Source of the DNA: Cylindrotheca closterium
Taxonomy: Eukaryota > Bacillariophyta > Bacillariophyceae > Bacillariales > Bacillariaceae
Length of the DNA: 64,000 nucleotides
Direction of reading: 5' to 3'
Assembly (NCBI GenBank): GCA_933822405.4
Contig: CAKOGP040000180.1
Span: 1 to 64,000, forward strand
In this document: piece after piece, positions 1 to 64,000 of the stretch
How positions within the stretch are numbered: the stretch's first letter is position 1
Layout of the letters: each line of letters starts with the position of its first letter
Position numbers and translations under genes: made by a program
The notes under the pieces: model-generated
What the model was told of the DNA's origin: nothing
What the model saw: the letters and a program-made list of their open reading frames with translations, nothing else
Databases searched by the model: none

Positions 1-1028
1 GACGTTTCAGCACCGAAGCTGTTGTGGTCAATCTCTCTTGAATCGTGGACTCGACTGGCGATAAGCCATCCGTTGGCTAGTGCCGGATAGTTGGCCTGCT
101 TGCCTCTTGCGAGGTCTATTTTGTTACGATTTCATCCCACTATTTTAACGGTCCATCTTTCCAGCGAGCGGGCACAGACGGGAGGCACGAGAGAGTCCTA
201 TAGGCCCGTCTGCCCCCCTGTCACCTATTTCGGAAAAATACCCCGTCTTGCAGTGGGGTAAGCTATTTTCAATTTATTTTTAGGCTCGACCCTTTTGGGG
301 GATTTTTGTTAAAAAGTGGCTGGGTGAACTTATGTAGTTATCCAGGAAAAGGCCGGTCTTGACCGTAAGGTGATCGGTTTCTTACTGGGGCATGTTAGTA
401 TGAGTGACGCTGAGACGATACAGACTAATCTATAATATATCTAGAAGATCGAAAAAGAAGTTTCTACCATTGGATGTATCGGTGACCTCATGCTGTAGTG
501 CTTGTCAATTCGGTTTGTTGCTTGTGGCTGGCTGCCAGCATCAATCTGCTTCAGGGCAGCTAGAAGTGATCATAGGGGAACTGGATCGCTAGCCCGTGAT
601 CCAGTGGTAAGGTGAGGCATTACGACAAGGTGCGACAGTGCTTTATAATACAAAGGCAAAATGCTACAGTAAAGCCGTATCTACAGTGTGTACCGTCCTC
701 CTATTCATCATTTACGAGTGGTACTAACTTAGTAGAGATAGTCTATTTTTAGTGAATGGCCCGCCGCTGTGATCGGTTCGGACCACTAAAAATGAGTTGA
801 TTTTAGTGATTTGACTAACTTTCATTGGCTGAAAACCCAATAAAAATTGAACATGCATAATGTATTATATGAGCCTTTTTAAAAAAACTCGCACATATAT
901 TTTATAAAATACTGTTCGAATCGTGGTTTTGACCAGAAAATACTGTAGAATTCGGTCGAAAATCATGTCATGATGTCAATCAAACCCCAATCCAACACGA
1001 CAAGAATGATCATAAATTTACATTCAAA
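1..1028. other. non-coding region upstream of the clpB gene
   Basis: I see no convincing gene here; the open frames are short and lack family features. Three inverted repeats stand out: an 8-bp pair at 175-182/205-212, an 8-bp pair at 580-587/598-605 with a 10-base loop, and a perfect 10-bp pair at 745-754/784-793 (ATTTTTAGTG and its complement) followed by a third direct copy of the core near 800-808. The last 170 bases are AT-rich and probably hold the clpB promoter and 5' UTR. Confidence 0.6.
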
Positions 1029-3807
1029 ATGGCGCAACAGTTCACGGACGCTACATCCAAAGCCTTGCAGCAAAGCATCACCATTGCTCTAGAAAATGGG
1101 CATGCCCTGGTGGAACCCATCCATCTGGCAATGACACTCTTCCAGGGCGACGAATCAATTGGTTCTCGTGTCACAGCTAGAGCCGATAAGGTGGCAATCA
1201 ATAGCATTCGTCGAGAATTGCAAAAAATTGTTCTTAAGAAACCCAGTCAGACACCAGCGCCTCTACAAGCGTCTCTTTCTGGATCGCTTTCTCAGTTGAT
1301 TCAGCGAGCTACCAAACAAGCAAAGGGCGATGGCGATGCCTTAGTGGCACTCGACCACCTATTGCTATGTTTGTACGATGAGAAGGAAATTGAAGGAGTT
1401 CTATCAGCCTCTGGACTTCCCAAGCGTACTGCACGCGTTGCTGTGGAAGAACTACGGGGTGGACGAAAGGTTACGAGTGCGAGTGCAGAAGAAAGCTACG
1501 AAGGTGAGTCATACGATTGAGTTTGAACGTACCACCCCCATAACATCGGTCCTAATCTTTATGCAAAATACGGTAGCCCTGGAGAAATACGGCATTGACC
1601 TTGTAAAGGAAGCAGAGGAAGGTCGATTGGACCCAGTGGTTGGCCGAGACGAAGAAATTCGTCGTTTGGTTCAAATCCTCAGTCGCCGCACAAAGAACAA
1701 CCCTTGCCTTGTCGGAGAGCCAGGCACAGGAAAGACCGCCGTTGTCGAGGGGCTTGCAAGAAGAATTCTAGATGGTGACGTCCCTGAATCTCTCAAAGGT
1801 GTGAGACTACGCACCCTTGATATGGGATCCCTCGTTGCCGGTGCTAAGTACCGTGGAGAATTTGAAGAACGTCTCCGTGCTGTCTTGGATGAAGTGAAAT
1901 CGGCAAACGGCAAAATGGTCCTGTTCGTTGATGAGATTCACCTTGTTTTGGGAGCTGGAAAGACCGAGGGACCGATGGACGCTGCAAACCTTTTGAAGCC
2001 CATGCTGGCCCGTGGCGAGCTTCGTATGGTGGGTGCCACAACAGTGGATGAATACCGCAAGCATATCGAGAAAGATTCTGCTTTCGAACGTCGATTCCAG
2101 AAGGTGAACATCAATGAACCATCTGTAGCGAACACAGTCTCGATGCTTAGAGGCCTTGTCGACCGCTATGAAGCCCACCACGGCGTCCGAATTAGTGATG
2201 CTTCACTCGTGACTGCTGCTGAATTGTCGGACAAATACATTACCCATCGCTTCAATCCAGATAAGAGCATTGATTTGATTGACGAGGCGGCTGCAACAAA
2301 GCGTACAGCCTTGGACAGCCGCCCCGAGAACATTGATCAATTGGAGCGAAGAATCCTTCAGCTTGAAATCGAAGCAACTGCATTGAAGAAGGAAAAGGAT
2401 AAGCAGTCCAAGAAAAGAGGCAAAGATATTCAAGTGGAAATTGAAAACCTTCGCGAGGAGCTTGCTCCATTGAATGCAAAATGGGAAGCCGATCGGGGCC
2501 GTGCCGATGAACTTAAGGAGATCAAGGCGAAACTTGCAAGCTTAGATTCCAAAGCTACTCAAGCAGAGCGTCTTGGCAACTATGAGAAAGCCGCAGACTT
2601 GAAGTACGGTGCTATTCCAGACTTGAAGGCACATTTACAACGTATTGAAAAGGCGGAGGAGGAACGAAAGCATGCCAGAAACACAGACGACGACGGTGAT
2701 ATGTTCGAAGAAATAGTCAGTCCAGAGGATATTGCCGAAGTCGTCAGTCGTTGGTCTGGTATCCCGGTTACCAAACTGAATCAAACTGAACGTGATCGAA
2801 TTCTCAAATTGGAGCAAAGACTTCAGGAACGGGTGATTGGCCAGGAAGACGCGGTCAAGCAAATAGTATCAGCTATCCTGAGATCCAAAGCGGGACTTTC
2901 GAGAGGCGATAGTCCACAGGGAACATTCCTTTTCCTGGGGCCAACTGGCGTGGGGAAAACGGAGCTTTCTAAGGCTCTCTTCAGCGAGCTGTACGATGGG
3001 GATGAAAGGCACTTGACTCGGATTGACATGTCTGAATACCAAGAACAACATTCAGTTGCGAGGTTGATTGGCGCACCTCCAGGCTATGTCGGTCATGACG
3101 AGGGAGGTCAATTGACGGAGGCTGTTCGACGAAGACCATACACTGTAGTACTCTTTGACGAGATTGAGAAGGCCCACCCTAGGGTTCTCACAGTGTTGCT
3201 TCAGATGCTCGATGATGGACGATTGACAGATAGCAAAGGGCGCACGGTGGACTTTACCAACACTGTCATTATCTTGACATCAAACATTGGGGCTGAGCTC
3301 CTTCTACAGACTAGAACTCAATCCCCCGAGCAGCGAAAGAACACGCATGGTTTGGTCATGGAGCAAGTGCGATCATCATTTCCTCCTGAATTTTTGAATC
3401 GACTCAACTCAATCATCACTTTTAACTCTCTCGGTACAACACATATGGAGCTTATCGTTCAAAAGGCAATGGGCGCAGTGAAGCGGCGCCTCGAACAGAA
3501 GGGGATTAGAGTTGTCCTGGAAAGTTCGGGCGCCAAGGCCATATTGGACTCATCTTATGATCCAAACTATGGTGCTCGTCCCGTGGAGCGCTACCTCGAA
3601 GCATCAGTTGTCACAGAGCTCAGTCGAATGCTTATCAGCGGAGAACTACGAAGTGGCGCAACTGTCCACATTGAAGGCAGTGAAGTCGAGTCTGATGAAG
3701 ATTCTCTTGATGACTGCAACTACCCACTGGCAAAGAAGGCGAGAACACTACGCTACCGCGTTGATGAGGAGAAAGAGGCTAACACTTTGGACGACATGGA
3801 GCTGTAA
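1029..3807 (+). CDS. clpB: ClpB/Hsp104-family AAA+ disaggregase
   Basis: Two-exon gene (1029-1503, 1577-3807; 73-bp GT-AG intron), 901 residues, the usual length for ClpB/Hsp104. The splice joins the N-terminal repeat domain in frame to the first ATPase. Domains in order: Clp N-domain (about 1-150); NBD1 with Walker A GEPGTGKT near residue 204 and Walker B VLFVDEIH; a charged coiled-coil middle domain (about 400-530); NBD2 with Walker A GPTGVGKT near 612 and [11 protein letters not shown]; then the C-terminal small domain. The family uses ATP to thread aggregated proteins through a hexameric pore, working with Hsp70. There is no signal or transit peptide and the C-terminal tail is acidic, ending LDDMEL, which favours the cytosolic/nuclear Hsp101/104 branch over a plastid or mitochondrial ClpB. 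The branch assignment is inference. Confidence 0.95.
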
Positions 3808-4035
3808 ACGAAACAGACATGCAGACAAATCAATATAGAACAAAAAGAGTACATATAGCACCCTTGCATGCAGTAGTGAGTAGTATTGGTACAGGTAGTT
3901 ATTTATATCGAAAGAGCTTATGAAGTCGTAATCCAAACGCTATCTTAGTACTAAAACACAACCTGCATTTTTATTACATCATCGCCAAACGTTCACAGAA
4001 AGTAAGGGAAACAGTCTGACTTGAAGCAAAACGCA

Positions 4036-5577
4036 ATGCCGGGCCCAGCAGGTGCCTTCGCTATGCCTGGTGCTGTCGTAGCAGCGAAACATCTGGCAAT
4101 AAAAGCGACCGCTTACGCCGATGCCACAACGTTTGCCTCCGCAGCATTTTCAGCGATGGTTGCAAAATGGTTGTGGAAAACGTGTCCTGAATGGTTAAAA
4201 GAAGATATATCGTTCAAGCATTTGTTACGGACGTCGGATGACGTTTCTGAGGAGGATCTATCACATCTTGGAGACATTGTGAACAAGCTTGACGAATTGG
4301 CGAGAAAGTCAAAAGAAATTGACGTCGTTGTTCCACAACTTCACGCAGCTCTGCTCGCTTACATCCAGCTTACCGGTCAGCTGAAGCTATCAAATCTAGA
4401 GAAGAACAAGAGCAAAGATAGAGAGCCGACCCGAGATCACGCATACCGCAATGCAGGTGAAAAGCAGCCGGTTGAGTCGCTGTGGATTACCGAATATCGA
4501 GAAGCCTTGAAATATGCCACATGGGCCTACTTCAAGGACACCGAAGTCTTGAAAGTAAAGTTACAAAAACGCGGATACGAATTGTTGACACACAATTTGT
4601 CGTTGCGACCTGGAAATGTATCATATTATCTTGCGCTGTCGCCGATGGATAACACGCTTATCCTTGGTGTAAGAGGCACGTCGTCATTGGAAGATATCCT
4701 CACTGACTGTTGTGGGAGTGCTGTTCCATTGAATAAACAAGACGGGGAAGATGACTGTATGGGAGATATGGGGATTGAAATAACGGATCTAGGTGGCATC
4801 ATCGAAAGCGACGATGGCTGTAGCGACAAGAATATTAGGTGTCACGAAGGCATACTCATCGCGTCGAGGCGATTGTTGGATGAAATTGACGAACACATAA
4901 AGAATTGGGTGATTGATGCCGGGTGGCACCTAATTCTCTGCGGTCACAGTCTTGGAGCTGGAGCTGCCACTGTTGCTGCTTTCTTGTTGCGGTCTCGATA
5001 TCCGCAACTAGCTGAAGAAGATAATGTTCAATTGGAGGTCTATGCGTTTGCACCGCCGCCAGTTGTAGACCACGACTCAGCTCTGGCGGCAAAAGCATTT
5101 TGTACTTCTTTCGTCCACAACTCTGATCTGATTCCAAGATGTAGTATGTATAATCTTGCAGTATTCTTGGAGTGCCTTCTGAGGGTGCACGAACGTTTGG
5201 TCGAAGAGGACATGAACCCAACATCCGCGCGATCCACTGCTGCGTTCTTCAGAAAGTTGTCTCAAGGGTCCTCAGGGGAGCCCTTACTTAGCGAAGTACA
5301 AATGAAGGAGTTCATTCAGAATGCACAGCAAAAGATTGATATGCGATTACCTGGTCATCTCTTTGTTCCAGGGACGGTCTATTTGTCTTTCAACCCTTGG
5401 GGGAACCAAGCCTTGAAGGAAGAGGATAAAGAGGAGGACGGAATTTCATGGGAATGCGTGGAAACCGATGGTACTGCAGCCGTGTTCAGATATCTTGAGC
5501 TCGATGGAGGAAGAATGTTTATGGATCATGTGACATCCACGTACTATGAAGTTCTCAATATGGACTACAACTTATAA
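4036..5577 (+). CDS. class 3 (sn1-specific DAG-type) lipase
   Basis: Single-exon gene of 513 residues. The first ATG in the frame is at 4036. The nucleophile elbow GHSLGAG lies near residue 302, with the Ser in a strand-turn-helix as in fungal and diacylglycerol lipases. The likely catalytic Asp is in NSDLIPR and the His in a C-terminal DHVTSTYYE motif, which resembles the end of the DAGL/class 3 lipase domain. An N-terminal Ala-rich helix (about 10-50) may attach to membrane. It should hydrolyse acyl esters of glycerolipids; the substrate cannot be read from sequence. A 21-bp direct repeat (5567-5584 and 5588-5605) straddles the stop codon. Confidence 0.85.
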   Translation: MPGPAGAFAMPGAVVAAKHLAIKATAYADATTFASAAFSAMVAKWLWKTCPEWLKEDISFKHLLRTSDDVSEEDLSHLGDIVNKLDELARKSKEIDVVVPQLHAALLAYIQLTGQLKLSNLEKNKSKDREPTRDHAYRNAGEKQPVESLWITEYREALKYATWAYFKDTEVLKVKLQKRGYELLTHNLSLRPGNVSYYLALSPMDNTLILGVRGTSSLEDILTDCCGSAVPLNKQDGEDDCMGDMGIEITDLGGIIESDDGCSDKNIRCHEGILIASRRLLDEIDEHIKNWVIDAGWHLILCGHSLGAGAATVAAFLLRSRYPQLAEEDNVQLEVYAFAPPPVVDHDSALAAKAFCTSFVHNSDLIPRCSMYNLAVFLECLLRVHERLVEEDMNPTSARSTAAFFRKLSQGSSGEPLLSEVQMKEFIQNAQQKIDMRLPGHLFVPGTVYLSFNPWGNQALKEEDKEEDGISWECVETDGTAAVFRYLELDGGRMFMDHVTSTYYEVLNMDYNL

Positions 5578-5691
5578 ATGGGAAACAACAACTTATAAAT
5601 GGGAAGCTGCTCTTTCGCCCTAGCTACCAATATTGCTGATTGTATGTATCGATATCAGCAGCCGCCATTAGTAATAGAGAATTATTAGACT

Positions 5692-6749
5692 TTAGTCTTT
5701 CGATAGACCAGTAAAGAGTTTTTCAAAAGTCTCTCCATTCCTTTCATATCCAGTTCGGAAATCGCCGGGATCACTTTTTTGCTTCAGAATGTTGCTTGCT
5801 CCTACACTATTCAGACTTTTGCCAGTGTCGGCATCGTAGCATTCGAACGTTGTCCTCCCGGTCAGTTGAGGATAGTAGGTAGCCTCGATACAAAGGGCGG
5901 CAACATCGAAACGGCTGATTCTGCCACTCTTTGCATCACCTTGGTTCAACTCCAAAGCACTGGCACCCCGTCCTGGATCTTCTGTCAGCCCTCCTGGCCG
6001 GATAATGGTATACGTTGCGCCTTCGACAGTGCTATATAGGCGTCTTACTTCGTCTTCACCCTTGATCTTTTCCTCCATAATCTTCCCAAAGAGGTTAAGG
6101 AATTTGAAGACAGGCGATTCTGGTTTGGTGACACTCCCAGAACTGACAACCACCAAATGAGGAATTTTGGCCGCTATACAGGCTTTTGCGACATTTACAA
6201 GTCCATCATTGTCGACTTGAGCTGGTGTCCCACCTCCCTTCGATGCCGATGCTGCAAAAATGACAGCCCGAGTACCTTCAATCGAGCTTTGAATGGTATC
6301 TAACTTGGTGACATCGCACACCATGGGGCTCAACAGAGGATTACTGTCAATTCCTTCGTTGTATACTCCCGAGCGCGAAGTTGCCCGGACAGGAATCCCC
6401 ATCCCTATCAATTCTTGAACGCACTTGGTACCCGTTTTTCCGTTGGCTCCAACAACACAGAAAGGCCGAACATCGGAAGCAATACTAGCTCCTGCTCCTT
6501 GAGAAATCAACTGTGTTGGAACGACCATGCCTGCAATCACTCCACACGTGCGAGACAGTGACTGCGCGAAACTCCTACGCGAGACTTCGTTGAAAGAGAG
6601 TGCATTCGCAGTTGTTGAAAACAGTATTAACAAGAGGAGTTTCTTGTGATATCAATGGTGGTTTGGTTGAATGAGAGATTGGTTCTTCCTTTTTGCAGAA
6701 TCCAAAATTGGAACTGTGTCAAACAAAGAAGTCTTACATTATTCATCAT
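5692..6749 (-). CDS. plastid-targeted NAD(P)-binding (NmrA/atypical SDR) protein
   Basis: The main exon (5692-6642) encodes a Rossmann fold with dinucleotide-binding VGANGKTGTK near its start and an NmrA-like/atypical short-chain dehydrogenase layout. This exon has no ATG at its 5' end. I infer a 12-nt coding first exon (6738-6749), a 95-bp intron (6643-6737, donor GTAAGA, acceptor ACAAG) and an N-terminus MMNNKLLLLILFSTTANA followed by LSF: a basic residue, a hydrophobic core and an A-x-A cleavage site, as in a secondary-plastid signal peptide. A second twin-Arg-like or hydrophobic stretch follows (about residues 20-45). Total about 320 residues. Relatives bind NADP(H) and many sit in the chloroplast; the reaction is unknown. 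The fold is clear; the tiny first exon is inference. Confidence 0.75.
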
Positions 6750-7107
6750 CACCGAAACGATCTTTTGAATGCGCGCAAATATCTTGAACAAAGTCCACGG
6801 ATGTCTCTGCAGGAAACAAATGAAGGTGATGGATGGAATGAGACCGCCTCTCAGTTTGGATTTTGGATATTGAATATCTGGATTGTTGATGATTCAATGG
6901 CAAAATGCAGTCCCGAATAAATAAAAGAACACGGACGCAGTGCAGGACACCACACAGAGGCAGAAATGAAATAAAAAAACACGTCACAACTGTCTCCATC
7001 ATCCCACCCGGATCCATATGGTAATTCCAACTCATCAGGAAAAGAAAACGCACCAACGCATACGGACAACTTCGCCCAAGACTCTAAAAAAATCAAAAGT
7101 GAAGACC
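6750..7107. other. divergent promoter region between the NAD(P)-binding gene and the CER1-like gene
   Basis: About 360 bp with no supported gene. It separates two divergently transcribed genes and must hold both promoters. An in-frame ATG at 7018 would extend the CER1-like protein by 30 basic residues, but homology favours the later ATG at 7108. Confidence 0.5.
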
Positions 7108-8970
7108 ATGGCGACGAATCCAGGAGTGTTGTACAAATTCCCTTGGGAAGACATGGGAAATTACAAGTATTTGTTATTTGTGCCCTTTGCAGCAACCGTC
7201 CTTTCCGGAAACGACGATGCTGACAACTGGTCGGCGCACATTTGCACCATCGCGGCGCTTCGGTACATTGTTGCCCAAGTCTTCACCAGTATCTCCAGAA
7301 TTCATAACATAACTGAACGCACAAAGATTCAGGACAAAGGAATAAATTACGAGCAAATCGATCGAGAGGACAATTGGGACGACTATATTATTCTACAAGC
7401 GTACGTGATGACAGCAGTACACCATCTACCATACCTCGGATACGGAGGCTTTCCGATCTACAACAATGCTGGATTGTGGCAAGTGCTTTGGTGGCACGTT
7501 GGACCAACTGAATTCGTATACTACTGGCTCCATCGTGCGCTTCACCACAAGTTCCTTTACAGCCGCTACCATTCCCACCATCACGCCAGTTTTGTCACCG
7601 AACCCATCACTGGGTCTGTTCACCCTTTCATGGAGCATCTTATGTACACTGCCAATTTTGCTATTCCACTCCTCGGCCCATTCTTCCAGGGTGGAGCTTC
7701 GGTGTCAATGTTCTACGCTTACCTGCTTGGCTTTGACGTCATGAACGCCATCGGCCACTGTAATTTTGAATTTGTCCCTCGGTGGTTGATGAGTATCCCG
7801 GGAATGAAGTACTTGATTTACACCCCAACCTACCATTCTTTGCACCATAGCCGTGTGCACACAAACTTCTGTCTATTTATGCCAATCTACGACCACATGT
7901 TCGGAACAGTCCATAAGACAACTGATACTCTATACGAAAAGGCAATCACTGGCCAGGCTGCACCAAAGACCACACCCGACGTGGTCTTTGTCGGGCATGG
8001 CACTAATCTTGTTAGTTTGTTCCACCTTCCGTTCGTGTTCAGGTCTTTCTCTTCAAGACCTTTTGAACCGAAATGGTGGTTGGCGCCTTTCTGGCCACTC
8101 TGCGTCGTGGTCATGTTCGTCATGAGAGTCTTTGGAAAGGTCTTTGTGTCAGATAAGCATCGCCTTCGTCACTTGAAGATGGAGACTTGGGTGACTCCAG
8201 CATGGGCGATTCAATTCTTTTTTAAGAGTCAATGGAACTTTATCAACAGCAAGATAGAGGAAGCAATCCTTGAAGCTGATGCTGCTGGTGTGAAGGTGCT
8301 TGGATTGGGTGCCCTAAACAAGAACGAAGCTCTCAATGGTGGCGGCAAACTCTTTGTCGACAAGCATCCGAACTTGAAGACTCGCGTTGTTCATGGAAAC
8401 ACTTTGACAGCCGCTGCTGTGTTGAAGAAGATTCCATCCAATGTTAAGGAAGTCTTTGTAACAGGAGCCACGTCCAAGCTTGGTCGCGCAATCTCCCTCT
8501 ACTTGGCTGAACGTGGAGTTAAGGTTACCATGCTCACAGGGAGCACAGAAAGGTTTCAAAAGATTCATGACGAAGCATCTTCGAAGGCACAGAAGCTCAT
8601 TGTGCATGCAACGAAGATCGAAGCCGGAGCCAACTGCAAGGACTGGATCGTTGGAAAGTTTTGCAGCGAAAAGGATCAAGCGATTGCGCCATCTGGCACG
8701 ACCTTCCATCAATTCGTTGTCCCACCTCTTCAAGAGTTCAGATCAGACTGTGTTTACACTGATCTTCCTGCTTTTGCATTGCCAGGAGACACAAAATACT
8801 TTAAGACATGCGAAATGACCATGGAGCGAGGTTGTGTCCATGCCTGCCATGCGGGTGCAGTGGTGCATGCGCTCGAGGGCTGGGACTTCCATGAAGTGGG
8901 GGCAATTGATCATACACGTATAGACCAAACTTGGGACGCTGCGATCAAACACGGGATGGTCCTCAAGTAA
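7108..8970 (+). CDS. CER1/WAX2-type aldehyde decarbonylase (alkane synthesis)
   Basis: Single exon, 620 residues, close to plant CER1 (about 625). I chose the ATG at 7108 because MATNPGVL followed by a Trp-rich segment matches the start of plant CER1 and the context (gaccATGg) is good. Membrane helices precede a fatty-acid-hydroxylase-type di-iron site: HxxxH-xx-H clusters near residues 142-160 (HRALHH, HSHHH) and HSLHH near 244. The C-terminal third (about 430-620) carries the WAX2 C-terminal domain, including a GATSKLGRA segment and, at the end, CHAGAVVHALEGWDFHEVG. In plants CER1 with CER3 turns very-long-chain acyl-CoA into alkanes through an aldehyde at the ER. An alga-type role in hydrocarbon or wax-like lipid formation is inference. 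AATAAA-like signals lie near 9118. Confidence 0.88.
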   Translation: MATNPGVLYKFPWEDMGNYKYLLFVPFAATVLSGNDDADNWSAHICTIAALRYIVAQVFTSISRIHNITERTKIQDKGINYEQIDREDNWDDYIILQAYVMTAVHHLPYLGYGGFPIYNNAGLWQVLWWHVGPTEFVYYWLHRALHHKFLYSRYHSHHHASFVTEPITGSVHPFMEHLMYTANFAIPLLGPFFQGGASVSMFYAYLLGFDVMNAIGHCNFEFVPRWLMSIPGMKYLIYTPTYHSLHHSRVHTNFCLFMPIYDHMFGTVHKTTDTLYEKAITGQAAPKTTPDVVFVGHGTNLVSLFHLPFVFRSFSSRPFEPKWWLAPFWPLCVVVMFVMRVFGKVFVSDKHRLRHLKMETWVTPAWAIQFFFKSQWNFINSKIEEAILEADAAGVKVLGLGALNKNEALNGGGKLFVDKHPNLKTRVVHGNTLTAAAVLKKIPSNVKEVFVTGATSKLGRAISLYLAERGVKVTMLTGSTERFQKIHDEASSKAQKLIVHATKIEAGANCKDWIVGKFCSEKDQAIAPSGTTFHQFVVPPLQEFRSDCVYTDLPAFALPGDTKYFKTCEMTMERGCVHACHAGAVVHALEGWDFHEVGAIDHTRIDQTWDAAIKHGMVLK

Positions 8971-9700
8971 ACACTTCGATACTCACTACTCGAGATGACG
9001 GGATGATGGTTCATACCACTCAACCAAGGGCAAATCCACCAGAACTGCGTGAGTCCGAATGACTCTCTGTACAAGTAGGAAAGGCTATTATATACAAGCG
9101 AAACATAACATAAAGAAAAATAAAGAAATTTCACTCTACAGTATGGTGTAGAGGAGGGGCATGGCATGCGATGCATAATATTATTACAAGTGAATCGACT
9201 GATTTGACCAAATTGTAAATAAGGGTCTCCCCCGATTACGTTGAGGATGAAATGAATAAAACTGTGACGTACTTTGCAAAAAACGTTTTTGAAGTACTAA
9301 GATTTCGCGGACACGTCTCACACGTCTTATCAAAAGCATGTACCCATTCGCGGAACTTAACAGCTGTCAGTGTACTGCGTGGTTACTGTTGATAGGGCGA
9401 GGCGTGTCTGACTACGCCATGTCACTTATTAAAAAATCTCTTTCTGATCGTCTATTATGTGAGGCGTGTCTTCTTCCAATGAAAAACGCGAAAGAATGCA
9501 ATCATGAAGTCGACGTCATAGTTCAAAGTATGTAGGAAAAATTGCATGGGTTCGTTTGATGTTGATGTGTTTGATACCAGGTCCAGTACGCTAATGGCCG
9601 TAAAAATCAACCTACAAACGTTCTTTCACTTTTACGAACGAATTTGGTCCAACACCCATCATCTAAAGCATTCTCATTTTGTGCTTCCAACACTTCCAAG
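8971..9700. other. intergenic region before the homeobox gene
   Basis: About 730 bp with no gene I can support. A 65-codon open frame at 9338-9535 has no recognisable features. The first part holds the 3' UTR of the CER1-like gene (AAATAAAG near 9118), the last part the homeobox promoter. Confidence 0.5.
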
Positions 9701-10441
9701 ATGACAATTGAACCAAGACCTGAACCTACCAAGTCTCAAGGACGCGGAAGATCAAACAGTTTGCCTTCTAGTGTCGTCGACTACTTGAAGGCTTGGTTAA
9801 TGAGTCCTGAACACATCAACCACCCTTACCCAACAGAACAAGAAAAGGCGCAAATGGTTGCTGACACTGGAATTGAACTAAAACGACTTAACAACTGGTT
9901 TGTCAACAACCGAATCAGATACTGGAAGCCTCGCATGGAGGCATTGCAGCGACAGAAGCGAGACGGAGGAAAAGCAGGAAATCCTGTAACCAATGCTAAA
10001 AATGCTCCTACCACCAATAAGACATCGAATCTCCACCATGTCTCTTCCAGCAACTCCATTACCGACCTCCAACTTGAAGCACAAACATTGCCACCCCCTG
10101 AAGCACAAGTTCCATCTTCTGCCTCCTCCTTTGTTGGCATTGTGAGCGATGCCTCGACTTCAAGCACTGAGGGCAGCGAAGATGGAACATTAAGTGACGT
10201 TTTGTCAGCCATCAAGACTATCCAAGTGCGCCAAACCAAAAATCCCCCCAAGCATAAGTCAAGAAATCCACTCAAGAGAAAGCGAGAAGAATATGCTGTT
10301 GTGGAAAGTTCACCAAGGTCCAAATACAGCAACAAGAACATCAGGCTCTGGCGCAATGTTTGCGAGAGCTCTTCGCACCATGAAGCACTGCCTTCCTTGG
10401 ACGAAGCCGCGTGTTTGTTTGGCTTTTCCATTGATCAGTAA
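9701..10441 (+). CDS. TALE-class homeodomain protein
   Basis: Single exon, 246 residues from the first ATG at 9701. The homeodomain occupies about residues 15-80 and has the three-residue loop extension of the TALE class (HINHPYP between helices 1 and 2) and a recognition helix LNNWFVNNRIRYWKP with the invariant W-F-x-N-x-R. The rest is low-complexity and Ser-rich, with a basic patch (KHKSRNPLKRKREE) near residues 188-201 that should be a nuclear signal. It is a sequence-specific DNA-binding regulator by family; targets are unknown. Plant and algal TALE proteins often act in diploid or sexual development, but nothing here shows that role. The basic residues sit in expected positions, so DNA binding is probably intact. 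Confidence 0.88.
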   Translation: MTIEPRPEPTKSQGRGRSNSLPSSVVDYLKAWLMSPEHINHPYPTEQEKAQMVADTGIELKRLNNWFVNNRIRYWKPRMEALQRQKRDGGKAGNPVTNAKNAPTTNKTSNLHHVSSSNSITDLQLEAQTLPPPEAQVPSSASSFVGIVSDASTSSTEGSEDGTLSDVLSAIKTIQVRQTKNPPKHKSRNPLKRKREEYAVVESSPRSKYSNKNIRLWRNVCESSSHHEALPSLDEAACLFGFSIDQ

Positions 10442-10962
10442 TGGCACCTGAACTGTGAAGAAAAATGAATACCGCCTCTTGCATGCTAACAAATGACAGT
10501 CCAACTGCTGGCCGTTCATCCACCGCTACTCACCTTCGGACATGGCTTCCATTTCCGATCAAATTTTGAAGATTCTTGACGGTGGGAATAGGCCAAGACC
10601 GTGGACCTATCTCTATGTACCGGTATAGAGATATATCGTGACAGTCTGTCGCCAGATTCTCCCATCAAGCAGACGATCACGCGCTCACCTGAAATCCATT
10701 AGACCAATGTCAGATTTGGAATTTTCGAACGATAGCACTCACTCATCCTCAACCCGACACACTAGTATTTAAGCGTTTAGTTTAAGACCACGCTTTCATC
10801 TTTTAGAGTAGTACACTACCGGTAGTACCTGGCACGGTTGGTACCAGTACCGGTAGGATAAGAGCTTATTCACCGATTTTCTTGCTGGTCAGTACGTCAC
10901 CCGAGGAAATCGAAAATCGACAAACAAATCAATCACTTCGAGATCGAAGCAAACGACATGAG
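10442..10962. other. intergenic region with GTACC-rich segment
   Basis: About 520 bp without a gene. At 10811-10857 the motifs ACCGGTA, GTACC and GGTACC recur several times in 47 bp, the densest occurrence in the first 20 kb of a motif that recurs in many spacers of this window. It lies about 105 bp upstream of the helicase start codon, so it may be promoter-proximal. Confidence 0.5.
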
Positions 10963-13092
10963 ATGTCGGGATTCTGGAAGCCTGAATCGTCAAAGCTTCT
11001 GGATAAGGAATCTTCAAGGGACAGAGAAGTTGGATCCATTCCTTTCAACTTTAGCAATGCGCCATTGGCTCAGCAGAGACTCCTTCTTCCCATTTACAAA
11101 CACAAAAGACAAATCCTTTATGCACTAGAACATCATCGGGTTACTGTCATCGTAGGGGAGACATCGACTGGAAAATCCACTCAAGTCCCACAGTATCTTT
11201 TCGATAATGGATGGTGTGAAAATGATTTCCAGGTAGCTTGTACCCAGCCTCGGCGAATTGCTGCACAAACACTGGCACAACGAGTTTCGCATGAGATTGG
11301 CAAAGGCCCAGTCGGTACGACTGTAGGATATTCTGTTCGATTTGATGACAAAACGTCCGAAAATACAAAGATTAAGTTCCTCACTGATGGCATGCTGTTG
11401 CGGGAAGCAACTCTTTACGACCCCATGCTGTCGAGATACTCTGTAATAATGGTGGACGAAGCTCATGAGAGGAACATAAATTCTGATACAGTCTTGGGTC
11501 TACTCAAGAAGATTCTGCGAAAACGCAAGGATATACGGATCATCATCTGTAGTGCAACAATCAATGCGGAAAAGTTCCTCGATTATTTTGTGGGCAAGAC
11601 CGTCGCAACCAAGAAACGGAAGCGACGATGGGACAATCCGACTGCTTCCAATGAAGTCGTTGACGTTGAGAAGACAACAGGAACAATCATTTCGGTGGAT
11701 GGGAGACAGTTTTCCGTAGACGTGATGTACTTGCAGACGCCATCTAATAATTACATCCGGAGTTGCATCGAGACAGCATTGAGGATAAGCGAGGGTGCCA
11801 AAACGGGAGATGTCTTATGCTTCCTTCCATCGGCTGAAGATATTGATCAAGCTATCAAACTGGGAGAAGATTACATGGACAACCACGATCCCTCCATGCA
11901 CAAACGAGTCACTCTGATGCCTTTGTATGCGAGTCTTCCATACAAGTTGCAGGCGCAAATCTTCCAGGCACCAAGTTCCACCAATACGAAACGAATCATT
12001 CTCGCTACAAACATAGCAGAAACATCTGTAACTGTGCCCCGAATCACACATGTGGTTGACAGTGGCCTTGTCAAGTTGCCATATTTTGATCCAAGGACAA
12101 ACTTTGATCGGCTAGTCGTAGTACCCATAAGCAAAGCAAGTGCTCAACAACGAGCTGGAAGAGGTGGGCGTCTGCAAGCTGGATTTTGCTATCGCCTGTA
12201 CACCGAAGATTTCTATGCCAATAAGATGGAAAAGACAACCCAACCAGAAATGCTCCGAACAAATTTGACTAGCTTTGTGCTTTCCCTGAAAGCATTGGGG
12301 GTAGAAAACGTTCTCACCTTTGATCTTATGGATCTCCCGAGTATCGAGACGCTAGCGCATGCATTGGAGACTCTGTTCGCATTAGGAGCCATCGATGAGG
12401 ATACCCAGTTGACCAAATTAGGTTTGGATATGTCATCTTTCCCGACCGAGCCCAGAGTGTCGCGAATGTTGTTGGAATCCCTGAACGAGGGCTGTGCTAG
12501 AGAGGTTGCAGGTGTCGCAAGTACCCTCCAGGTACAGTCTATCTTCGTGACACCGCGTGGTGGCTCTGCTCGACGCCAACAGCAACAACTGGACTTTGAA
12601 GCTGCAATCTCAGAGGTCGTTGACTCGAGTGGGGATCACGTGACTTTGGCCAATGTGCTATCGGAACATGACGACTACGGCTTTGACCGCGAAGATTGCA
12701 CGGAACGCTATCTGAATTTCATGGCGTTGAAACGATCCGTGGAAATCCGTAACCAATTGATGCGCTTTCTGAGAAAGTTTGGACGTGTGAGGTCGTTGGG
12801 AATGGCCGAAGTCCAGGCGAGAAGCATTGCAATACGAAAATGTGTGACTGCCGGATTTTTCTTCAACGTTGCCAAGATGAACAATGATGGAAGATACTAC
12901 ACAATTCGCCGGGATCGAAAGATCTTGGTGACTCCAGGTCATTCCAGTATTTTTCGATCGCATGGGGGATATTCGGAGTACATTGTCTTTTGCGAAACTC
13001 ATGACGGAGCAAGAGGAGGCATCGAGTTGAATTCTGTCTCATCTATTGATCCTAGGTGGTTGAGGGAACTCGCTCCTCATTACTGGGAATAA
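10963..13092 (+). CDS. DHX35: DEAH-box RNA helicase, DHX35-like
   Basis: Single exon, 709 residues, matching DHX35 (about 703). I chose the ATG at 10963 because MSGFWKP matches the FW+P start of DHX35; upstream codons in frame lack an ATG. Helicase motifs: I GETSTGKS (usual GETGSGKS), Ia TQPRRIAA, II DEAH, III SAT, V NIAETSVT, VI QRAGRGGR (usual GRAGR). After the second RecA domain come winged-helix, HA2 (ratchet) and OB-fold domains, as in the Prp2/16/22/43 group. A basic insertion (KKRKRR, near residue 218) follows motif III. DHX35 proteins are associated with catalytic spliceosomes; an RNA remodelling role in the nucleus is the likely function. The stop codon overlaps an AATAAA signal. Confidence 0.92.
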   Translation: MSGFWKPESSKLLDKESSRDREVGSIPFNFSNAPLAQQRLLLPIYKHKRQILYALEHHRVTVIVGETSTGKSTQVPQYLFDNGWCENDFQVACTQPRRIAAQTLAQRVSHEIGKGPVGTTVGYSVRFDDKTSENTKIKFLTDGMLLREATLYDPMLSRYSVIMVDEAHERNINSDTVLGLLKKILRKRKDIRIIICSATINAEKFLDYFVGKTVATKKRKRRWDNPTASNEVVDVEKTTGTIISVDGRQFSVDVMYLQTPSNNYIRSCIETALRISEGAKTGDVLCFLPSAEDIDQAIKLGEDYMDNHDPSMHKRVTLMPLYASLPYKLQAQIFQAPSSTNTKRIILATNIAETSVTVPRITHVVDSGLVKLPYFDPRTNFDRLVVVPISKASAQQRAGRGGRLQAGFCYRLYTEDFYANKMEKTTQPEMLRTNLTSFVLSLKALGVENVLTFDLMDLPSIETLAHALETLFALGAIDEDTQLTKLGLDMSSFPTEPRVSRMLLESLNEGCAREVAGVASTLQVQSIFVTPRGGSARRQQQQLDFEAAISEVVDSSGDHVTLANVLSEHDDYGFDREDCTERYLNFMALKRSVEIRNQLMRFLRKFGRVRSLGMAEVQARSIAIRKCVTAGFFFNVAKMNNDGRYYTIRRDRKILVTPGHSSIFRSHGGYSEYIVFCETHDGARGGIELNSVSSIDPRWLRELAPHYWE

Positions 13093-13156
13093 AGGCACCC
13101 TGGATCATTGCACATAGAAGTTGATGCAAACGAAGAATGAAGGATACACTTTCGGG

Positions 13157-13870
13157 CTATGATCTAGCAGTCTCATTAGTAGCGCTGACTACTGCGTCCT
13201 CGTTCAGAACAATATCTCGAAACGAGTCCAACGAAGTTGCAACCATTTTTTCCCCTATGTATTCTTGCAACCGTTTCGATTTTCGAAACAGGGAAGCTAC
13301 TGTCCGTGGAGCCACCAAAGTCATGGTAAGCGACATTGCCGTTGTCTGATCGTCCATAGATGTAAACACCACAGTTCCAAAGTTTGCCAATCCCGAGGTG
13401 GACTTCCATTGTAGTGTAGTCGGTCGTTCATTCTTCAACGAGATTGCCGACCAGGAATATTTAAATCCTAGAAACTTGAGAGTCCAAAGAGACTCTTTGT
13501 TTGAGGCATCTGTGTATTCCACCTTGTGTAACCATGACGACCAAGAGGGCTGTCTAGGAAGATTAGAGTAGGCGTCGTAAGCAATCTCAGCTGAAAAGGG
13601 TAAATCCAAAGATCGCTCTATTGTAACAATGCGTTTCTCTGATATTCCCGAATTCCTAAATTCAGTTGCAACTTCTTCTTGAGTTTCTGTCGAAGCCGCC
13701 AGTATTGATCGTCTTCTCGTTTTCTTTGTTTGTGCGTGGACCTGTGATTGCTCTCTAAATGAATAATCCTTTGTCACTGCAATCGTATATGGCACGAATC
13801 CATTACTTGTAATTGGAAAGAGCAAAAAGGAAGCAAGTATCCGCAGAGTGAAATTCAATATTGTGTCCAT
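13157..13870 (-). CDS. SRPBCC/polyketide cyclase-like protein, probably plastid-targeted
   Basis: Single exon, 237 residues. The N-terminus is a signal peptide (MDTILNFTLRILASFLLFP, then ITSNG-FVP) whose Phe at the cleavage site fits plastid import. After a Ser/Thr/basic linker, residues about 80-220 look like a START/SRPBCC (polyketide cyclase/dehydrase) fold: an edge strand and helix with EIAYDAYSNLPRQPSW, then alternating strands ending with TVASLFRKSKRLQEYIG, the C-terminal helix. The family binds hydrophobic ligands in a helix-grip cavity. Similar SRPBCC proteins occur in cyanobacteria and chloroplasts. The ligand is not evident. It converges with the helicase gene, 64 bp apart. Confidence 0.7.
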   Translation of the reverse strand: MDTILNFTLRILASFLLFPITSNGFVPYTIAVTKDYSFREQSQVHAQTKKTRRRSILAASTETQEEVATEFRNSGISEKRIVTIERSLDLPFSAEIAYDAYSNLPRQPSWSSWLHKVEYTDASNKESLWTLKFLGFKYSWSAISLKNERPTTLQWKSTSGLANFGTVVFTSMDDQTTAMSLTMTLVAPRTVASLFRKSKRLQEYIGEKMVATSLDSFRDIVLNEDAVVSATNETARS

Positions 13871-14456
13871 CCTTGTGATGTTGTGTGGAAGTACATAGGT
13901 ACAAGTACGAGTAGTACTACTGTGGGTATCTGAGCTGTTGGCAAAGATTTCTTGGGGTCTTTTGACAGTTTGCTTCTGACGTGCGGACTGTGGTGTTATT
14001 CAATTTCATTTTGGGTCAGATGAGTCCACCATCTCGCCTCCCAAACCAAAACTTCTGTTTTCAGTTCATTCGGGGACGGCCGGGAAATAGAAATTTGCAT
14101 ACAATTCTTCAGAGTAAATATTGATTTTCCCGCCGTCCCGGCGGGTCGGAAAGTCGTGAAAACGGGTTCGGGTAGAATCGGCCTCATACCGGTACGTTTG
14201 GGCGTGTGAGTTCCAATGCTATCATGCAGTAGTGTGACTAACTGACTCAGTCTTTCAACCAATCAGAAAAAAGCTCACCTTTTTCCTCTTTCCGAACGAA
14301 ATGAGAACGAAACTCATCCAAAAAGCGCCGTGGCCTTTCTCTGCTGGCTTCAAACCATCCTCGTCCTCATAACATTAATAACAGCTCAGCTATCATAATT
14401 TCCGATAAATTATATCTGGAACCAGCAATTCTTTCGGCTGCATCATCTTATAAGTC
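13871..14456. other. intergenic region, divergent promoters
   Basis: About 590 bp between two divergently transcribed genes. I found no gene with support; an 88-codon minus-strand frame (13996-14262) has no homology that I recognise. Contains scattered GGTAC/ACCGGTAC motifs (near 13897 and 14189). Confidence 0.45.
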
Positions 14457-14894
14457 ATGGTGGGGATAAATAGATTATCAGCATCATTCATTGCACTGTC
14501 CGCATGGCAAACGCTATCGGGAGGCGTTGTTGCCACAGCAGCGGCTTCTCCTTCTGCCGCTGACAATTGCTTCCAAAAATGCGCCTTTTATCCTCGAAAG
14601 CACCACGGGGCGGCAACACGGCCAGCTTCGCAGTTTCACAATCTCGCCAACATTGCCTTGGATGAGTATGAGTATCTAGAGCGGACCGTTATGGATTGCA
14701 CAAATGACAGCACTCATGAGGAGGAGACCGACTCAGAAGCTCGGTTTGCCTATCAGCTTGACAACGAACGTGAGTTCCTTCGTCGTTGCGAAAGCAGTTA
14801 CCTGCTACGAGATGTACAGCAAAGCGAAACCAAGGTTGTCCCGTCTTCAAGTTTCTACCACTACAGATACGGGAACGATATTACAGAAGTATAA
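14457..14894 (+). CDS. small secreted or endomembrane protein, unknown function
   Basis: Open frame of 145 residues with an N-terminal hydrophobic segment (about residues 8-32, LSASFIALSAWQTLSG then an Ala-rich stretch) that reads as a signal peptide with cleavage near AAASPSAA-DN. The mature part has four Cys (near residues 38, 42, 81 and 110), an acidic middle (STHEEETDSEAR) and a Tyr-rich C-terminus (SSFYHYRYG). I do not recognise the family. A paired-Cys secreted protein is possible. No intron is visible. Confidence 0.5.
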   Translation: MVGINRLSASFIALSAWQTLSGGVVATAAASPSAADNCFQKCAFYPRKHHGAATRPASQFHNLANIALDEYEYLERTVMDCTNDSTHEEETDSEARFAYQLDNEREFLRRCESSYLLRDVQQSETKVVPSSSFYHYRYGNDITEV

Positions 14895-15479
14895 ACAAGA
14901 AACCTTAAAAAAAGAGTGGTGAAAGAGATCAGACAAAAGAAAAAGAAAATGTGAAAATGAAATACATGTGATTCATGTGGGTGTCAGGCATTGTCCACAC
15001 GGTGTTTCAATCCTTTCATGAGGAAAGGAGTCAGTCAAGTCTGAACAAGAAAATGTGAAAATGAAAATATATGTGATACATGTGGATAAAAGGTAGTGTC
15101 CATTCAGTGTTTCAATCCTTTCATGAGGAAAAGAGTCAAGTCCTTACGATACGAGTGCAATGCGAAATTCTGTGTACCATCTGTGGTATTGCGGTGTAAA
15201 TACATGTGATTTATGTGAAGAAACAAGTGATAGAGAAACCAATAAAGCTGATGAAGCTAGTTACATTAAAATAATAATGCAGTTTGCAAGAATGGATTAC
15301 TTCTTTTGTTATTCAATCCAAGTTGCGCAGTTTGGTACCAGTCCAAGAGTAACCCAATGACCTCTTGAATGAAAAAAGAAGGGATCAATCAGTATTTTCG
15401 CGCGCATTTGCGCTCGCATCAGCACTCATCACGAAAATATCCATGTCCCATGTCTCATCACACATCAAACAAGTGAAGC
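14895..15479. other. intergenic region with tandem duplication
   Basis: About 585 bp with no supported gene. The first half is occupied by a degenerate 104-bp tandem duplication, listed separately; a third partial echo of one segment (AAATACATGTGAT) occurs near 15199. The last 120 bp should hold the RidA promoter. Confidence 0.5.
14942..15145. repeat. two-copy tandem repeat, period 104 bp
   Basis: Aligning GAAAATGTGAAAATG at 14945 with the same string at 15049 gives a period of 104. Both copies carry ATGTGAT-CATGTGG, a TGTCCA block and the identical string GTGTTTCAATCCTTTCATGA. They differ by scattered substitutions and small indels. No open frame spans the repeat and no terminal inverted repeats are visible, so this looks like a local tandem duplication. 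Confidence 0.8.
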
Positions 15480-16051
15480 ATGAAGGACTTGATCGTCTTC
15501 CTCCTTTTCCTTGTACCTGTCCAATCTTTTACTACTTCTTTTATCACTACTGCACCAAGTCGATCTATTTTTCAATCAACAAATATCAGCATGGCCAAGG
15601 AAATCAAGGAAATCCAAACTAAAGACGCTCCAGCTCCTGTTGGGCCCTATTCGCAAGCTGTCTTGGCCGGAAGCACTCTTTACTGCTCTGGTTCCATCGC
15701 GCTTGATCCTGTTACTGGAGAATTTGTGGGAGGAGGGGATGTCCAGGAAGAAGCTCGGCAATGCCTGAAGAACATGGGTGCTATTCTCAAAGCATCAGGG
15801 GCCTCGGCTAGCAACGTCGTGCGTTGTAAGTTTTCTGTACCATGTTTCTGCTCTTTATGCACAGATATCGTGTTTCTCAATGACCTCAAGGTACCGTGTT
15901 TCTAAGCGACCTTAACGATTTCAGCAAGGTTAATGACATCTATTCCGAATTCTTCAAGGACAACGCTGTTGCACCGTCTCGATCATGTGTACAAGCAGCT
16001 GCTCTTCCAAAGGGAGCTTTGGTTGAGATTGATTGCATTGCTGAACTTTGA
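15480..16051 (+). CDS. ridA: RidA (YjgF/YER057c/UK114) enamine/imine deaminase
   Basis: Two exons (15480-15825, 15891-16051; 65-bp intron), 168 residues. The RidA domain starts near residue 38 (MAKEIKEI) with the family landmarks GPYSQAV, SGSIALDP, a central helix QCLKNMGAILKASGAS, then NVVRCTVFLSDL, SRSCVQAAALPKG with the key Arg that binds the substrate carboxylate, and the C-terminal Glu in VEIDCIAE. RidA hydrolyses reactive 2-aminoacrylate and other enamines/imines released by PLP enzymes to keto acids and ammonia. The 37-residue extension is a signal peptide with QS-FTTSF at the cleavage site, so the product probably enters the plastid; starting at Met38 would give a cytosolic form. The intron contains a decayed echo of the start of exon 2. 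Confidence 0.9.
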
Positions 16052-16414
16052 AACTCGTCACCAACAGCGATTTAGGAACATTTTATAAAATATGAATTTC
16101 AAATTATCGATACTACAGTACAGACTACAGTACTGTAGGCCTATGTTAGTCACTATTCCCATTCAGTCACTTTTTTGATCGAACGAGTCAGTCAGTCAGT
16201 CAGTCATACAATGACGCAATTTCGAAATTTTCAAATTTTCACGTGGCGTGGTCTGCACCACGTCGACGTGCGCAGTTTTTCCACGAGTACAACTTCGCTT
16301 TTGTTGGCCAGTCATGCGAACATTTGATGTTTTTCAAAGAGGAAAAGTCTCTCATTTCTTCTTTCGGTCGTTGTTTACGATTACTATACTCTCGTGACTA
16401 CGGCTTGATCCACA
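16052..16414. other. intergenic region with microsatellite and palindrome
   Basis: About 360 bp with no gene. Holds a perfect 14-bp palindrome CTACAGTACTGTAG at 16125-16138, preceded by another CTACAGTAC, and a short (GTCA)n run at about 16188-16206. Likely RidA 3' UTR plus the promoter of the next gene. Confidence 0.5.
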
Positions 16415-17320
16415 ATGACCACTACTACATCCCACCAACCCGTCCTTCCGCCCCTCTACTTTGATAATGTCAAGGCTCCAAAGACAACAGAAGGAAAGCG
16501 TGACTGTACAACTTCCGACCTTCCGGCTGAAATTCTTTCGCTATGCCTCACTCGATTTGCCGACTGGGGTGACCTCGCCAAACTAGCTCAGGTCCAAAAG
16601 TCTTGGTCGAGCATTTTGGACGATGCTGCAGGTCAATCGACCGATATGAAGTGGGAGCTTTCCCAGGCGCTACTAAACGGAACTTGCGGCTTGGAAAGGA
16701 ACCCCAAACGTGCAATCGCAGTGATGAGAGAGTTGACCAACGTCAACATATCCGACGAATTTGAGCCAGAAGTAGCCGACAACGATGCTGTCTGCTTTGC
16801 TCCCGCGCTAAGAGCCATTGCTAATTGTTACTTTGAAGGAAATGGCGTCGAGAAAGAAACCAAGCTTGGACTGGCATGGCTCAAGGCAGCATTCGAATTG
16901 GGAAATGACGTTGATGCGGCCTACGAGACTGCCCTTATCCATGAATATGGACACCATCGAGTACATGTTGATGTTGTTGCTGCAGCAGAATGGTTTCAAA
17001 AGGCAGCCGAACAGAACCACGTCGAAGCAATGTCAGAACTCGCATTGTGCTATGAGCTTGGATGCGGATTGGAACAAAACGACGAGATTGCTCTTGATTG
17101 GTACACTAAAGCTGCCAATCTTGGTCATATTACGAGCAAGTATTCTGTTGGGGAAGCCTTTGAAGAAGCAAGGGGGGTTCCGCAAAGTGACGAAGAAGCA
17201 TGCCTTTGGTATTACAGGGCCGCATTGGCGGGCGACGAAGACAGCAAGAAGTCATTGCGTCGATTGTATGATATTGCCAGAATCGTTGTGCCCGGAGTGG
17301 CAGAAATTTTTAATGCCTAA
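16415..17320 (+). CDS. F-box-like protein with Sel1 repeats
   Basis: Single exon, 301 residues. Residues about 33-65 (LPAEILSLCLTRFADWGDLAKLAQVQKSW) have the F-box pattern L-P-x-E-[IL]-L-x-x-x-x-x-x-L-x-x-x-x-x-V-x-x-x-W, which normally binds Skp1. From about residue 80 on there are Sel1-like repeats (A-x-x-x-Y-x-x-G-x-G-V-x-x-D, A-x-x-W-x-x-K-A-A), clear at EWFQKAAEQNHVEAM, DWYTKAANLGHITSKY and LWYYRAALAGDEDSKKS. The combination suggests an SCF ubiquitin-ligase substrate adaptor with the Sel1 solenoid as binding surface. Substrate unknown. Stramenopile genomes encode many Sel1 proteins, so orthology cannot be assigned. Confidence 0.78.
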   Translation: MTTTTSHQPVLPPLYFDNVKAPKTTEGKRDCTTSDLPAEILSLCLTRFADWGDLAKLAQVQKSWSSILDDAAGQSTDMKWELSQALLNGTCGLERNPKRAIAVMRELTNVNISDEFEPEVADNDAVCFAPALRAIANCYFEGNGVEKETKLGLAWLKAAFELGNDVDAAYETALIHEYGHHRVHVDVVAAAEWFQKAAEQNHVEAMSELALCYELGCGLEQNDEIALDWYTKAANLGHITSKYSVGEAFEEARGVPQSDEEACLWYYRAALAGDEDSKKSLRRLYDIARIVVPGVAEIFNA

Positions 17321-17653
17321 AGCGCAGGGAATGCGCGGAAAAGAAAAGCTACTTGTACAGTCAGTAATATTAGGTGTTGGTCAATTATTTGTGTTCAAAA
17401 TGCGACATGTACCTTGTAAACTCCTTTCAAGCTTTTGAATAGTTTTGCACATCGCTGTTGCCAGAGAGACGATCTGGATAGCAACGGCAGATGTCAAGTT
17501 CCTAATGATAATGTGGGATATGTCTATTTGGTTTCTAATCTCGGGTTCATTAGAATTAACTTTGTGACGACGACAAGTGCTGTAATACAATCGACTAATC
17601 ATAAGATTGCACAGAGCACCGTTTTTGCATACCGTGGCAAAATCTGCGATGGC
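17321..17653. other. convergent intergenic region
   Basis: About 330 bp between two convergent genes; holds both 3' UTRs. I see no gene or repeat. Confidence 0.5.
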
Positions 17654-18971
17654 TCAACCGACAATGCCAACTGGATGATTTTGTGACAGCTTGTTTCCAG
17701 CTGTGGTAGTTGGTGATGGACCCCTGGATCCACCATCGCCAATGAGTTCAATAGCAAAGTGAGTCACAGTTGCAACCTCTCTATTGCTGGACCGTTGTGC
17801 GACAATGGGAGAAACCTTGACGCGACTCTCGATCAATTTCCCAGTCTTTTCTTCTTTGAAGTTTATCATTTTGTGATTTCCAGTGCTAGAGGAGACCATG
17901 CACTCAGAAAGATTGACGGTGCTGCCTGACGCCAGCGTACCTGAAAATGTTTTGCCTACTACGCTGTCGGCTCCAAAACCAAGAAAATGAGTCAGAGATC
18001 CATTGGCATGGATAACAGTGAAAGGAGCCGATGATAACGTGACCAGTCTATAGCAAGAAGTGTGAATTATTGTCGTGAGCATTTTCGTGTAATGTAGCTA
18101 TGTGTGCTCGGTCATGAGTGCCTTACCTCGGAGTTTTGCTGAGCTGTAACATTTCAGTCATGGTCACTGCATTTGACGGACAGGAAATTACGTTGCATGA
18201 TCGCAAGCTTATATTTGCCATTGTTGGCCCCTGCTTTGCTGCTCTCAGTGAATCCTCCAGCAGTGGAGGAATTACCAGAGACTGATTGCCAGAGTTGCTT
18301 GATACAGAGTCACTTTCCGTATCACTCACGGATGATGTACTTCGATCAGATTTCTCTTGGGTAGCAGGGAAACAAGGAAACGAACTTGGGTAGACATCAA
18401 AACATGCTTTCACTAACATTTCGTAGTCCAAGAGCGAGGCAGTCGCACTGACATTTGACTCGAGACTCACATCTTCAGCTTCTCCAGACATCAACAATTT
18501 TACTCTATCCAACCTTATCGTGGCCCCTTTGACGCGGGATGTTTTCTTTATTTCTTTGTCGAAGCGTTCGACCTCCTTTCCTGCCCTTTTGAGATCGGCA
18601 GATATGGTGGAAGCTGCGTATTGCATCTCGTTCTGCTTCAGCCGCTTCGGACACCTGCTATCGCTATCATGCTTCCTCTTGGTTCTCCCATTAAAATCGA
18701 TCGACAGCACGGGAGGTGGCGAATGATGACCTTCTCTGTCCGCTGAATAGCCGCTGTTACTGCTACTTCCAAGTTTAGTTGGCACAGACGAGACGTTCTG
18801 CTCTTTCTGGATAATGCTGCTTCCCTTGGTACTTGCACTATTCGAATCACCAGGTCCTCCTAGCAGTCTATGGCTTAATAGTGACACCATTTTTAACAAA
18901 GATGCGATTTTGGTTTCTTGCTTCTTGTTTTTTTGTCCAATTTCTATTTCATTAAAATTTGTGACACTCAT
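17654..18971 (-). CDS. PAS-domain protein
   Basis: Two exons (18127-18971 and 17654-18047; 79-bp intron, donor AG/GTAAGG, acceptor TATAG), 412 residues. Splicing restores one PAS-like fold at about residues 280-390: RLVTLSSAPFTVIHANGSLT, HFLGFGADSVVGKTFS, then the strand pair IESRVKVSPIV and VTHFAIELIG. The N-terminal two thirds are Ser-rich and disordered, with a basic patch (RTKRKHDSDSRCPKRLK near 96-112) likely to be a nuclear signal, and a short helix about 125-150. There is no bHLH, bZIP, kinase or cyclase domain. PAS domains bind ligands or mediate dimers in signalling; what this one senses is unknown. It ends soon after the PAS fold. Confidence 0.72.
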
Positions 18972-19364
18972 TTCCTGGCTGGGTTCTGGTAGTTGAGGTC
19001 GAAGTACGTAGGTGCCAGGTTTTGGATGATGTAAGAATTGTTACTTAAAGGCCCTTTTCTACTCATTATATAAAACTTTCGAATTTGATCACAACAAAAT
19101 GACGTTGTCCCTAGATCGTCTTTCTTGATGGTACTGACGATTAATTAGAAGTTCAAGTTAGGGTGCTGAGTCAGGAAAACAGAGATGACGCACTCTTCGA
19201 AGAATGCAAGAAGAATCAACGATTTTGTGCGAACTACAGTACAGCATTGACAATGCCAACCTACTGTACCGATATAATAATAAAATTCTACCGGTATTCC
19301 ACTGTGCAGGTACCGATTCCAAAAATGCACAAGCACCTGTTATTATATTATAACTTCGATGATT
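18972..19364. other. intergenic region
   Basis: About 390 bp: promoter of the PAS gene (minus) and 3' UTR of the BTB-like gene (minus). Contains ACCGGTA and GGTACCG at 19290-19316. No gene supported. Confidence 0.45.
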
Positions 19365-21601
19365 TCAACCCCTCTTGGAAATTTGAACTTCTGCGTTTTC
19401 GGGATCCAGTACCCGATATGCCAAGTCATCCATTTGTTGAGAAATAGTGTCACCAAAAACCTTTGCCGCATGCATCACGTTTTCCATTTTCGTCAAGTCT
19501 TGTGACAACGCTGCAATAACTCCCTCATTTTCAGCCGACTCCCCATTCATGTTTTGATGATCTGAGTACTCGTTGCCGCTTTCATCTGGCAAATAGGTGA
19601 CAATAGCAGTATTGCCATTCATTTCATCAATATCACTATCCCTTCCAATGCGATCATCACAGGGGTGGGTCAATGCTCCAGCAGGAAGCATGTGATCGCA
19701 AACTGTAACACCGCTATCGCACACGTGAAACAAAAAGGACTCAAAGGTGTCACAAGGGGAATCTTCAAGTCGCTTTGGTCGTCTGTTTTCATAGGTTGTG
19801 GTACTCAGTGTGCTATCTGTGAATGTTTTCGTATCATCGTCATAGTCTTCATACTTGCGCACATAAGCCCTGGAGGGGCGCTGATCCCCGTGCGCTGAAC
19901 TGTCTTGCTGCCTGTTGGCGGTTGCCGATCTTGATTGCTCAAACCTGGATCGTTGTGGAGAATGATTCGCTGTATCCGATGGTGGGTGCTTCAAAATAGT
20001 CCCCATTGTTGACTCATCCAACAACGACTGAGAAAGTCCACTTGTAATCGAGCCCTGCTTTTGCATCTGAACTACTGGCATAGGAGAAGGCCCCGATGGC
20101 GGGCGTGGAATATCCGGCTTCTCAATCTTCTTCTCCTCAAAAACTTGTTTTTTGGCTATCGTATGCAGCTTCGTATTTTGGCCTTTTTCAACGGATTCTT
20201 TCGTGGTAGCGACGCCAACTTTGGCACTGGACTTGCGCTGATATTTTGTCGCTTCTTTCCTAGCAGCAATCGCTCTAGGATTATCTTCAGTTCGATATCG
20301 CGTTGACTCCCCTGTAGCAGCAATTCCCAATCTAGCCCCGGCGTCACTTTGGTATTTCGCCGAATCGTTTTTGTCATCGGTACTCACTCTATCACTGATG
20401 TCAGTTTGATGACTTGGCCGCTCAGCTAACGGGGATCGATTCTTTGGTTTGTCTACAAATGGACCCTCGATCCGCAAAACTGGTCTCACTTCTTTCACGC
20501 TGAGCCCCGACTTTGTTACAGTCACTCGATGTAATTCAAAAGAAACTCTGGTTTTAGGTGGCAGAAATCGCAACAGCTGGTCTCGAAAGTCATGTCTGAT
20601 CCGTTTCGGCACTTCTTTTGTCAGCATCTGCTCGGAATCATTCTCACAAAACAGAGAATACACAACCTTGAACAAGAGTCGAGAGTCATGTCGGTTCCTT
20701 CCCAAGATATCTACTTCCCCACCCTTCACTTGAAGCAAAACATGACTCCCTTCCTTTGAGTCGGTGCTTGTTGTATACGTTCTGATCGCAACTCCGTTGT
20801 TAGTATAATCCTTGATCAACCAATCCAGAATTGTCCGCCGTTTCGTGAAGTATGCGCTCCAAGAACGGATACGATCGTAAGGTTCCTTTGAGGAAAAAAT
20901 GAAGACATTTGGGGAAACAGTGATGATGCGCAAATATTCAAGGGTTATCAGGAGATCGGGGCCTTGGCATCTCTCAGGAATTTCAATGGACCCAGTTTCG
21001 TAGAAACCTTTTAGACATGTAGTCAGCCATGGTTCCCACACGAACTTTGAGTAATCTCTCATTGATTTTTCTGGCTCTAGATCCACAGTAATTTGACTCG
21101 AGGGTCTACGAGAAGCAATGTCTTCATCTTCTTTGCTTCGTGCTTCCTTCCATAAGCTATACAAGCGAGAACATGACCATTGTGCTTCCGGAACTCTAGC
21201 TTTCTTCGATGCTACTCTCATCTCGCGTTCACGTTGCAGCATTTTGGAGACAGGGATACTGAAGGTGTATACTTGCTTTGTCGATTGGACATTGATTCGC
21301 AAGATGTTATTCACCTCTTTTTTTTCAAACTCTCTAATTGGTGTTGTTTCATTTTGCATAGATGCCAACTCTTCTGATAGGCTCTTTGGAGACGTGCTTT
21401 GGCTCTGCAGTTAAAAGCGCAACAACACATTGAGTAAGAAACTGGAAACGAGATTGATTTGGTGTATTTTACTCCAAGAGGACTTACGACCGTCGATACA
21501 GTATGTACCGCAGGAGCATCCGCATCGATCAAAACTGATCTTGGGCCATCATTGGCGAGGAAGGCATCCAGGCCAGCCTTTTTACGATCTTCGTGAGGCA
21601 T
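19365..21601 (-). CDS. unknown protein with a BTB/T1-like segment
   Basis: Two exons (21488-21601 and 19365-21404; 83-bp intron with donor GTAAGT and acceptor CTGCAG), 717 residues. The start is the ATG at 21601. Residues about 60-205 resemble the BTB/T1 (potassium-channel tetramerisation) pattern: ILRINVQSTKQVYTFSIP as the first strand pair, WLTTCLKGFYETGSIEIPER for the FxxxLxFYRTGxLxxP helix and strand, and LLITLEYLRI for the following helix. The segment SSKEPYDRIRSWSAYFTKRR comes next. The C-terminal 350 residues are charged, Ser-rich and probably disordered. I do not recognise a wider family. If BTB is right, it would oligomerise or recruit a cullin-3 ligase. Confidence 0.55.
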
Positions 21602-21802
21602 GTTGAATCTACTGGGGCCAGGAACTATAGTACACACGAAGGAGCTGCAGAGATTCCAGGAGTGTCAATGGAAGAATTATAGAAGCAACTTTAATGAGAT
21701 GGACTACAGCACAGTAACGACAAAATTGGCGGCGGCTCGATTTCTTGGGTGATGAGGCGTGGCTGGCGTTCCCTCCAAAACCCGTTAGAAATTTCAAATC
21801 GA

Positions 21803-23131
21803 CTAAAGCGATCTTACAGAATGAATCTTCCGTCTTGATTTCCTCCCTTGCCCCTGTTGACCATGGCCTTTTTTTCCATTCCGATCCAAGGCTCGTTTCA
21901 AAACCAAACTGACTCGATCGTCGTCGCTACCCCCAACATGAACGGCGTGGTAAAAATCGTCATTACAATTGTCTTTCATCACCACTAAATCACCTGAAAA
22001 TAGATTGATACTGGCTGCCATCGACTGCTGGCTGTCATCCACCATGCATGGGTCCCAGTCCGACCAAAATGTTTCGATAGGCTTGAAGGCAAATTTGCGG
22101 TCCGTGCCAGCCGCAACAACCACCGTCGTTCTATGCCAGAAAGTCCCATGTTCTGGGTCGGTGTGGAATTTACAGGCTGCTGTGGCATCAGCATAGTGGT
22201 TGCATAGAGCACAGTCAAAGAAGTTACCATCTCCTCCCAAATCAAGGCGATCCTCGACTGACCTCATTACTCGTAAAACCAGATCGGGAATCGGTTTGGG
22301 TACCATGAGTTTACCTGAATACGCCAATGACCCGATTTGAGGGTCAGCAATCCAGGCAGTACCACGTCGTTCTTGGACAGACACTCCTTTTCGTGTGATG
22401 ATTGTTTCTTTTGAAAATGGGATAGACTCAACCAGCACTTCACAGACTTGGCCAGGATCACACACATTGCTCCAGTCAAGTCCACGAGGTACGATTTCAA
22501 ACGGTAATTTGTCCAAGCGATCTAGCAGACTGTCGCTTTGGGGTAGTCGCTCAATTTCAGGTATTCTTGCGTATAAGCCCTCCACACTCCAATGAAGTTG
22601 GCATGCTTGATCCAAGGAGAACTTTTCTGCTAGCTGATATGCCCTTTCGATCAATCTTCGAATAGCCAGTAAAGTGTCCGATTGTAGTTCATGTGATGGA
22701 ATATTGTCGTCTTGGGATATGCCTTGCTTTCTGGAAACAATCCCATGTATGCTCTGTAGGGAAGTACACAGCCAAACCCCTTCCTTTTTTGGTCGATCTA
22801 TTGCTGTTTCATGTGGTATCGCAGCTGCATTAACAAGGCGGTTCCATTGCTCATTTCGAAAATCGAGAGCCTCCAAAGTTTCCTCGGTACTGATTTGGAA
22901 CATTTTATCAAGCAATTGGCTTGCCCACCGCTGACGTGATTCATGGTGTATTGGTTGACTGTAATGTGGAGGAAGTTCTTGGTCAGAAGGCAACCACAAT
23001 TCTCCAGCTACTTGGATCCCTTCTTGTAACGATGAAACGCTCTGAATGGATTGTCCCAATGAAAGTCCTGTCGACAAGATGATCCAATTCTGGAAGAAAA
23101 GGATTGTGTTGTGTGTAATCCTCTTCATCAT
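21803..23131 (-). CDS. AlkB-like 2-oxoglutarate/Fe(II) dioxygenase
   Basis: Single exon. The frame runs further upstream without an ATG; I use the double ATG at 23131 (442 residues), which gives a basic start and a hydrophobic stretch (NWIILSTGLSLG) reading as a signal peptide. The C-terminal half is the AlkB fold: RRGTAWIADPQIGSLAYSG, a helix, FDCALCNHYADATAACKFHTDPEH with the Fe-binding H323-x-D325, then GDLVVMKD, the distal His in FYHAVHV, and RVSLVLKRAL with the Arg pair that binds 2-oxoglutarate. The family oxidises alkyl groups on nucleic acids or proteins, releasing formaldehyde. The N-terminal 180 residues are unfamiliar. Targeting and substrate are uncertain; a signal-peptide-like start would be odd for a nuclear repair enzyme and may mean an organelle role. 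Confidence 0.8.
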   Translation of the reverse strand: MMKRITHNTILFFQNWIILSTGLSLGQSIQSVSSLQEGIQVAGELWLPSDQELPPHYSQPIHHESRQRWASQLLDKMFQISTEETLEALDFRNEQWNRLVNAAAIPHETAIDRPKKEGVWLCTSLQSIHGIVSRKQGISQDDNIPSHELQSDTLLAIRRLIERAYQLAEKFSLDQACQLHWSVEGLYARIPEIERLPQSDSLLDRLDKLPFEIVPRGLDWSNVCDPGQVCEVLVESIPFSKETIITRKGVSVQERRGTAWIADPQIGSLAYSGKLMVPKPIPDLVLRVMRSVEDRLDLGGDGNFFDCALCNHYADATAACKFHTDPEHGTFWHRTTVVVAAGTDRKFAFKPIETFWSDWDPCMVDDSQQSMAASINLFSGDLVVMKDNCNDDFYHAVHVGGSDDDRVSLVLKRALDRNGKKGHGQQGQGRKSRRKIHSVRSL

Positions 23132-23308
23132 TTGATGGATGGCATGGTAAAATAGATCAGATTCTTCGTGATGTGCTGATGCTGATGTGCTGATGCGGGA
23201 CACGGACTGACTGATATCAAAATTCGCCTTATTTTCTCATTTCGATTTTTTTTCGCGCGCAGGACATGCTTGTATCATCAACATCTTCATCCACAGAAAT
23301 CCAAGAGA

Positions 23309-23938
23309 ATGTTGCTGTCAACACCCCTTGGTATCCTCGTAGATAGCCCCCCTCCCGTTATTGTGCAAGCCTTTACCGAGTCATTATGTATCGATTGCAA
23401 GCACTTCTTCATCAACAGCCTTATACCGGTGTACAGTCAGCTCGGAGCTGGAGTCGTTGACCTCCAGATTGTCCCCTTTGGAAACGCTCAACTTGACATG
23501 GAAAATAAATCGGTAAAGTGTCAACACGGTCCTGCTGAATGTGACGCAAATACTTGGCAACAATGCGCTGTGCGTCAAACCAATGCGCCTACGTACCTCA
23601 AGTTTTTCGAGTGCTTGGAAAACACTTTGCCAATGGGATACAAGGACGAGCCCTTTGAGGAACAAGTCTTCGCCAATTGCGCGACACAGTCTGGTATTGA
23701 GTTTGAAGGTTTAAAGAGATGTCACGGAAATCCTGTGCTAAGATGGATGCTAGAGAAAGAGAACAGTGATAAGACGCCGGACCATCAGTACGTCCCTTGG
23801 GTTTATATTAACGGGAACCTTTTCAACTATGAGACGGACGACTTTTTGGCTATGGTCTGTATCGAGTATGCTGCAAAGGGGGGATCACATCCAGCTTGCT
23901 CATCTGGTATCGAACAAGAAAGTGATTCGCTGCAATGA
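23309..23938 (+). CDS. GILT-like thiol reductase
   Basis: 209 residues from the ATG at 23309. Features of gamma-interferon-inducible lysosomal thiol reductase: the active-site CIDC after a VQAFTESL strand, the signature CQHGPAEC, conserved later Cys (CAVRQ, FECLEN, CATQSG, KRCHGN) and the VPWVYINGNL strand. GILT reduces disulfides at acid pH in lysosomes; in protists it is presumed vacuolar. The expected signal peptide is missing from this start. The frame is open upstream to beyond 23200 and a pyrimidine tract ending in GCGCGCAG (near 23262) could be a splice acceptor, so a first exon with the signal peptide may be unidentified, possibly overlapping the promoter of the divergent AlkB-like gene. 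Confidence 0.82.
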   Translation: MLLSTPLGILVDSPPPVIVQAFTESLCIDCKHFFINSLIPVYSQLGAGVVDLQIVPFGNAQLDMENKSVKCQHGPAECDANTWQQCAVRQTNAPTYLKFFECLENTLPMGYKDEPFEEQVFANCATQSGIEFEGLKRCHGNPVLRWMLEKENSDKTPDHQYVPWVYINGNLFNYETDDFLAMVCIEYAAKGGSHPACSSGIEQESDSLQ

Positions 23939-24637
23939 CAGATTTGCTTGGATTGATTCTAAGTCGGTGTGAAATTCCACGACTTTTGAAACTGGTGTGA
24001 ATACCATATAAAAACATGTATTGATGTAGTTACAAACGTATTCACGAGACCACGAAGATGTCAATGCGATAAGCTGCTAATCTACGAATCCATCAATTAA
24101 ACCACTCCAAATCTGATGAAAAAATCAGAATTAGTGTAGCGCCATTTCTGTCAAGATTTTTATTTGTAAGCCGAGACAGGCATTAGTTGATTTTCGTCGC
24201 TTTTTCGTGGCAAGAGGCCCTAGTCTGCCCAGAAATGATGCTTGACCCGTTTCATATATCTCCACGACACGTTCCCGCTGGTCCAGTGGCATCTGGTGGA
24301 AGAGTCTCCAGCAGTTTCTGTCCACTTCCACACAAAATGGCAGACAACAGCCGTTACCCAATTCACACCCAGCACATACTGAGCCGGCTTTGCTGTATTT
24401 TCCCATTAGCCAAACAAAGATACATTTTTTCTACTATCGCGTCCTTTCTTCTGTGCATATCTTTTCTCAATGTGATATGTTTTGGTAATGGTACCATATG
24501 GTACGAACCGGTGCTGTATCTACAGTATCCATGTCTTATGAAGTTTTTCATAGGAACAACTAGACAATGTCCAAACCTTTTAATACAACATCTTTTGCTT
24601 CAAGTGAGAGTTATCCTTCACAGTCCTTGAAACAAGG
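23939..24637. other. intergenic region
   Basis: About 700 bp between the GILT gene and the TilS-like gene, which converge. Two overlapping open frames on opposite strands (24131-24406 minus, 91 codons and Cys-rich; 24187-24630 plus, 147 codons) have no recognisable features, and I leave them uncalled. A GGTACCATATGGTAC palindromic segment lies at 24488-24502. Confidence 0.45.
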
Positions 24638-26493
24638 CTATAATGTCCTCTCCCGTCGAGTCTGACAATTCGAAATTTCATGAGTAGTCGGCAGACAACA
24701 TAGGCATCCGATGACTTGGCTCTTTAATCTAATGACGACTCGTACGAGTCGCGTTGGATTCTGCTCCCCGTCAACAGTTTGTGGACTCTGGAGTGCTCCG
24801 ATGGCGGTTAAATCATTCCCAACCAGAGGAATAGGTGACTGGACTTTTAGGTCTAAATTCTTCCACGCCATGGGACGATCTGCCTTCTTGAAAACACAGA
24901 AAACTGGCTGAAAGATGCCATTTACGTACCAAGTGGGGGACTCGATGTAGTACTCAATATTTCCTTCCATGAATGTTTCCATTGATGCCACAGCTTTTTG
25001 GGCCAGTCGAAATTTCTCTGGGCAATCACCTTTGTCACTAACGATTTCAGTTCAAACGATCCAAGGTCCAACCTTTTTGTCTGTGTCAAATTCCACGACT
25101 GGAATTTCAAATTGCTCATGCTTAGGTACTTTCCTGTAGAGAGCTCCGAAAGACTGTTTCTTGCCTTACCTTGTCCATAAACATTGAACATGGCCTTCTT
25201 GTTCCAGGGGAAGCTTGAGGAACGAAAGGCAAAGACTTTTCCGTCCCGTTGCAGATAGACTCCGTAGTCTTTCCGACACTGAAGCCATCCTTCTTTGACG
25301 ACATTTGCTTTGACGCGTTTGAGAAAAGAAACGACGCTCTTGTCTGAGAACATTCCAATTTTTGCACTATGCAGTGCTTCTCTCAATACAAACTTCCAAA
25401 AGAAGAAGCCTTGGTCCTTCCATGGAGCTGTGTCAAACATAATACCCATTGGTTTGTGAGTGACACTCTTCAAAAAAGGAGCCATTATGGATCCATGCAA
25501 GAGGGCACGACATTCATCGCTTTCAGTACCCAAATTGCTATGGTTCGTCATGCTGCCGTCCCCATATATTTCCTGAAGAAGTGGAATCAATTTGTTTCGT
25601 AGCTTTCCTCTTGTTGACCAATGTGGTGTCGTATCTGTTGGGTAGGGTGACAGGAGGAATCAGTATGCGCTGGCTAGGTTGACTTGAGGGGTACCATGGC
25701 TTCAGGCCATACACACCTTTGAAGTATGGAACACCAAATGTATGTGCATAATCAAAAACAAAACTCTTCTCCAGTGACAACAGGGGTCGCAACAGTGTCA
25801 CACCATCATTTTGGGACACAGCTGTCATTCCAGACTAGTGCAGCATCAATGGTGGTGTCAGTTGTAATAATCACAAATTGCATCTAGGGACACAAAGTCC
25901 ACACTACTCACAAGATCCAAGGCCCCGACCCCTTGTGCGCGTTTGACAGAACATTCTCCCGTAAATCACCACGATGATGTCCCAGCATGACTCCAATAAT
26001 AATGTCCTCTTGGTGCAAGTTCGATCTTGCCTTTGCAACCGTTTCCCTGTAAGTCGCATACCTGATATCTCTCGAAATGCGTTCGTACTCGTCGCGGGAT
26101 GTTACACCTCTTGTTACCTCCTGGATTGTTCGACATATGAATTCAATGTCTAGCGATTCACAATACCGTCTAACAAAGTCAGCCTCCGCAGAAGCTTCGG
26201 ATCTATTTCCGTAGTCAATATGAACTAGAAGTATCAAGGGAGAATGAGATCCGATGACACAATCCTCCAAGAGCTTGCTGTTCAGAACGTACCTGCAACG
26301 ACATTCAAGCTATTTGCATGACTTTTTCATGTGGGAGGTGGGAGAGCACAGACGCGATTACCATACTATCAACACCGCCAGAGAGTGAAACATTGACGGC
26401 TGGTACAGTATACGTACCTGGTGTACGTGTACCAGGTACACTTACACATAAATAGACGATTTTTCGAACGTTGTTTGGCGCGCGCGTCGGCAT
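24638..26493 (-). pseudogene. TilS-like PP-loop (tRNA-Ile lysidine synthase type) gene with three frame breaks
   Basis: Four exons inferred (26493-26293, 26224-25912, 25834-25717, 25634-24638; introns of 68, 77 and 82 bp with GT-AG ends). The N-terminal PP-loop ATPase has SGGVDSMV, then VAVHIDYGNR, LGHHRGDLREN and, in exon 3, SGMTAV, all landmarks of TilS, which makes lysidine at the wobble position of tRNA-Ile so that it reads AUA. The last exon adds a C-terminal domain of about 300 residues. In three places the frame fails by one base, each next to a short homopolymer: five A near 26323-26327, four G near 25921-25932, and five A near 25005-25009. One extra base at each restores family motifs on both sides. 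This is either a decaying gene or consensus error. The start ATG at 26493 is provisional. Confidence 0.7.
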
Positions 26494-26581
26494 TCGAAAC
26501 AACGGTATTTTCAGAACTTCGAACGATGAGGTTTGGGTTGTGGAATCAATAATACTACCGTACCGGTACTCTTGACTCAAG

Positions 26582-28978
26582 ATGACTGCTGGAGATCCAA
26601 AAGGCATGGTACTAGCTTCTAGTTTTCCAATGGAAGCAAGGAAGGTGATGGCACATAGATTAGAGACTTTAAGCTGTATCGTTCCGAAATCATCTCTTCG
26701 CGAGGCGAATGATGATGCTGCGACAGAAAGCAACGCTACTGTGTTTCCATTGAAAGAATCGTATCGCAAGAACATCCAAAACCCTCATTCTAATAGATAC
26801 TGGGACAACGCTGCAAAAGACTACAGAAATGCTCTGGTGAATGAGATTGTGGAAGAAGAAGAAGAAATCAAAAGCAACGCCCAAAGGCCAAAAATGAGAA
26901 AAATACCAGATATGCCACCTCGATCTCATTCCCACCGCAATCCCCAAATAAGAATGTCAGAAGTGGAAGGCTTTGGTGAACTCTCCTACCAGAATTGGAA
27001 TAGGGCGAAAAAGATTCACGAAAGAGAATTTCGAGACGAAATTGAACATTTCCATCAATATGAGTGGGAAGCAGATCATCGGGAAAATCTGTACCACCAG
27101 CGTCATGATGCACATTACAACGCAATCCTTGATGTGCAAGAAGATGAGGATCGCAGAGGTATTTCTGAAACACGTCAATCTCAAGCTCATTTTGGCACAG
27201 GCGGAGAAGACGGACAGCTACAGGCTTATGTCATCAATCAGGAATTTTTGCGCTTAAAAGCAATTTCCGATAAGCATGAAAGGGAAAACGCGATGAGAAA
27301 AGCAAGCATGAAACTTCCTCGGAATGAGAAACAAGAAACTTGCACTGTTTTCACGCAGCCGTTGTCAGTCGAGAGTATTGTGCATACAAACAAAGATGAC
27401 GTTTTCGACTCTCAGCATTCCGGCGATCCATTCTCTGTTTCTAATCTATCATCTCCAACGATCGTTCCTGAGAAAAACAGGACCCTGCTGGCGTCTTCAA
27501 TGAAGCCATGGAGAGCCAGTCTTGGTCTTTCAGAAACAACACCAAGCTACTCAAAAGAGCCACTTCGCAGATCAGCCTCTTTTGATAGTCGCTGGAAATC
27601 GTTTAGAGGGAGTGTATTTGTGGACAAAGCCCCACATCATTCCCTTGGATCTACAGCTCCTCTTAAGGCGTCGCTAGAAGATACTGCTACATTGTCAGCG
27701 AGAGCAGCAACAATATCGACAAATGAGGGACTTCAAAAGGAGGCATCATTCGAAAGTGTTTCGGAATCTATCAGAGAAAACGAACTCATGAGCAAAATTA
27801 CTGTCATTGAATCTCAGCACTCTCTTGATCCTATTTTCGTCTCGGCTGCACAATCACCTCCACTGTCAAACAGCGGATCCCCAAGAGATGATGATGTCAT
27901 CTTGGAGAAAGATCCGATCACTGAAGAAGGTCGACAGCATCGATTCGCATCCTTCGACCGACATGAGAGGACAGTGAATGAGAGAGGCGCTATGCGAAAA
28001 GGGATTGCTTCGGCCTCTCAGAGCTCTTCTGCTCCACTTTTCAGCTTGGAATCGTCATCGTCGCCATCAGCATATCAAAACGGACAAGGTGGCGCAAAAT
28101 CTTCTCCACCAAATGTTTCTTCAGGAGATTTACCTGATATGGCAACTGCACATGAGCATATTCGACGACATCCATCCCCAAGCAGACTCCAGCGAAGAAT
28201 CGCGGCAAACTTTCGCAGGAGCAACGAGGATGGTGTTTTGGACTCACAGCTGAGTCTTGTTCCCACTGCTGTATCGGAATCTTCGCCACGAAGAATGTCT
28301 TGGCACGAAAAGAGGGCAATGGCAGCAGAACAGGCTAAGTACTTGAAAGATCCCACATTTTACGGCTCGAGTCACATCGAATTGACCAGCCCAGCAGTGA
28401 TCTCTGAGCTGTCATATACTCCGGGTGCAAGCATTCGACCAATTACACCATCACCAACAATAGCTGGCAGTCACAAACATCACTTTGAAATATCACCAGA
28501 GCGAGATATACGATGCGACAAAGGCAAAAGGCATCAATTCTACGAGGCGAATCCTTTTATTCCAGCATATTCCGATTCTGTTATCATTGGACGACCGATC
28601 TCCCCAGAAAATTTTAAAGGATACGGCAAACAAGAGCACGGAAGTATTGATGGTTTATCACCAGTTACTTGTTCGGGGTCTCAATTTCGAAACAGTGTGT
28701 TTCCTAATACTGCTAGACATGGCAGAGATCAGTGGGGTGAAGAATCGGTAGATCGTGAACCGATTGAAAGAAGCAATGAAACCATCAAGGTACAGCACCT
28801 TTCATCAAAACGAGAAGTCAATCCAAACTTCGTTCATCCACCACCACCGTCACAAACATGCATGCCTATGTTCAACAAAAAGCTCCGGTCAGTTGTTGAT
28901 CGATATCATCAAAAACTGAAAGAGTCGTCTGGATTGACTATGCCACAAGCAAAACCAGGAGTTAGACGAAAATTTTGA
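26582..28978 (+). CDS. large disordered protein of unknown function with three repeated motifs
   Basis: Single exon, 798 residues. Residues about 60-235 are rich in Glu, Arg, His and Tyr and likely helical (NWNRAKKIHEREFRDEIE, YEWEADHRENLYHQRHD). The rest is Ser/Pro-rich and disordered. A motif (D/E)-S-Q-x-S-x-x-P-x-x-V-S, followed within a few residues by SP, occurs three times: near residues 276, 410 and 553. Many R-x-x-S and SP sites suggest phosphorylation. I do not recognise a family; it may be cytoskeletal or a scaffold, but that is a guess. It is divergent from the TilS-like gene with only 88 bp between the start codons. Confidence 0.6.
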   Translation: MTAGDPKGMVLASSFPMEARKVMAHRLETLSCIVPKSSLREANDDAATESNATVFPLKESYRKNIQNPHSNRYWDNAAKDYRNALVNEIVEEEEEIKSNAQRPKMRKIPDMPPRSHSHRNPQIRMSEVEGFGELSYQNWNRAKKIHEREFRDEIEHFHQYEWEADHRENLYHQRHDAHYNAILDVQEDEDRRGISETRQSQAHFGTGGEDGQLQAYVINQEFLRLKAISDKHERENAMRKASMKLPRNEKQETCTVFTQPLSVESIVHTNKDDVFDSQHSGDPFSVSNLSSPTIVPEKNRTLLASSMKPWRASLGLSETTPSYSKEPLRRSASFDSRWKSFRGSVFVDKAPHHSLGSTAPLKASLEDTATLSARAATISTNEGLQKEASFESVSESIRENELMSKITVIESQHSLDPIFVSAAQSPPLSNSGSPRDDDVILEKDPITEEGRQHRFASFDRHERTVNERGAMRKGIASASQSSSAPLFSLESSSSPSAYQNGQGGAKSSPPNVSSGDLPDMATAHEHIRRHPSPSRLQRRIAANFRRSNEDGVLDSQLSLVPTAVSESSPRRMSWHEKRAMAAEQAKYLKDPTFYGSSHIELTSPAVISELSYTPGASIRPITPSPTIAGSHKHHFEISPERDIRCDKGKRHQFYEANPFIPAYSDSVIIGRPISPENFKGYGKQEHGSIDGLSPVTCSGSQFRNSVFPNTARHGRDQWGEESVDREPIERSNETIKVQHLSSKREVNPNFVHPPPPSQTCMPMFNKKLRSVVDRYHQKLKESSGLTMPQAKPGVRRKF

Positions 28979-29111
28979 GCTATACGTTCAAAATCTGAGA
29001 TTATGTATTTTTAACACTTATCAAGCATATCCTTCTATTTCACAAAACAACTTTCACTCAACTAAGTATACCACCATCGAAACTGCCATTGTGGAGCATG
29101 GACCTATCTAG

Positions 29112-31906
29112 TCATTCTTGCGCTTCTGGAAGTCTGTTGCCTCCACTTTGTGTGTTCGTCTGACTTGGTGCCTCAGCGTCTTGGTACGCCATCATTTTTC
29201 TAGCTTCATGTCCTGCCCACTTTACGTAACCGTATACTAGGACAGATGAAATCACGAAGAGGAGAGATGCAATTCGCCCCAATGGAAGGAGTAGATTAGT
29301 CCAATCTCCATCCAGATTGTTGTCTATTGTATACGTCAGTTCATACTCCGCAAAACTACTGCTCGCAAATAGTTGCACCATGTAGCAAGAGCCTATCATG
29401 GTTACAACGGCAAGACGAAGAATCATCTTCGGGATGAAGGGAACGATCTCCCATTTCGTCACTTCCTTGTAACACCTTCTCAATTCATCGTCTTTTTGTT
29501 CTCTTTCTTTGACCTCTTGATCGATGGGTATTTGTGCGAGTTCTTCCTCTCGTGCACTGGCTGTTTGCTCGAGATAATATGCTGCTACGACCATCGATCC
29601 AAACTGAACAATCGCTGTTATTGCGGCAAATACCGTTGCAAGAACTCCTGCGTATGCGAACTCTGGAGTTCCGTCATCTAGTGTTAACGATGACATGTAC
29701 GTGAACGTACCCGTGAGAAGAGTGGGAACAATCAAAAAAATCACAGGAATAGTTCCAATAAGAATGGGCAACAACTGAAGACGCATGAGACCACACAAAA
29801 CCGAAGTGGGCCAATCGGGTCCTCCGATCAAGATCGCAACTTTTGGGACACTGAAACCAGGCTCTTGCAGAATCAGTTTCATTGCACGAATGACCGACTG
29901 AACGACAAGTGAATGCGATGAGAATCATAAAAAACACACAACTTCATCTTTCACAACAGTACATACCGAGTTGATGCCCACAAGTTGTCGCACAGCAACA
30001 TAATTTGAAAGCTGTTCGCCAATTAGCTTTTGCTGCATTGTACATGCTAGAAGTTTCAAGACTATCGACACACCACAACCATACCCGACGCATCCAACGA
30101 CGCCGAGAGTGTCGCGTCCTGTTGCCAAAACGACAATTCCCAAAGTGAGGTAGATAGGTACCCCAGGAACAGGTGGTAACAAGAACATGACAAGTCCGAC
30201 GCCAACCATGATTCCAGTGACGGGACCAAGCCCTAAAGGAGCTGTCGCTTCGATAAGCCAGGATAGAAACAGCACAGTGAATTGGGAAACAATGACCTGT
30301 AAAATCATGAAAGCAGCCCCCCAGTAAACAGCATAAGTGAAAACAGTGCTTCGATCCCATGTCAAGTAAGTATCGATTGCACGACGTGCTCGCTTTGTAA
30401 TAAAGTCGCTTCTTTCTTTGTCTGTCTTCATTTTCTTGGAACATGGCAAACCACAACGACGTACACACTGATTGAGCATAGACAGGACTAGAAAAATCAA
30501 GAATGCCGGCGTCAAAGTGATAATTCCCAAGCCTCGGAGCACATTCATCATGTTTTCACCATACTTTTCCTTGATTTTTTCCCAGAAACCTTTGGCTTGT
30601 GTTTTTCCTTCGTCGTAAGACACAGAAGACGCAATAAAGACGGCAGAACCGATGAATGATGCCAGTGTTAATGCCATGAGAGCAGAAGCAACACCAGCAG
30701 CAATCCCAGCCAATGAAGCAGTAAGCCAAGTGGCAAACAGTAAAAACATCCATACTTTTCCAAAATTCAACATATCCTTTTCTCCATTTCCCGCTCGTAA
30801 GAAGGTGGCAAAGAAACTTAAGAAGATGAGGACCATGGAGAACATGGGTGGGCCAACCCACAAAATAAAAATGTTCAAGCAGTCGTCGTAAATTTCCGTA
30901 CAAGAGACAGGGCAATAGGTCCCATCGTCGGCGGATTTCTCGAACACAAATTCATTGTTGAACACCGTGACGCAGAGTGTTCCAGGATTAGCAAGACTGT
31001 CACAGTTGGGGTATTCGTTGAAGTCTGGAGCTGGACAGCCAGCTTCTTCTGCGTTGTTCACTCGGAAATATTCGTTATACTCATTTTTGTCCTCTCGGAA
31101 TGTCCAAATGATCCAAATGATTCCATTCACCAGCGCCACAAAGAATAGTGGTCCAGAAAGCCATGAGATGAAAGTTTTTGTCTCCAGATCACTATAACAG
31201 ATTCCTTTGATTGCCACAAGATACATGGGCGTGATGAATGCAAATACAGCGATGGGGCCGTATGGGTATTCGTTCACCATGAGCAGTGTAAAGGCAATGA
31301 CACCCACCACGATGAATGCCCATACCATCTTCTGTAAAACAACCCCAGTATTCGATCTCCAGTCAGTGAAATCTAGCATGTATGCTACAAATGTGACTCC
31401 AACGGTTGCAGCAATGGCCATCATTGAATATTCTCCATATTTGTCAGCAACGTAAAAAAACAAATCACCTCCGAATCCCATGGTCGTAAATACCATTACG
31501 TATGCGATAACCCTGAGGATTTAGTAAGAATGGAAATTCAATGCGATTGGATGAGAATATCATAGTCTCCTATTGCACAATCGCAATCACCAAGAAATGA
31601 ACCTACGGAATTGCAATATATAATGACAGCGCCAGAAAGTGATACCATTTGATAGGTTCCGCCTATATCATAGAAGAATCAAGAACAAAAGAACAAAAGC
31701 GGAACGACAAGCATTCACGAATGAGCGCTGATTTCAACAGGTACTGAAGGCATTGGTTGGCTCACCTTTGGAACTACAACACCGTGAAGTGAATTCGCAA
31801 CTTTCTGTGCATGGGATTGTTTCCTTGGTTGTGCTGCAATGCCGCTGCCTTCCGACAATTCTCCACCCATTTCCTCATAAGCGGTCGCATTGGGTGTTGG
31901 ATCCAT
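29112..31906 (-). CDS. polytopic membrane protein with a VTT/DedA-like segment
   Basis: Four exons (31745-31906, 31607-31662, 29967-31512, 29112-29897; introns 82, 94 and 69 bp), 849 residues. Every junction is in phase; exon 2 supplies the end of the first membrane helix (WYHFLALSLYIAIP joined to VIAYVMVF). About 12-14 hydrophobic helices surround a Cys-containing extramembrane loop (about 190-240). Residues about 510-600 contain LPPVPGVPIYLTLGIVV and a later YGCGVSIVLKLLAC, reminiscent of the VTT (TVP38/TMEM64/DedA) re-entrant loop region of lipid scramblases. A conserved-looking GGPDWPTSVLCG follows at about 613, and a coiled coil (EEELAQIPIDQEVKEREQKDDEL) near 720. Transport or lipid scrambling is plausible but unproven. 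Confidence 0.72.
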
Positions 31907-32641
31907 GTCAGGGTAAATTTCCCTGCTCTGAATCGGGCTGGATGGCAATCAAGAACTGCAAGTGCTGGTGCCACAAATTTCTTTACAGCGCAGATTTTTT
32001 TGCTTGGCAATACAGTATTGACCAGAGAGAGGGAGTTCAAGAAGTATTCATTCGACGCAAGTTCTACGCACCAAACAGTACTTTTACTGGTACACAAGAA
32101 TTTCAAAAACATACCGGTAGAGAAACTATCAAAACGCTGCACGACGGCCAATCACGAATGGTTTTTCAGAAGTAAGGGTTGATAGTAGGCGTTAAATAGT
32201 GATAGACAACATTTAACACTAGAAGTCGAAATGACTAGAATACAGAAAAAACGTTCGGTTCGAGGAGAAACATCCGATGTTTCTATTGTTGACATGAGCC
32301 AACTGACTGTGTAACACACACCTTAGTAGTGTCCTCGCGAGATCATCATTGCAAAAACTTTGGGTAGCACCAGCATGATCCGTGAGATATCTGAAAGGAA
32401 TGCAGAAGGAAGTGTAAGAATCAGTGGTCGATGGTGTCTCGTGCAATGTCCAATTCGCAAAAACATTATCATGGTTCAGAATAAGGTTATCCTCTTTTGT
32501 GGAGTGATTGAAGCTCCCTCAGAAGTGATGTGGTGAATTTGTCGTCCTAACGTGATGATGATTGATTCGTTCTCTAGAGCTGCCGTGTCTCAAGTCGATC
32601 GGAATAACAAAGGAAAATGCTCACCTATTCACTCGTATCAA
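31907..32641. other. intergenic region
   Basis: About 735 bp with no gene that I can support. Overlapping open frames at 31753-32182 are mostly antisense to exon 1 of the membrane-protein gene. The stretch holds the promoter of that gene and the 3' region of the FKBP gene. Confidence 0.45.
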
Positions 32642-33376
32642 TCAACAATCCAATACTGTCACTTCAAAGAATAATAGTCCACCTCTTCCAGCACCAACAT
32701 CACGTCCTCCGTACCCAGCATTTGGAGGAACGATGAGATACCGCTTCCCGCCTTGTCGCATACCCATAATGCCAATATCCCAACCCTTCACAACTTCGCC
32801 TCGACCTATTCGAAATTTGAAGTCATTGGACGAATCCAGAATCTTGCCATAGCGGTGTATAGCTCTGAGTATGTACGTCACTCGAATTTTCTTCCTCTCT
32901 TGCACGGAAGGGCCCTTACCAATGACCACGTCTCTGTATTGCACTCCTTTAGCCATGGTCTTAAATTCTGTGTTCGAATTGTCCTTCTTGTCGACGGAAT
33001 CTTTCGGTTTCCTTTCCTTTGCTGAATTGACCGTATTTGACTGTGTTACTGTCGTTTCCTGTTTTGTGAGCGCCTTGGCTTTTTTTTGCTCTTTTCGGTG
33101 CTTCTTTTTCTTCTGAAGTCTTTCTATTCTCTGTTTCTCTTTTTCGGATATGTCAGTTTTGGTCACGCTTTCTGATGACTCTTTTGCTCTGCTGTTGGAT
33201 GGTTCGACTAGAGTCTTTTCCAAAGACGTCTTTGCTTTCTTCGCGGAATCGCTTTCCCCTATTGAACTCTCGTCGTTCTCTGTCACGGAAAGGCGGCGAT
33301 TGGGCTGAGATTGATTGTAACTTTGTTCAAGCGACTCATCATTATCGCTGTTTGACCTCTTTCGTCTGCGCCCCAT
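32642..33376 (-). CDS. nuclear FKBP-type peptidyl-prolyl isomerase
   Basis: Single exon, 244 residues. The N-terminal 135 residues are charged and basic (MGRRRKRSNSD at the start, a KKKKHRKEQKKAK tract near 90-103), like the nucleolar/nuclear FKBPs (Fpr3/Fpr4, FKBP46). The C-terminal domain (about 138-244) is FKBP: GVQYRDVVIGKGPSVQERKK, then VTYILRA, FKFRIGRGEVVKGWDIGIMGM, GGKRYLIVPPNAGYGGR and the final strand FFEVTVLDC. The family catalyses cis-trans isomerisation of Xaa-Pro bonds and binds FK506; nuclear members act as histone chaperones. The pocket residues W and Y in VKGWD and GYGGR are present. Confidence 0.92.
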   Translation of the reverse strand: MGRRRKRSNSDNDESLEQSYNQSQPNRRLSVTENDESSIGESDSAKKAKTSLEKTLVEPSNSRAKESSESVTKTDISEKEKQRIERLQKKKKHRKEQKKAKALTKQETTVTQSNTVNSAKERKPKDSVDKKDNSNTEFKTMAKGVQYRDVVIGKGPSVQERKKIRVTYILRAIHRYGKILDSSNDFKFRIGRGEVVKGWDIGIMGMRQGGKRYLIVPPNAGYGGRDVGAGRGGLLFFEVTVLDC

Positions 33377-33598
33377 AGAATCTCAAAAAGTGTTTGATTG
33401 GTGATGATGGGGAGAAAATACTGTACTTGTAAATTGTAAATGACGGCAACTCTCGTGTTCACATCTTTCATTTTGAGTGGTTGATGGAACAAGCAATTCA
33501 AAGATCGCGCATTCATTCGCGCGAAGAAAGATACCACTTCGATCAAGAATACTGGTAGATTCTTCGATCAATTTTGAAACGTGTGATAATCTCTTGGC

Positions 33599-34738
33599 CT
33601 AGCTTGTTCGCAACCAAGCTAGAATTGAAGCAACACCCATGTCCAGAATGGTTTGGTTCTTCCTTGGTTTCAGCATCACTGAATCAAATACTGTAGAATT
33701 TGAACCATCCAGCTGCTTGATCCAAGGAAACAAGCGTGAGTTCAATATTTTCGCGTTTGGGTTGGCCAGAGTTGGCCAGAGACAAAAAGTAGAGGGGCCA
33801 CAAATTGCCATTGATGTTGCTCTAATGAGGCGAAAGTAGTCGACCGCGATGGATCCATTGGTTGGAATCGATATTCTTGCGTTGGGAAAGGACTGACTCA
33901 AGTACTCAACAAGATCGTCGACAAGAATTTGGCACGTCGCTGCAAACAAGACGTCTCGAGATCTGGCATTCTTGCCAGCTTTATTGCCGTTGAGTACGTT
34001 GGATAATACCACAATGCTTATGTTGTCTTCCCGATCATGCTTCGCTTGAATCAGACGCACAAAGGTAGAGTGTGGTAAGATGCCATACTTTTCTGTATGA
34101 AGTCCAAGAATATCTCCACATCTGTAATGCAGTGCTACGTCAAACGAACCCTCATCATAGTCTGAGGCATGTCTTACAGTCCCTTGTAGATCATCAATAA
34201 CGATCGGGACAACCAGTCCAATTTCCCCTGTTGCACATTGATGCGGGTGATTGGAGTCACAGACATCACAGATTTCTGCAACTGATTTTGTCTTGGATAC
34301 CACATGTCTCGCATCGGATTCAGAGTCTATGCGCTCTTGTGCCAGTCTACTCATGATACTACCCCTGTTTCCAGTGTCTTTATGCGTGGGGCAGACATAC
34401 AGGAAATCAGCTCCTATTGCCATTGCCATGATATTTGCATGGTACAATCGTGACAGCTTGTTTCCAATATTGAGGTCGCTGCAACAATTCTGAAGATAGT
34501 AAACTATCTCCACACCATCTCCCTTTGCTCCCATCATTGCTTTGCAAACCGATTGATTGCGTCCATTTACATAAGCGCGGGTGTCTGATGCCACAATTGT
34601 CAATGATTTTTTGTCGGTCTTTGAAATTGTTTCCTCCTTTTCGACAACAATCCTCTTGTTTTCCGGCGACGTAAACCATATAACGAAACTCGAAGCTATA
34701 ACGCATAGAGATAGCAAAGAAACAAGTTGATTCCTCAT
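33599..34738 (-). CDS. type II membrane glycosyltransferase, fucosyltransferase-like
   Basis: Single exon, 379 residues. A short basic start (MRN) and a hydrophobic anchor (about 4-22, LVSLLSLCVIASSFVIWF) give the type II topology of Golgi enzymes. The lumenal part has HYRCGD at about residue 204, matching the H-x-R-x-G-D motif that binds GDP-fucose in alpha-1,2/1,6-fucosyltransferases (GT11/GT23/GT37). A later segment, YFRLIRATSMAICGPSTFCLWPTLANP, fits the family's C-terminal substrate loop. Several Cys (NCCSD, CDVCDSNHPHQC) suggest disulfides. It probably acts in the Golgi on protein or polysaccharide glycans. The exact GT family is not certain. Confidence 0.65.
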   Translation of the reverse strand: MRNQLVSLLSLCVIASSFVIWFTSPENKRIVVEKEETISKTDKKSLTIVASDTRAYVNGRNQSVCKAMMGAKGDGVEIVYYLQNCCSDLNIGNKLSRLYHANIMAMAIGADFLYVCPTHKDTGNRGSIMSRLAQERIDSESDARHVVSKTKSVAEICDVCDSNHPHQCATGEIGLVVPIVIDDLQGTVRHASDYDEGSFDVALHYRCGDILGLHTEKYGILPHSTFVRLIQAKHDREDNISIVVLSNVLNGNKAGKNARSRDVLFAATCQILVDDLVEYLSQSFPNARISIPTNGSIAVDYFRLIRATSMAICGPSTFCLWPTLANPNAKILNSRLFPWIKQLDGSNSTVFDSVMLKPRKNQTILDMGVASILAWLRTS

Positions 34739-34828
34739 ATGCCATGGCTATTATTACTTGACTTTGCCAGCGTGTTTATTTGTATGTCCTCACGATTTCA
34801 GATTGATTCCTGCGATTTCTATACCACC

Positions 34829-34922
34829 GTACCAGGTACCGGTAGTGTACGTGCACCCGGTACCCACGAACCGGATACCAGGTGTACCAGTACTGCCTGC
34901 CGCACTGGTACGATAGTACCAA
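34829..34922. repeat. GTACC/ACCGGTAC-rich promoter segment
   Basis: In about 95 bp the strings GTACC, GGTACC, ACCGGTA, ACCAGGTAC and GGTAC recur about ten times in both orientations. It lies about 90 bp upstream of the fucosyltransferase-like start codon and beyond the 3' end of the LRR gene. It is the densest example of a motif dispersed through spacers in this window. Confidence 0.7.
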
Positions 34923-34978
34923 GGACGGACGACCCTTGATATAAAGGCATAAAATTCAAATTATATTACGAGAAAACT

Positions 34979-36487
34979 TTACGACTTTTGAGTTGGATTT
35001 TGTTCGAACAATCCGACGGAGTCGAGAATTGATAATGTGACTTCTGGTGAAAAGAGAGATTTGAGGAAAGTGCTGTTGTAACGAAGAGCATCCTTCAATA
35101 GTCTCTTCTCGTGTCTACTGATGCGGCATCCATCGCACTTCAGATTCTTGATTGCATTATTGGATTTTAAGAGATCAATCAAGATATCGGCTCCTTCATT
35201 TCCAAATTTGTTCTTGCTGAGGTTAATTGATTGAAGTTTCTCGTTGCCCTCAATGGCTTCAGCCAGCAGTTCGATTGACATTTCATCAAGTCCACAATCA
35301 AAAAGAACAAGCCGGACGAGGTTTGTGCATCTCTGGATTCCAAACATAAGCTTTGCCATAGCCTTTTCCGAGATTTTCTCTTCCGAAACATTGATGCTTT
35401 CTAACGTCGTCGCTTTCGCTAGATTACCCAAGAAAAATCGCATGCCCTTGTCCGTCATATGCGTGTTTTGAAGGCGCACGGATTGTAGCTGCATCAGTGG
35501 AATGGCAGAGGCAACAATGTTTGAAGAGTGGTCACTAAGATTGCATGATTCAATAGCAATATGTTTGACTGATCGGCAGTGTTGGAGACCAATGAAGAGC
35601 ACCGCAAGCCCAGATTCCGCAAATGTGCATCGCTTCATGCAAAACTTTTTGACTTTTGTGTTCTTCATCAAAGCTGTGTAGAGTTCGACTGCAATATCTT
35701 TGGTAATCTCAGCCCTACGGAATTCAAGCTGAACGATCGATTCATTTTTGTCCAGTCCTTCGATCAAGATCTCAAAACTCACAGGGTCGCAATTTTTCTC
35801 ATTCAGAACCAACTTCTGAATGTGTGTATTTCGACGAATCGCTTTGGCAAGGTCAGTTGGCGAGTATCTGATCAACGAGTTTTCTCCAAGCTCAATTTCC
35901 TTTAGGCCAGGAGTGTTGGTCAGAAGTTTTTTCTCCTTTATTTGTTGTGCTTTTGCCTTTTTCTTAAGGTATTCTTCATCATCGTATTCCTCTTCATCAG
36001 AACCGTCGAACGAATCTCCAGAATAGTCAGACTCTGATTCGGAACCATCCTCAGACCCCTCCTCGTCCGGATAGGATTCTGAACGAGGGCGGCGCCTTCT
36101 ACGACTCTTTTCTTGCTTCTCACTAGTTACATGCTCATTCATATCGTGTTCGTCAGCTTCACTGCGGATACTGTCTTCGTCTTCTGTTTTCATGACAGTC
36201 CGTTTCTTCTTCACTTTCCGTCTGGGTGCCGTGCCTTCTTCCTTTCTTTCCACAGTCGTCTCCGTGGAAGCTAGCTTGTTTTCACCATCCCTTTCGCCGA
36301 CTGTTGTTTCTTCCATTCTGGATGAAGGATTTCCAGAATCGTCAGCTTCATTTTCATCGGCACCAAACGCTGCAAAAATTTTGTTCTCAATGTCCTGTCG
36401 GCTTTGGGAATCTTTAGCTTCATTAGAAAGCTCAGAATTTTTGCCTTCATCGTTCGATGAAGTAACACTGGGATCTGTCGATGTCAT
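34979..36487 (-). CDS. leucine-rich repeat (RNI-type) protein with acidic N-terminus
   Basis: Single exon, 502 residues from the ATG at 36487. Residues 1-185 are disordered, with alternating basic (APRRKVKKKRT, KSRRRRRPRS) and acidic (DEEGSEDGSESESD, DGSDEEEYDDEEY) blocks. From about 200 there are RNI-type leucine-rich repeats of about 28 residues (x-L-x-x-L-x-L-x-x-N/C), for example IQKLVLNEKNCDPVS, LESINVSEEKISEKAM, LVRLVLFDCGLDEMS and LQSINLSKNKFGNEGA, as in ribonuclease inhibitor and RanGAP. The repeats form a protein-binding horseshoe. No catalytic arginine finger like that of RanGAP is evident. Nuclear localisation is suggested by the basic blocks. Confidence 0.78.
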   Translation of the reverse strand: MTSTDPSVTSSNDEGKNSELSNEAKDSQSRQDIENKIFAAFGADENEADDSGNPSSRMEETTVGERDGENKLASTETTVERKEEGTAPRRKVKKKRTVMKTEDEDSIRSEADEHDMNEHVTSEKQEKSRRRRRPRSESYPDEEGSEDGSESESDYSGDSFDGSDEEEYDDEEYLKKKAKAQQIKEKKLLTNTPGLKEIELGENSLIRYSPTDLAKAIRRNTHIQKLVLNEKNCDPVSFEILIEGLDKNESIVQLEFRRAEITKDIAVELYTALMKNTKVKKFCMKRCTFAESGLAVLFIGLQHCRSVKHIAIESCNLSDHSSNIVASAIPLMQLQSVRLQNTHMTDKGMRFFLGNLAKATTLESINVSEEKISEKAMAKLMFGIQRCTNLVRLVLFDCGLDEMSIELLAEAIEGNEKLQSINLSKNKFGNEGADILIDLLKSNNAIKNLKCDGCRISRHEKRLLKDALRYNSTFLKSLFSPEVTLSILDSVGLFEQNPTQKS

Positions 36488-36659
36488 TCTAAAGTGAAGA
36501 GAATGAGGATTTCCTGGCCACCTGAAACGGCAAGAAACCAAGACGACTGCGGCTTCCTTCTGTACCTACAACAGCGAAATATGTTGGAGGGAAGGTTGGG
36601 ATACCGGATACAGTACACGTAGTCAGTCTTGTATTCAACGCACATGGAAGCGCAGCTAT

Positions 36660-36778
36660 NNNNNNNNNNNNNNNNNNNNNNNNNNNNNNNNNNNNNNNNN
36701 NNNNNNNNNNNNNNNNNNNNNNNNNNNNNNNNNNNNNNNNNNNNNNNNNNNNNNNNNNNNNNNNNNNNNNNNNNNNNN
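36660..36778. other. assembly gap (119 N)
   Basis: A run of 119 N lies between the LRR gene and the ITPase gene, in their shared promoter region. Neither coding sequence appears to be interrupted. The flanks carry no obvious repeat that would explain the gap. Confidence 0.99.
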
Positions 36779-36828
36779 GCCTGAGTTGTTTTAAAAATTG
36801 GGCAAGGCCAAGCTTGAAGAGACAAAAT

Positions 36829-37532
36829 ATGTCAAAGCCAAAAATCACCTTCGTCACTGGGAACAAAAAGAAACTCGAGGAGGTCAAGCAGATTCTTGAA
36901 AATGGCGAAGAGCTACCATTTGAGCTCACCAATAGCAAAATTGACCTTCCAGAACTTCAGGGGGATCCTTTCGATATTGCCAGAGAGAAATGTATTTTAG
37001 CTGCAAAAGCAGTCAATGGCGCCGTACTCACAGAGGACACATCACTGTGTTTCAATGCCTTGAACTCAATGCCAGGAGTGTATATCAAGTGGTTCTTGGA
37101 GAAGTGTGGACACGAGGGACTAAACAAGATGCTGGATGGATTCGACGATCGATCGGCTTATGCGATGACAATTGTTGCCTATGCAGAGGGGCCGGACAAA
37201 GAAGGTACGAGTGGAAATGGTTTCAAGATGGCAACAACTGCAATCGTCATTCCAGCTTCTCACTTGTCTCTTCTTCCATTCTTCTGCATTCTTTCTCGTT
37301 TGTCTTTTTCCACTCTTTCTTAGTCATGTTGTTTGATGGAAGAACCAGTGGACAAATTGTCCGCCCTCGCGGGCCACTAGATTTTGGATGGGATCCAATT
37401 TTCGAACCAGACGAAGGTGCAGGAAAAACGTACGCCGAGATGACAAAAGAGTCCAAAAATTCAATCAGTCACCGTGGCCGCTCTTTTGAAAAGGTCCGCC
37501 AGTTTTTGTCAGAGAATGGACCAAAATCTTAG
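36829..37532 (+). CDS. ITPA: inosine triphosphate pyrophosphatase (ITPase/HAM1)
   Basis: Two exons (36829-37204, 37324-37532; 119-bp intron with pyrimidine-rich 3' half), 194 residues, exactly the length of human ITPA. Start chosen at the first ATG, giving the family N-terminus [14 protein letters not shown]. Other landmarks: [33 protein letters not shown], then across the intron [41 protein letters not shown]. The enzyme hydrolyses ITP, dITP and XTP to monophosphates, cleansing the nucleotide pool of deaminated purines; it is cytosolic and acts as a dimer. An AATAAA signal overlaps the region just after the stop codon. Confidence 0.96.
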
Positions 37533-37705
37533 AATAAAGAAGAATTGAGCTGCATATTCGTACATTGAAACACTGTATTGGTGCTTGTCATCGTTGATAA
37601 ATTGACTATTTTCCCCTCCACTATTCAGAAGTTTGACATCTTCGGCGATCGTTGTCGATTCTGTCCCATTATATTTTCCAATGAGACCTCTTTACAGAGA
37701 CTTCA

Positions 37706-38635
37706 TTAGGCGGATCCGACCAAGAAGACCTTGTCAAGGTTGTACTTTGGCATGTTTCCGTCAGATGATTTGAAAAGACTTGAAGCAACTTGGTTCGTTT
37801 CCACAACCGGCATGATTGCCAACCGTTCTACCTTACTGAAGTCATTTTTGGCGAAGCAAACCCGATAGAGGTCCAAAAGATTAGAAACTTGAACTGGAGG
37901 TGGGCTCTTATCTGGATTTTGTCGGTTCCATTCTTTGAGCAGGTCCGCTCGGTTGAAATACCTGGGTTCTCTTCCATTTTCGAGGACTAACGTGTCAAAA
38001 TGAAAGAGTGGCACACGTCCTCGCTGTGACCATTTACCCTTATCACCTCCATCCAGTTCCTTTGCATCCTCCACCCCCTCCGAAGATGCCACTATTTCAT
38101 TGAATGTAACCATCGTGGCGCCATTATTTGTAGCCTCTCGCTGCGTCTTCCGCAATGCAAGTTGCAGTGCGACTGCTAGTGGAACAACTACTATATTTGC
38201 ATTGGACCAGATCTCTGAACCTTTCTTGTCCTTCTTTCGAGCGTCCTGTAGTGCTTGGGCCGCAACATCAAAACTCAAGAAGAAGTATCCCGTAGCTGAC
38301 GATTGGCCATCGAATATCATGAAAGGTATCCCATCAGGATTCACAATGCAAAATGTTGGAATCGAACGAAGTCGCAGCAATAGATCTTGTGTGGAGGGTT
38401 GATCAGCCGTTGCTTCTTTACCCAAAGACGAGGTCCCTAAAGCCACCAATGCCGTACTCTTCAGGATTTGACGGCGCCCATGTGATTCCACTTTGATGTC
38501 TTCCAAGGCGTTGACACAATCATTATGGTGGTTGCAGCAAACTGTTCCTTGCCTGCCTTGAGGGCCTTGGAATCCGAATGTCAGGGTGAGCAGTAGCAGG
38601 AAAATTGAAGAAACCCATTTTAAGTGCTGAAGCAT
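37706..38635 (-). CDS. Tic22-like plastid protein
   Basis: Single exon, 309 residues. A signal peptide (about 1-22, WVSSIFLLLLTLTFG) ends at TFG-FQGP, with Phe at the plastid cleavage position. The Tic22 domain spans about residues 75-305: IPTFCIVNPDGIPFMI, GYFFLSFDVAAQALQDA, VVVPLAVALQLA, VPLFHFDTLVL and PLFHFDTL-type strands, ending NLDKVFLVGSA. Tic22 proteins work between the two innermost envelope membranes in plastid protein import, or as periplasmic chaperones in cyanobacteria. Between presequence and domain there is GRRQILKSTALVALGTSS followed by ATA-D, which looks like a twin-arginine thylakoid signal. That would place the mature protein in the lumen; this is inference. Confidence 0.75.
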   Translation of the reverse strand: MLQHLKWVSSIFLLLLTLTFGFQGPQGRQGTVCCNHHNDCVNALEDIKVESHGRRQILKSTALVALGTSSLGKEATADQPSTQDLLLRLRSIPTFCIVNPDGIPFMIFDGQSSATGYFFLSFDVAAQALQDARKKDKKGSEIWSNANIVVVPLAVALQLALRKTQREATNNGATMVTFNEIVASSEGVEDAKELDGGDKGKWSQRGRVPLFHFDTLVLENGREPRYFNRADLLKEWNRQNPDKSPPPVQVSNLLDLYRVCFAKNDFSKVERLAIMPVVETNQVASSLFKSSDGNMPKYNLDKVFLVGSA

Positions 38636-38770
38636 GGTGATGTCGATGTATATGTTGAAGAGTGAAAGATTGTGTTTTCATATCATTACTGACATGTCTG
38701 CGCTAGTCAAACTAGTCATCCGTAACATATCGTAATATTCATTTTATGAATGATTCATTAGAGAGATCAT

Positions 38771-39859
38771 TTACCAAACGTCACCACCATCGAAGTCTCC
38801 TCCAGAGTCGTAGTCAAAACCGCCATCATCAAAGAAGCTTTCTGTATCCAGTCCATCATCGTCCCCAAAGTCCTCTAGAGGAACAGTGGAGACACCATCG
38901 CTCGTTATGCCATCCTCATCATCTAACCCAAGATCGAGATCAAGATCTTCATCAGCACTCACATCAATTGATGCAGTGACACCACTGGTCGGTGTTTCTT
39001 CAGGGGAATTATCATCATCATCTTCTCCTCCAACGATGATATCTTCGAGCCCTGTGGTTGCAGATGGTGGTGGTGCACTTGCAGCATCACCGGATTCTTC
39101 CGATTCGTCATCATCGTCTTCAAACGAGTCCAGCCCTAGATCAAGCAAAAAATCATCCAGGTTACCGTCATCATCTTCAGTTTCCTCTTCGGCTTCGTCG
39201 GTTTCAACCTGGTCAGGGGATGTAGCAGCTGCTGTAATTGCTTCGTCCGCCGTAGATCCCAATTGTCCGAACATACCCTCTCCCAGATCTTGTGGTCTAT
39301 CGTCATCATCATCGTCGTCGTCGTCCATAATAAGTGTGTCTCTCTTTTGCTCCTCCTGCATTTCTCTTCTCTGGCGAGCATCCCGACGATTACCAGCTCT
39401 CATAGCAGCTTCGAGTTCTGGAGTTGCCCAGCGACCCTGCTGTTCAATGAATTCCTCCATTGGAACGGGATGTGGATGTGGCGGCGCCCACTTGTGATGC
39501 CATTCAATTTGTTGAAAGTGCGGCCATGGGACTGGATCAGGGTCTGTGTCTGCAATTGGAAGGTCGTGAAAAGGCATATTCTCTGGGGTACGTCCAGGTC
39601 TCATCGTTCCGGGATATTCCATCATTGGGTCATACGAATCAGGCAACTCTGATGTTTCATCCTCTGGGGTGGCGTAACCGGATCCGTTTGGTGCATAAAC
39701 CTTGAGCTCACCATGATGCCTTGCATTCTGCTTCAAACCTGATAACGAAAACTTCGAAAATGTTGTAAACGCTTCAGCTTGCTGTACGAAGGCACAGAGG
39801 CACGACAACAGTACCAAAGTGCAAAGAATCCGCGAATGATTTTTCCTGACTGTTATCAT
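38771..39859 (-). CDS. acidic plastid-targeted protein of unknown function
   Basis: Single exon, 362 residues from the ATG at 39859. Signal peptide MITVRKNHSRILCTLVLLSC then CAFVQQAEA-FTTFSKF, a textbook diatom plastid motif with Phe at +1 and Ser/basic residues after. Mid-part (about 85-165) has an ordered look with Trp and His (DPVPWPHFQQIEWHHKWAPPHPHP) and an Arg-rich helix (AAMRAGNRRDARQRREMQEEQKR). From about 170 to the end there is extreme Asp/Glu enrichment with short DLDLDLGL repeats, ending FDGGDVW. I do not recognise the family; stroma-located acidic proteins of this kind occur in stramenopiles. The sense strand of the acidic tract is GAT/GAC/GAA-rich and gives a long Ser-rich antisense frame, which I ignore. 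Confidence 0.7.
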   Translation of the reverse strand: MITVRKNHSRILCTLVLLSCLCAFVQQAEAFTTFSKFSLSGLKQNARHHGELKVYAPNGSGYATPEDETSELPDSYDPMMEYPGTMRPGRTPENMPFHDLPIADTDPDPVPWPHFQQIEWHHKWAPPHPHPVPMEEFIEQQGRWATPELEAAMRAGNRRDARQRREMQEEQKRDTLIMDDDDDDDDDRPQDLGEGMFGQLGSTADEAITAAATSPDQVETDEAEEETEDDDGNLDDFLLDLGLDSFEDDDDESEESGDAASAPPPSATTGLEDIIVGGEDDDDNSPEETPTSGVTASIDVSADEDLDLDLGLDDEDGITSDGVSTVPLEDFGDDDGLDTESFFDDGGFDYDSGGDFDGGDVW

Positions 39860-40280
39860 TGCATGAATCAAAGATGTGTTTTGATGGTTTGTATATATTG
39901 TTGCTGTGATGTTCGATGATCGACAAAATGAATAATGTTGAATGTTGATGGGTGTGATGTGTGGGGCAGAGAGAAGGACAGACGTTCTTCTCCAATTTCA
40001 GCATCTTGAATCAAGGATGCTTGAATCTGTGTGTACCTTAACCGATCGGGCGTACGAATCACTTACTGTAGGAGCACAGGAGCATTTGTTGCGGGGAGAG
40101 TATCGCATACCCCAGAATTAGACAATTTAACGTTGATCGACTTGCACTTCTGCAGCATTGATTTCAATAGTCGCATGAATGAAGAACATGGTATCTAGAA
40201 TAGAAGAAACAACAACTTTTACAATCCATTTTATAATTTGCTTTTCGACATGATATTTTATATAAGTAACGTTATCCTGC
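39860..40280. other. intergenic region
   Basis: About 420 bp between two minus-strand genes. No gene, tRNA or repeat is visible. Confidence 0.45.
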
Positions 40281-41443
40281 TTATTTTAGCTTCAAACACT
40301 CAGGGAGTTCATCGTAAGAAGGATAACTGGTTTGCGCACCATCCTTTCTAACCGTCATACTGGCTACTCCACACGCATACCCAGCAGCCTCAGCCAGTGA
40401 GAGTCCAGTCGAAAGATAACTAGACAATGCTCCGCAAAATGAGTCTCCTGCACCGACGGTATTTTTCACTGGTTCTTTCCGAGCGGGAAGCTCCTTCGGA
40501 GCATCGGCATACTCAATAGAGAAACCATCGTCTTGCTTTTCCACCACCATAGCACCACGAGATCCCAGAGTTACAATTACTGCACGTCCCACTTTTGGGA
40601 GCAGCGACTTGGCCAATTCCTCTTCTTTGTCGTCCTCGTTACTACCGCACACCTTCTGTAGCTCTGTCTCATTGAGGATCAACAAATCCACATATGGGTA
40701 AAATTCCTTTCCAGGATCTTCAAGCGACCATCCTTCAGGGGCTGGGGCAGTATTCAGCATGGTCATTGCACCAACTTCTTTTCCAGCCTTCAAAGCCTCC
40801 AAAGCCACTTCGGGAATTATTTCAAGTTGAACAACAACCTGAGCAGGTTTGGCTTTCAATACAGCTTCCCGGACATCCTCTTTGTTCAACACATAGTTGG
40901 CACCGGGCGAGACAATAATCTTTGAAAACAAAAAGTGGCGTTTTAGCAACTGAATCAAGACTATGGTTGTAGAATCATGTTCAATCATCTTACCATGTTA
41001 TCTCCCGAGTTTTCGTCCACAACAATGGATGCAACACCCGATGAGACGCCGGGAAGCACTGTTTTGCCTTCGTCGTATTGAACGCCAACTTTCTTGAAGT
41101 TGGAAAGAAGGTCCTCACCAAAGCGGTCATCACCTACTCTGCACACCATTTCAACAGGAGCAAATTGACATAGAGCAGCGGCAACGGCTTGATTACCACC
41201 TTTGCCCCCACAGGCCGTGGCAAAGTCTTTTCCCATCACTGTTTCACCAATGGTTGGCAAAACAGTGGTTGTTGATGTCATATCAAAGTTCGCGCTTCCT
41301 ACTACAAGAATCAAGTTGCTGTCGTCGGTAGTCATCTTCAGTCCAATATTTCTATTCTGTACAATTCTAGGATTGTGAAATGATGCTGAATGCTCGAAGA
41401 GAGAGAGTAGCAAGCCTAATTGAACCGCCTTGGTGAGAATCAT
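40281..41443 (-). CDS. ribokinase (PfkB family) with organelle presequence
   Basis: Two exons (40994-41443, 40281-40919; 74-bp intron), 362 residues. The presequence MILTKAVQLGLLLSLFEHSAS-FHNP has a Phe at the predicted cleavage site, so plastid targeting is likely. The kinase domain has the PfkB signatures: VGSANFDMT, ACGGKGGNQAVAAALC with the GG hinge, VCRVGDDRFGEDLL, LNTAPAP, LILNETELQKVCG, and the C-terminal signature NTVGAGDSFCGAL with the catalytic Asp in GAGD. Ribokinase makes ribose-5-phosphate from ribose and ATP, and needs K+ at a site near the active site. Substrate specificity for ribose follows from the overall pattern; a nucleoside kinase is less likely. Confidence 0.9.
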
Positions 41444-41677
41444 GTTTTTCGTATCAAGAGTGAAAATACTCGTACCAGAATTTTATGGGAATTTGGAATC
41501 ATTGTCATTCAATCCCGCGGCAGACGATGATGTCACAGAAATCTGCAAATTTCCAACGTACGTCATCTCGACCGACCGACAACCTCGAGCCAACGCTTGC
41601 AACGAAAATGACGGTAGCATCTCTATCAATTTCAATCCACAGCTCCTATCAAGGATTGTCAATTCACAGTAGCCCAA

Positions 41678-42403
41678 ATGAAATTCCTTCTCCTTGCTAT
41701 CATCGCCAGTGTTGCTGGAGCCTTCGCTCCTTCCAGTGGAATGGCTCGTCAAGCCACACAGCTTCAAGAAAGTTTCGGACTTGGTCTTGGTGAGGATACT
41801 TACGAGAACCAACCAGATTTGTTGAAGGGTGAAGCTGAATACAAGCAATACATGAACCAAGTCAAGGAAGACAACATGTTGAACCGCAAGGTAGGAATAT
41901 GATAATGAAGTTTTGGAAGCGATTGTAAATTTATGGTTGGTGAATTAACAATTTTCGCTCCTGATCTGCAGTACAACGTTATTCGTCGCGTTCGTGAACT
42001 TGACCTGCTTCAAGCAACCATCGATGCCGGGGTTCTTTCCAAGTTGGAGAAGAACGGTCTTGACTTGGAAACTGTTGAGAAGTTGCTTCCTGTTGCTGAA
42101 GAATTGGGTCTGTTGAGCCTTGCGGCGAATAACCAACAGCTTTTGGTCAACGGTGTTGCCCCTCTTTTGGTTGAAGGTGCCCCCTTCCTTCTGCCTGTTG
42201 TAGCCAAAGCATTGGAAGTTGGTCCTTCTGCTTTCTACCTTGCTGCCGCTGTCAGCGGGGGGCTTGAGGCTTATTTCATTGCCAGCGGTGTTGACGTTCC
42301 ATTGATCGGACTCCCAGCTGGTTTGATCGGTGGACTTCTTCTTGTCCCATTGACCATCGCCACAGCTGGTGCCGGAGTTGCTCTTGGGAGCTTGAAGAAG
42401 TAA
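41678..42403 (+). CDS. plastid membrane protein, DUF1118-like
   Basis: Two exons (41678-41890, 41972-42403; 81-bp intron), 214 residues. The signal peptide MKFLLLAIIASVAGA-FAPSS is a nearly ideal diatom plastid presequence. The mature part has two short helical repeats (VLSKLEKNGLDLETVEKLLPVAEELGLLSLA), typical of the plant chloroplast DUF1118 family, then two or three hydrophobic segments: LLVNGVAPLLVEGAPFLLPVVAKAL, AFYLAAAVSGGLEAYFIA and LIGLPAGLIGGLLLVPLTIATAGAGVA. It is probably a thylakoid or envelope membrane protein. Function is unknown. Confidence 0.8.
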
Positions 42404-42995
42404 ACGAATTCAGCTACATTGTAAACTGGTAAAGGAAAACATAGAAATTCCTTGATTGCAAGGATCCAATGAACTCTCAGTATCTATTTACATGCCTGCA
42501 TTTGTATGTTGAGTTTGGAAGATGTCTGCGTACAAATAAGACTCATTCGCTATCTTAGGCATAACATAGTTTGTACTCTACCGGTATCGCAGAATTGTAT
42601 AGATGTTCTAAAGCAGGAGGAGAGTCCCGATACTGTACTCGCCTTGTGACCTACTGAAGGAAAATATTGTTGAACCCCGGTATTCTATGATTTCGCAATA
42701 GTGAATCGAGTACATATTCTACCAACGAAGAAGATACGGCCACGATATCAGGGAGCCGAAAAAAGAAAAGTGGTGCTAAGGGGCGCCAAACTTAAGCGGT
42801 CGCATTAGTCAAATGCAGAAAAATTCGGTACTGCATACTGCACTGCACCGGACTGCGCCGGTAGGTACGGTATTGCACTGCTACTTACACCATGGCCACT
42901 CCTAGTCCGCTTTTATTAAAAGTGCTTGGATCTGTTTATTTGATGTATTCTTACTTTCGTAGAATCTTGTTCGTGATACAGCGGTTCGAGCGCTG
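42404..42995. other. convergent intergenic region
   Basis: About 590 bp between convergent genes. No gene supported. Contains CTACCGGTATCG near 42579 and a GC-richer cluster of CACCGGACTGCGCCGGTAGGTACGG-type motifs at 42843-42872, part of the dispersed GTACC/CCGG motif family. Confidence 0.45.
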
Positions 42996-45900
42996 CTACA
43001 TTCTCATCTGGGACCGATGCCCTTGTTTACTCAGCTCGGTGATCTGCAAAATACCACCAACCATACAAATTATGCCAACAGCTCTCAACGTGGGTGTCCC
43101 GGTGCAGAAAAATACAGGTATAAGATTGAATGGCAAAAAGAGCGAAACTTGCGCTTTTGGTACGTTGCGTTTATACCACATTCCGGATACAAGGAGGTAC
43201 AGACTGGGCATCGTCGCAACTAGACCAAAAATGTGGATGATTGGACCTGTCATAGTAGTCGCGGTCCAGAGACTTGCGTTGCCAAGTCTTGAGGCGAAGG
43301 CCATTGCCTTATTGTGCGATATTGTCCTTTGCGCCATGGAGATCAGAGTACCTGCTGTAGCCAACGTTTCTTCGCTGCTCTTTTCGGCCCCTCCCAACGA
43401 GAAAACCCCACGAAAGAATATTGTGTAGAGAGAAGCTGCAAGAAATACTAAAATCGAGGCCACCAGAGGAGGTACAAACTGGTTTGATCGAGTGAGGTTT
43501 GGAAAGTTGATTCCGATAGCCTTGTTCGCAGGCTTTGCGGTGTTGCGTGATATTCTGGACACCCGACTTCTTCGTTCATTACATGTTTCACCCTCCAACA
43601 ACAGCATGATGGGAGAGATGAAGAAAGTCCCCAAGACTGGCGCTGGAATTCCGTATAAAGCTCGTACGTCTAAGACATGGTCTACTCCAGCCACTCCAAA
43701 TCGCCCATAGATCAATATGGTGGCCAAGATATATGCAAAGATACAGCTCAGGTTTCCAAGTCCCCTTGAGTTTTGATCCTTCGTTTGTCGCATCCTCAGC
43801 ATTACTGATAGGGCAAGCGCAACAACGCAACTCACGGATAGGTAGGCAAACAGCCAACCATCCGAGCCGAATGGATGACCTGCAAAAGACGAGAGAACAA
43901 AAGACGGAACACCAGCAACGGTACCAAAAATAAAAAAAGATCCAAAGCTGATAGTGATCATTTGTTCAACTTCGTCAAACCCTTCCAATTCCAGAAAATA
44001 ACCAAGTACGCAAGTAACTGTTCCAAAGAATGCAACAACCATGGAGCAGACGCCGGTAATTATCATACTAAACGGACGTGCCTGGCCCATGCATTGGACG
44101 GTAATAAACCATGAAACTCCAGAGCCAAACATGATGCTGAAAACCATCATCCGAAATAGAAGCTTCTTGTCTTTTCGTCCGGAGGGATGTCTCCGCTCAC
44201 GAAGTTCCAGTGGCCCCGTAATTGCAAGTAGGGTTGCAAGCGAAGCAAGCAGAATCCCCCATCCACCTGTGCGACTCCTTCGTTGCTTTACAATACGGCT
44301 GCCCAAGCTTGATATGGATGCGTAGGGATTTGAAACGCCAAATCCACTATCCCCTCCCAACCATTCGGGAACAGAAGGCGCAGAAGCTGCAATCCCAGCC
44401 CCCATAAGAATTGCTAGTGCAGCAACCTTCTTCCAAGTCTCACAACCACCTTCGGGGAAATAATGGTTCAATGTTGAAAAGCAGGCCATTCCCCACAAAG
44501 CGACGGCGAATCCAAACATCTCAGATACAGGTGGTGCCATGGCGTAATATGCCCCACCTTCATAGTGACTCGAAACAACCATCGTTACAGGCGTCAAAAC
44601 CATGGGCACCGAGGATACCAGAGCAAACGGAAGAACCACAAGTGAATATACGACCACAAATTGGAATGCCCGTTTTGGAACAGAGCCGAGTTGACGGCCA
44701 TCGGAAATTGATCTCTTGTACCGAGAGCTACTCTTGATGTATATTCGACTGAGGAAAGCTCTCGGACCAAGCATTACAATACATAGGATGGATGCGCATA
44801 TAGATCGGTAGAACGCTCTGTGTGCCAATTGCTTTTGCTGTGGGTCATTCCTAACCTTGCTGTCTTGTTCGTTCATATCAATAAATGCAGCCACTGCTTT
44901 ACCGATTGCGATGGACACAACAATGACCGAAGATTTTTTGCTGATCACAGTTGTCCGTCTGAGAAGAGATGAAACCCCCGCAGCCACAATACTGGTAAAA
45001 AAAACTGCCGTGTGGTCGTAAAGATATCCGTTTCCATCTGTTCCTTCCATAAACTCTTGCCCAACATAGTCAAGTGGGGCGGGCCTTTTAAGCAAGGTCA
45101 ATTCCAGTGCGTCGAGAAGTAGGACATAAACTATGAAGCAAATTCCTGGAACATCAATGTATTTCAGAATATCAGCTCCCACTCCTCCTGTAGGTCGGAC
45201 AGCAAATCCAACGACCAACCCAATGAACAAAGAAGCAAAAACTTCCAGTTCTCCAAACCGAACCAGCCCAAGTTCCACACCAGGAACCACAAGGGGGACT
45301 GTCAAGTCTATGGAAGCAAACCGATATGTGAAGAGGACTACTCCTGTGGCATATATCACGAAGAGGAATATGCAAAGATATCGCAGCATCTTCGTAGAGA
45401 ACCAAATGCTGAGTCCCAGAAATGCTAGAGTTGGCAGTGGCGTCAAATTCCAGGGCATGCCAAAAGCCTTTCCGGCTAGAAGCCCGCATGCACAGATACT
45501 GAGTTGAACCACATCCTCGTGGTATTCTCCAAACAATGGTTCATTCGTCACGGTTGACTGCCGTCCCCAGGTCCACATGGCAAATAAAGCACAAATTGTC
45601 GAAACGGTCAAATAAGTCGACAACACCCATGTTGACGCTGAGCTGTGTCCATGAAAACGGTAGGATATCGCATGACAAAGAGGGAGTAAGTAGCGTTGTT
45701 GCATCGCTAGTGACGCAAGAATAGATGCACCGACTGGAACGGCAGTCCCTTGCAACGTTTTCTGTCCTCTATTCGGGAAAATCTGGTTTCGCATTTCGTA
45801 CGGCGACTGCTCGACAAAAATCAAGATGCAGCAATGCAGCAGGTAAGGAACAATCCAAACAAGAATAAGGTCAAAAGCCGTGTCAAGAGATGCATATTGA

Positions 45901-46995
45901 CTGAAGATTCGACGACGAAAATTGAGAACATGCATTGTTCCCGGCATCAGAAGAAGCAACACGGAGTGAATTCTTGCAATGGATGAACTGATTGCATAGC
46001 GCGGGTTTGGGTTGCTGGGAGTAACATCGTAGGACGATCTCCGACATCCTAGGGCTAACATTCCCAATGCCATCAACACGGCGAAAAGGTGAGGTGCAAA
46101 AATCGCAACTTTGTCAATTCCCCATGAATCAAGCAGCAACCGAAGCGAATGGCAGGTGAGAATTGCAGCAGCCATCGGCGGGATAAGTGAATGAAGGGAC
46201 CGTTCCATATTCATTGCCATATCTGGCATATCGATATGCAGCCATTGAAACTGTAGGGTAATCCAGCAAGCCTTTATCACAAACAAATCACAACAAGTGT
46301 ATGAGCAACATTTCGTAGAGACAGCAAAACGTGCCGAATCGTGGCAAGTCGCTCACCATTGAAAAGAACAGCACGCCCTCAACTAGGAGCTGTAGCAAAT
46401 AGAGGAGCATGTTCACTCCAACTGCATCTGCGTCATCAACTAAAAGCAATGATCCAATTCCGCTCGCCATTGTCAATACAAATGCTGCAATCCAAACTGA
46501 CACAGCGAGTGAATCACGAGCATTGCACAAGTCCATGCCATAAAGAATAAGCCCAACGAACGCAAATATTTGTATTATAATCGCAGACTCGTGCCACCAC
46601 AGCAGGGAGGCAAACGTGGTGCACAGTGCCGTCAAGGATTGCGAGTTATGTCGATACAGCAAAGGTTTATCGGCGGCGATAGACGACCTTTTGGTTACTG
46701 GGGGTTGTGGTTTGGCATAGCTGGTCGGCGGCATGACATACGAGCTTGAAGAAGCTGCCCCATATCCATATGTGGGTGCGCTGTCTAATGTCGCCGAGTT
46801 ACTATTTGCTCGTCGCTGTGAGACATTGTGTGACGTCGAATTGACCTGGCCATATGGTTCCCGTTCCTGTGGATTTGATGGAATTTCTGGAGGTGAAGGT
46901 ACCGAAGCGTAGCTAGACCGGGGCACATCACGTCGAGATATTGGTGCTGATGAACCAGCGCTCTGGTTTCTCGGTGGTGGAGGTGGTGGGATCAT
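42996..46995 (-). CDS. very large polytopic membrane protein of unknown function
   Basis: Two exons (46357-46995 and 42996-46250; intron 106 bp, or 85 bp if the alternative acceptor at 46272 is used, both in frame), 1,297 residues. The cytosolic N-terminus (about 120 residues) is Pro/Ser-rich, starting MIPPPPPPRNQ. Then come some 28-30 hydrophobic helices in clusters, for example ALCTTFASLLWWHESAIII, FVGLILYGMDLC and FAVLMALGMLALGC in the first part, and repeated 20-residue segments through to ALRAVGIICMVGGILQI near the end. There is no soluble catalytic domain. I cannot assign a transporter family. The number of helices suggests a fused or duplicated transporter or a large channel-like scaffold. 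Confidence 0.7.
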
Positions 46996-47620
46996 TGCAT
47001 TCACAACGTTTTGGCTCTGTTTTGTTTCTCGGTTGTCATTTTACTCTTGCTCAATGATCGCGCGTTTTATTTGCGCACTGAAAAATCTTTCGAAAACTAT
47101 TACTGTACATTACTACGGGTACCAGGTACCGGTAGGACTACACGTGTACAGGGTTGGGTAAGAGGACAACAAAGGAAAAGATACTGTAGGAAGCTGCAAA
47201 AAGGATTCTTTGGTGGGACTGGCCGTTTTTGATACCATTCTAAATAAGCATTTGTGTGTGTTAAAGAGCAGAAGTGTGTGGTGACCCACCAGTTGTAGTC
47301 AACACAAATCATCGAGCAAGAACGGCTACAGAAGTACTCGTAATTTTGAAACAATGAGCAATCGAATGAATCATAATCGATGAAAGATGCATCCGCTCAG
47401 ACCAATGACTTCCAACTCCTGCTGTTACCATACTCGTACTGGTACCCAAAATGACTTTGGAAATCTACCGTTAGAACCGTACCACCCTAGAACAAAGATT
47501 GAAAGAATATCCTATCCTGCTTTCTTTGAATAGTTGAAAAGCCTAAGCTTTTAATCAGGAGACGAAAGACATTCAGCATAGTTGGGCAATGCATTGCAGC
47601 TCTAACGACTGATTGGAAGG
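46996..47620. other. divergent intergenic region
   Basis: About 625 bp between the large membrane-protein gene and the AlkB-SRA gene, transcribed away from each other. GGTACCAGGTACCGGTAGG lies at 47118-47136 and ACTGGTACCC near 47438. No gene supported. Confidence 0.45.
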
Positions 47621-49595
47621 ATGTCCAAGTCCTCGTTCCCTGCAAGAAAGAAAGCCATGGTAAAGAAACGAAAGCCAATCAAGCTTGACAATACCCTCAC
47701 TCGCAATAGTATCTTCGCTCCATCAAGAGAAGCTATGAAGAAAGCTCATGTCACCGAGCCCAGCCACCATGGACCAATGCCAAAAATTTCTGAGCCTAGA
47801 GCTGACATTTCCGCTGTTTCTTCTCATGTTCACTGTACGACGAATCAAAATAGGGGTTGCAATGCACCACTCGTACAGGACGACGGGGCCAGGTCGGCGA
47901 AACGAAAGCCAATCAAGCTTGACAATACCCTCACTCGCAATAGTATCTTCGCTCCATCAAGAGAAGCTATGAAGAAAGCTCATGTCACCGAGCCCAGCCA
48001 CCATGGACCAATGCCAAAAATTTCTGAGCCTAGAGCTGACATTTCCGCTGTTTCTTCTCATGTTCACTGTACGACGAATCAAAATAGGGGTTGCAATGCA
48101 CCACTCGTACAGGACGACGGGGCCAGGTCGGCGAAAAAGATTCGAAAGTCCGCAGGCAGTAGACGCAAGCTTGCAACGATAAGGCGTCATCGAGGATGTG
48201 TAAGGACAGCAACCGGGGATCGGAACCAGTGGACACCGCCCGAGATTTATTCGATCCCAACTGCTAGGAATAGACGTGCTAGAAACAGGTATCAAGCACC
48301 ATTCTGCCACAAGCTTCGCAGGGGAGGAACCTTGAAAGTTTATCCAAATCTGTTATCAGAAGATGAATTGAAAAGTCTTCTGGAGGAAATTTTGAGTTCC
48401 GGTTTTTTTCGCCAGTACAAAGTCCAAGGCCAAGATGAACCAAGACTTCATTATCTTCTCAATGACAAAGCGACTTGTGATGAATTTGCCTTACAACCTG
48501 GGTATAGATACGCGCGAGTAACGACCAAAGCACGGCCGCTGAGCCAATCGCCTCTTTTGGCAAGCCTGTCGAAGAAGCTGGCAGCTGCCAGTGGCATTGA
48601 CAGGTGGAATATCGGCGTAAGTCCTGTCCTGTACCGGGATTCAAAGGATGGCATGGGAGGACACGCGGATAATGATCAGGGAGAAACGTTAATCCTCTGT
48701 CTCGTATTGGCTTCTCCTGATGAAGCAAGACCAGTGGTTATTACTCCAAATCCGAAGGAATCGAAGCTTCAAGATGGTGACGAGAAAATCGAACTAATAC
48801 TGAGGGCCGGAGACGCGTAAGTGAAGCTTGGTTTAAGGCTGGAATTGTTTGGAATATACTCATTTGAAGCATTTTAGTTATGTAATGGATGGCGAAATGC
48901 AGAAATATTACTTGCACTCCGTACCGAAAAGGAATAGGGATGAGGAAGAGCAAGACCATGCCGATAAGCGTCGCATTTCAGTTGTCTTTCGTGCTGGGGA
49001 TGAAGTCTTTGTAAAGCGTGACTCTGGACGACCGTGCAAAAATCTCTCCGCGAAACCCCGCCCGACACAAACTTTTGGCCGTATCAATGAACTCTTTGAA
49101 GGTCATTTATACACTCGATCAAAGTTGTTCAACTTGAATGCCCATAGAGTGCAACAGCGTGGAATCAGTGGAAACAGAAAAACAGGCGCTGACGCCATTA
49201 TTATCAGTGGCCGTCGAAAAGATAACTTTGAACAAGACAACTTTCGGTTCTTGGAGTATGCTGCAGAGGGAAGAATAGGCGCTATAGGGCTGGTCGAAAG
49301 CTACAACAAACGTCTGCCGATCCGAGTTTTTCGGTCAAGCACGTACAGGAGTAGGTACAGAGCTATTCCAAAGTCCATTCACAAGGACAAACGAACAAAG
49401 TACCGATACGACGGCCTGTACAAAATTGTATCCTATACTAAGCCAGTGGTTCAAAAAGGTGCGTTTGTCTTTGAGCTCCACAGGTCGAAAGTTGGCAGCG
49501 ATCCGTATTCAAACCTTATTCGGAACAAGGAAATGTTAGACCTATGTCCAGCACCTGGCAAGAAAAATATTCAGGCCTCGGACAAGACCGTTTAA
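47621..49595 (+). CDS. AlkB-type dioxygenase fused to an SRA/YDG domain
   Basis: Two exons (47621-48816, 48878-49595; 61-bp intron), 637 residues. Order: basic start; two identical 78-residue repeats (about 16-93 and 94-171, basic and disordered); a basic linker; AlkB domain (about 235-437) with Fe ligands H348-x-D350 (GGHADND) and H412 (YLHSVP), plus R431 and R437 in RRISVVFR for 2-oxoglutarate; then an SRA/YDG domain (about 465-601) with FGRINELFEGHLYTR, HRVQQRGISG, GADAIIISG and RYDGLYKI. AlkB enzymes oxidise alkyl groups on bases; SRA domains flip and bind 5-methyl- or 5-hydroxymethylcytosine. The fusion suggests oxidation or repair near modified cytosine in DNA. That role is inference; all expected catalytic residues are present. 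The intron splits the AlkB domain within GDA-YVMDG. Confidence 0.87.
47666..48133. repeat. perfect 234-bp in-frame tandem duplication
   Basis: Two head-to-tail copies (about 47666-47899 and 47900-48133) appear identical base for base, including synonymous positions and the internal out-of-frame ATG. The period of 234 equals 78 codons, so the frame is kept. Identity at all codon positions implies a very recent event, gene conversion, or an assembly duplication. Confidence 0.9.
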
Positions 49596-49838
49596 ATTAC
49601 TCGCCTGCTATTGAACAGAATTGTGGTCGGCTAAGAACGTAGAGGCGGGAAACAATGAGAACGAGGCCCGAACTACAATGGTTTGGAGTTGATTTTAGCC
49701 GCAGAGTACCAGGCAGGGTACCAGTGCTGGTACCGTACAACGATATTGTAGTGTGCAAAATGAAATATTAATCGAATGAATCAATCCAATAATGATTTTT
49801 ACTTACAAACGAAACAACATACTGGTACATAGACAGTC

Positions 49839-50366
49839 ATGAATCATCCCGAGGACAATAGGCACGATACAGATGATACCGTTTTCGACCCAATATCATT
49901 GTTGGATCACGAGAAAACCAAGAAGCTACTTTTTAGGGAAGAACCAAAAATCGCAAGACTTTCACAGCAGAATGTTCGAATGATTGATACCACAGCTGTG
50001 CTCTTCCTAAAGGATCTGGTCTCGATTACATCTTCAAGAACAACTGAACAATCAGACTGCATCACATTACGAGATTTGCGGTCGGCCATTTCATCGAATG
50101 AATCGCTCCATTTCTTGAAAACTTCTGTGGATTGCTTAAAGGAATCCAACCGCATGGAAACACCTTACCTTCCCACCAAAAAGGCAAAGCGTCATTCCTT
50201 GATAGAGCCGAATAACAAAAAGATCAAGAAAGTAAAATCAGTTTTGGGCAATCACAGAAACGACGAGGAAACAGTCGGTTTTGCAATCGCTGTGTCAGAA
50301 CACAAGAACGCGAGTACTGTTAATCCAACACTCGAGATTGTTCCAGATGACGACGACTATGATTAA
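49839..50366 (+). CDS. histone-fold protein (CHRAC/POLE4/NF-YC-like)
   Basis: Single exon, 175 residues. Residues about 30-105 have the three-helix histone-fold pattern: KKLLFREEPKIARLSQQNVRMIDTTAVLFLKDLVSIT, a short loop then CITLRDLRSAISS, and LHFLKTSVDCL as the last helix. This is closest to the small histone-fold subunits of CHRAC, polymerase epsilon and NF-Y type complexes (the LRDLxxAI segment resembles their YxDLAxAV). A Lys-rich nuclear signal (TKKAKRHS, NKKIKKVK) follows and the protein ends in acidic DDDDYD. It should pair with another histone-fold protein to bind DNA. Which complex is not certain. Confidence 0.62.
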   Translation: MNHPEDNRHDTDDTVFDPISLLDHEKTKKLLFREEPKIARLSQQNVRMIDTTAVLFLKDLVSITSSRTTEQSDCITLRDLRSAISSNESLHFLKTSVDCLKESNRMETPYLPTKKAKRHSLIEPNNKKIKKVKSVLGNHRNDEETVGFAIAVSEHKNASTVNPTLEIVPDDDDYD

Positions 50367-50470
50367 TTACCAAGTTTCCTTGTTCAACTTCTCTACATTA
50401 AGCTCCAAACGGACACAGAAATCAAGCGTTGCTTTGCTAACTGACGACATGTGACGATTCGCAGAATAGA

Positions 50471-52594
50471 TCAGACTGATCCAGGATAGACTTCGTTCCA
50501 CTTTTCGCGCATCTTCATGGAAATCTCGGGGTAGTTGCGTTCAAGTTCCGCTGGCGCATCGGCAAACATGACAATGACAGCATTGACACCACTTGCCATG
50601 GTGGACAATAAGATGGCAGTGATCGCGGTACCAAGTATGAAACCCAATATAAACGCAAAGATTGGAGCGTCCGAGGGAACACTTGAAAACCATTCAGTAT
50701 TGGATTCCAATAGGACGGCAATACCGCCCATGAAGCCGCCTGTAACAAAAGACATTAAACCAACAACATTCCCGACTCTGCAGGAGAGAGAGGACGATTG
50801 AGTTGGGTGAAGTGTGCCCTCGATATTTGCAAATCTCAGACAAAGACTTACAGATCATCAGCAATAATTGCCTCCCATCCACGATTCTTGAACAATTGAA
50901 TAACATTCTTTCCAGCCTCGAGATAACCGTAGCCATATACTCCCACATAGACGAAGGCCCATTTATTGAAGTCTTTTTTGAAATGATAGAAAGCGCTTGG
51001 TGTTAGCATAAGCAATGGTATAGACATTTTGGAACGAAAAAGGCTCACATTCAACAAGGCCAGCAAGACACCCCAAAAGACACTCTGCGATACAAGCAAG
51101 TCTTTTGGAAGAGGATTTTTTGTGTTAGCAAAAAAAAAGATACGGTGTATTTAAGTCGAACATGAAACTTACATTCCGGCGTCACCGTTTTCTCGTCTGT
51201 TTTAAAGCGGGATCCCCTGTGTTATTAGTTCGTTGGATTCACAGAACAAGATTTGAAATCAACCTTGAAAAACTTACGCCGAACGAGCTAGCGACTCAAG
51301 GGCTCTGATGATGGCTACAAGGAGGCTTCCGAAGCAAATACTACCAAAAGAAGTAGTCACAGTTCGTATGAAAGAGCCACAAACCGCACCGGAGCAAAAA
51401 CCGTTGTCTTGGGGCGCAATCCACCAAGTTCCAACAACACCACTGATAGTGCATTGCACACAATTCTCTAGCACTTGTTCAGTGAAGAACATGGATAAGA
51501 ACATGAGGAATAAGTACCCGTAGGCAACTCCGCTTGAGCTGCTACCGTCTGCAGAACCGGTTGAATAAATCGAATCATATATACCTAGGAAAGCCACTAG
51601 CCTGCAAATTTTGCAATTAAGGGTGAGGCAATGCACAATGTTTGCAACAAAGCAGCGAGTAATGCATGACTCACCAAACGATCACCCAGAAAACTCCAAG
51701 AATTGGGAAAAGATATGCGAAGAGGACAACTCCTGTAATTTCAAATCTGTAGGGTGAGGCAATGCACAACTATTGATGAGACGATCACTGATGCCTTACC
51801 AAAATTTTGCCGTATTGCGGTAATCGCGGTACTGAGGTTGCAGGCTAGTGTAATAAAAGATGGGTTCAGTAAAAGAGAAGCAATGTCGAATGTCATATTT
51901 GCGAGTGCCGACACAAATTGCGTGGACTCTTCTGACGAGTAACTGACAAATATGTTGGGTACTGATACCCTTAAACGTCCGACTTACCTGCGAAGGGTAT
52001 TCTGCTCCACACGGCCTTTGCGTACCAAACTGAGATGCCAAAGAAAAGCAACCCGACGACTCCGCCAATGATTGAACCTGATAGGAAAGCCATGACGGCC
52101 CAGATCCCAGCGAGAATTGTTACAAAAATTAGAGATATTTTTATGACGGTTTCAGGAAACTTCATGACGATCAAAAGGGCAAATCCGGCAAAGACGAGGG
52201 ATACGAGACTGATAACAACCCCGGCGTAGATAAATCCAGAATAATCATAAATGGAACCTCCGTCTGAGGCGGAAGTCAAGGCATCCTTGCCCATGGTGGC
52301 AGCAATACCGATGATGGCTTCAACGTAGCAATGCACAGTAAACGGTGAGACAATGCAAAAATTGCAATGCGCAGTGGTGTCAACTTCCCCCCTCACCTGC
52401 AACGTTCACGTATAACAAAACTGCGAAAATTGAACAAAGGGTGAGGCATACAAAAATTGCAAGAACATATTCATACGGTAGAAAAAACTGTTACCTGCAA
52501 AGATTGGATCTTTACATCCAGGCTTTCGTTCCGATTGACTTGCCTGTTGCTGTGGAGAAATATGATCTCCTGCAACCATGACAGGGCTTGACAT
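50471..52594 (-). CDS. choline-transporter-like (CTL/SLC44/Pns1) membrane protein
   Basis: Ten exons, nine GT-AG introns of 67-143 bp: 52594-52495, 52420-52397, 52317-51988, 51844-51800, 51732-51675, 51601-51278, 51196-51173, 51101-51049, 50972-50852, 50778-50471; about 462 residues. Two exons are only 24 nt. Spliced, the CTL landmarks appear: IPFAACNLSTAITAIRQN, VVLFAYLFPILGVFWVIVW, GTWWIAP, RTVTTSFGSICFGSLLVAI, GLVEYFNKWAFVYVGVYG and YLEAGKNVIQLFKNRGW. The N-terminus is short and cytosolic. The family has about ten membrane helices and moves choline or related solutes, though Pns1 function is unclear. In the last exon the frame shifts by one base near 50759-50765 (GGG-TTT); one base fewer would give the expected LVGNVVGLMSF. 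Four introns share a sequence. Confidence 0.85.
51602..52494 (-). repeat. introner-like shared sequence in introns 1, 2, 4 and 5 of the CTL gene
   Basis: Read on the coding strand, the 3' halves of introns 5 (51602-51674) and 4 (51733-51799) share the identical 19-mer TTGTGCATTGCCTCACCCT. Intron 1 (52421-52494) has TATGCCTCACCCT and intron 2 (52318-52396) TGCATTGTCTCACCG. Introns 1 and 2 also share TTGCAATTTTTG just upstream. Flanking exons are unrelated. The remaining five introns lack the motif. Confidence 0.75.
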
Positions 52595-52839
52595 TGTATT
52601 TTAATATGGAGGTATTAGTATTGAAGATCGTTGAGTGTTGAATTGAACAATGTTCTTCAAGTGCATTGTTGAATAGTCATCCTTCAGGGCATTTCAGTCC
52701 GCTGAGTCAATCAATCATTTACTGTACTACGAGTACAATCGATCGTTCTTTTTTTATAATATGACACCGTATTGGTACTGGTACTGGTACAGCAGCATCA
52801 CACAGCCAGCACAAACAGAAACGAAACCGATTCACACTC

Positions 52840-53571
52840 ATGCTGATCTACCGCTCGCTACCAGGCCAACCCCTCTGTCACGCATGGCATCCACAAGCAG
52901 TTTCTTATTCTCACCAGCTTGCGCCTTTGCAGCATCCGGAAAGATACCCTACTCAGTTGCAGCTTGATGCAGGTCAACATAAGGATATCAACATCGACGA
53001 TGTATTGCTAGAAGCTGAGAATGCGCTTCAAGTTGCGGAAGCGTCGCTCTCTTTACCCAAAACGAACGGGTCTACATTATTGACTCGTTCTGCAGATGCC
53101 GTTGCTGGTTTGATTGGGGGCATGATTTTCGGAGCCCTGCTGGGCTCTCTATTATTTCTCCAGTTTCCAGGCTTGGATTTACTAATATCGTCGCCTTTAA
53201 TCTTGGCCTCATTTGCCTTCGGCACTGTTGGTTTTGCCAGTGGGTTTGCGAATACCCAAACAGCTGCTGTCATTCGAATTTTTTTGGGCAGCCCTATTAA
53301 AGGATTGCTCTCGTTGCTTGGACTGGTTGCTCTAAAACAAGTGGAATCAGGGGTCCAAAAAGTTCAATCTATCCCGTCCAAAATGGTGAACAGTGTTGCA
53401 AAGAAAGTACACGAAATCATACAATATCCTTCCAAATTGGCCGCAGAAACAAAAAATATGATTTCTGGAACAAAAGACGAACAGTCCTGGAATCACCTAA
53501 ATTTAAGGAGTGCAATGTTGGTCATCACTTTGCCCATCATTGTTTGGATCTTGACCTCACAGCCATTCTAA
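52840..53571 (+). CDS. small polytopic membrane protein, possibly plastid-targeted
   Basis: Single exon, 243 residues from the ATG at 52840. Hydrophobic segments: AVAGLIGGMIFGALLGSLLFL, LLISSPLILASFAFGTVGFA, IKGLLSLLGLVAL and a C-terminal anchor AMLVITLPIIVWILTSQPF, with an amphipathic linker between the last two. I do not recognise a family. The N-terminal 45 residues of this frame look unlike a presequence, while an overlapping frame from ATG 52884 encodes MASTSSFLFSPACAFAAS, which has a plastid-type AFA motif. One base fewer in CCC at 52947-52949 would join that presequence to this protein. The start is therefore doubtful. Confidence 0.6.
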   Translation: MLIYRSLPGQPLCHAWHPQAVSYSHQLAPLQHPERYPTQLQLDAGQHKDINIDDVLLEAENALQVAEASLSLPKTNGSTLLTRSADAVAGLIGGMIFGALLGSLLFLQFPGLDLLISSPLILASFAFGTVGFASGFANTQTAAVIRIFLGSPIKGLLSLLGLVALKQVESGVQKVQSIPSKMVNSVAKKVHEIIQYPSKLAAETKNMISGTKDEQSWNHLNLRSAMLVITLPIIVWILTSQPF

Positions 53572-53926
53572 TGACGCTGTATTCCAACAGAGCAAGACTA
53601 AATATTACGATTCTTTCTTTTTACATAAGAACCGGGGCGTTTTTAAAATGAATATGTGTGAAACTGACTGGTAAGTGTATTATATGTTTGAAACAGGTGA
53701 GTACGATGGCACCTTTCGCCGACTGACTAAAAGTAGGGAGTTGCTGACCCAACAAAGCTTGTCGATGGCTACGAGCAACACATCGACTATTTTCACTTTG
53801 ATCCATCTGTAAACCAGTATGGACCGGAAAAGCACAGAGTTACGTGATAATCGTAAACGACCAATTAATATAGATAGGATTGGATGGGCCTCAACAGACG
53901 AATTCCAGGTCCTTGATCCATTTCTT
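53572..53926. other. convergent intergenic region
   Basis: About 355 bp between convergent genes; holds two 3' UTRs. No gene or repeat seen. Confidence 0.45.
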
Positions 53927-56368
53927 CTATCGATCTTTCTTCGATTCTGTAACCGTATCAGTATTGGGACCATCACCTCCTTCCGCTGGTCGTGAATCAT
54001 CCACTGGGTACAACCATCTCTGGTAAAGGTAGATAAAGAACACAATGTCGTCTCGGAAGCAAGAAATTCGAGCCATCGTTGGCATTCGGATGATAAATGA
54101 GAAGAGATCGTCAATAACTTCGAATAGAACAGGGAAATGGGCAAGCAAAATTAGTCAGATTGCATCGCTGTAGAGCTCAAAAGTGGTAGGGAACTCACAG
54201 GTGTTGACGCTCTTGTAGCACAACACGGTCCACGGTAAATGGGCCACAGATTTCAGCTTGTAATTCAAAAAGAGTTGTGGACACATCAATGCAAAACCCA
54301 ACGCATAAACTGCAGAGGATGCCGTTGTGATGAACCATGAATACCAACCGGAATGTTCTTCGCTAACAAAGGAATACAGCGCGTAGCCTACTACCAATGG
54401 TACCAGAAATTTAGAGAGAGTTGACGTCGCGATTCGATCACATTCCATCGTCAGTGCGTGTAAATCATCCTTTGACGTCCGTTTGCTGTTCTCGGTTCCG
54501 TTCCTCATATTTTCCAAACGCGTTGCCCGCACCTCCAACCCAAACAACCGAGGGATTTGGTTCCATTTTGATGCAGCTTTGGACAAGTCTGCCTTTAACA
54601 AAGACAAGCCAGAAGCGCGCTTGCACTTCCACATTGCAATCAAAACACCACACGCACTCGGTATGGTCATGAGTAGAGATGACTCTTTTTCGATCAGGAA
54701 AAGCAAGATAACAAACTGCCCAACCATATCGAGAAATAACGATCTGACGCTTAGTCCAGTGAGATCCTTGTTATTCCGCCAGAATGATACCTCATTCTTG
54801 AAGGTCAAGAACTCAAATAACAGGTGCAGTGCGCTTGCAAGAACTGTTATTCCCAGTAAGGTCACATTCGTATCCGCAATTAAACGCCGCAAGTCGTCGA
54901 TATCAGATTGATCAAACCCGAATTCCTTCTGAGACTCGATAGCCTGTGACAGGTGCGACAAAAGACGCCAACGAGCAGGACTAATTCCTCCAGCCGTCGC
55001 AGTAGATCGGTGGATGTAGTCATCTTCCTCCATGTCACTTCTGTCAAACGAAACTCGAAGAGGTAAACTTGAAATTGTTTGGTTCAGTGGGATATATTTT
55101 TCTGATGTCAAGCCAATTTCATCGACATGCAACGCCGGGATATGTGCAACCGTTGACGGGTGCATCTGACTTTTGCCAACACGGACCAATTCCATACCAG
55201 ACACATGTGCAAGATTCATAGGATACGAGTCTTCATCAATCTGACGTACGAGAGATGGTTAGAACAAGATTGGTTGGACTGCAATGAAAAGAAATCGTTT
55301 ACATACAAGGTACTTGATGGCCACTTCCGGCTTGAAGAATGGGTATCCCTGATGCTTGGCCTTCATACGCTGAGCTGTGCTGTACGTCTCATAGTACTCT
55401 GGCTGTGCATGCTCCATATCCCATGGTGGATATTTCTGTGATTTGTCCTGAAGAATATACTTCCGGACGCAATAAACGAGATCATCGAGCAGAATACGCT
55501 TTGGTTTTGTAATGTGATTGGGTTCATCGTGCTTGACCAGGCCGACTTTTCCGAGCAACAAGGAGTGCGAGTTGGATGCTCTTCCAATTGCTGACACTGC
55601 TTCGTTCAGAGTATTAGCCTCAATCAAATTGTATTGCTGTCTTGCAACAACGACATGAACATAAACAGTCGAGTTTCCAACAAGCGCCATCCACACGGCT
55701 GAATTTTGTGGCAAATGTATTACGGAACGTTCGAGTAGTCCTTTTTTCCCTCCATTTTCAGCTGTATTTCGATCATCAACCGAGGAGGATACCTTTGGAG
55801 TTATCCGCATTTGTGTGGCAATTGCTTCGTAGAGCGACAGCAAGAGACTAGTGGATTCGATACCCTGTCCAGCACCTGACAGTGTGGAGATGACTCCTTT
55901 GTCTTCAAGCATCTGCTTATCAGACTCGTCTAACCAAGAAATAGCCTGTCGCATCGAAGGATCGTCATCAGACCCGCATGTAGTATTATCGCTACAATCC
56001 AACGTGGTCAGAAGGAACGATTTTGACATCGAAGCAGACCTCATGTAGTCGGACCACAACATCGTCGTATGAACATCGGTGGTACGAACACCCGTATTTT
56101 CATCCTCACCAAACTCATTTATCAGGAAGCTTTTATCAAAGCTTTTCTTCGTAGACAGATAAATCTTCATCTGGATCTCCTCCTCCTTTGACCACAATGG
56201 ATTTACGAATCCTTCGGGGGGCGTTGTTGTAAGATCAATTCGGCTAAGAGGGTACATCAAAGCGTACAAATTGAAACATGCCATTACAACATACAATCCC
56301 ATTAGAACTGACGAGACACATGATGTTGATACAATCGATCTCGTAGCCTTGCTGCTTTTTTCTGCCAT
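53927..56368 (-). CDS. CLPTM1: CLPTM1-family transmembrane protein
   Basis: Three exons (55307-56368, 54199-55240, 53927-54117; introns 66 and 81 bp), 764 residues, start at the ATG 56368. An N-terminal anchor (SVLMGLYVVMACFNLYALM) is followed by a large lumenal domain (about 60-490) and then the conserved CLPTM1 membrane region: FLTFKNEVSFWRNNKDLTGLSVRS, LLFLIEKESSLLM, LGFALMCPQLFLNYKLKSVAHLPW, and across the last intron NTFIDDLFSFIIRMPTMARISCFRDDIVFFIYLYQRW. Human CLPTM1 (669 residues) and CLPTM1L are ER membrane proteins; CLPTM1L is a scramblase for glucosaminyl-phosphatidylinositol in GPI synthesis. The lumenal loop here is longer, with two insertions (about 130-190). Confidence 0.93.
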
Positions 56369-56545
56369 CTTTGATAGACCAACGGCGTGAAGTTGCAACT
56401 AACCGAAAAGTTTTTGTTCCGTGACTGAAAGCATTTAGTTCCACGTGGAAGCATTGGATCTTGCCTACTCATATTACAAAAGACTACAGTACCGGTACGT
56501 GTGCGGAGGCGCATTGTAATTTGCTTTGCATACCACTGTTGTGGT

Positions 56546-59500
56546 CTAAAGAGCTGAAGTCACCTTAATATCATCACCTTCGACAAGCTTTCCAAGGTCA
56601 TATACTTCACTTTCTCCAGCGTCGAGAAGAAGTTTCTTTGCTTCATCTGCATCCTTGGCGTCTACTATCAGAACCATGCCAACTCCACAGTTGAAGGTTC
56701 TTAACATTTCATTGTCATCGAGACCACTTGCTTCCTTCATCCACTGGAAAACACTTGGAAGTTTGGGATGTCCTGAGATGCTGGCACCAATTCCATCAGG
56801 AATACTGCGAGGCAAATTCTCTAGCAGACCTCCACCAGTGATATGAGCCATCGCTTTAACCAATCCCTTCTTCAGCAGTGGCAAACATGACTTTACGTAA
56901 ATGCGCGTGGGGGTCAATAGCGAGTCTCCAATCCTTGCCTTAGTCTTGTCCCAAGGGCAGGGGCTGTCGTATGTCAGGCCCTCCTTGGCAACTAACTTTC
57001 TAACCAAGCTGAATCCGTTGCTGTGAATACCGCTGCTCGCAAGACCAAGCAACACGTTTCCCACTTCAACGCCCTGGGGAAGAATCTTTCCCTTTTGCAC
57101 CGCACCAACACTGAAACCTGCCAAATCATAGTCACCTGGCGCATACATCGAAGGCATCTCGGCAGTCTCACCACCAATCAACCCACAACTAGCCTGCATG
57201 CAGCCCTCTGCAATTCCTTCGACAACAGCAGCAGCTTCAGCTACTTCAAGATGACCAGTGGCAAAATAATCTAGGAAGAATAAAGGCTCGCCACCAGCGA
57301 CAATGAGATCATTAACGCACATTGCAACAAGATCAATTCCAACTGTGACGTGGTTCTTCATTGTCTGAGCAATTCGCAACTTCGTTCCCACACCGTCTGT
57401 TGCGCCAATCAATACAGTTTCCCGCGCATCGAATCCAGCTGCTGCAAGGTCAAAAAGTCCGCCAAAACCACCGAGATCGGCGTCGCATCCCGGTCGGCGA
57501 GTGGCCTTGCAGAACGGCTTGATAATGTCAACGAGCTTGTTTCCGGCGTCGATATCAACACCTGAATCAGCATAACTAATGACTTTCCCCTTTGAATACT
57601 TCTCGATTGCCTCGACAAAAGCTGGCCCTTCCAGCTGCTGGACCTTTGCCTTGAGCGTTTCTGCTGTGTCACCTGATTCCACTGTTACCCTCTTTTGGAC
57701 GATAATCGGTCCACCATCAACAGTCTCAGTAACTTCGTGAATAGTGCAGCCGCTCTCCTTTTCACCAGCGTCAATAACGGCCTGGTGCACCTGCAAATCC
57801 ATCCCACCAGCATGCAAGGGAAGCAACGAAGGATGAACATTGATACATCGACCGGCCCAAAAATCGCAAAATGCCTTGGACAAAATGCGCATGTATCCCA
57901 CCAGAACGACATACTCAACCCCGGCACTCAAAAGAACTTCCGTACATTCTGCATCGTATTGTTCACGAGTCAAGTCCTTAGCAGAAACAAAGCGCGAAAC
58001 AACTGCTGCTCCAAGAGAATTCCCCTTTTCCAAAATAGGGGCAGCAGATCTGTTGCTCACAACTGCAACAATTTCTGCATGTAGTTTCCCAGAGGCACAA
58101 GCTTCCATCACTGGAATCAGAGCAGTACCACGGGTTGATCCAAGAACTCCAATGCGGAGTTTTTTCCCCAGCGCTTTCCTTCCGATATCGGTTCTGTTGT
58201 GAAGCAAACCGTTGTCATCAGTATCAACAAAATCCAACTTGTCGACTCCCTTGTATGCTGTCAGTAGAGCTGTCTTCAGGTTTGAACCCAAACCAGTGAC
58301 AGCAAGAACTCTTCCTCCGGAGCAACGTGTCACGCCCAAGTCATCCAATTTCGTTCCAGCGTGGTATACCTTCACGTCATCGATCAGCTTTGCCTCCTCC
58401 AGACCCTTGATTTCCATTCCCTTGGGATACTTCTCTGGGTAACCCTTGGCTGCGCAAACAACAGTTGCAGCAGACACACCCTCTTTGAATCGGACATCGA
58501 TATCTCCCAAGGTGCCAGTGCAACAAGCTGTCATAACTTCGTAAAGATCAGTCTCTAGAAGTGGTAGAACGACTTGAGTCTCTGGATCACCAAATCGACA
58601 GTTGTATTCTAACATGTATGGGCCATCAGGAGTCAGCCTAGCAAAGAGAAGATATCATGTGAAAACAGTGAAAACAAATGATCAAACGAATCACACGGAT
58701 TCTTACATCATTCCAGCATAAAGAAGTCCCACGTATGGGGTTCCACGTTCGGACATCTTCGTAACAGTGGTCTTGCACATGGCTTCAATCTCTGTTTGCA
58801 ACTTTGGAGTAACACAAGGTGCTGGCGCATAAGCTCCCATTCCTCCAGTGTTCAAGCCTTCGTCATTATCGAGAGCCCGTTTGTGGTCTTGTGCAGCAGG
58901 CATCAAAACAGCGGTCTTGCCATCACACAAAGCAAAACATGATGCTTCAGGCCCAGTCAAGAAAGACTCAATTACACATGTATCTCCTGCGGTCCCAAAT
59001 GCCTTGTCTGACATGATTTCTTTTACTGCTGCTATAGTCTCTGTTTTTGTTGAGGGGATTAAAACCCCTTTCCCGGCGGCAAGTCCAGATGCTTTTACAA
59101 CCTGCCTATCATTCTCTTCCAATGATTCGACATACTTGATTGCTTCATCTGTATCTGTAAATGTTCTGTATTTTGCAGTTGGAATCCCATGTTCTTGCAA
59201 GAAGTCCTTGGTGAATGCCTTGCTCGCTTCTAATTCGGCAGCGGCTTGCGATGGACCGAAGCACAGCACATCGGGACACTTGACCTTCATCTCGTCCACA
59301 ATCCCCGCAACAAGGGGAGCCTCTGGTCCAACAACCACCATGCGGGCACCAACTTCTTTTACAAGCTCGATGACAGTATCATTATTTTGGTTTGGGCCAC
59401 GGTTCTCGATTTTCGTGTTTTCTTCTGCCGCTGTGCCTCCGTTTCCTGGACAGCACAACACCTTCGCTACAAGCGGCGATTGTGCAAGGGCAACTGCAAG

Positions 59501-60101
59501 GGCATGCTCTCTGCCACCTGAGCCGACAACAATTACAACATCCTTCTGGCCGGACGAGGCAACAACCTTATCCGCTGTCTTTTTGTCCAGTTCTGCGAGG
59601 GTCTGCAAAGTACCGGCGGCAAGTGCTGCTTTCTTCTCGTTGTCACCAGATACAGCAGACAAAATGTCTTCAATGGATCCACCGACAAACGAATCCGTTG
59701 GTACATTGAATGCAGCCACGACTGTAGAATCGTCGCCGGAGAGAATTTTAGATCGGACAGACTCTGCTTCTGAACAAAACTTGATATACTCAGTCTCGGT
59801 TGTTGGAAGTGAGTATACCAATAGTGATCTTGTAGCAATCTTCCCATCAGCATTACCACCATTTGATAGGAATGTTCGGTAAGGCACTTTGAGGAGAGCG
59901 TGGCCGATGGCTTGGGAACGGTCAGGGACGATTTCAGGGACCCCACATTCAGAAGAAGCTTTAGATAGAAGATCAAGGAGCTGGAACCGTCGTGAGGATC
60001 AGATTCGGATTTAAATTTCATACGTCGGACAATTGCGGTTATGGTGATCTCACCTTAGTTGGAGCTCTTGCTCCGAATCCAAGAACAGTGGCACTAGGCA
60101 T
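56546..60101 (-). CDS. trifunctional purine synthesis protein, GARS-GART-AIRS order
   Basis: Three exons (60054-60101, 58707-59980, 56546-58637; introns 73 and 69 bp), 1,137 residues. Order: an unfamiliar N-terminal region (about 1-130); phosphoribosylglycinamide synthetase (PurD/GARS) with VGSGGREHALA and GLAAGKGV, split by intron 2 at YAGMM/LTPDGPYMLEYNCRFGDPE; glycinamide formyltransferase (PurN/GART, about 570-770) with NVHPSLLP, HAGG and HEVTETVDGG; and aminoimidazole ribonucleotide synthetase (PurM/AIRS) with IGATDGVGTKL, GGETAEMP and MAHITGGGL. These are steps 2, 3 and 5 of de novo purine synthesis. The animal GART protein has the order GARS-AIRS-GART, so this is a distinct arrangement. 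No presequence is evident, so the cytosol is likely. The N-terminal region has no assigned role. Confidence 0.94.
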
Positions 60102-60352
60102 GATGGTGAGGAAACACTTGAGATGTGTTTCCGAGTTTTATGTTCTGATGGCTGGAAAAGATGGAATGTAGAATTTCAGAATTTTAAGAATTGTGTTTGA
60201 TCAATCCTTGGTTTGATAGGGCATTCTGCTGTAAGCGAACCCGCGGACATTCATACTAAACAAGTTTCCGTTACCAAAATATGTCCGTTTTTTAAAATCT
60301 CCCTAACCTTTTATTGTTGAACACAAAAGATTTGACAACTTCACCAATTACA

Positions 60353-61056
60353 ATGGTTTCTTGTGGCTACGCTTACAGCATCGTTTCGATTCTCCTTCTT
60401 CTCATCGCCCCACCATGCACTGCGGACATGACAGACAAGCCCACTGGAATCAGATTTGCCGGTCAGCTGCGAGATTTGGGCCTGTTTGGCGTAGGTGTCA
60501 GAAAGAAGGGTCCCATCAAGGTGTATTCAGTTGGAATGTACTGCTCTGAAGTTGTGCGCGAGACCCTGTCCACAGTTTCACGAACTGCTGGTAGAGGAAA
60601 GGAAGCCATCAGTGTACTTTGTAAGGGTGCACAAGAGAATCCCACATCATTCATCCTGTAAGCTGGAAATTGTTGGCATATGGAATGCATTCCATCAAAT
60701 ACTCATTCTAATTTCCCTCCCCATGCAGTATAATGAACTTCAAAGTTGGAGCGGAAAAGATGGCAAGTGCAATTGCTGAGTCAGTTGCTCCTCGCCATTC
60801 TGTCTCCTCTGATGTCGATGACTTGAAGGGTCTGATCTTTTCGGGCGTTTCAGAGAAAGGAGCTGCTGTCAAAGGAACCGTCCTGCAATTCGATTGTAGC
60901 CCTGAAAGCGGCGTCGGCGTGTCAGTTGATGGAAAAGAACAGGGTAATGTTGCAAGTGGTGGACTGGCGAAGGCATTTTGTCGGGTATACTTGGATGACG
61001 ATTGTGTAAGCAAGCCTCTGCGTGACAGTATTCTCGAAAATTGTTGCGCTCCATAA
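60353..61056 (+). CDS. chalcone isomerase-like protein with signal peptide
   Basis: Two exons (60353-60657, 60729-61056; 71-bp intron), 210 residues, start at ATG 60353. Signal peptide YSIVSILLLLIAPPCTA-D. The body has the CHI-fold landmarks GIRFAGQLRDLGLFGVGVRKKGPIKVYSVGMYC, then FKVGAEKMASAIAESV and GTVLQFDCSPESGVGVSVDGK, ending KPLRDSILENC. Non-plant relatives are not chalcone isomerases but fatty-acid-binding or unknown-function members of the fold. The secretory signal without a Phe cleavage motif suggests endomembrane or secreted location. It diverges from the purine gene, 251 bp between start codons. Confidence 0.78.
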
Positions 61057-61180
61057 TTGGAAAGCGCCGTCGACGATCCATTCTCTGGTTTCGAGCTACC
61101 AACGAAAGAAAGGGAAGAAATCATCATATTTAGGCCTTATTATATATTCAAACTTACAAAGTTACAACAAATAAGAACTT

Positions 61181-62590
61181 TTAAAGCACCATCTGGTCCT
61201 TTGTTGCTACGCTCCTTTCATCCTTCCACGCTTGTGCACCGAAAAGCTCTCTACGGATTTCTGGCGTAATCTTGGGGTGAAAGTGCTTTTTCATGACTAC
61301 TTTCAAGGCTTCTCGTGCCTCGTCCTTGACTTCATTTTTATATCTTTGACAGAATGTCAACAAGGCTTGGTGCCAAAGCACCGGCAATGTGCGGTCGTCT
61401 TCCAAGAAGGAAGCGAAGTGACGGACCAAGCCCGAAATGACAGGAGCGGGTAGCGAGTACTTTTTGTTCAATAGCGTCTTGATAAAAATTGAGGCAGCAC
61501 CGTTGTATTCCGAAATTTGTGCCAGTTTGTGGATGGCAACAGCCGAATGATGAACTGGAATGGAGACTCTCTGCAACACGGATGCCACGATAGCTGCCTC
61601 TCTCAGTGTGCACTCTTCCTTACAAAGAGGGAGTAGAATGCCCTTAAAGAATGCTGCGGGCTTGTAAACTGCCTTCTTCAGCGAGATGTAGTAGTGATAG
61701 TTGAGTTTCTTTTGGCTGTAGATGTCGGCTCTGACTGAATCCAAAAGAACTAAATTGTAGAATCGCTGGGCCATCTTTGGGTTTAGATTGGAAGCGAAAA
61801 TGCGAGTTGCTGCGTACATGGCCTGTGGTGTCCATTGATCTGGTCGCGTCAGATAAAGAACTTGCTCCCAGTTACTCAAAGACGGGATAACCTTGAATGC
61901 CTTTGGAAGCTTGCCGGATGTATATCTGCTTAGGATCTTTCCAATATCGGTGTACACGTCAACAACCTTGTCAGGCAATGGAGGTAAGCCTTCTTCTTCG
62001 TCAACCGCAACTTTCCCCTTTTGTTCAGCTTCCTTTTCGGCAATCTTTCCCATGATGATATCCGCCAAAGTCTTTCTTTCTTCGACAACATTATTTCGGT
62101 TCATCGCTGCAACAATTGCCTCGTCTTCAGCCGACAAACCGAGAGCCCCGTCTCTGATGTCAATGTACCCTTGATCGTTTTCAATATAGCTAAAAAGCCA
62201 AGTTTAGACTCGACGGATTGGATTTTTCTGTGCAAAAGACAACTGTGTTCCTTACTCTTCTTCGTCAATAATAATTTCTTCTTCATCTTCATACTCTTCG
62301 TCACTGTCTACCACACCTGCTTGCTGATGTTGCATCATTTTTTGCCTTCTTGCACGCTCTTCCATTTCCATTGTATTCTGTTGATCTCTCGTCATATCCA
62401 AGATTCTTTTGCTTGTTTTCTCATCCAAGAATTCCTCCTCATCTTTTCCACTCTTTGTCTTGCGCCTTCCACGGCTCGGAGCTGCATATTTTCCACGCAT
62501 TTCGTCACCTTCAATCACCTGTCCAAGAGGTTCATGTCTCACTTGCTGAGACACAAGGGCATTCGAACGGATCTTCTTTGCCTTCGGCAT
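61181..62590 (-). CDS. BYSL: bystin (ENP1), 40S ribosome biogenesis factor
   Basis: Two exons (62256-62590, 61181-62189; 66-bp intron), 447 residues; human bystin has 437. The N-terminal third is charged (KAKKIRSNALVSQQVRHEPLGQ at the start, then an acidic run DSDEEYEDEEEIIIDEEE just before the intron), and the conserved C-terminal bystin domain has LPKAFKVIPSLSNWEQVLYLTRPD, WTPQAMYAATRIFASN, AQRFYNLVLLDSVRADI, LNYHYYISLKKAVYKPAAFFKGILLPL and LPVLWHQALLTFCQRYK. Bystin/Enp1 is needed for pre-rRNA cleavage and export of the 40S subunit. It is head to head with uS2, 264 bp between start codons. Confidence 0.96.
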
Positions 62591-62854
62591 GATGAAGACG
62601 GTTTGTGATGGTTTGTGTCCACTGAAAAGAAAACATTTTTTCGTTCCTCCTTGAGTGGCGATCAAATCCGGTGGCGCGCGCGAATCGCGCCCCTTCTTCA
62701 AAGGGGGAGACTTTCATAGGATCAGTTCGACTGTCGACCAAGTTGAAAGTTGCTTACCGCTTTACTTTTTTTGAAAACCCGGATCTACAGTTCTCTTTTC
62801 AAACCTTGCAACCGTGATTACACACACCTTCTTTACCTAGCAACTTAATCAACC
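62591..62854. promoter_or_regulatory. shared promoter region of bystin and uS2
   Basis: 264 bp between two start codons that face away from each other, both encoding ribosome-biogenesis functions. A GC-rich inverted repeat, GGCGCG (62673-62678) and CGCGCC (62686-62691), lies about 90 bp upstream of the bystin ATG. Whether the transcripts share one control element is inference. Confidence 0.5.
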
Positions 62855-63703
62855 ATGGCTTCCTTTTCTACCCTCCCCCCTATCCTCCAGCCCAAGGAAG
62901 AGGACATCCAAATGATGCTATCTGCTGGTGTCCACACCGGAACCAGAAATTCTGATGATTCCATGAAGGAGTACATCTGGCGTCGCCGTAACGATGGTGT
63001 GCACATTTTGAACATCGGAAAGACCTGGGAGAAGCTGATCTTGGCCGCCCGCGTCATTGCTGCTATCGAAAACCCTGAGGATGTCATTGCCATCTCTGCG
63101 CGTCCATACGGTATGCGTGCTGTCCTCAAGTTCGCTCACTATACTGGAGCCCAATCCATTGCTGGACGATTCACGCCTGGTACCTTCACAAACCAGATAA
63201 CCAAGCAATTCAGGGAACCCAGATTGTTGATCGTTACTGACCCAAGAACCGACTCGCAATCCGTCCGCGAGGCTTCTTACGTGAACCTCCCTGTCATTGC
63301 CTTCTGTGACTCTGATTCGCCTTTGCAGTTCGTTGACGTTGCCATCCCTGCTAACAACAAGGGTAAATTCTCCATCGGTCTTCTTTACTGGATGCTCGCT
63401 CGTGAAATCCTTCGCCTAAGAGGATCTGTCAGCCGAACATCCGACTGGGACGTTCCTGTCGATCTCTTTTTCCACCGTGATGTTGAAGAACTCAAGAAGA
63501 GCGAGGAAGAACAAGCCGCCAAGGCTGAAGAAACTGCTGCTGTTCCTGCTTACGAAGCACCTATCGCTGAGACCATGGAGCCCGCTGCTATGGAAACCCC
63601 GGCTGATGCCAGCTTCCGACCTGCTGATGCCGCTCCATACGGTACTTCCTGGGAAGGAGGCGAAACCACATCAGCTGCCGCCGCTGCTGGAGGTGACTGG
63701 TAA
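62855..63703 (+). CDS. RPSA: 40S ribosomal protein uS2 (RPSA)
   Basis: Single exon, 282 residues, ATG in strong context (accATGg). Landmarks of eukaryotic uS2: [106 protein letters not shown] and [18 protein letters not shown]. The C-terminal tail is Ala/Glu-rich and ends GGDW, as in other uS2 proteins that interact with the ribosomal surface. Codons are biased toward C in the third position compared with neighbours, in line with high expression. No intron. Confidence 0.97.
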
Positions 63704-64000
63704 ATAACTTTAAGAAAAGAAAATTTGACCATAATATTAAATTCTGAAAAGCACTGTTCTTCCAAGTTTGGCCTTCGCGTTTCTATTTGGCATCTAAAGC
63801 CGACCATTTCTAGCTCTTCATTTGCGTATTGGTAGCTTGCTAACCAATGTAGCTATAGCTACCTTTTACCGTTCATAGCTTCTTCTCTTTCACAAAATTT
63901 CGTTGAATTCATGCGACTCATCGATGCAGTTTTGCTTGTATCCCAAAACCATGTGATGTGATTGGAAGCAGTACGTCTTCCCTGTCGTCACTTTGGCCGT
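63704..64000. other. downstream of uS2, window end
   Basis: About 300 bp, AT-rich then mixed. No gene seen before the window ends. GTAGCTATAGCTACC at 63849-63863 contains a palindromic core. Confidence 0.4.

Follow-up and report, generated by a model that had tools for sequence, protein, structure and literature searches.

A gene of the diatom Cylindrotheca closterium encodes one spliced protein in which an AlkB-type 2-oxoglutarate/Fe(II) dioxygenase, resembling the repair enzymes ALKBH3 and ALKBH2, is joined to an SRA/YDG domain with an apparently remodelled base-binding pocket. Each half is of a known kind; what is new is the domain combination and the altered pocket. The AlkB–SRA fusion is conserved in several diatoms. 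We consider it plausible, though somewhat short of probable, that the protein is a dedicated DNA repair enzyme, in which the SRA domain docks and the ALKBH2/3-type dioxygenase removes nearby N-alkyl damage.

The titles and abstract openings of openly licensed papers contained no description of an AlkB–SRA fusion among the matches listed, and a prior mention is possible. In the available part of PMC11312118, a paper on RNA erasers that includes C. closterium, ‘SRA’ denotes the sequence archive and ‘YDG’ is not present.

Gene structure and relatives

The window, i.e. the whole stretch of 64,000 nucleotides that was analysed, lies on contig C20 of a 47.6-Mb genome. The features of the gene are as follows (window coordinates, strand, description).

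47621..48816, + strand, exon 1: N-terminal region with the repeats, then the conserved beta segment and the larger part of the AlkB domain (residues 1–398 and two bases of codon 399)
47665..48132, + strand, two perfect 234-bp tandem copies of 78 residues each, in the low-confidence N-terminus
48161..48259, + strand, short conserved beta segment before the AlkB domain, residues 181–213 (predicted strands)
48332..48992, + strand, AlkB-type 2OG/Fe(II) dioxygenase domain, residues 238–437 (Pfam; interrupted by the intron)
48662..48685, + strand, HADNDQGE, residues 348–355, with iron-binding H348 and D350, plus D352 (sequence and family conservation)
48817..48877, + strand, intron of 61 nt, GT-AG, phase 2, after ...GDA (same codon and phase in the paralogue on contig C308)
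48878..49595, + strand, exon 2: end of the AlkB domain, linker, SRA domain and stop (splice and Pfam)
49074..49487, + strand, SRA/YDG domain, residues 465–602 (Pfam)
49209..49259, + strand, remodelled SRA pocket GRRKDNFEQDNFRFLEY, residues 510–526 (sequence alignment)

Removal of the intron joins the exons into a single frame of 637 residues. A public protein (P0001), which the database assigns to Cylindrotheca closterium, is annotated with the same splice and is 100% identical to the window protein over the searched region; it has 625 residues, starting 12 residues later at the in-frame ATG at 47657. The original prediction of one spliced AlkB–SRA protein was thus borne out by the splice, the Pfam matches and the annotation of P0001; it made no mention of the tandem duplication in exon 1 or of the altered SRA pocket. 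Just downstream lies an open frame of 175 residues (window 49839–50366, + strand).

Three protein searches yielded 71 distinct relatives; the first and third scored the 7,997 and 7,994 candidates, respectively, that shared most words, and the second scored 7,481. The architecture that had been predicted recurs among them, as 44 carry both domains in a single predicted protein according to precomputed Pfam labels. The remaining 27 comprise 23 proteins with the AlkB label only, one with the SRA label only (P0028), two with neither (P0066 and P0067), and P0068, a bacterial-type SRA-HNH protein. Among the AlkB-only proteins, seven (P0016, P0029–P0032, P0055, and P0059) stop exactly at ...GDA, where the window intron starts, as though exon 1 alone had been predicted from unspliced DNA; P0028 starts where exon 2 would.

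It is practically out of the question that two adjacent genes were wrongly fused in the prediction: no support for this was found, and exon 2 alone would count as a 248-residue frame, but the intron splits the AlkB domain, so that separate genes would each miss part of the enzyme (exon 2 finishes the domain itself and holds H412, R431 and R437), both domains share one predicted protein in the 44 relatives, and the open frame of a relative's MMETSP transcript (P0048) runs from inside the AlkB domain across the splice point into the SRA domain.

Most relatives are environmental sequences. Those with a named source include proteins with both domains from C. closterium, Bacillariaceae sp., Nitzschia sp., Mayamaea pseudoterrestris and Epithemia clementina, and AlkB halves from Cylindrotheca fusiformis and Pseudo-nitzschia multistriata. 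A taxonomy look-up placed Cylindrotheca, Pseudo-nitzschia, Mayamaea and Epithemia in Bacillariophyceae, to which we take Nitzschia and Bacillariaceae to belong as well. A viral origin was considered and set aside: exon 2 had no relative among the viral contigs scanned, and the Foldseek matches in viral models were mostly AlkB/2OG proteins, together with some long polyproteins, none of them two-domain by description.

Paralogue and selection

SAD_SRA (PF02182) matched the genome in just two places (six-frame search, E≤0.001), the window gene and C308:262300–262707, and both are AlkB–SRA fusions, with 57% identity over the searched region. A FastTree phylogeny, rooted at its midpoint, was built from the part of the AlkB domain in exon 1, with 54 of the 60 rows of alignment A3. 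In it, the window gene clusters with P0016 at a support of 0.993, and the paralogue groups with P0003 and P0005 (0.974), so that the gene duplication appears older than the split from these three relatives.

Between the paralogues, 73% of the synonymous and 27% of the nonsynonymous sites of the core differ, the synonymous change being saturated; by half, the proportions are 0.77/0.26 for AlkB and 0.71/0.28 for SRA. Because of the saturation (infinite for the AlkB part), a dN/dS value was dropped and the contrast of 0.73 with 0.27 kept. This contrast is in line with both halves being under purifying selection.

N-terminal region

The 234-bp tandem duplication is in frame and lies inside the coding sequence of exon 1. 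Its copies are perfectly identical, which points either to a duplication of recent date or to an artefact of the assembly. In P0016, the leading repeat motif occurs in three diverged copies, 51 and 54 residues apart; N-terminal repetition thus seems to be a feature of the lineage of the window gene, though the unit differs. The beta segment that follows contains strands E169–E201 in the numbering of P0001, with a block at residues 171–200 of pLDDT 89–97.

In place of the repeat, nine relatives out of the 71, the paralogue among them, carry a C-x4-C...W...W-x2-C-x2-C motif (P0002, P0003, where it is doubled, P0004, P0005, P0029, P0030, P0031, P0055, and P0059). This is possibly an undescribed diatom zinc-binding domain. 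Its assignment to a known zinc finger was rejected, as no Pfam family above its cut-off covered the motif in ten proteins searched at E≤10; below cut-off, it was touched by YacG in P0029 (E=0.041), which overlaps it in part, and by DUF7128 in P0003 (E=2.6). The Mayamaea protein P0024 has an SGF29-type tudor domain, presumably of the histone-mark reader type, after its SRA domain (residues 855–988, E=2.3e-21). Members of the family thus carry different, possibly chromatin-directed, extra parts.

The AlkB domain resembles repair enzymes

Both predicted domains scored above the curated Pfam cut-offs, and the fold of each could be recognised in the predicted model. The 2OG-FeII_Oxy_2 profile (PF13532) matched residues 238–437 with E=4.8e-27 (95.9 bits against a cut-off of 31.2). 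An NCBIfam search of P0001 gave no match. All the catalytic residues named beforehand, i.e. the HxD...H iron ligands H348, D350 and H412 and the arginines R431 and R437 of RxxxxxR, were found at the claimed positions of the spliced frame and are conserved in relatives. D352 stands at the spacing of Asp135 of E. coli AlkB, a residue whose role is treated in the available part of PMC8508711.

Among solved structures, ALKBH3 was the best sequence match of the AlkB half, and ALKBH3 and ALKBH2 were the best fold matches. The window protein shares with them the dioxygenase fold, the iron triad and the RxxxxxR motif; it differs in its low identity (approximately 20%), in the fused SRA domain and in the extra conserved N-terminal segment. 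This resemblance favours N-alkyl repair. RNA enzymes such as ALKBH5 were absent among the solved sequences matched. The TET/JBP dioxygenases belong to the same 2OG/Fe(II) superfamily and would be the functional analogues of the protein if it acted in demethylation, but the window protein matches PF13532, and Tet_JBP was not among its Pfam matches at E≤1. The conserved catalytic residues, the Pfam domains and the fold match together support the view of the protein as a candidate DNA modification or repair enzyme.

The SRA pocket is altered

PF02182 matched residues 465–602 with E=3.1e-15. It had been proposed that this domain flips and binds 5-methylcytosine (5mC) or 5-hydroxymethylcytosine. 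The fold and the core motif are those of an SRA domain, but one aromatic residue and the pocket aspartate are mostly replaced and the finger loop is short, which weakens the proposal. We take the UHRF1-type 5mC reader to hold the flipped base between Tyr466 and Tyr478 as an aromatic sandwich, together with Asp469. By sequence alignment, the window protein has R512 at the position of Tyr466, N515 at Asp469 and Y526 at Tyr478, and thus lacks the complete set, with the acids D514 and D519 nearby.

These features recur in the family. Among 40 relatives, the Tyr466 position is occupied by Arg in 33 and by Lys in 2, and the Asp469 position by Asp in just 2, whereas the second pocket tyrosine is retained in 39 and the Y, G and Y of the RYDGLY core in all 40. 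Asp stands at the neighbouring Asp468 position in 31 and the acid at Asp519 is present in 38. From the second tyrosine to the P(IRV) motif there are 19 residues in 38/40 relatives, compared with 52 in UHRF1, 35 in TagI and 33 in P0068. The NKR finger falls in a gap in 40/40 relatives; it is missing from TagI and P0068 too and so is no test of SRA identity. The family thus departs from the SRA domains of UHRF1, SUVH5 and TagI in its first pocket tyrosine, its shortened finger loop and a two-residue insertion.

In sequence, the SRA half matched TagI best (6ghs, E=9.7e-17), and the SRA-HNH protein P0068 matched at 1.1e-7. In these modification-dependent restriction enzymes, an SRA reader is likewise fused to a DNA-acting enzyme; they cut DNA, whereas the partner in the window protein is an oxidising enzyme of the repair type.

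Genomic context

Several genes of the C5-cytosine methyltransferase type are present, with nine PF00145 matches at eight places; individual frames may act on DNA or on tRNA (DNMT2 type). Four of them span nearly the whole profile and one match contains a stop. Frame L004 has a CCHC zinc knuckle, L010 a tudor-like domain, and the partial frame L009 a weak chromodomain match under the Pfam cut-off. The CpG observed/expected ratio (0.87 in the window, 0.95 in the gene) was uninformative as a sign of methylation. The genome gave six HhH-GPD glycosylase-type matches and no TET/JBP match in a six-frame, exon-by-exon search, which gave nothing in control genomes either.

PF13532 gave eleven matches at ten loci, two of which are the AlkB–SRA genes. 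Six frames of the eight other loci were compared with solved structures (L017 and L022 were left out): ALKBH3 was the best match of L014, L015, L016 and L018 and of the AlkB part of L013, and a DNA 6mA demethylase that of L020. Ordinary alkylation repair is thus probably covered by other AlkB genes, which favours a specialised role for the fusion over that of the sole 3-methylcytosine (3mC) repair enzyme. Three of these loci have further domains. L013 (58–2088, − strand, contig C2) has an AlkB domain and then THUMP and Trm14-like methyltransferase domains; L015 (994–2331, + strand, contig C223) has a UPF0029 (IMPACT/YigZ) domain ahead of its ALKBH3-like domain; and in L017 (454–3240, − strand, contig C90) a Methyltransf_11 domain follows the AlkB domain, a layout that we regard as ALKBH8-like.

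Proposed function

In the repair reading, the SRA-type domain would dock the protein on DNA, probably via a flipped modified cytosine or related base captured by a lineage-specific pocket, and the ALKBH2/3-type dioxygenase fused to it would use Fe(II) and 2-oxoglutarate to remove N-alkyl damage close by through oxidation. Its target would most likely be 3mC, which cytosine-5 methyltransferases form as a toxic side product; 1-methyladenine is perhaps another. We infer that the substrate is DNA and not RNA, that the lesion is 3mC, and that the docking site is methylated DNA. As far as the available part of PMC9246332 goes, 3mC arises as a side product of cytosine methyltransferases, and ALKB2 co-evolves with DNMT1/3; an ALKBH2/3-type enzyme with an SRA domain would fit repair where methylation is deposited. 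Against this reading, the pocket is non-canonical and docking on 5mC putative. Five of the six SRA-less frames compared match ALKBH3 best in their AlkB part, and ordinary 3mC repair may thus be covered already. The reported co-evolution concerns DNMT1/3, while the prominent families in diatoms include DNMT5 and DNMT6 (available part of PMC9998398), and the methyltransferase frames pool possible DNA- and tRNA-acting enzymes.

It is possible, but not likely, that the protein is a non-TET reader-eraser of DNA methylation in diatoms. A rebuilt, Arg-containing SRA pocket would then read a modified cytosine, and either this base or the methyltransferase by-product would be oxidised in place by the AlkB domain. 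We regard it as rather unlikely that the SRA domain has switched its ligand to an N-alkyl base, oxidised cytosine, single-stranded DNA or RNA, and that the protein works away from 5mC. The Arg or Lys at the Tyr466 position, the frequent loss of Asp469 and the short finger loop point that way, and their conservation in relatives suggests that they are functional; but the second pocket tyrosine and the RYDGLY core are retained, the acids at the Asp468 position and Asp519 may mean that a cytosine-type pocket was rebuilt and not lost, and the alignment may be one residue off.

The main functional rival of the repair reading is TET-like 5mC oxidation, where the SRA domain would guide the dioxygenase to 5mC for conversion into 5hmC, 5fC and 5caC, i.e. 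active demethylation in a lineage possibly devoid of TET/JBP. According to the title of a 2019 paper by Bian et al., cited in PMC8508711, AlkB, ALKBH2 and ALKBH3 reportedly oxidise 5mC in vitro. The lack of a TET/JBP match, the six glycosylase-type matches, and the occurrence of the sole two SRA matches of this genome in AlkB fusions are in keeping with such an eraser. We nevertheless find it unlikely, since repair enzymes are the nearest matches of the AlkB half, in which the acid at the Asp135 spacing is retained, the SRA pocket seems to be without part of the usual 5mC-binding set, and the TET/JBP search was silent in control genomes too. It is very unlikely that the protein demethylates RNA, or is a regulatory AlkB of another sort, and uses its SRA domain as a generic nucleic-acid clamp, as the SRA partner suggests DNA and the solved sequences matched included no ALKBH5-like RNA enzyme.

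We know of no physical link between DNMTs and AlkB-type repair. The two are reported to co-evolve in the available part of PMC9246332, and the conserved AlkB–SRA fusion is the kind of fusion that could supply such a link, testable with a single purified protein. UHRF1-type accessory proteins are named as deserving further investigation in the available part of a paper on diatom DNA methyltransferases (PMC9998398). If the protein is a reader-eraser, a single polypeptide would link methylation with its erasure or with repair of the damage that it causes; if 5mC is oxidised instead, the protein would represent a TET-independent route of active demethylation in an ecologically major group.
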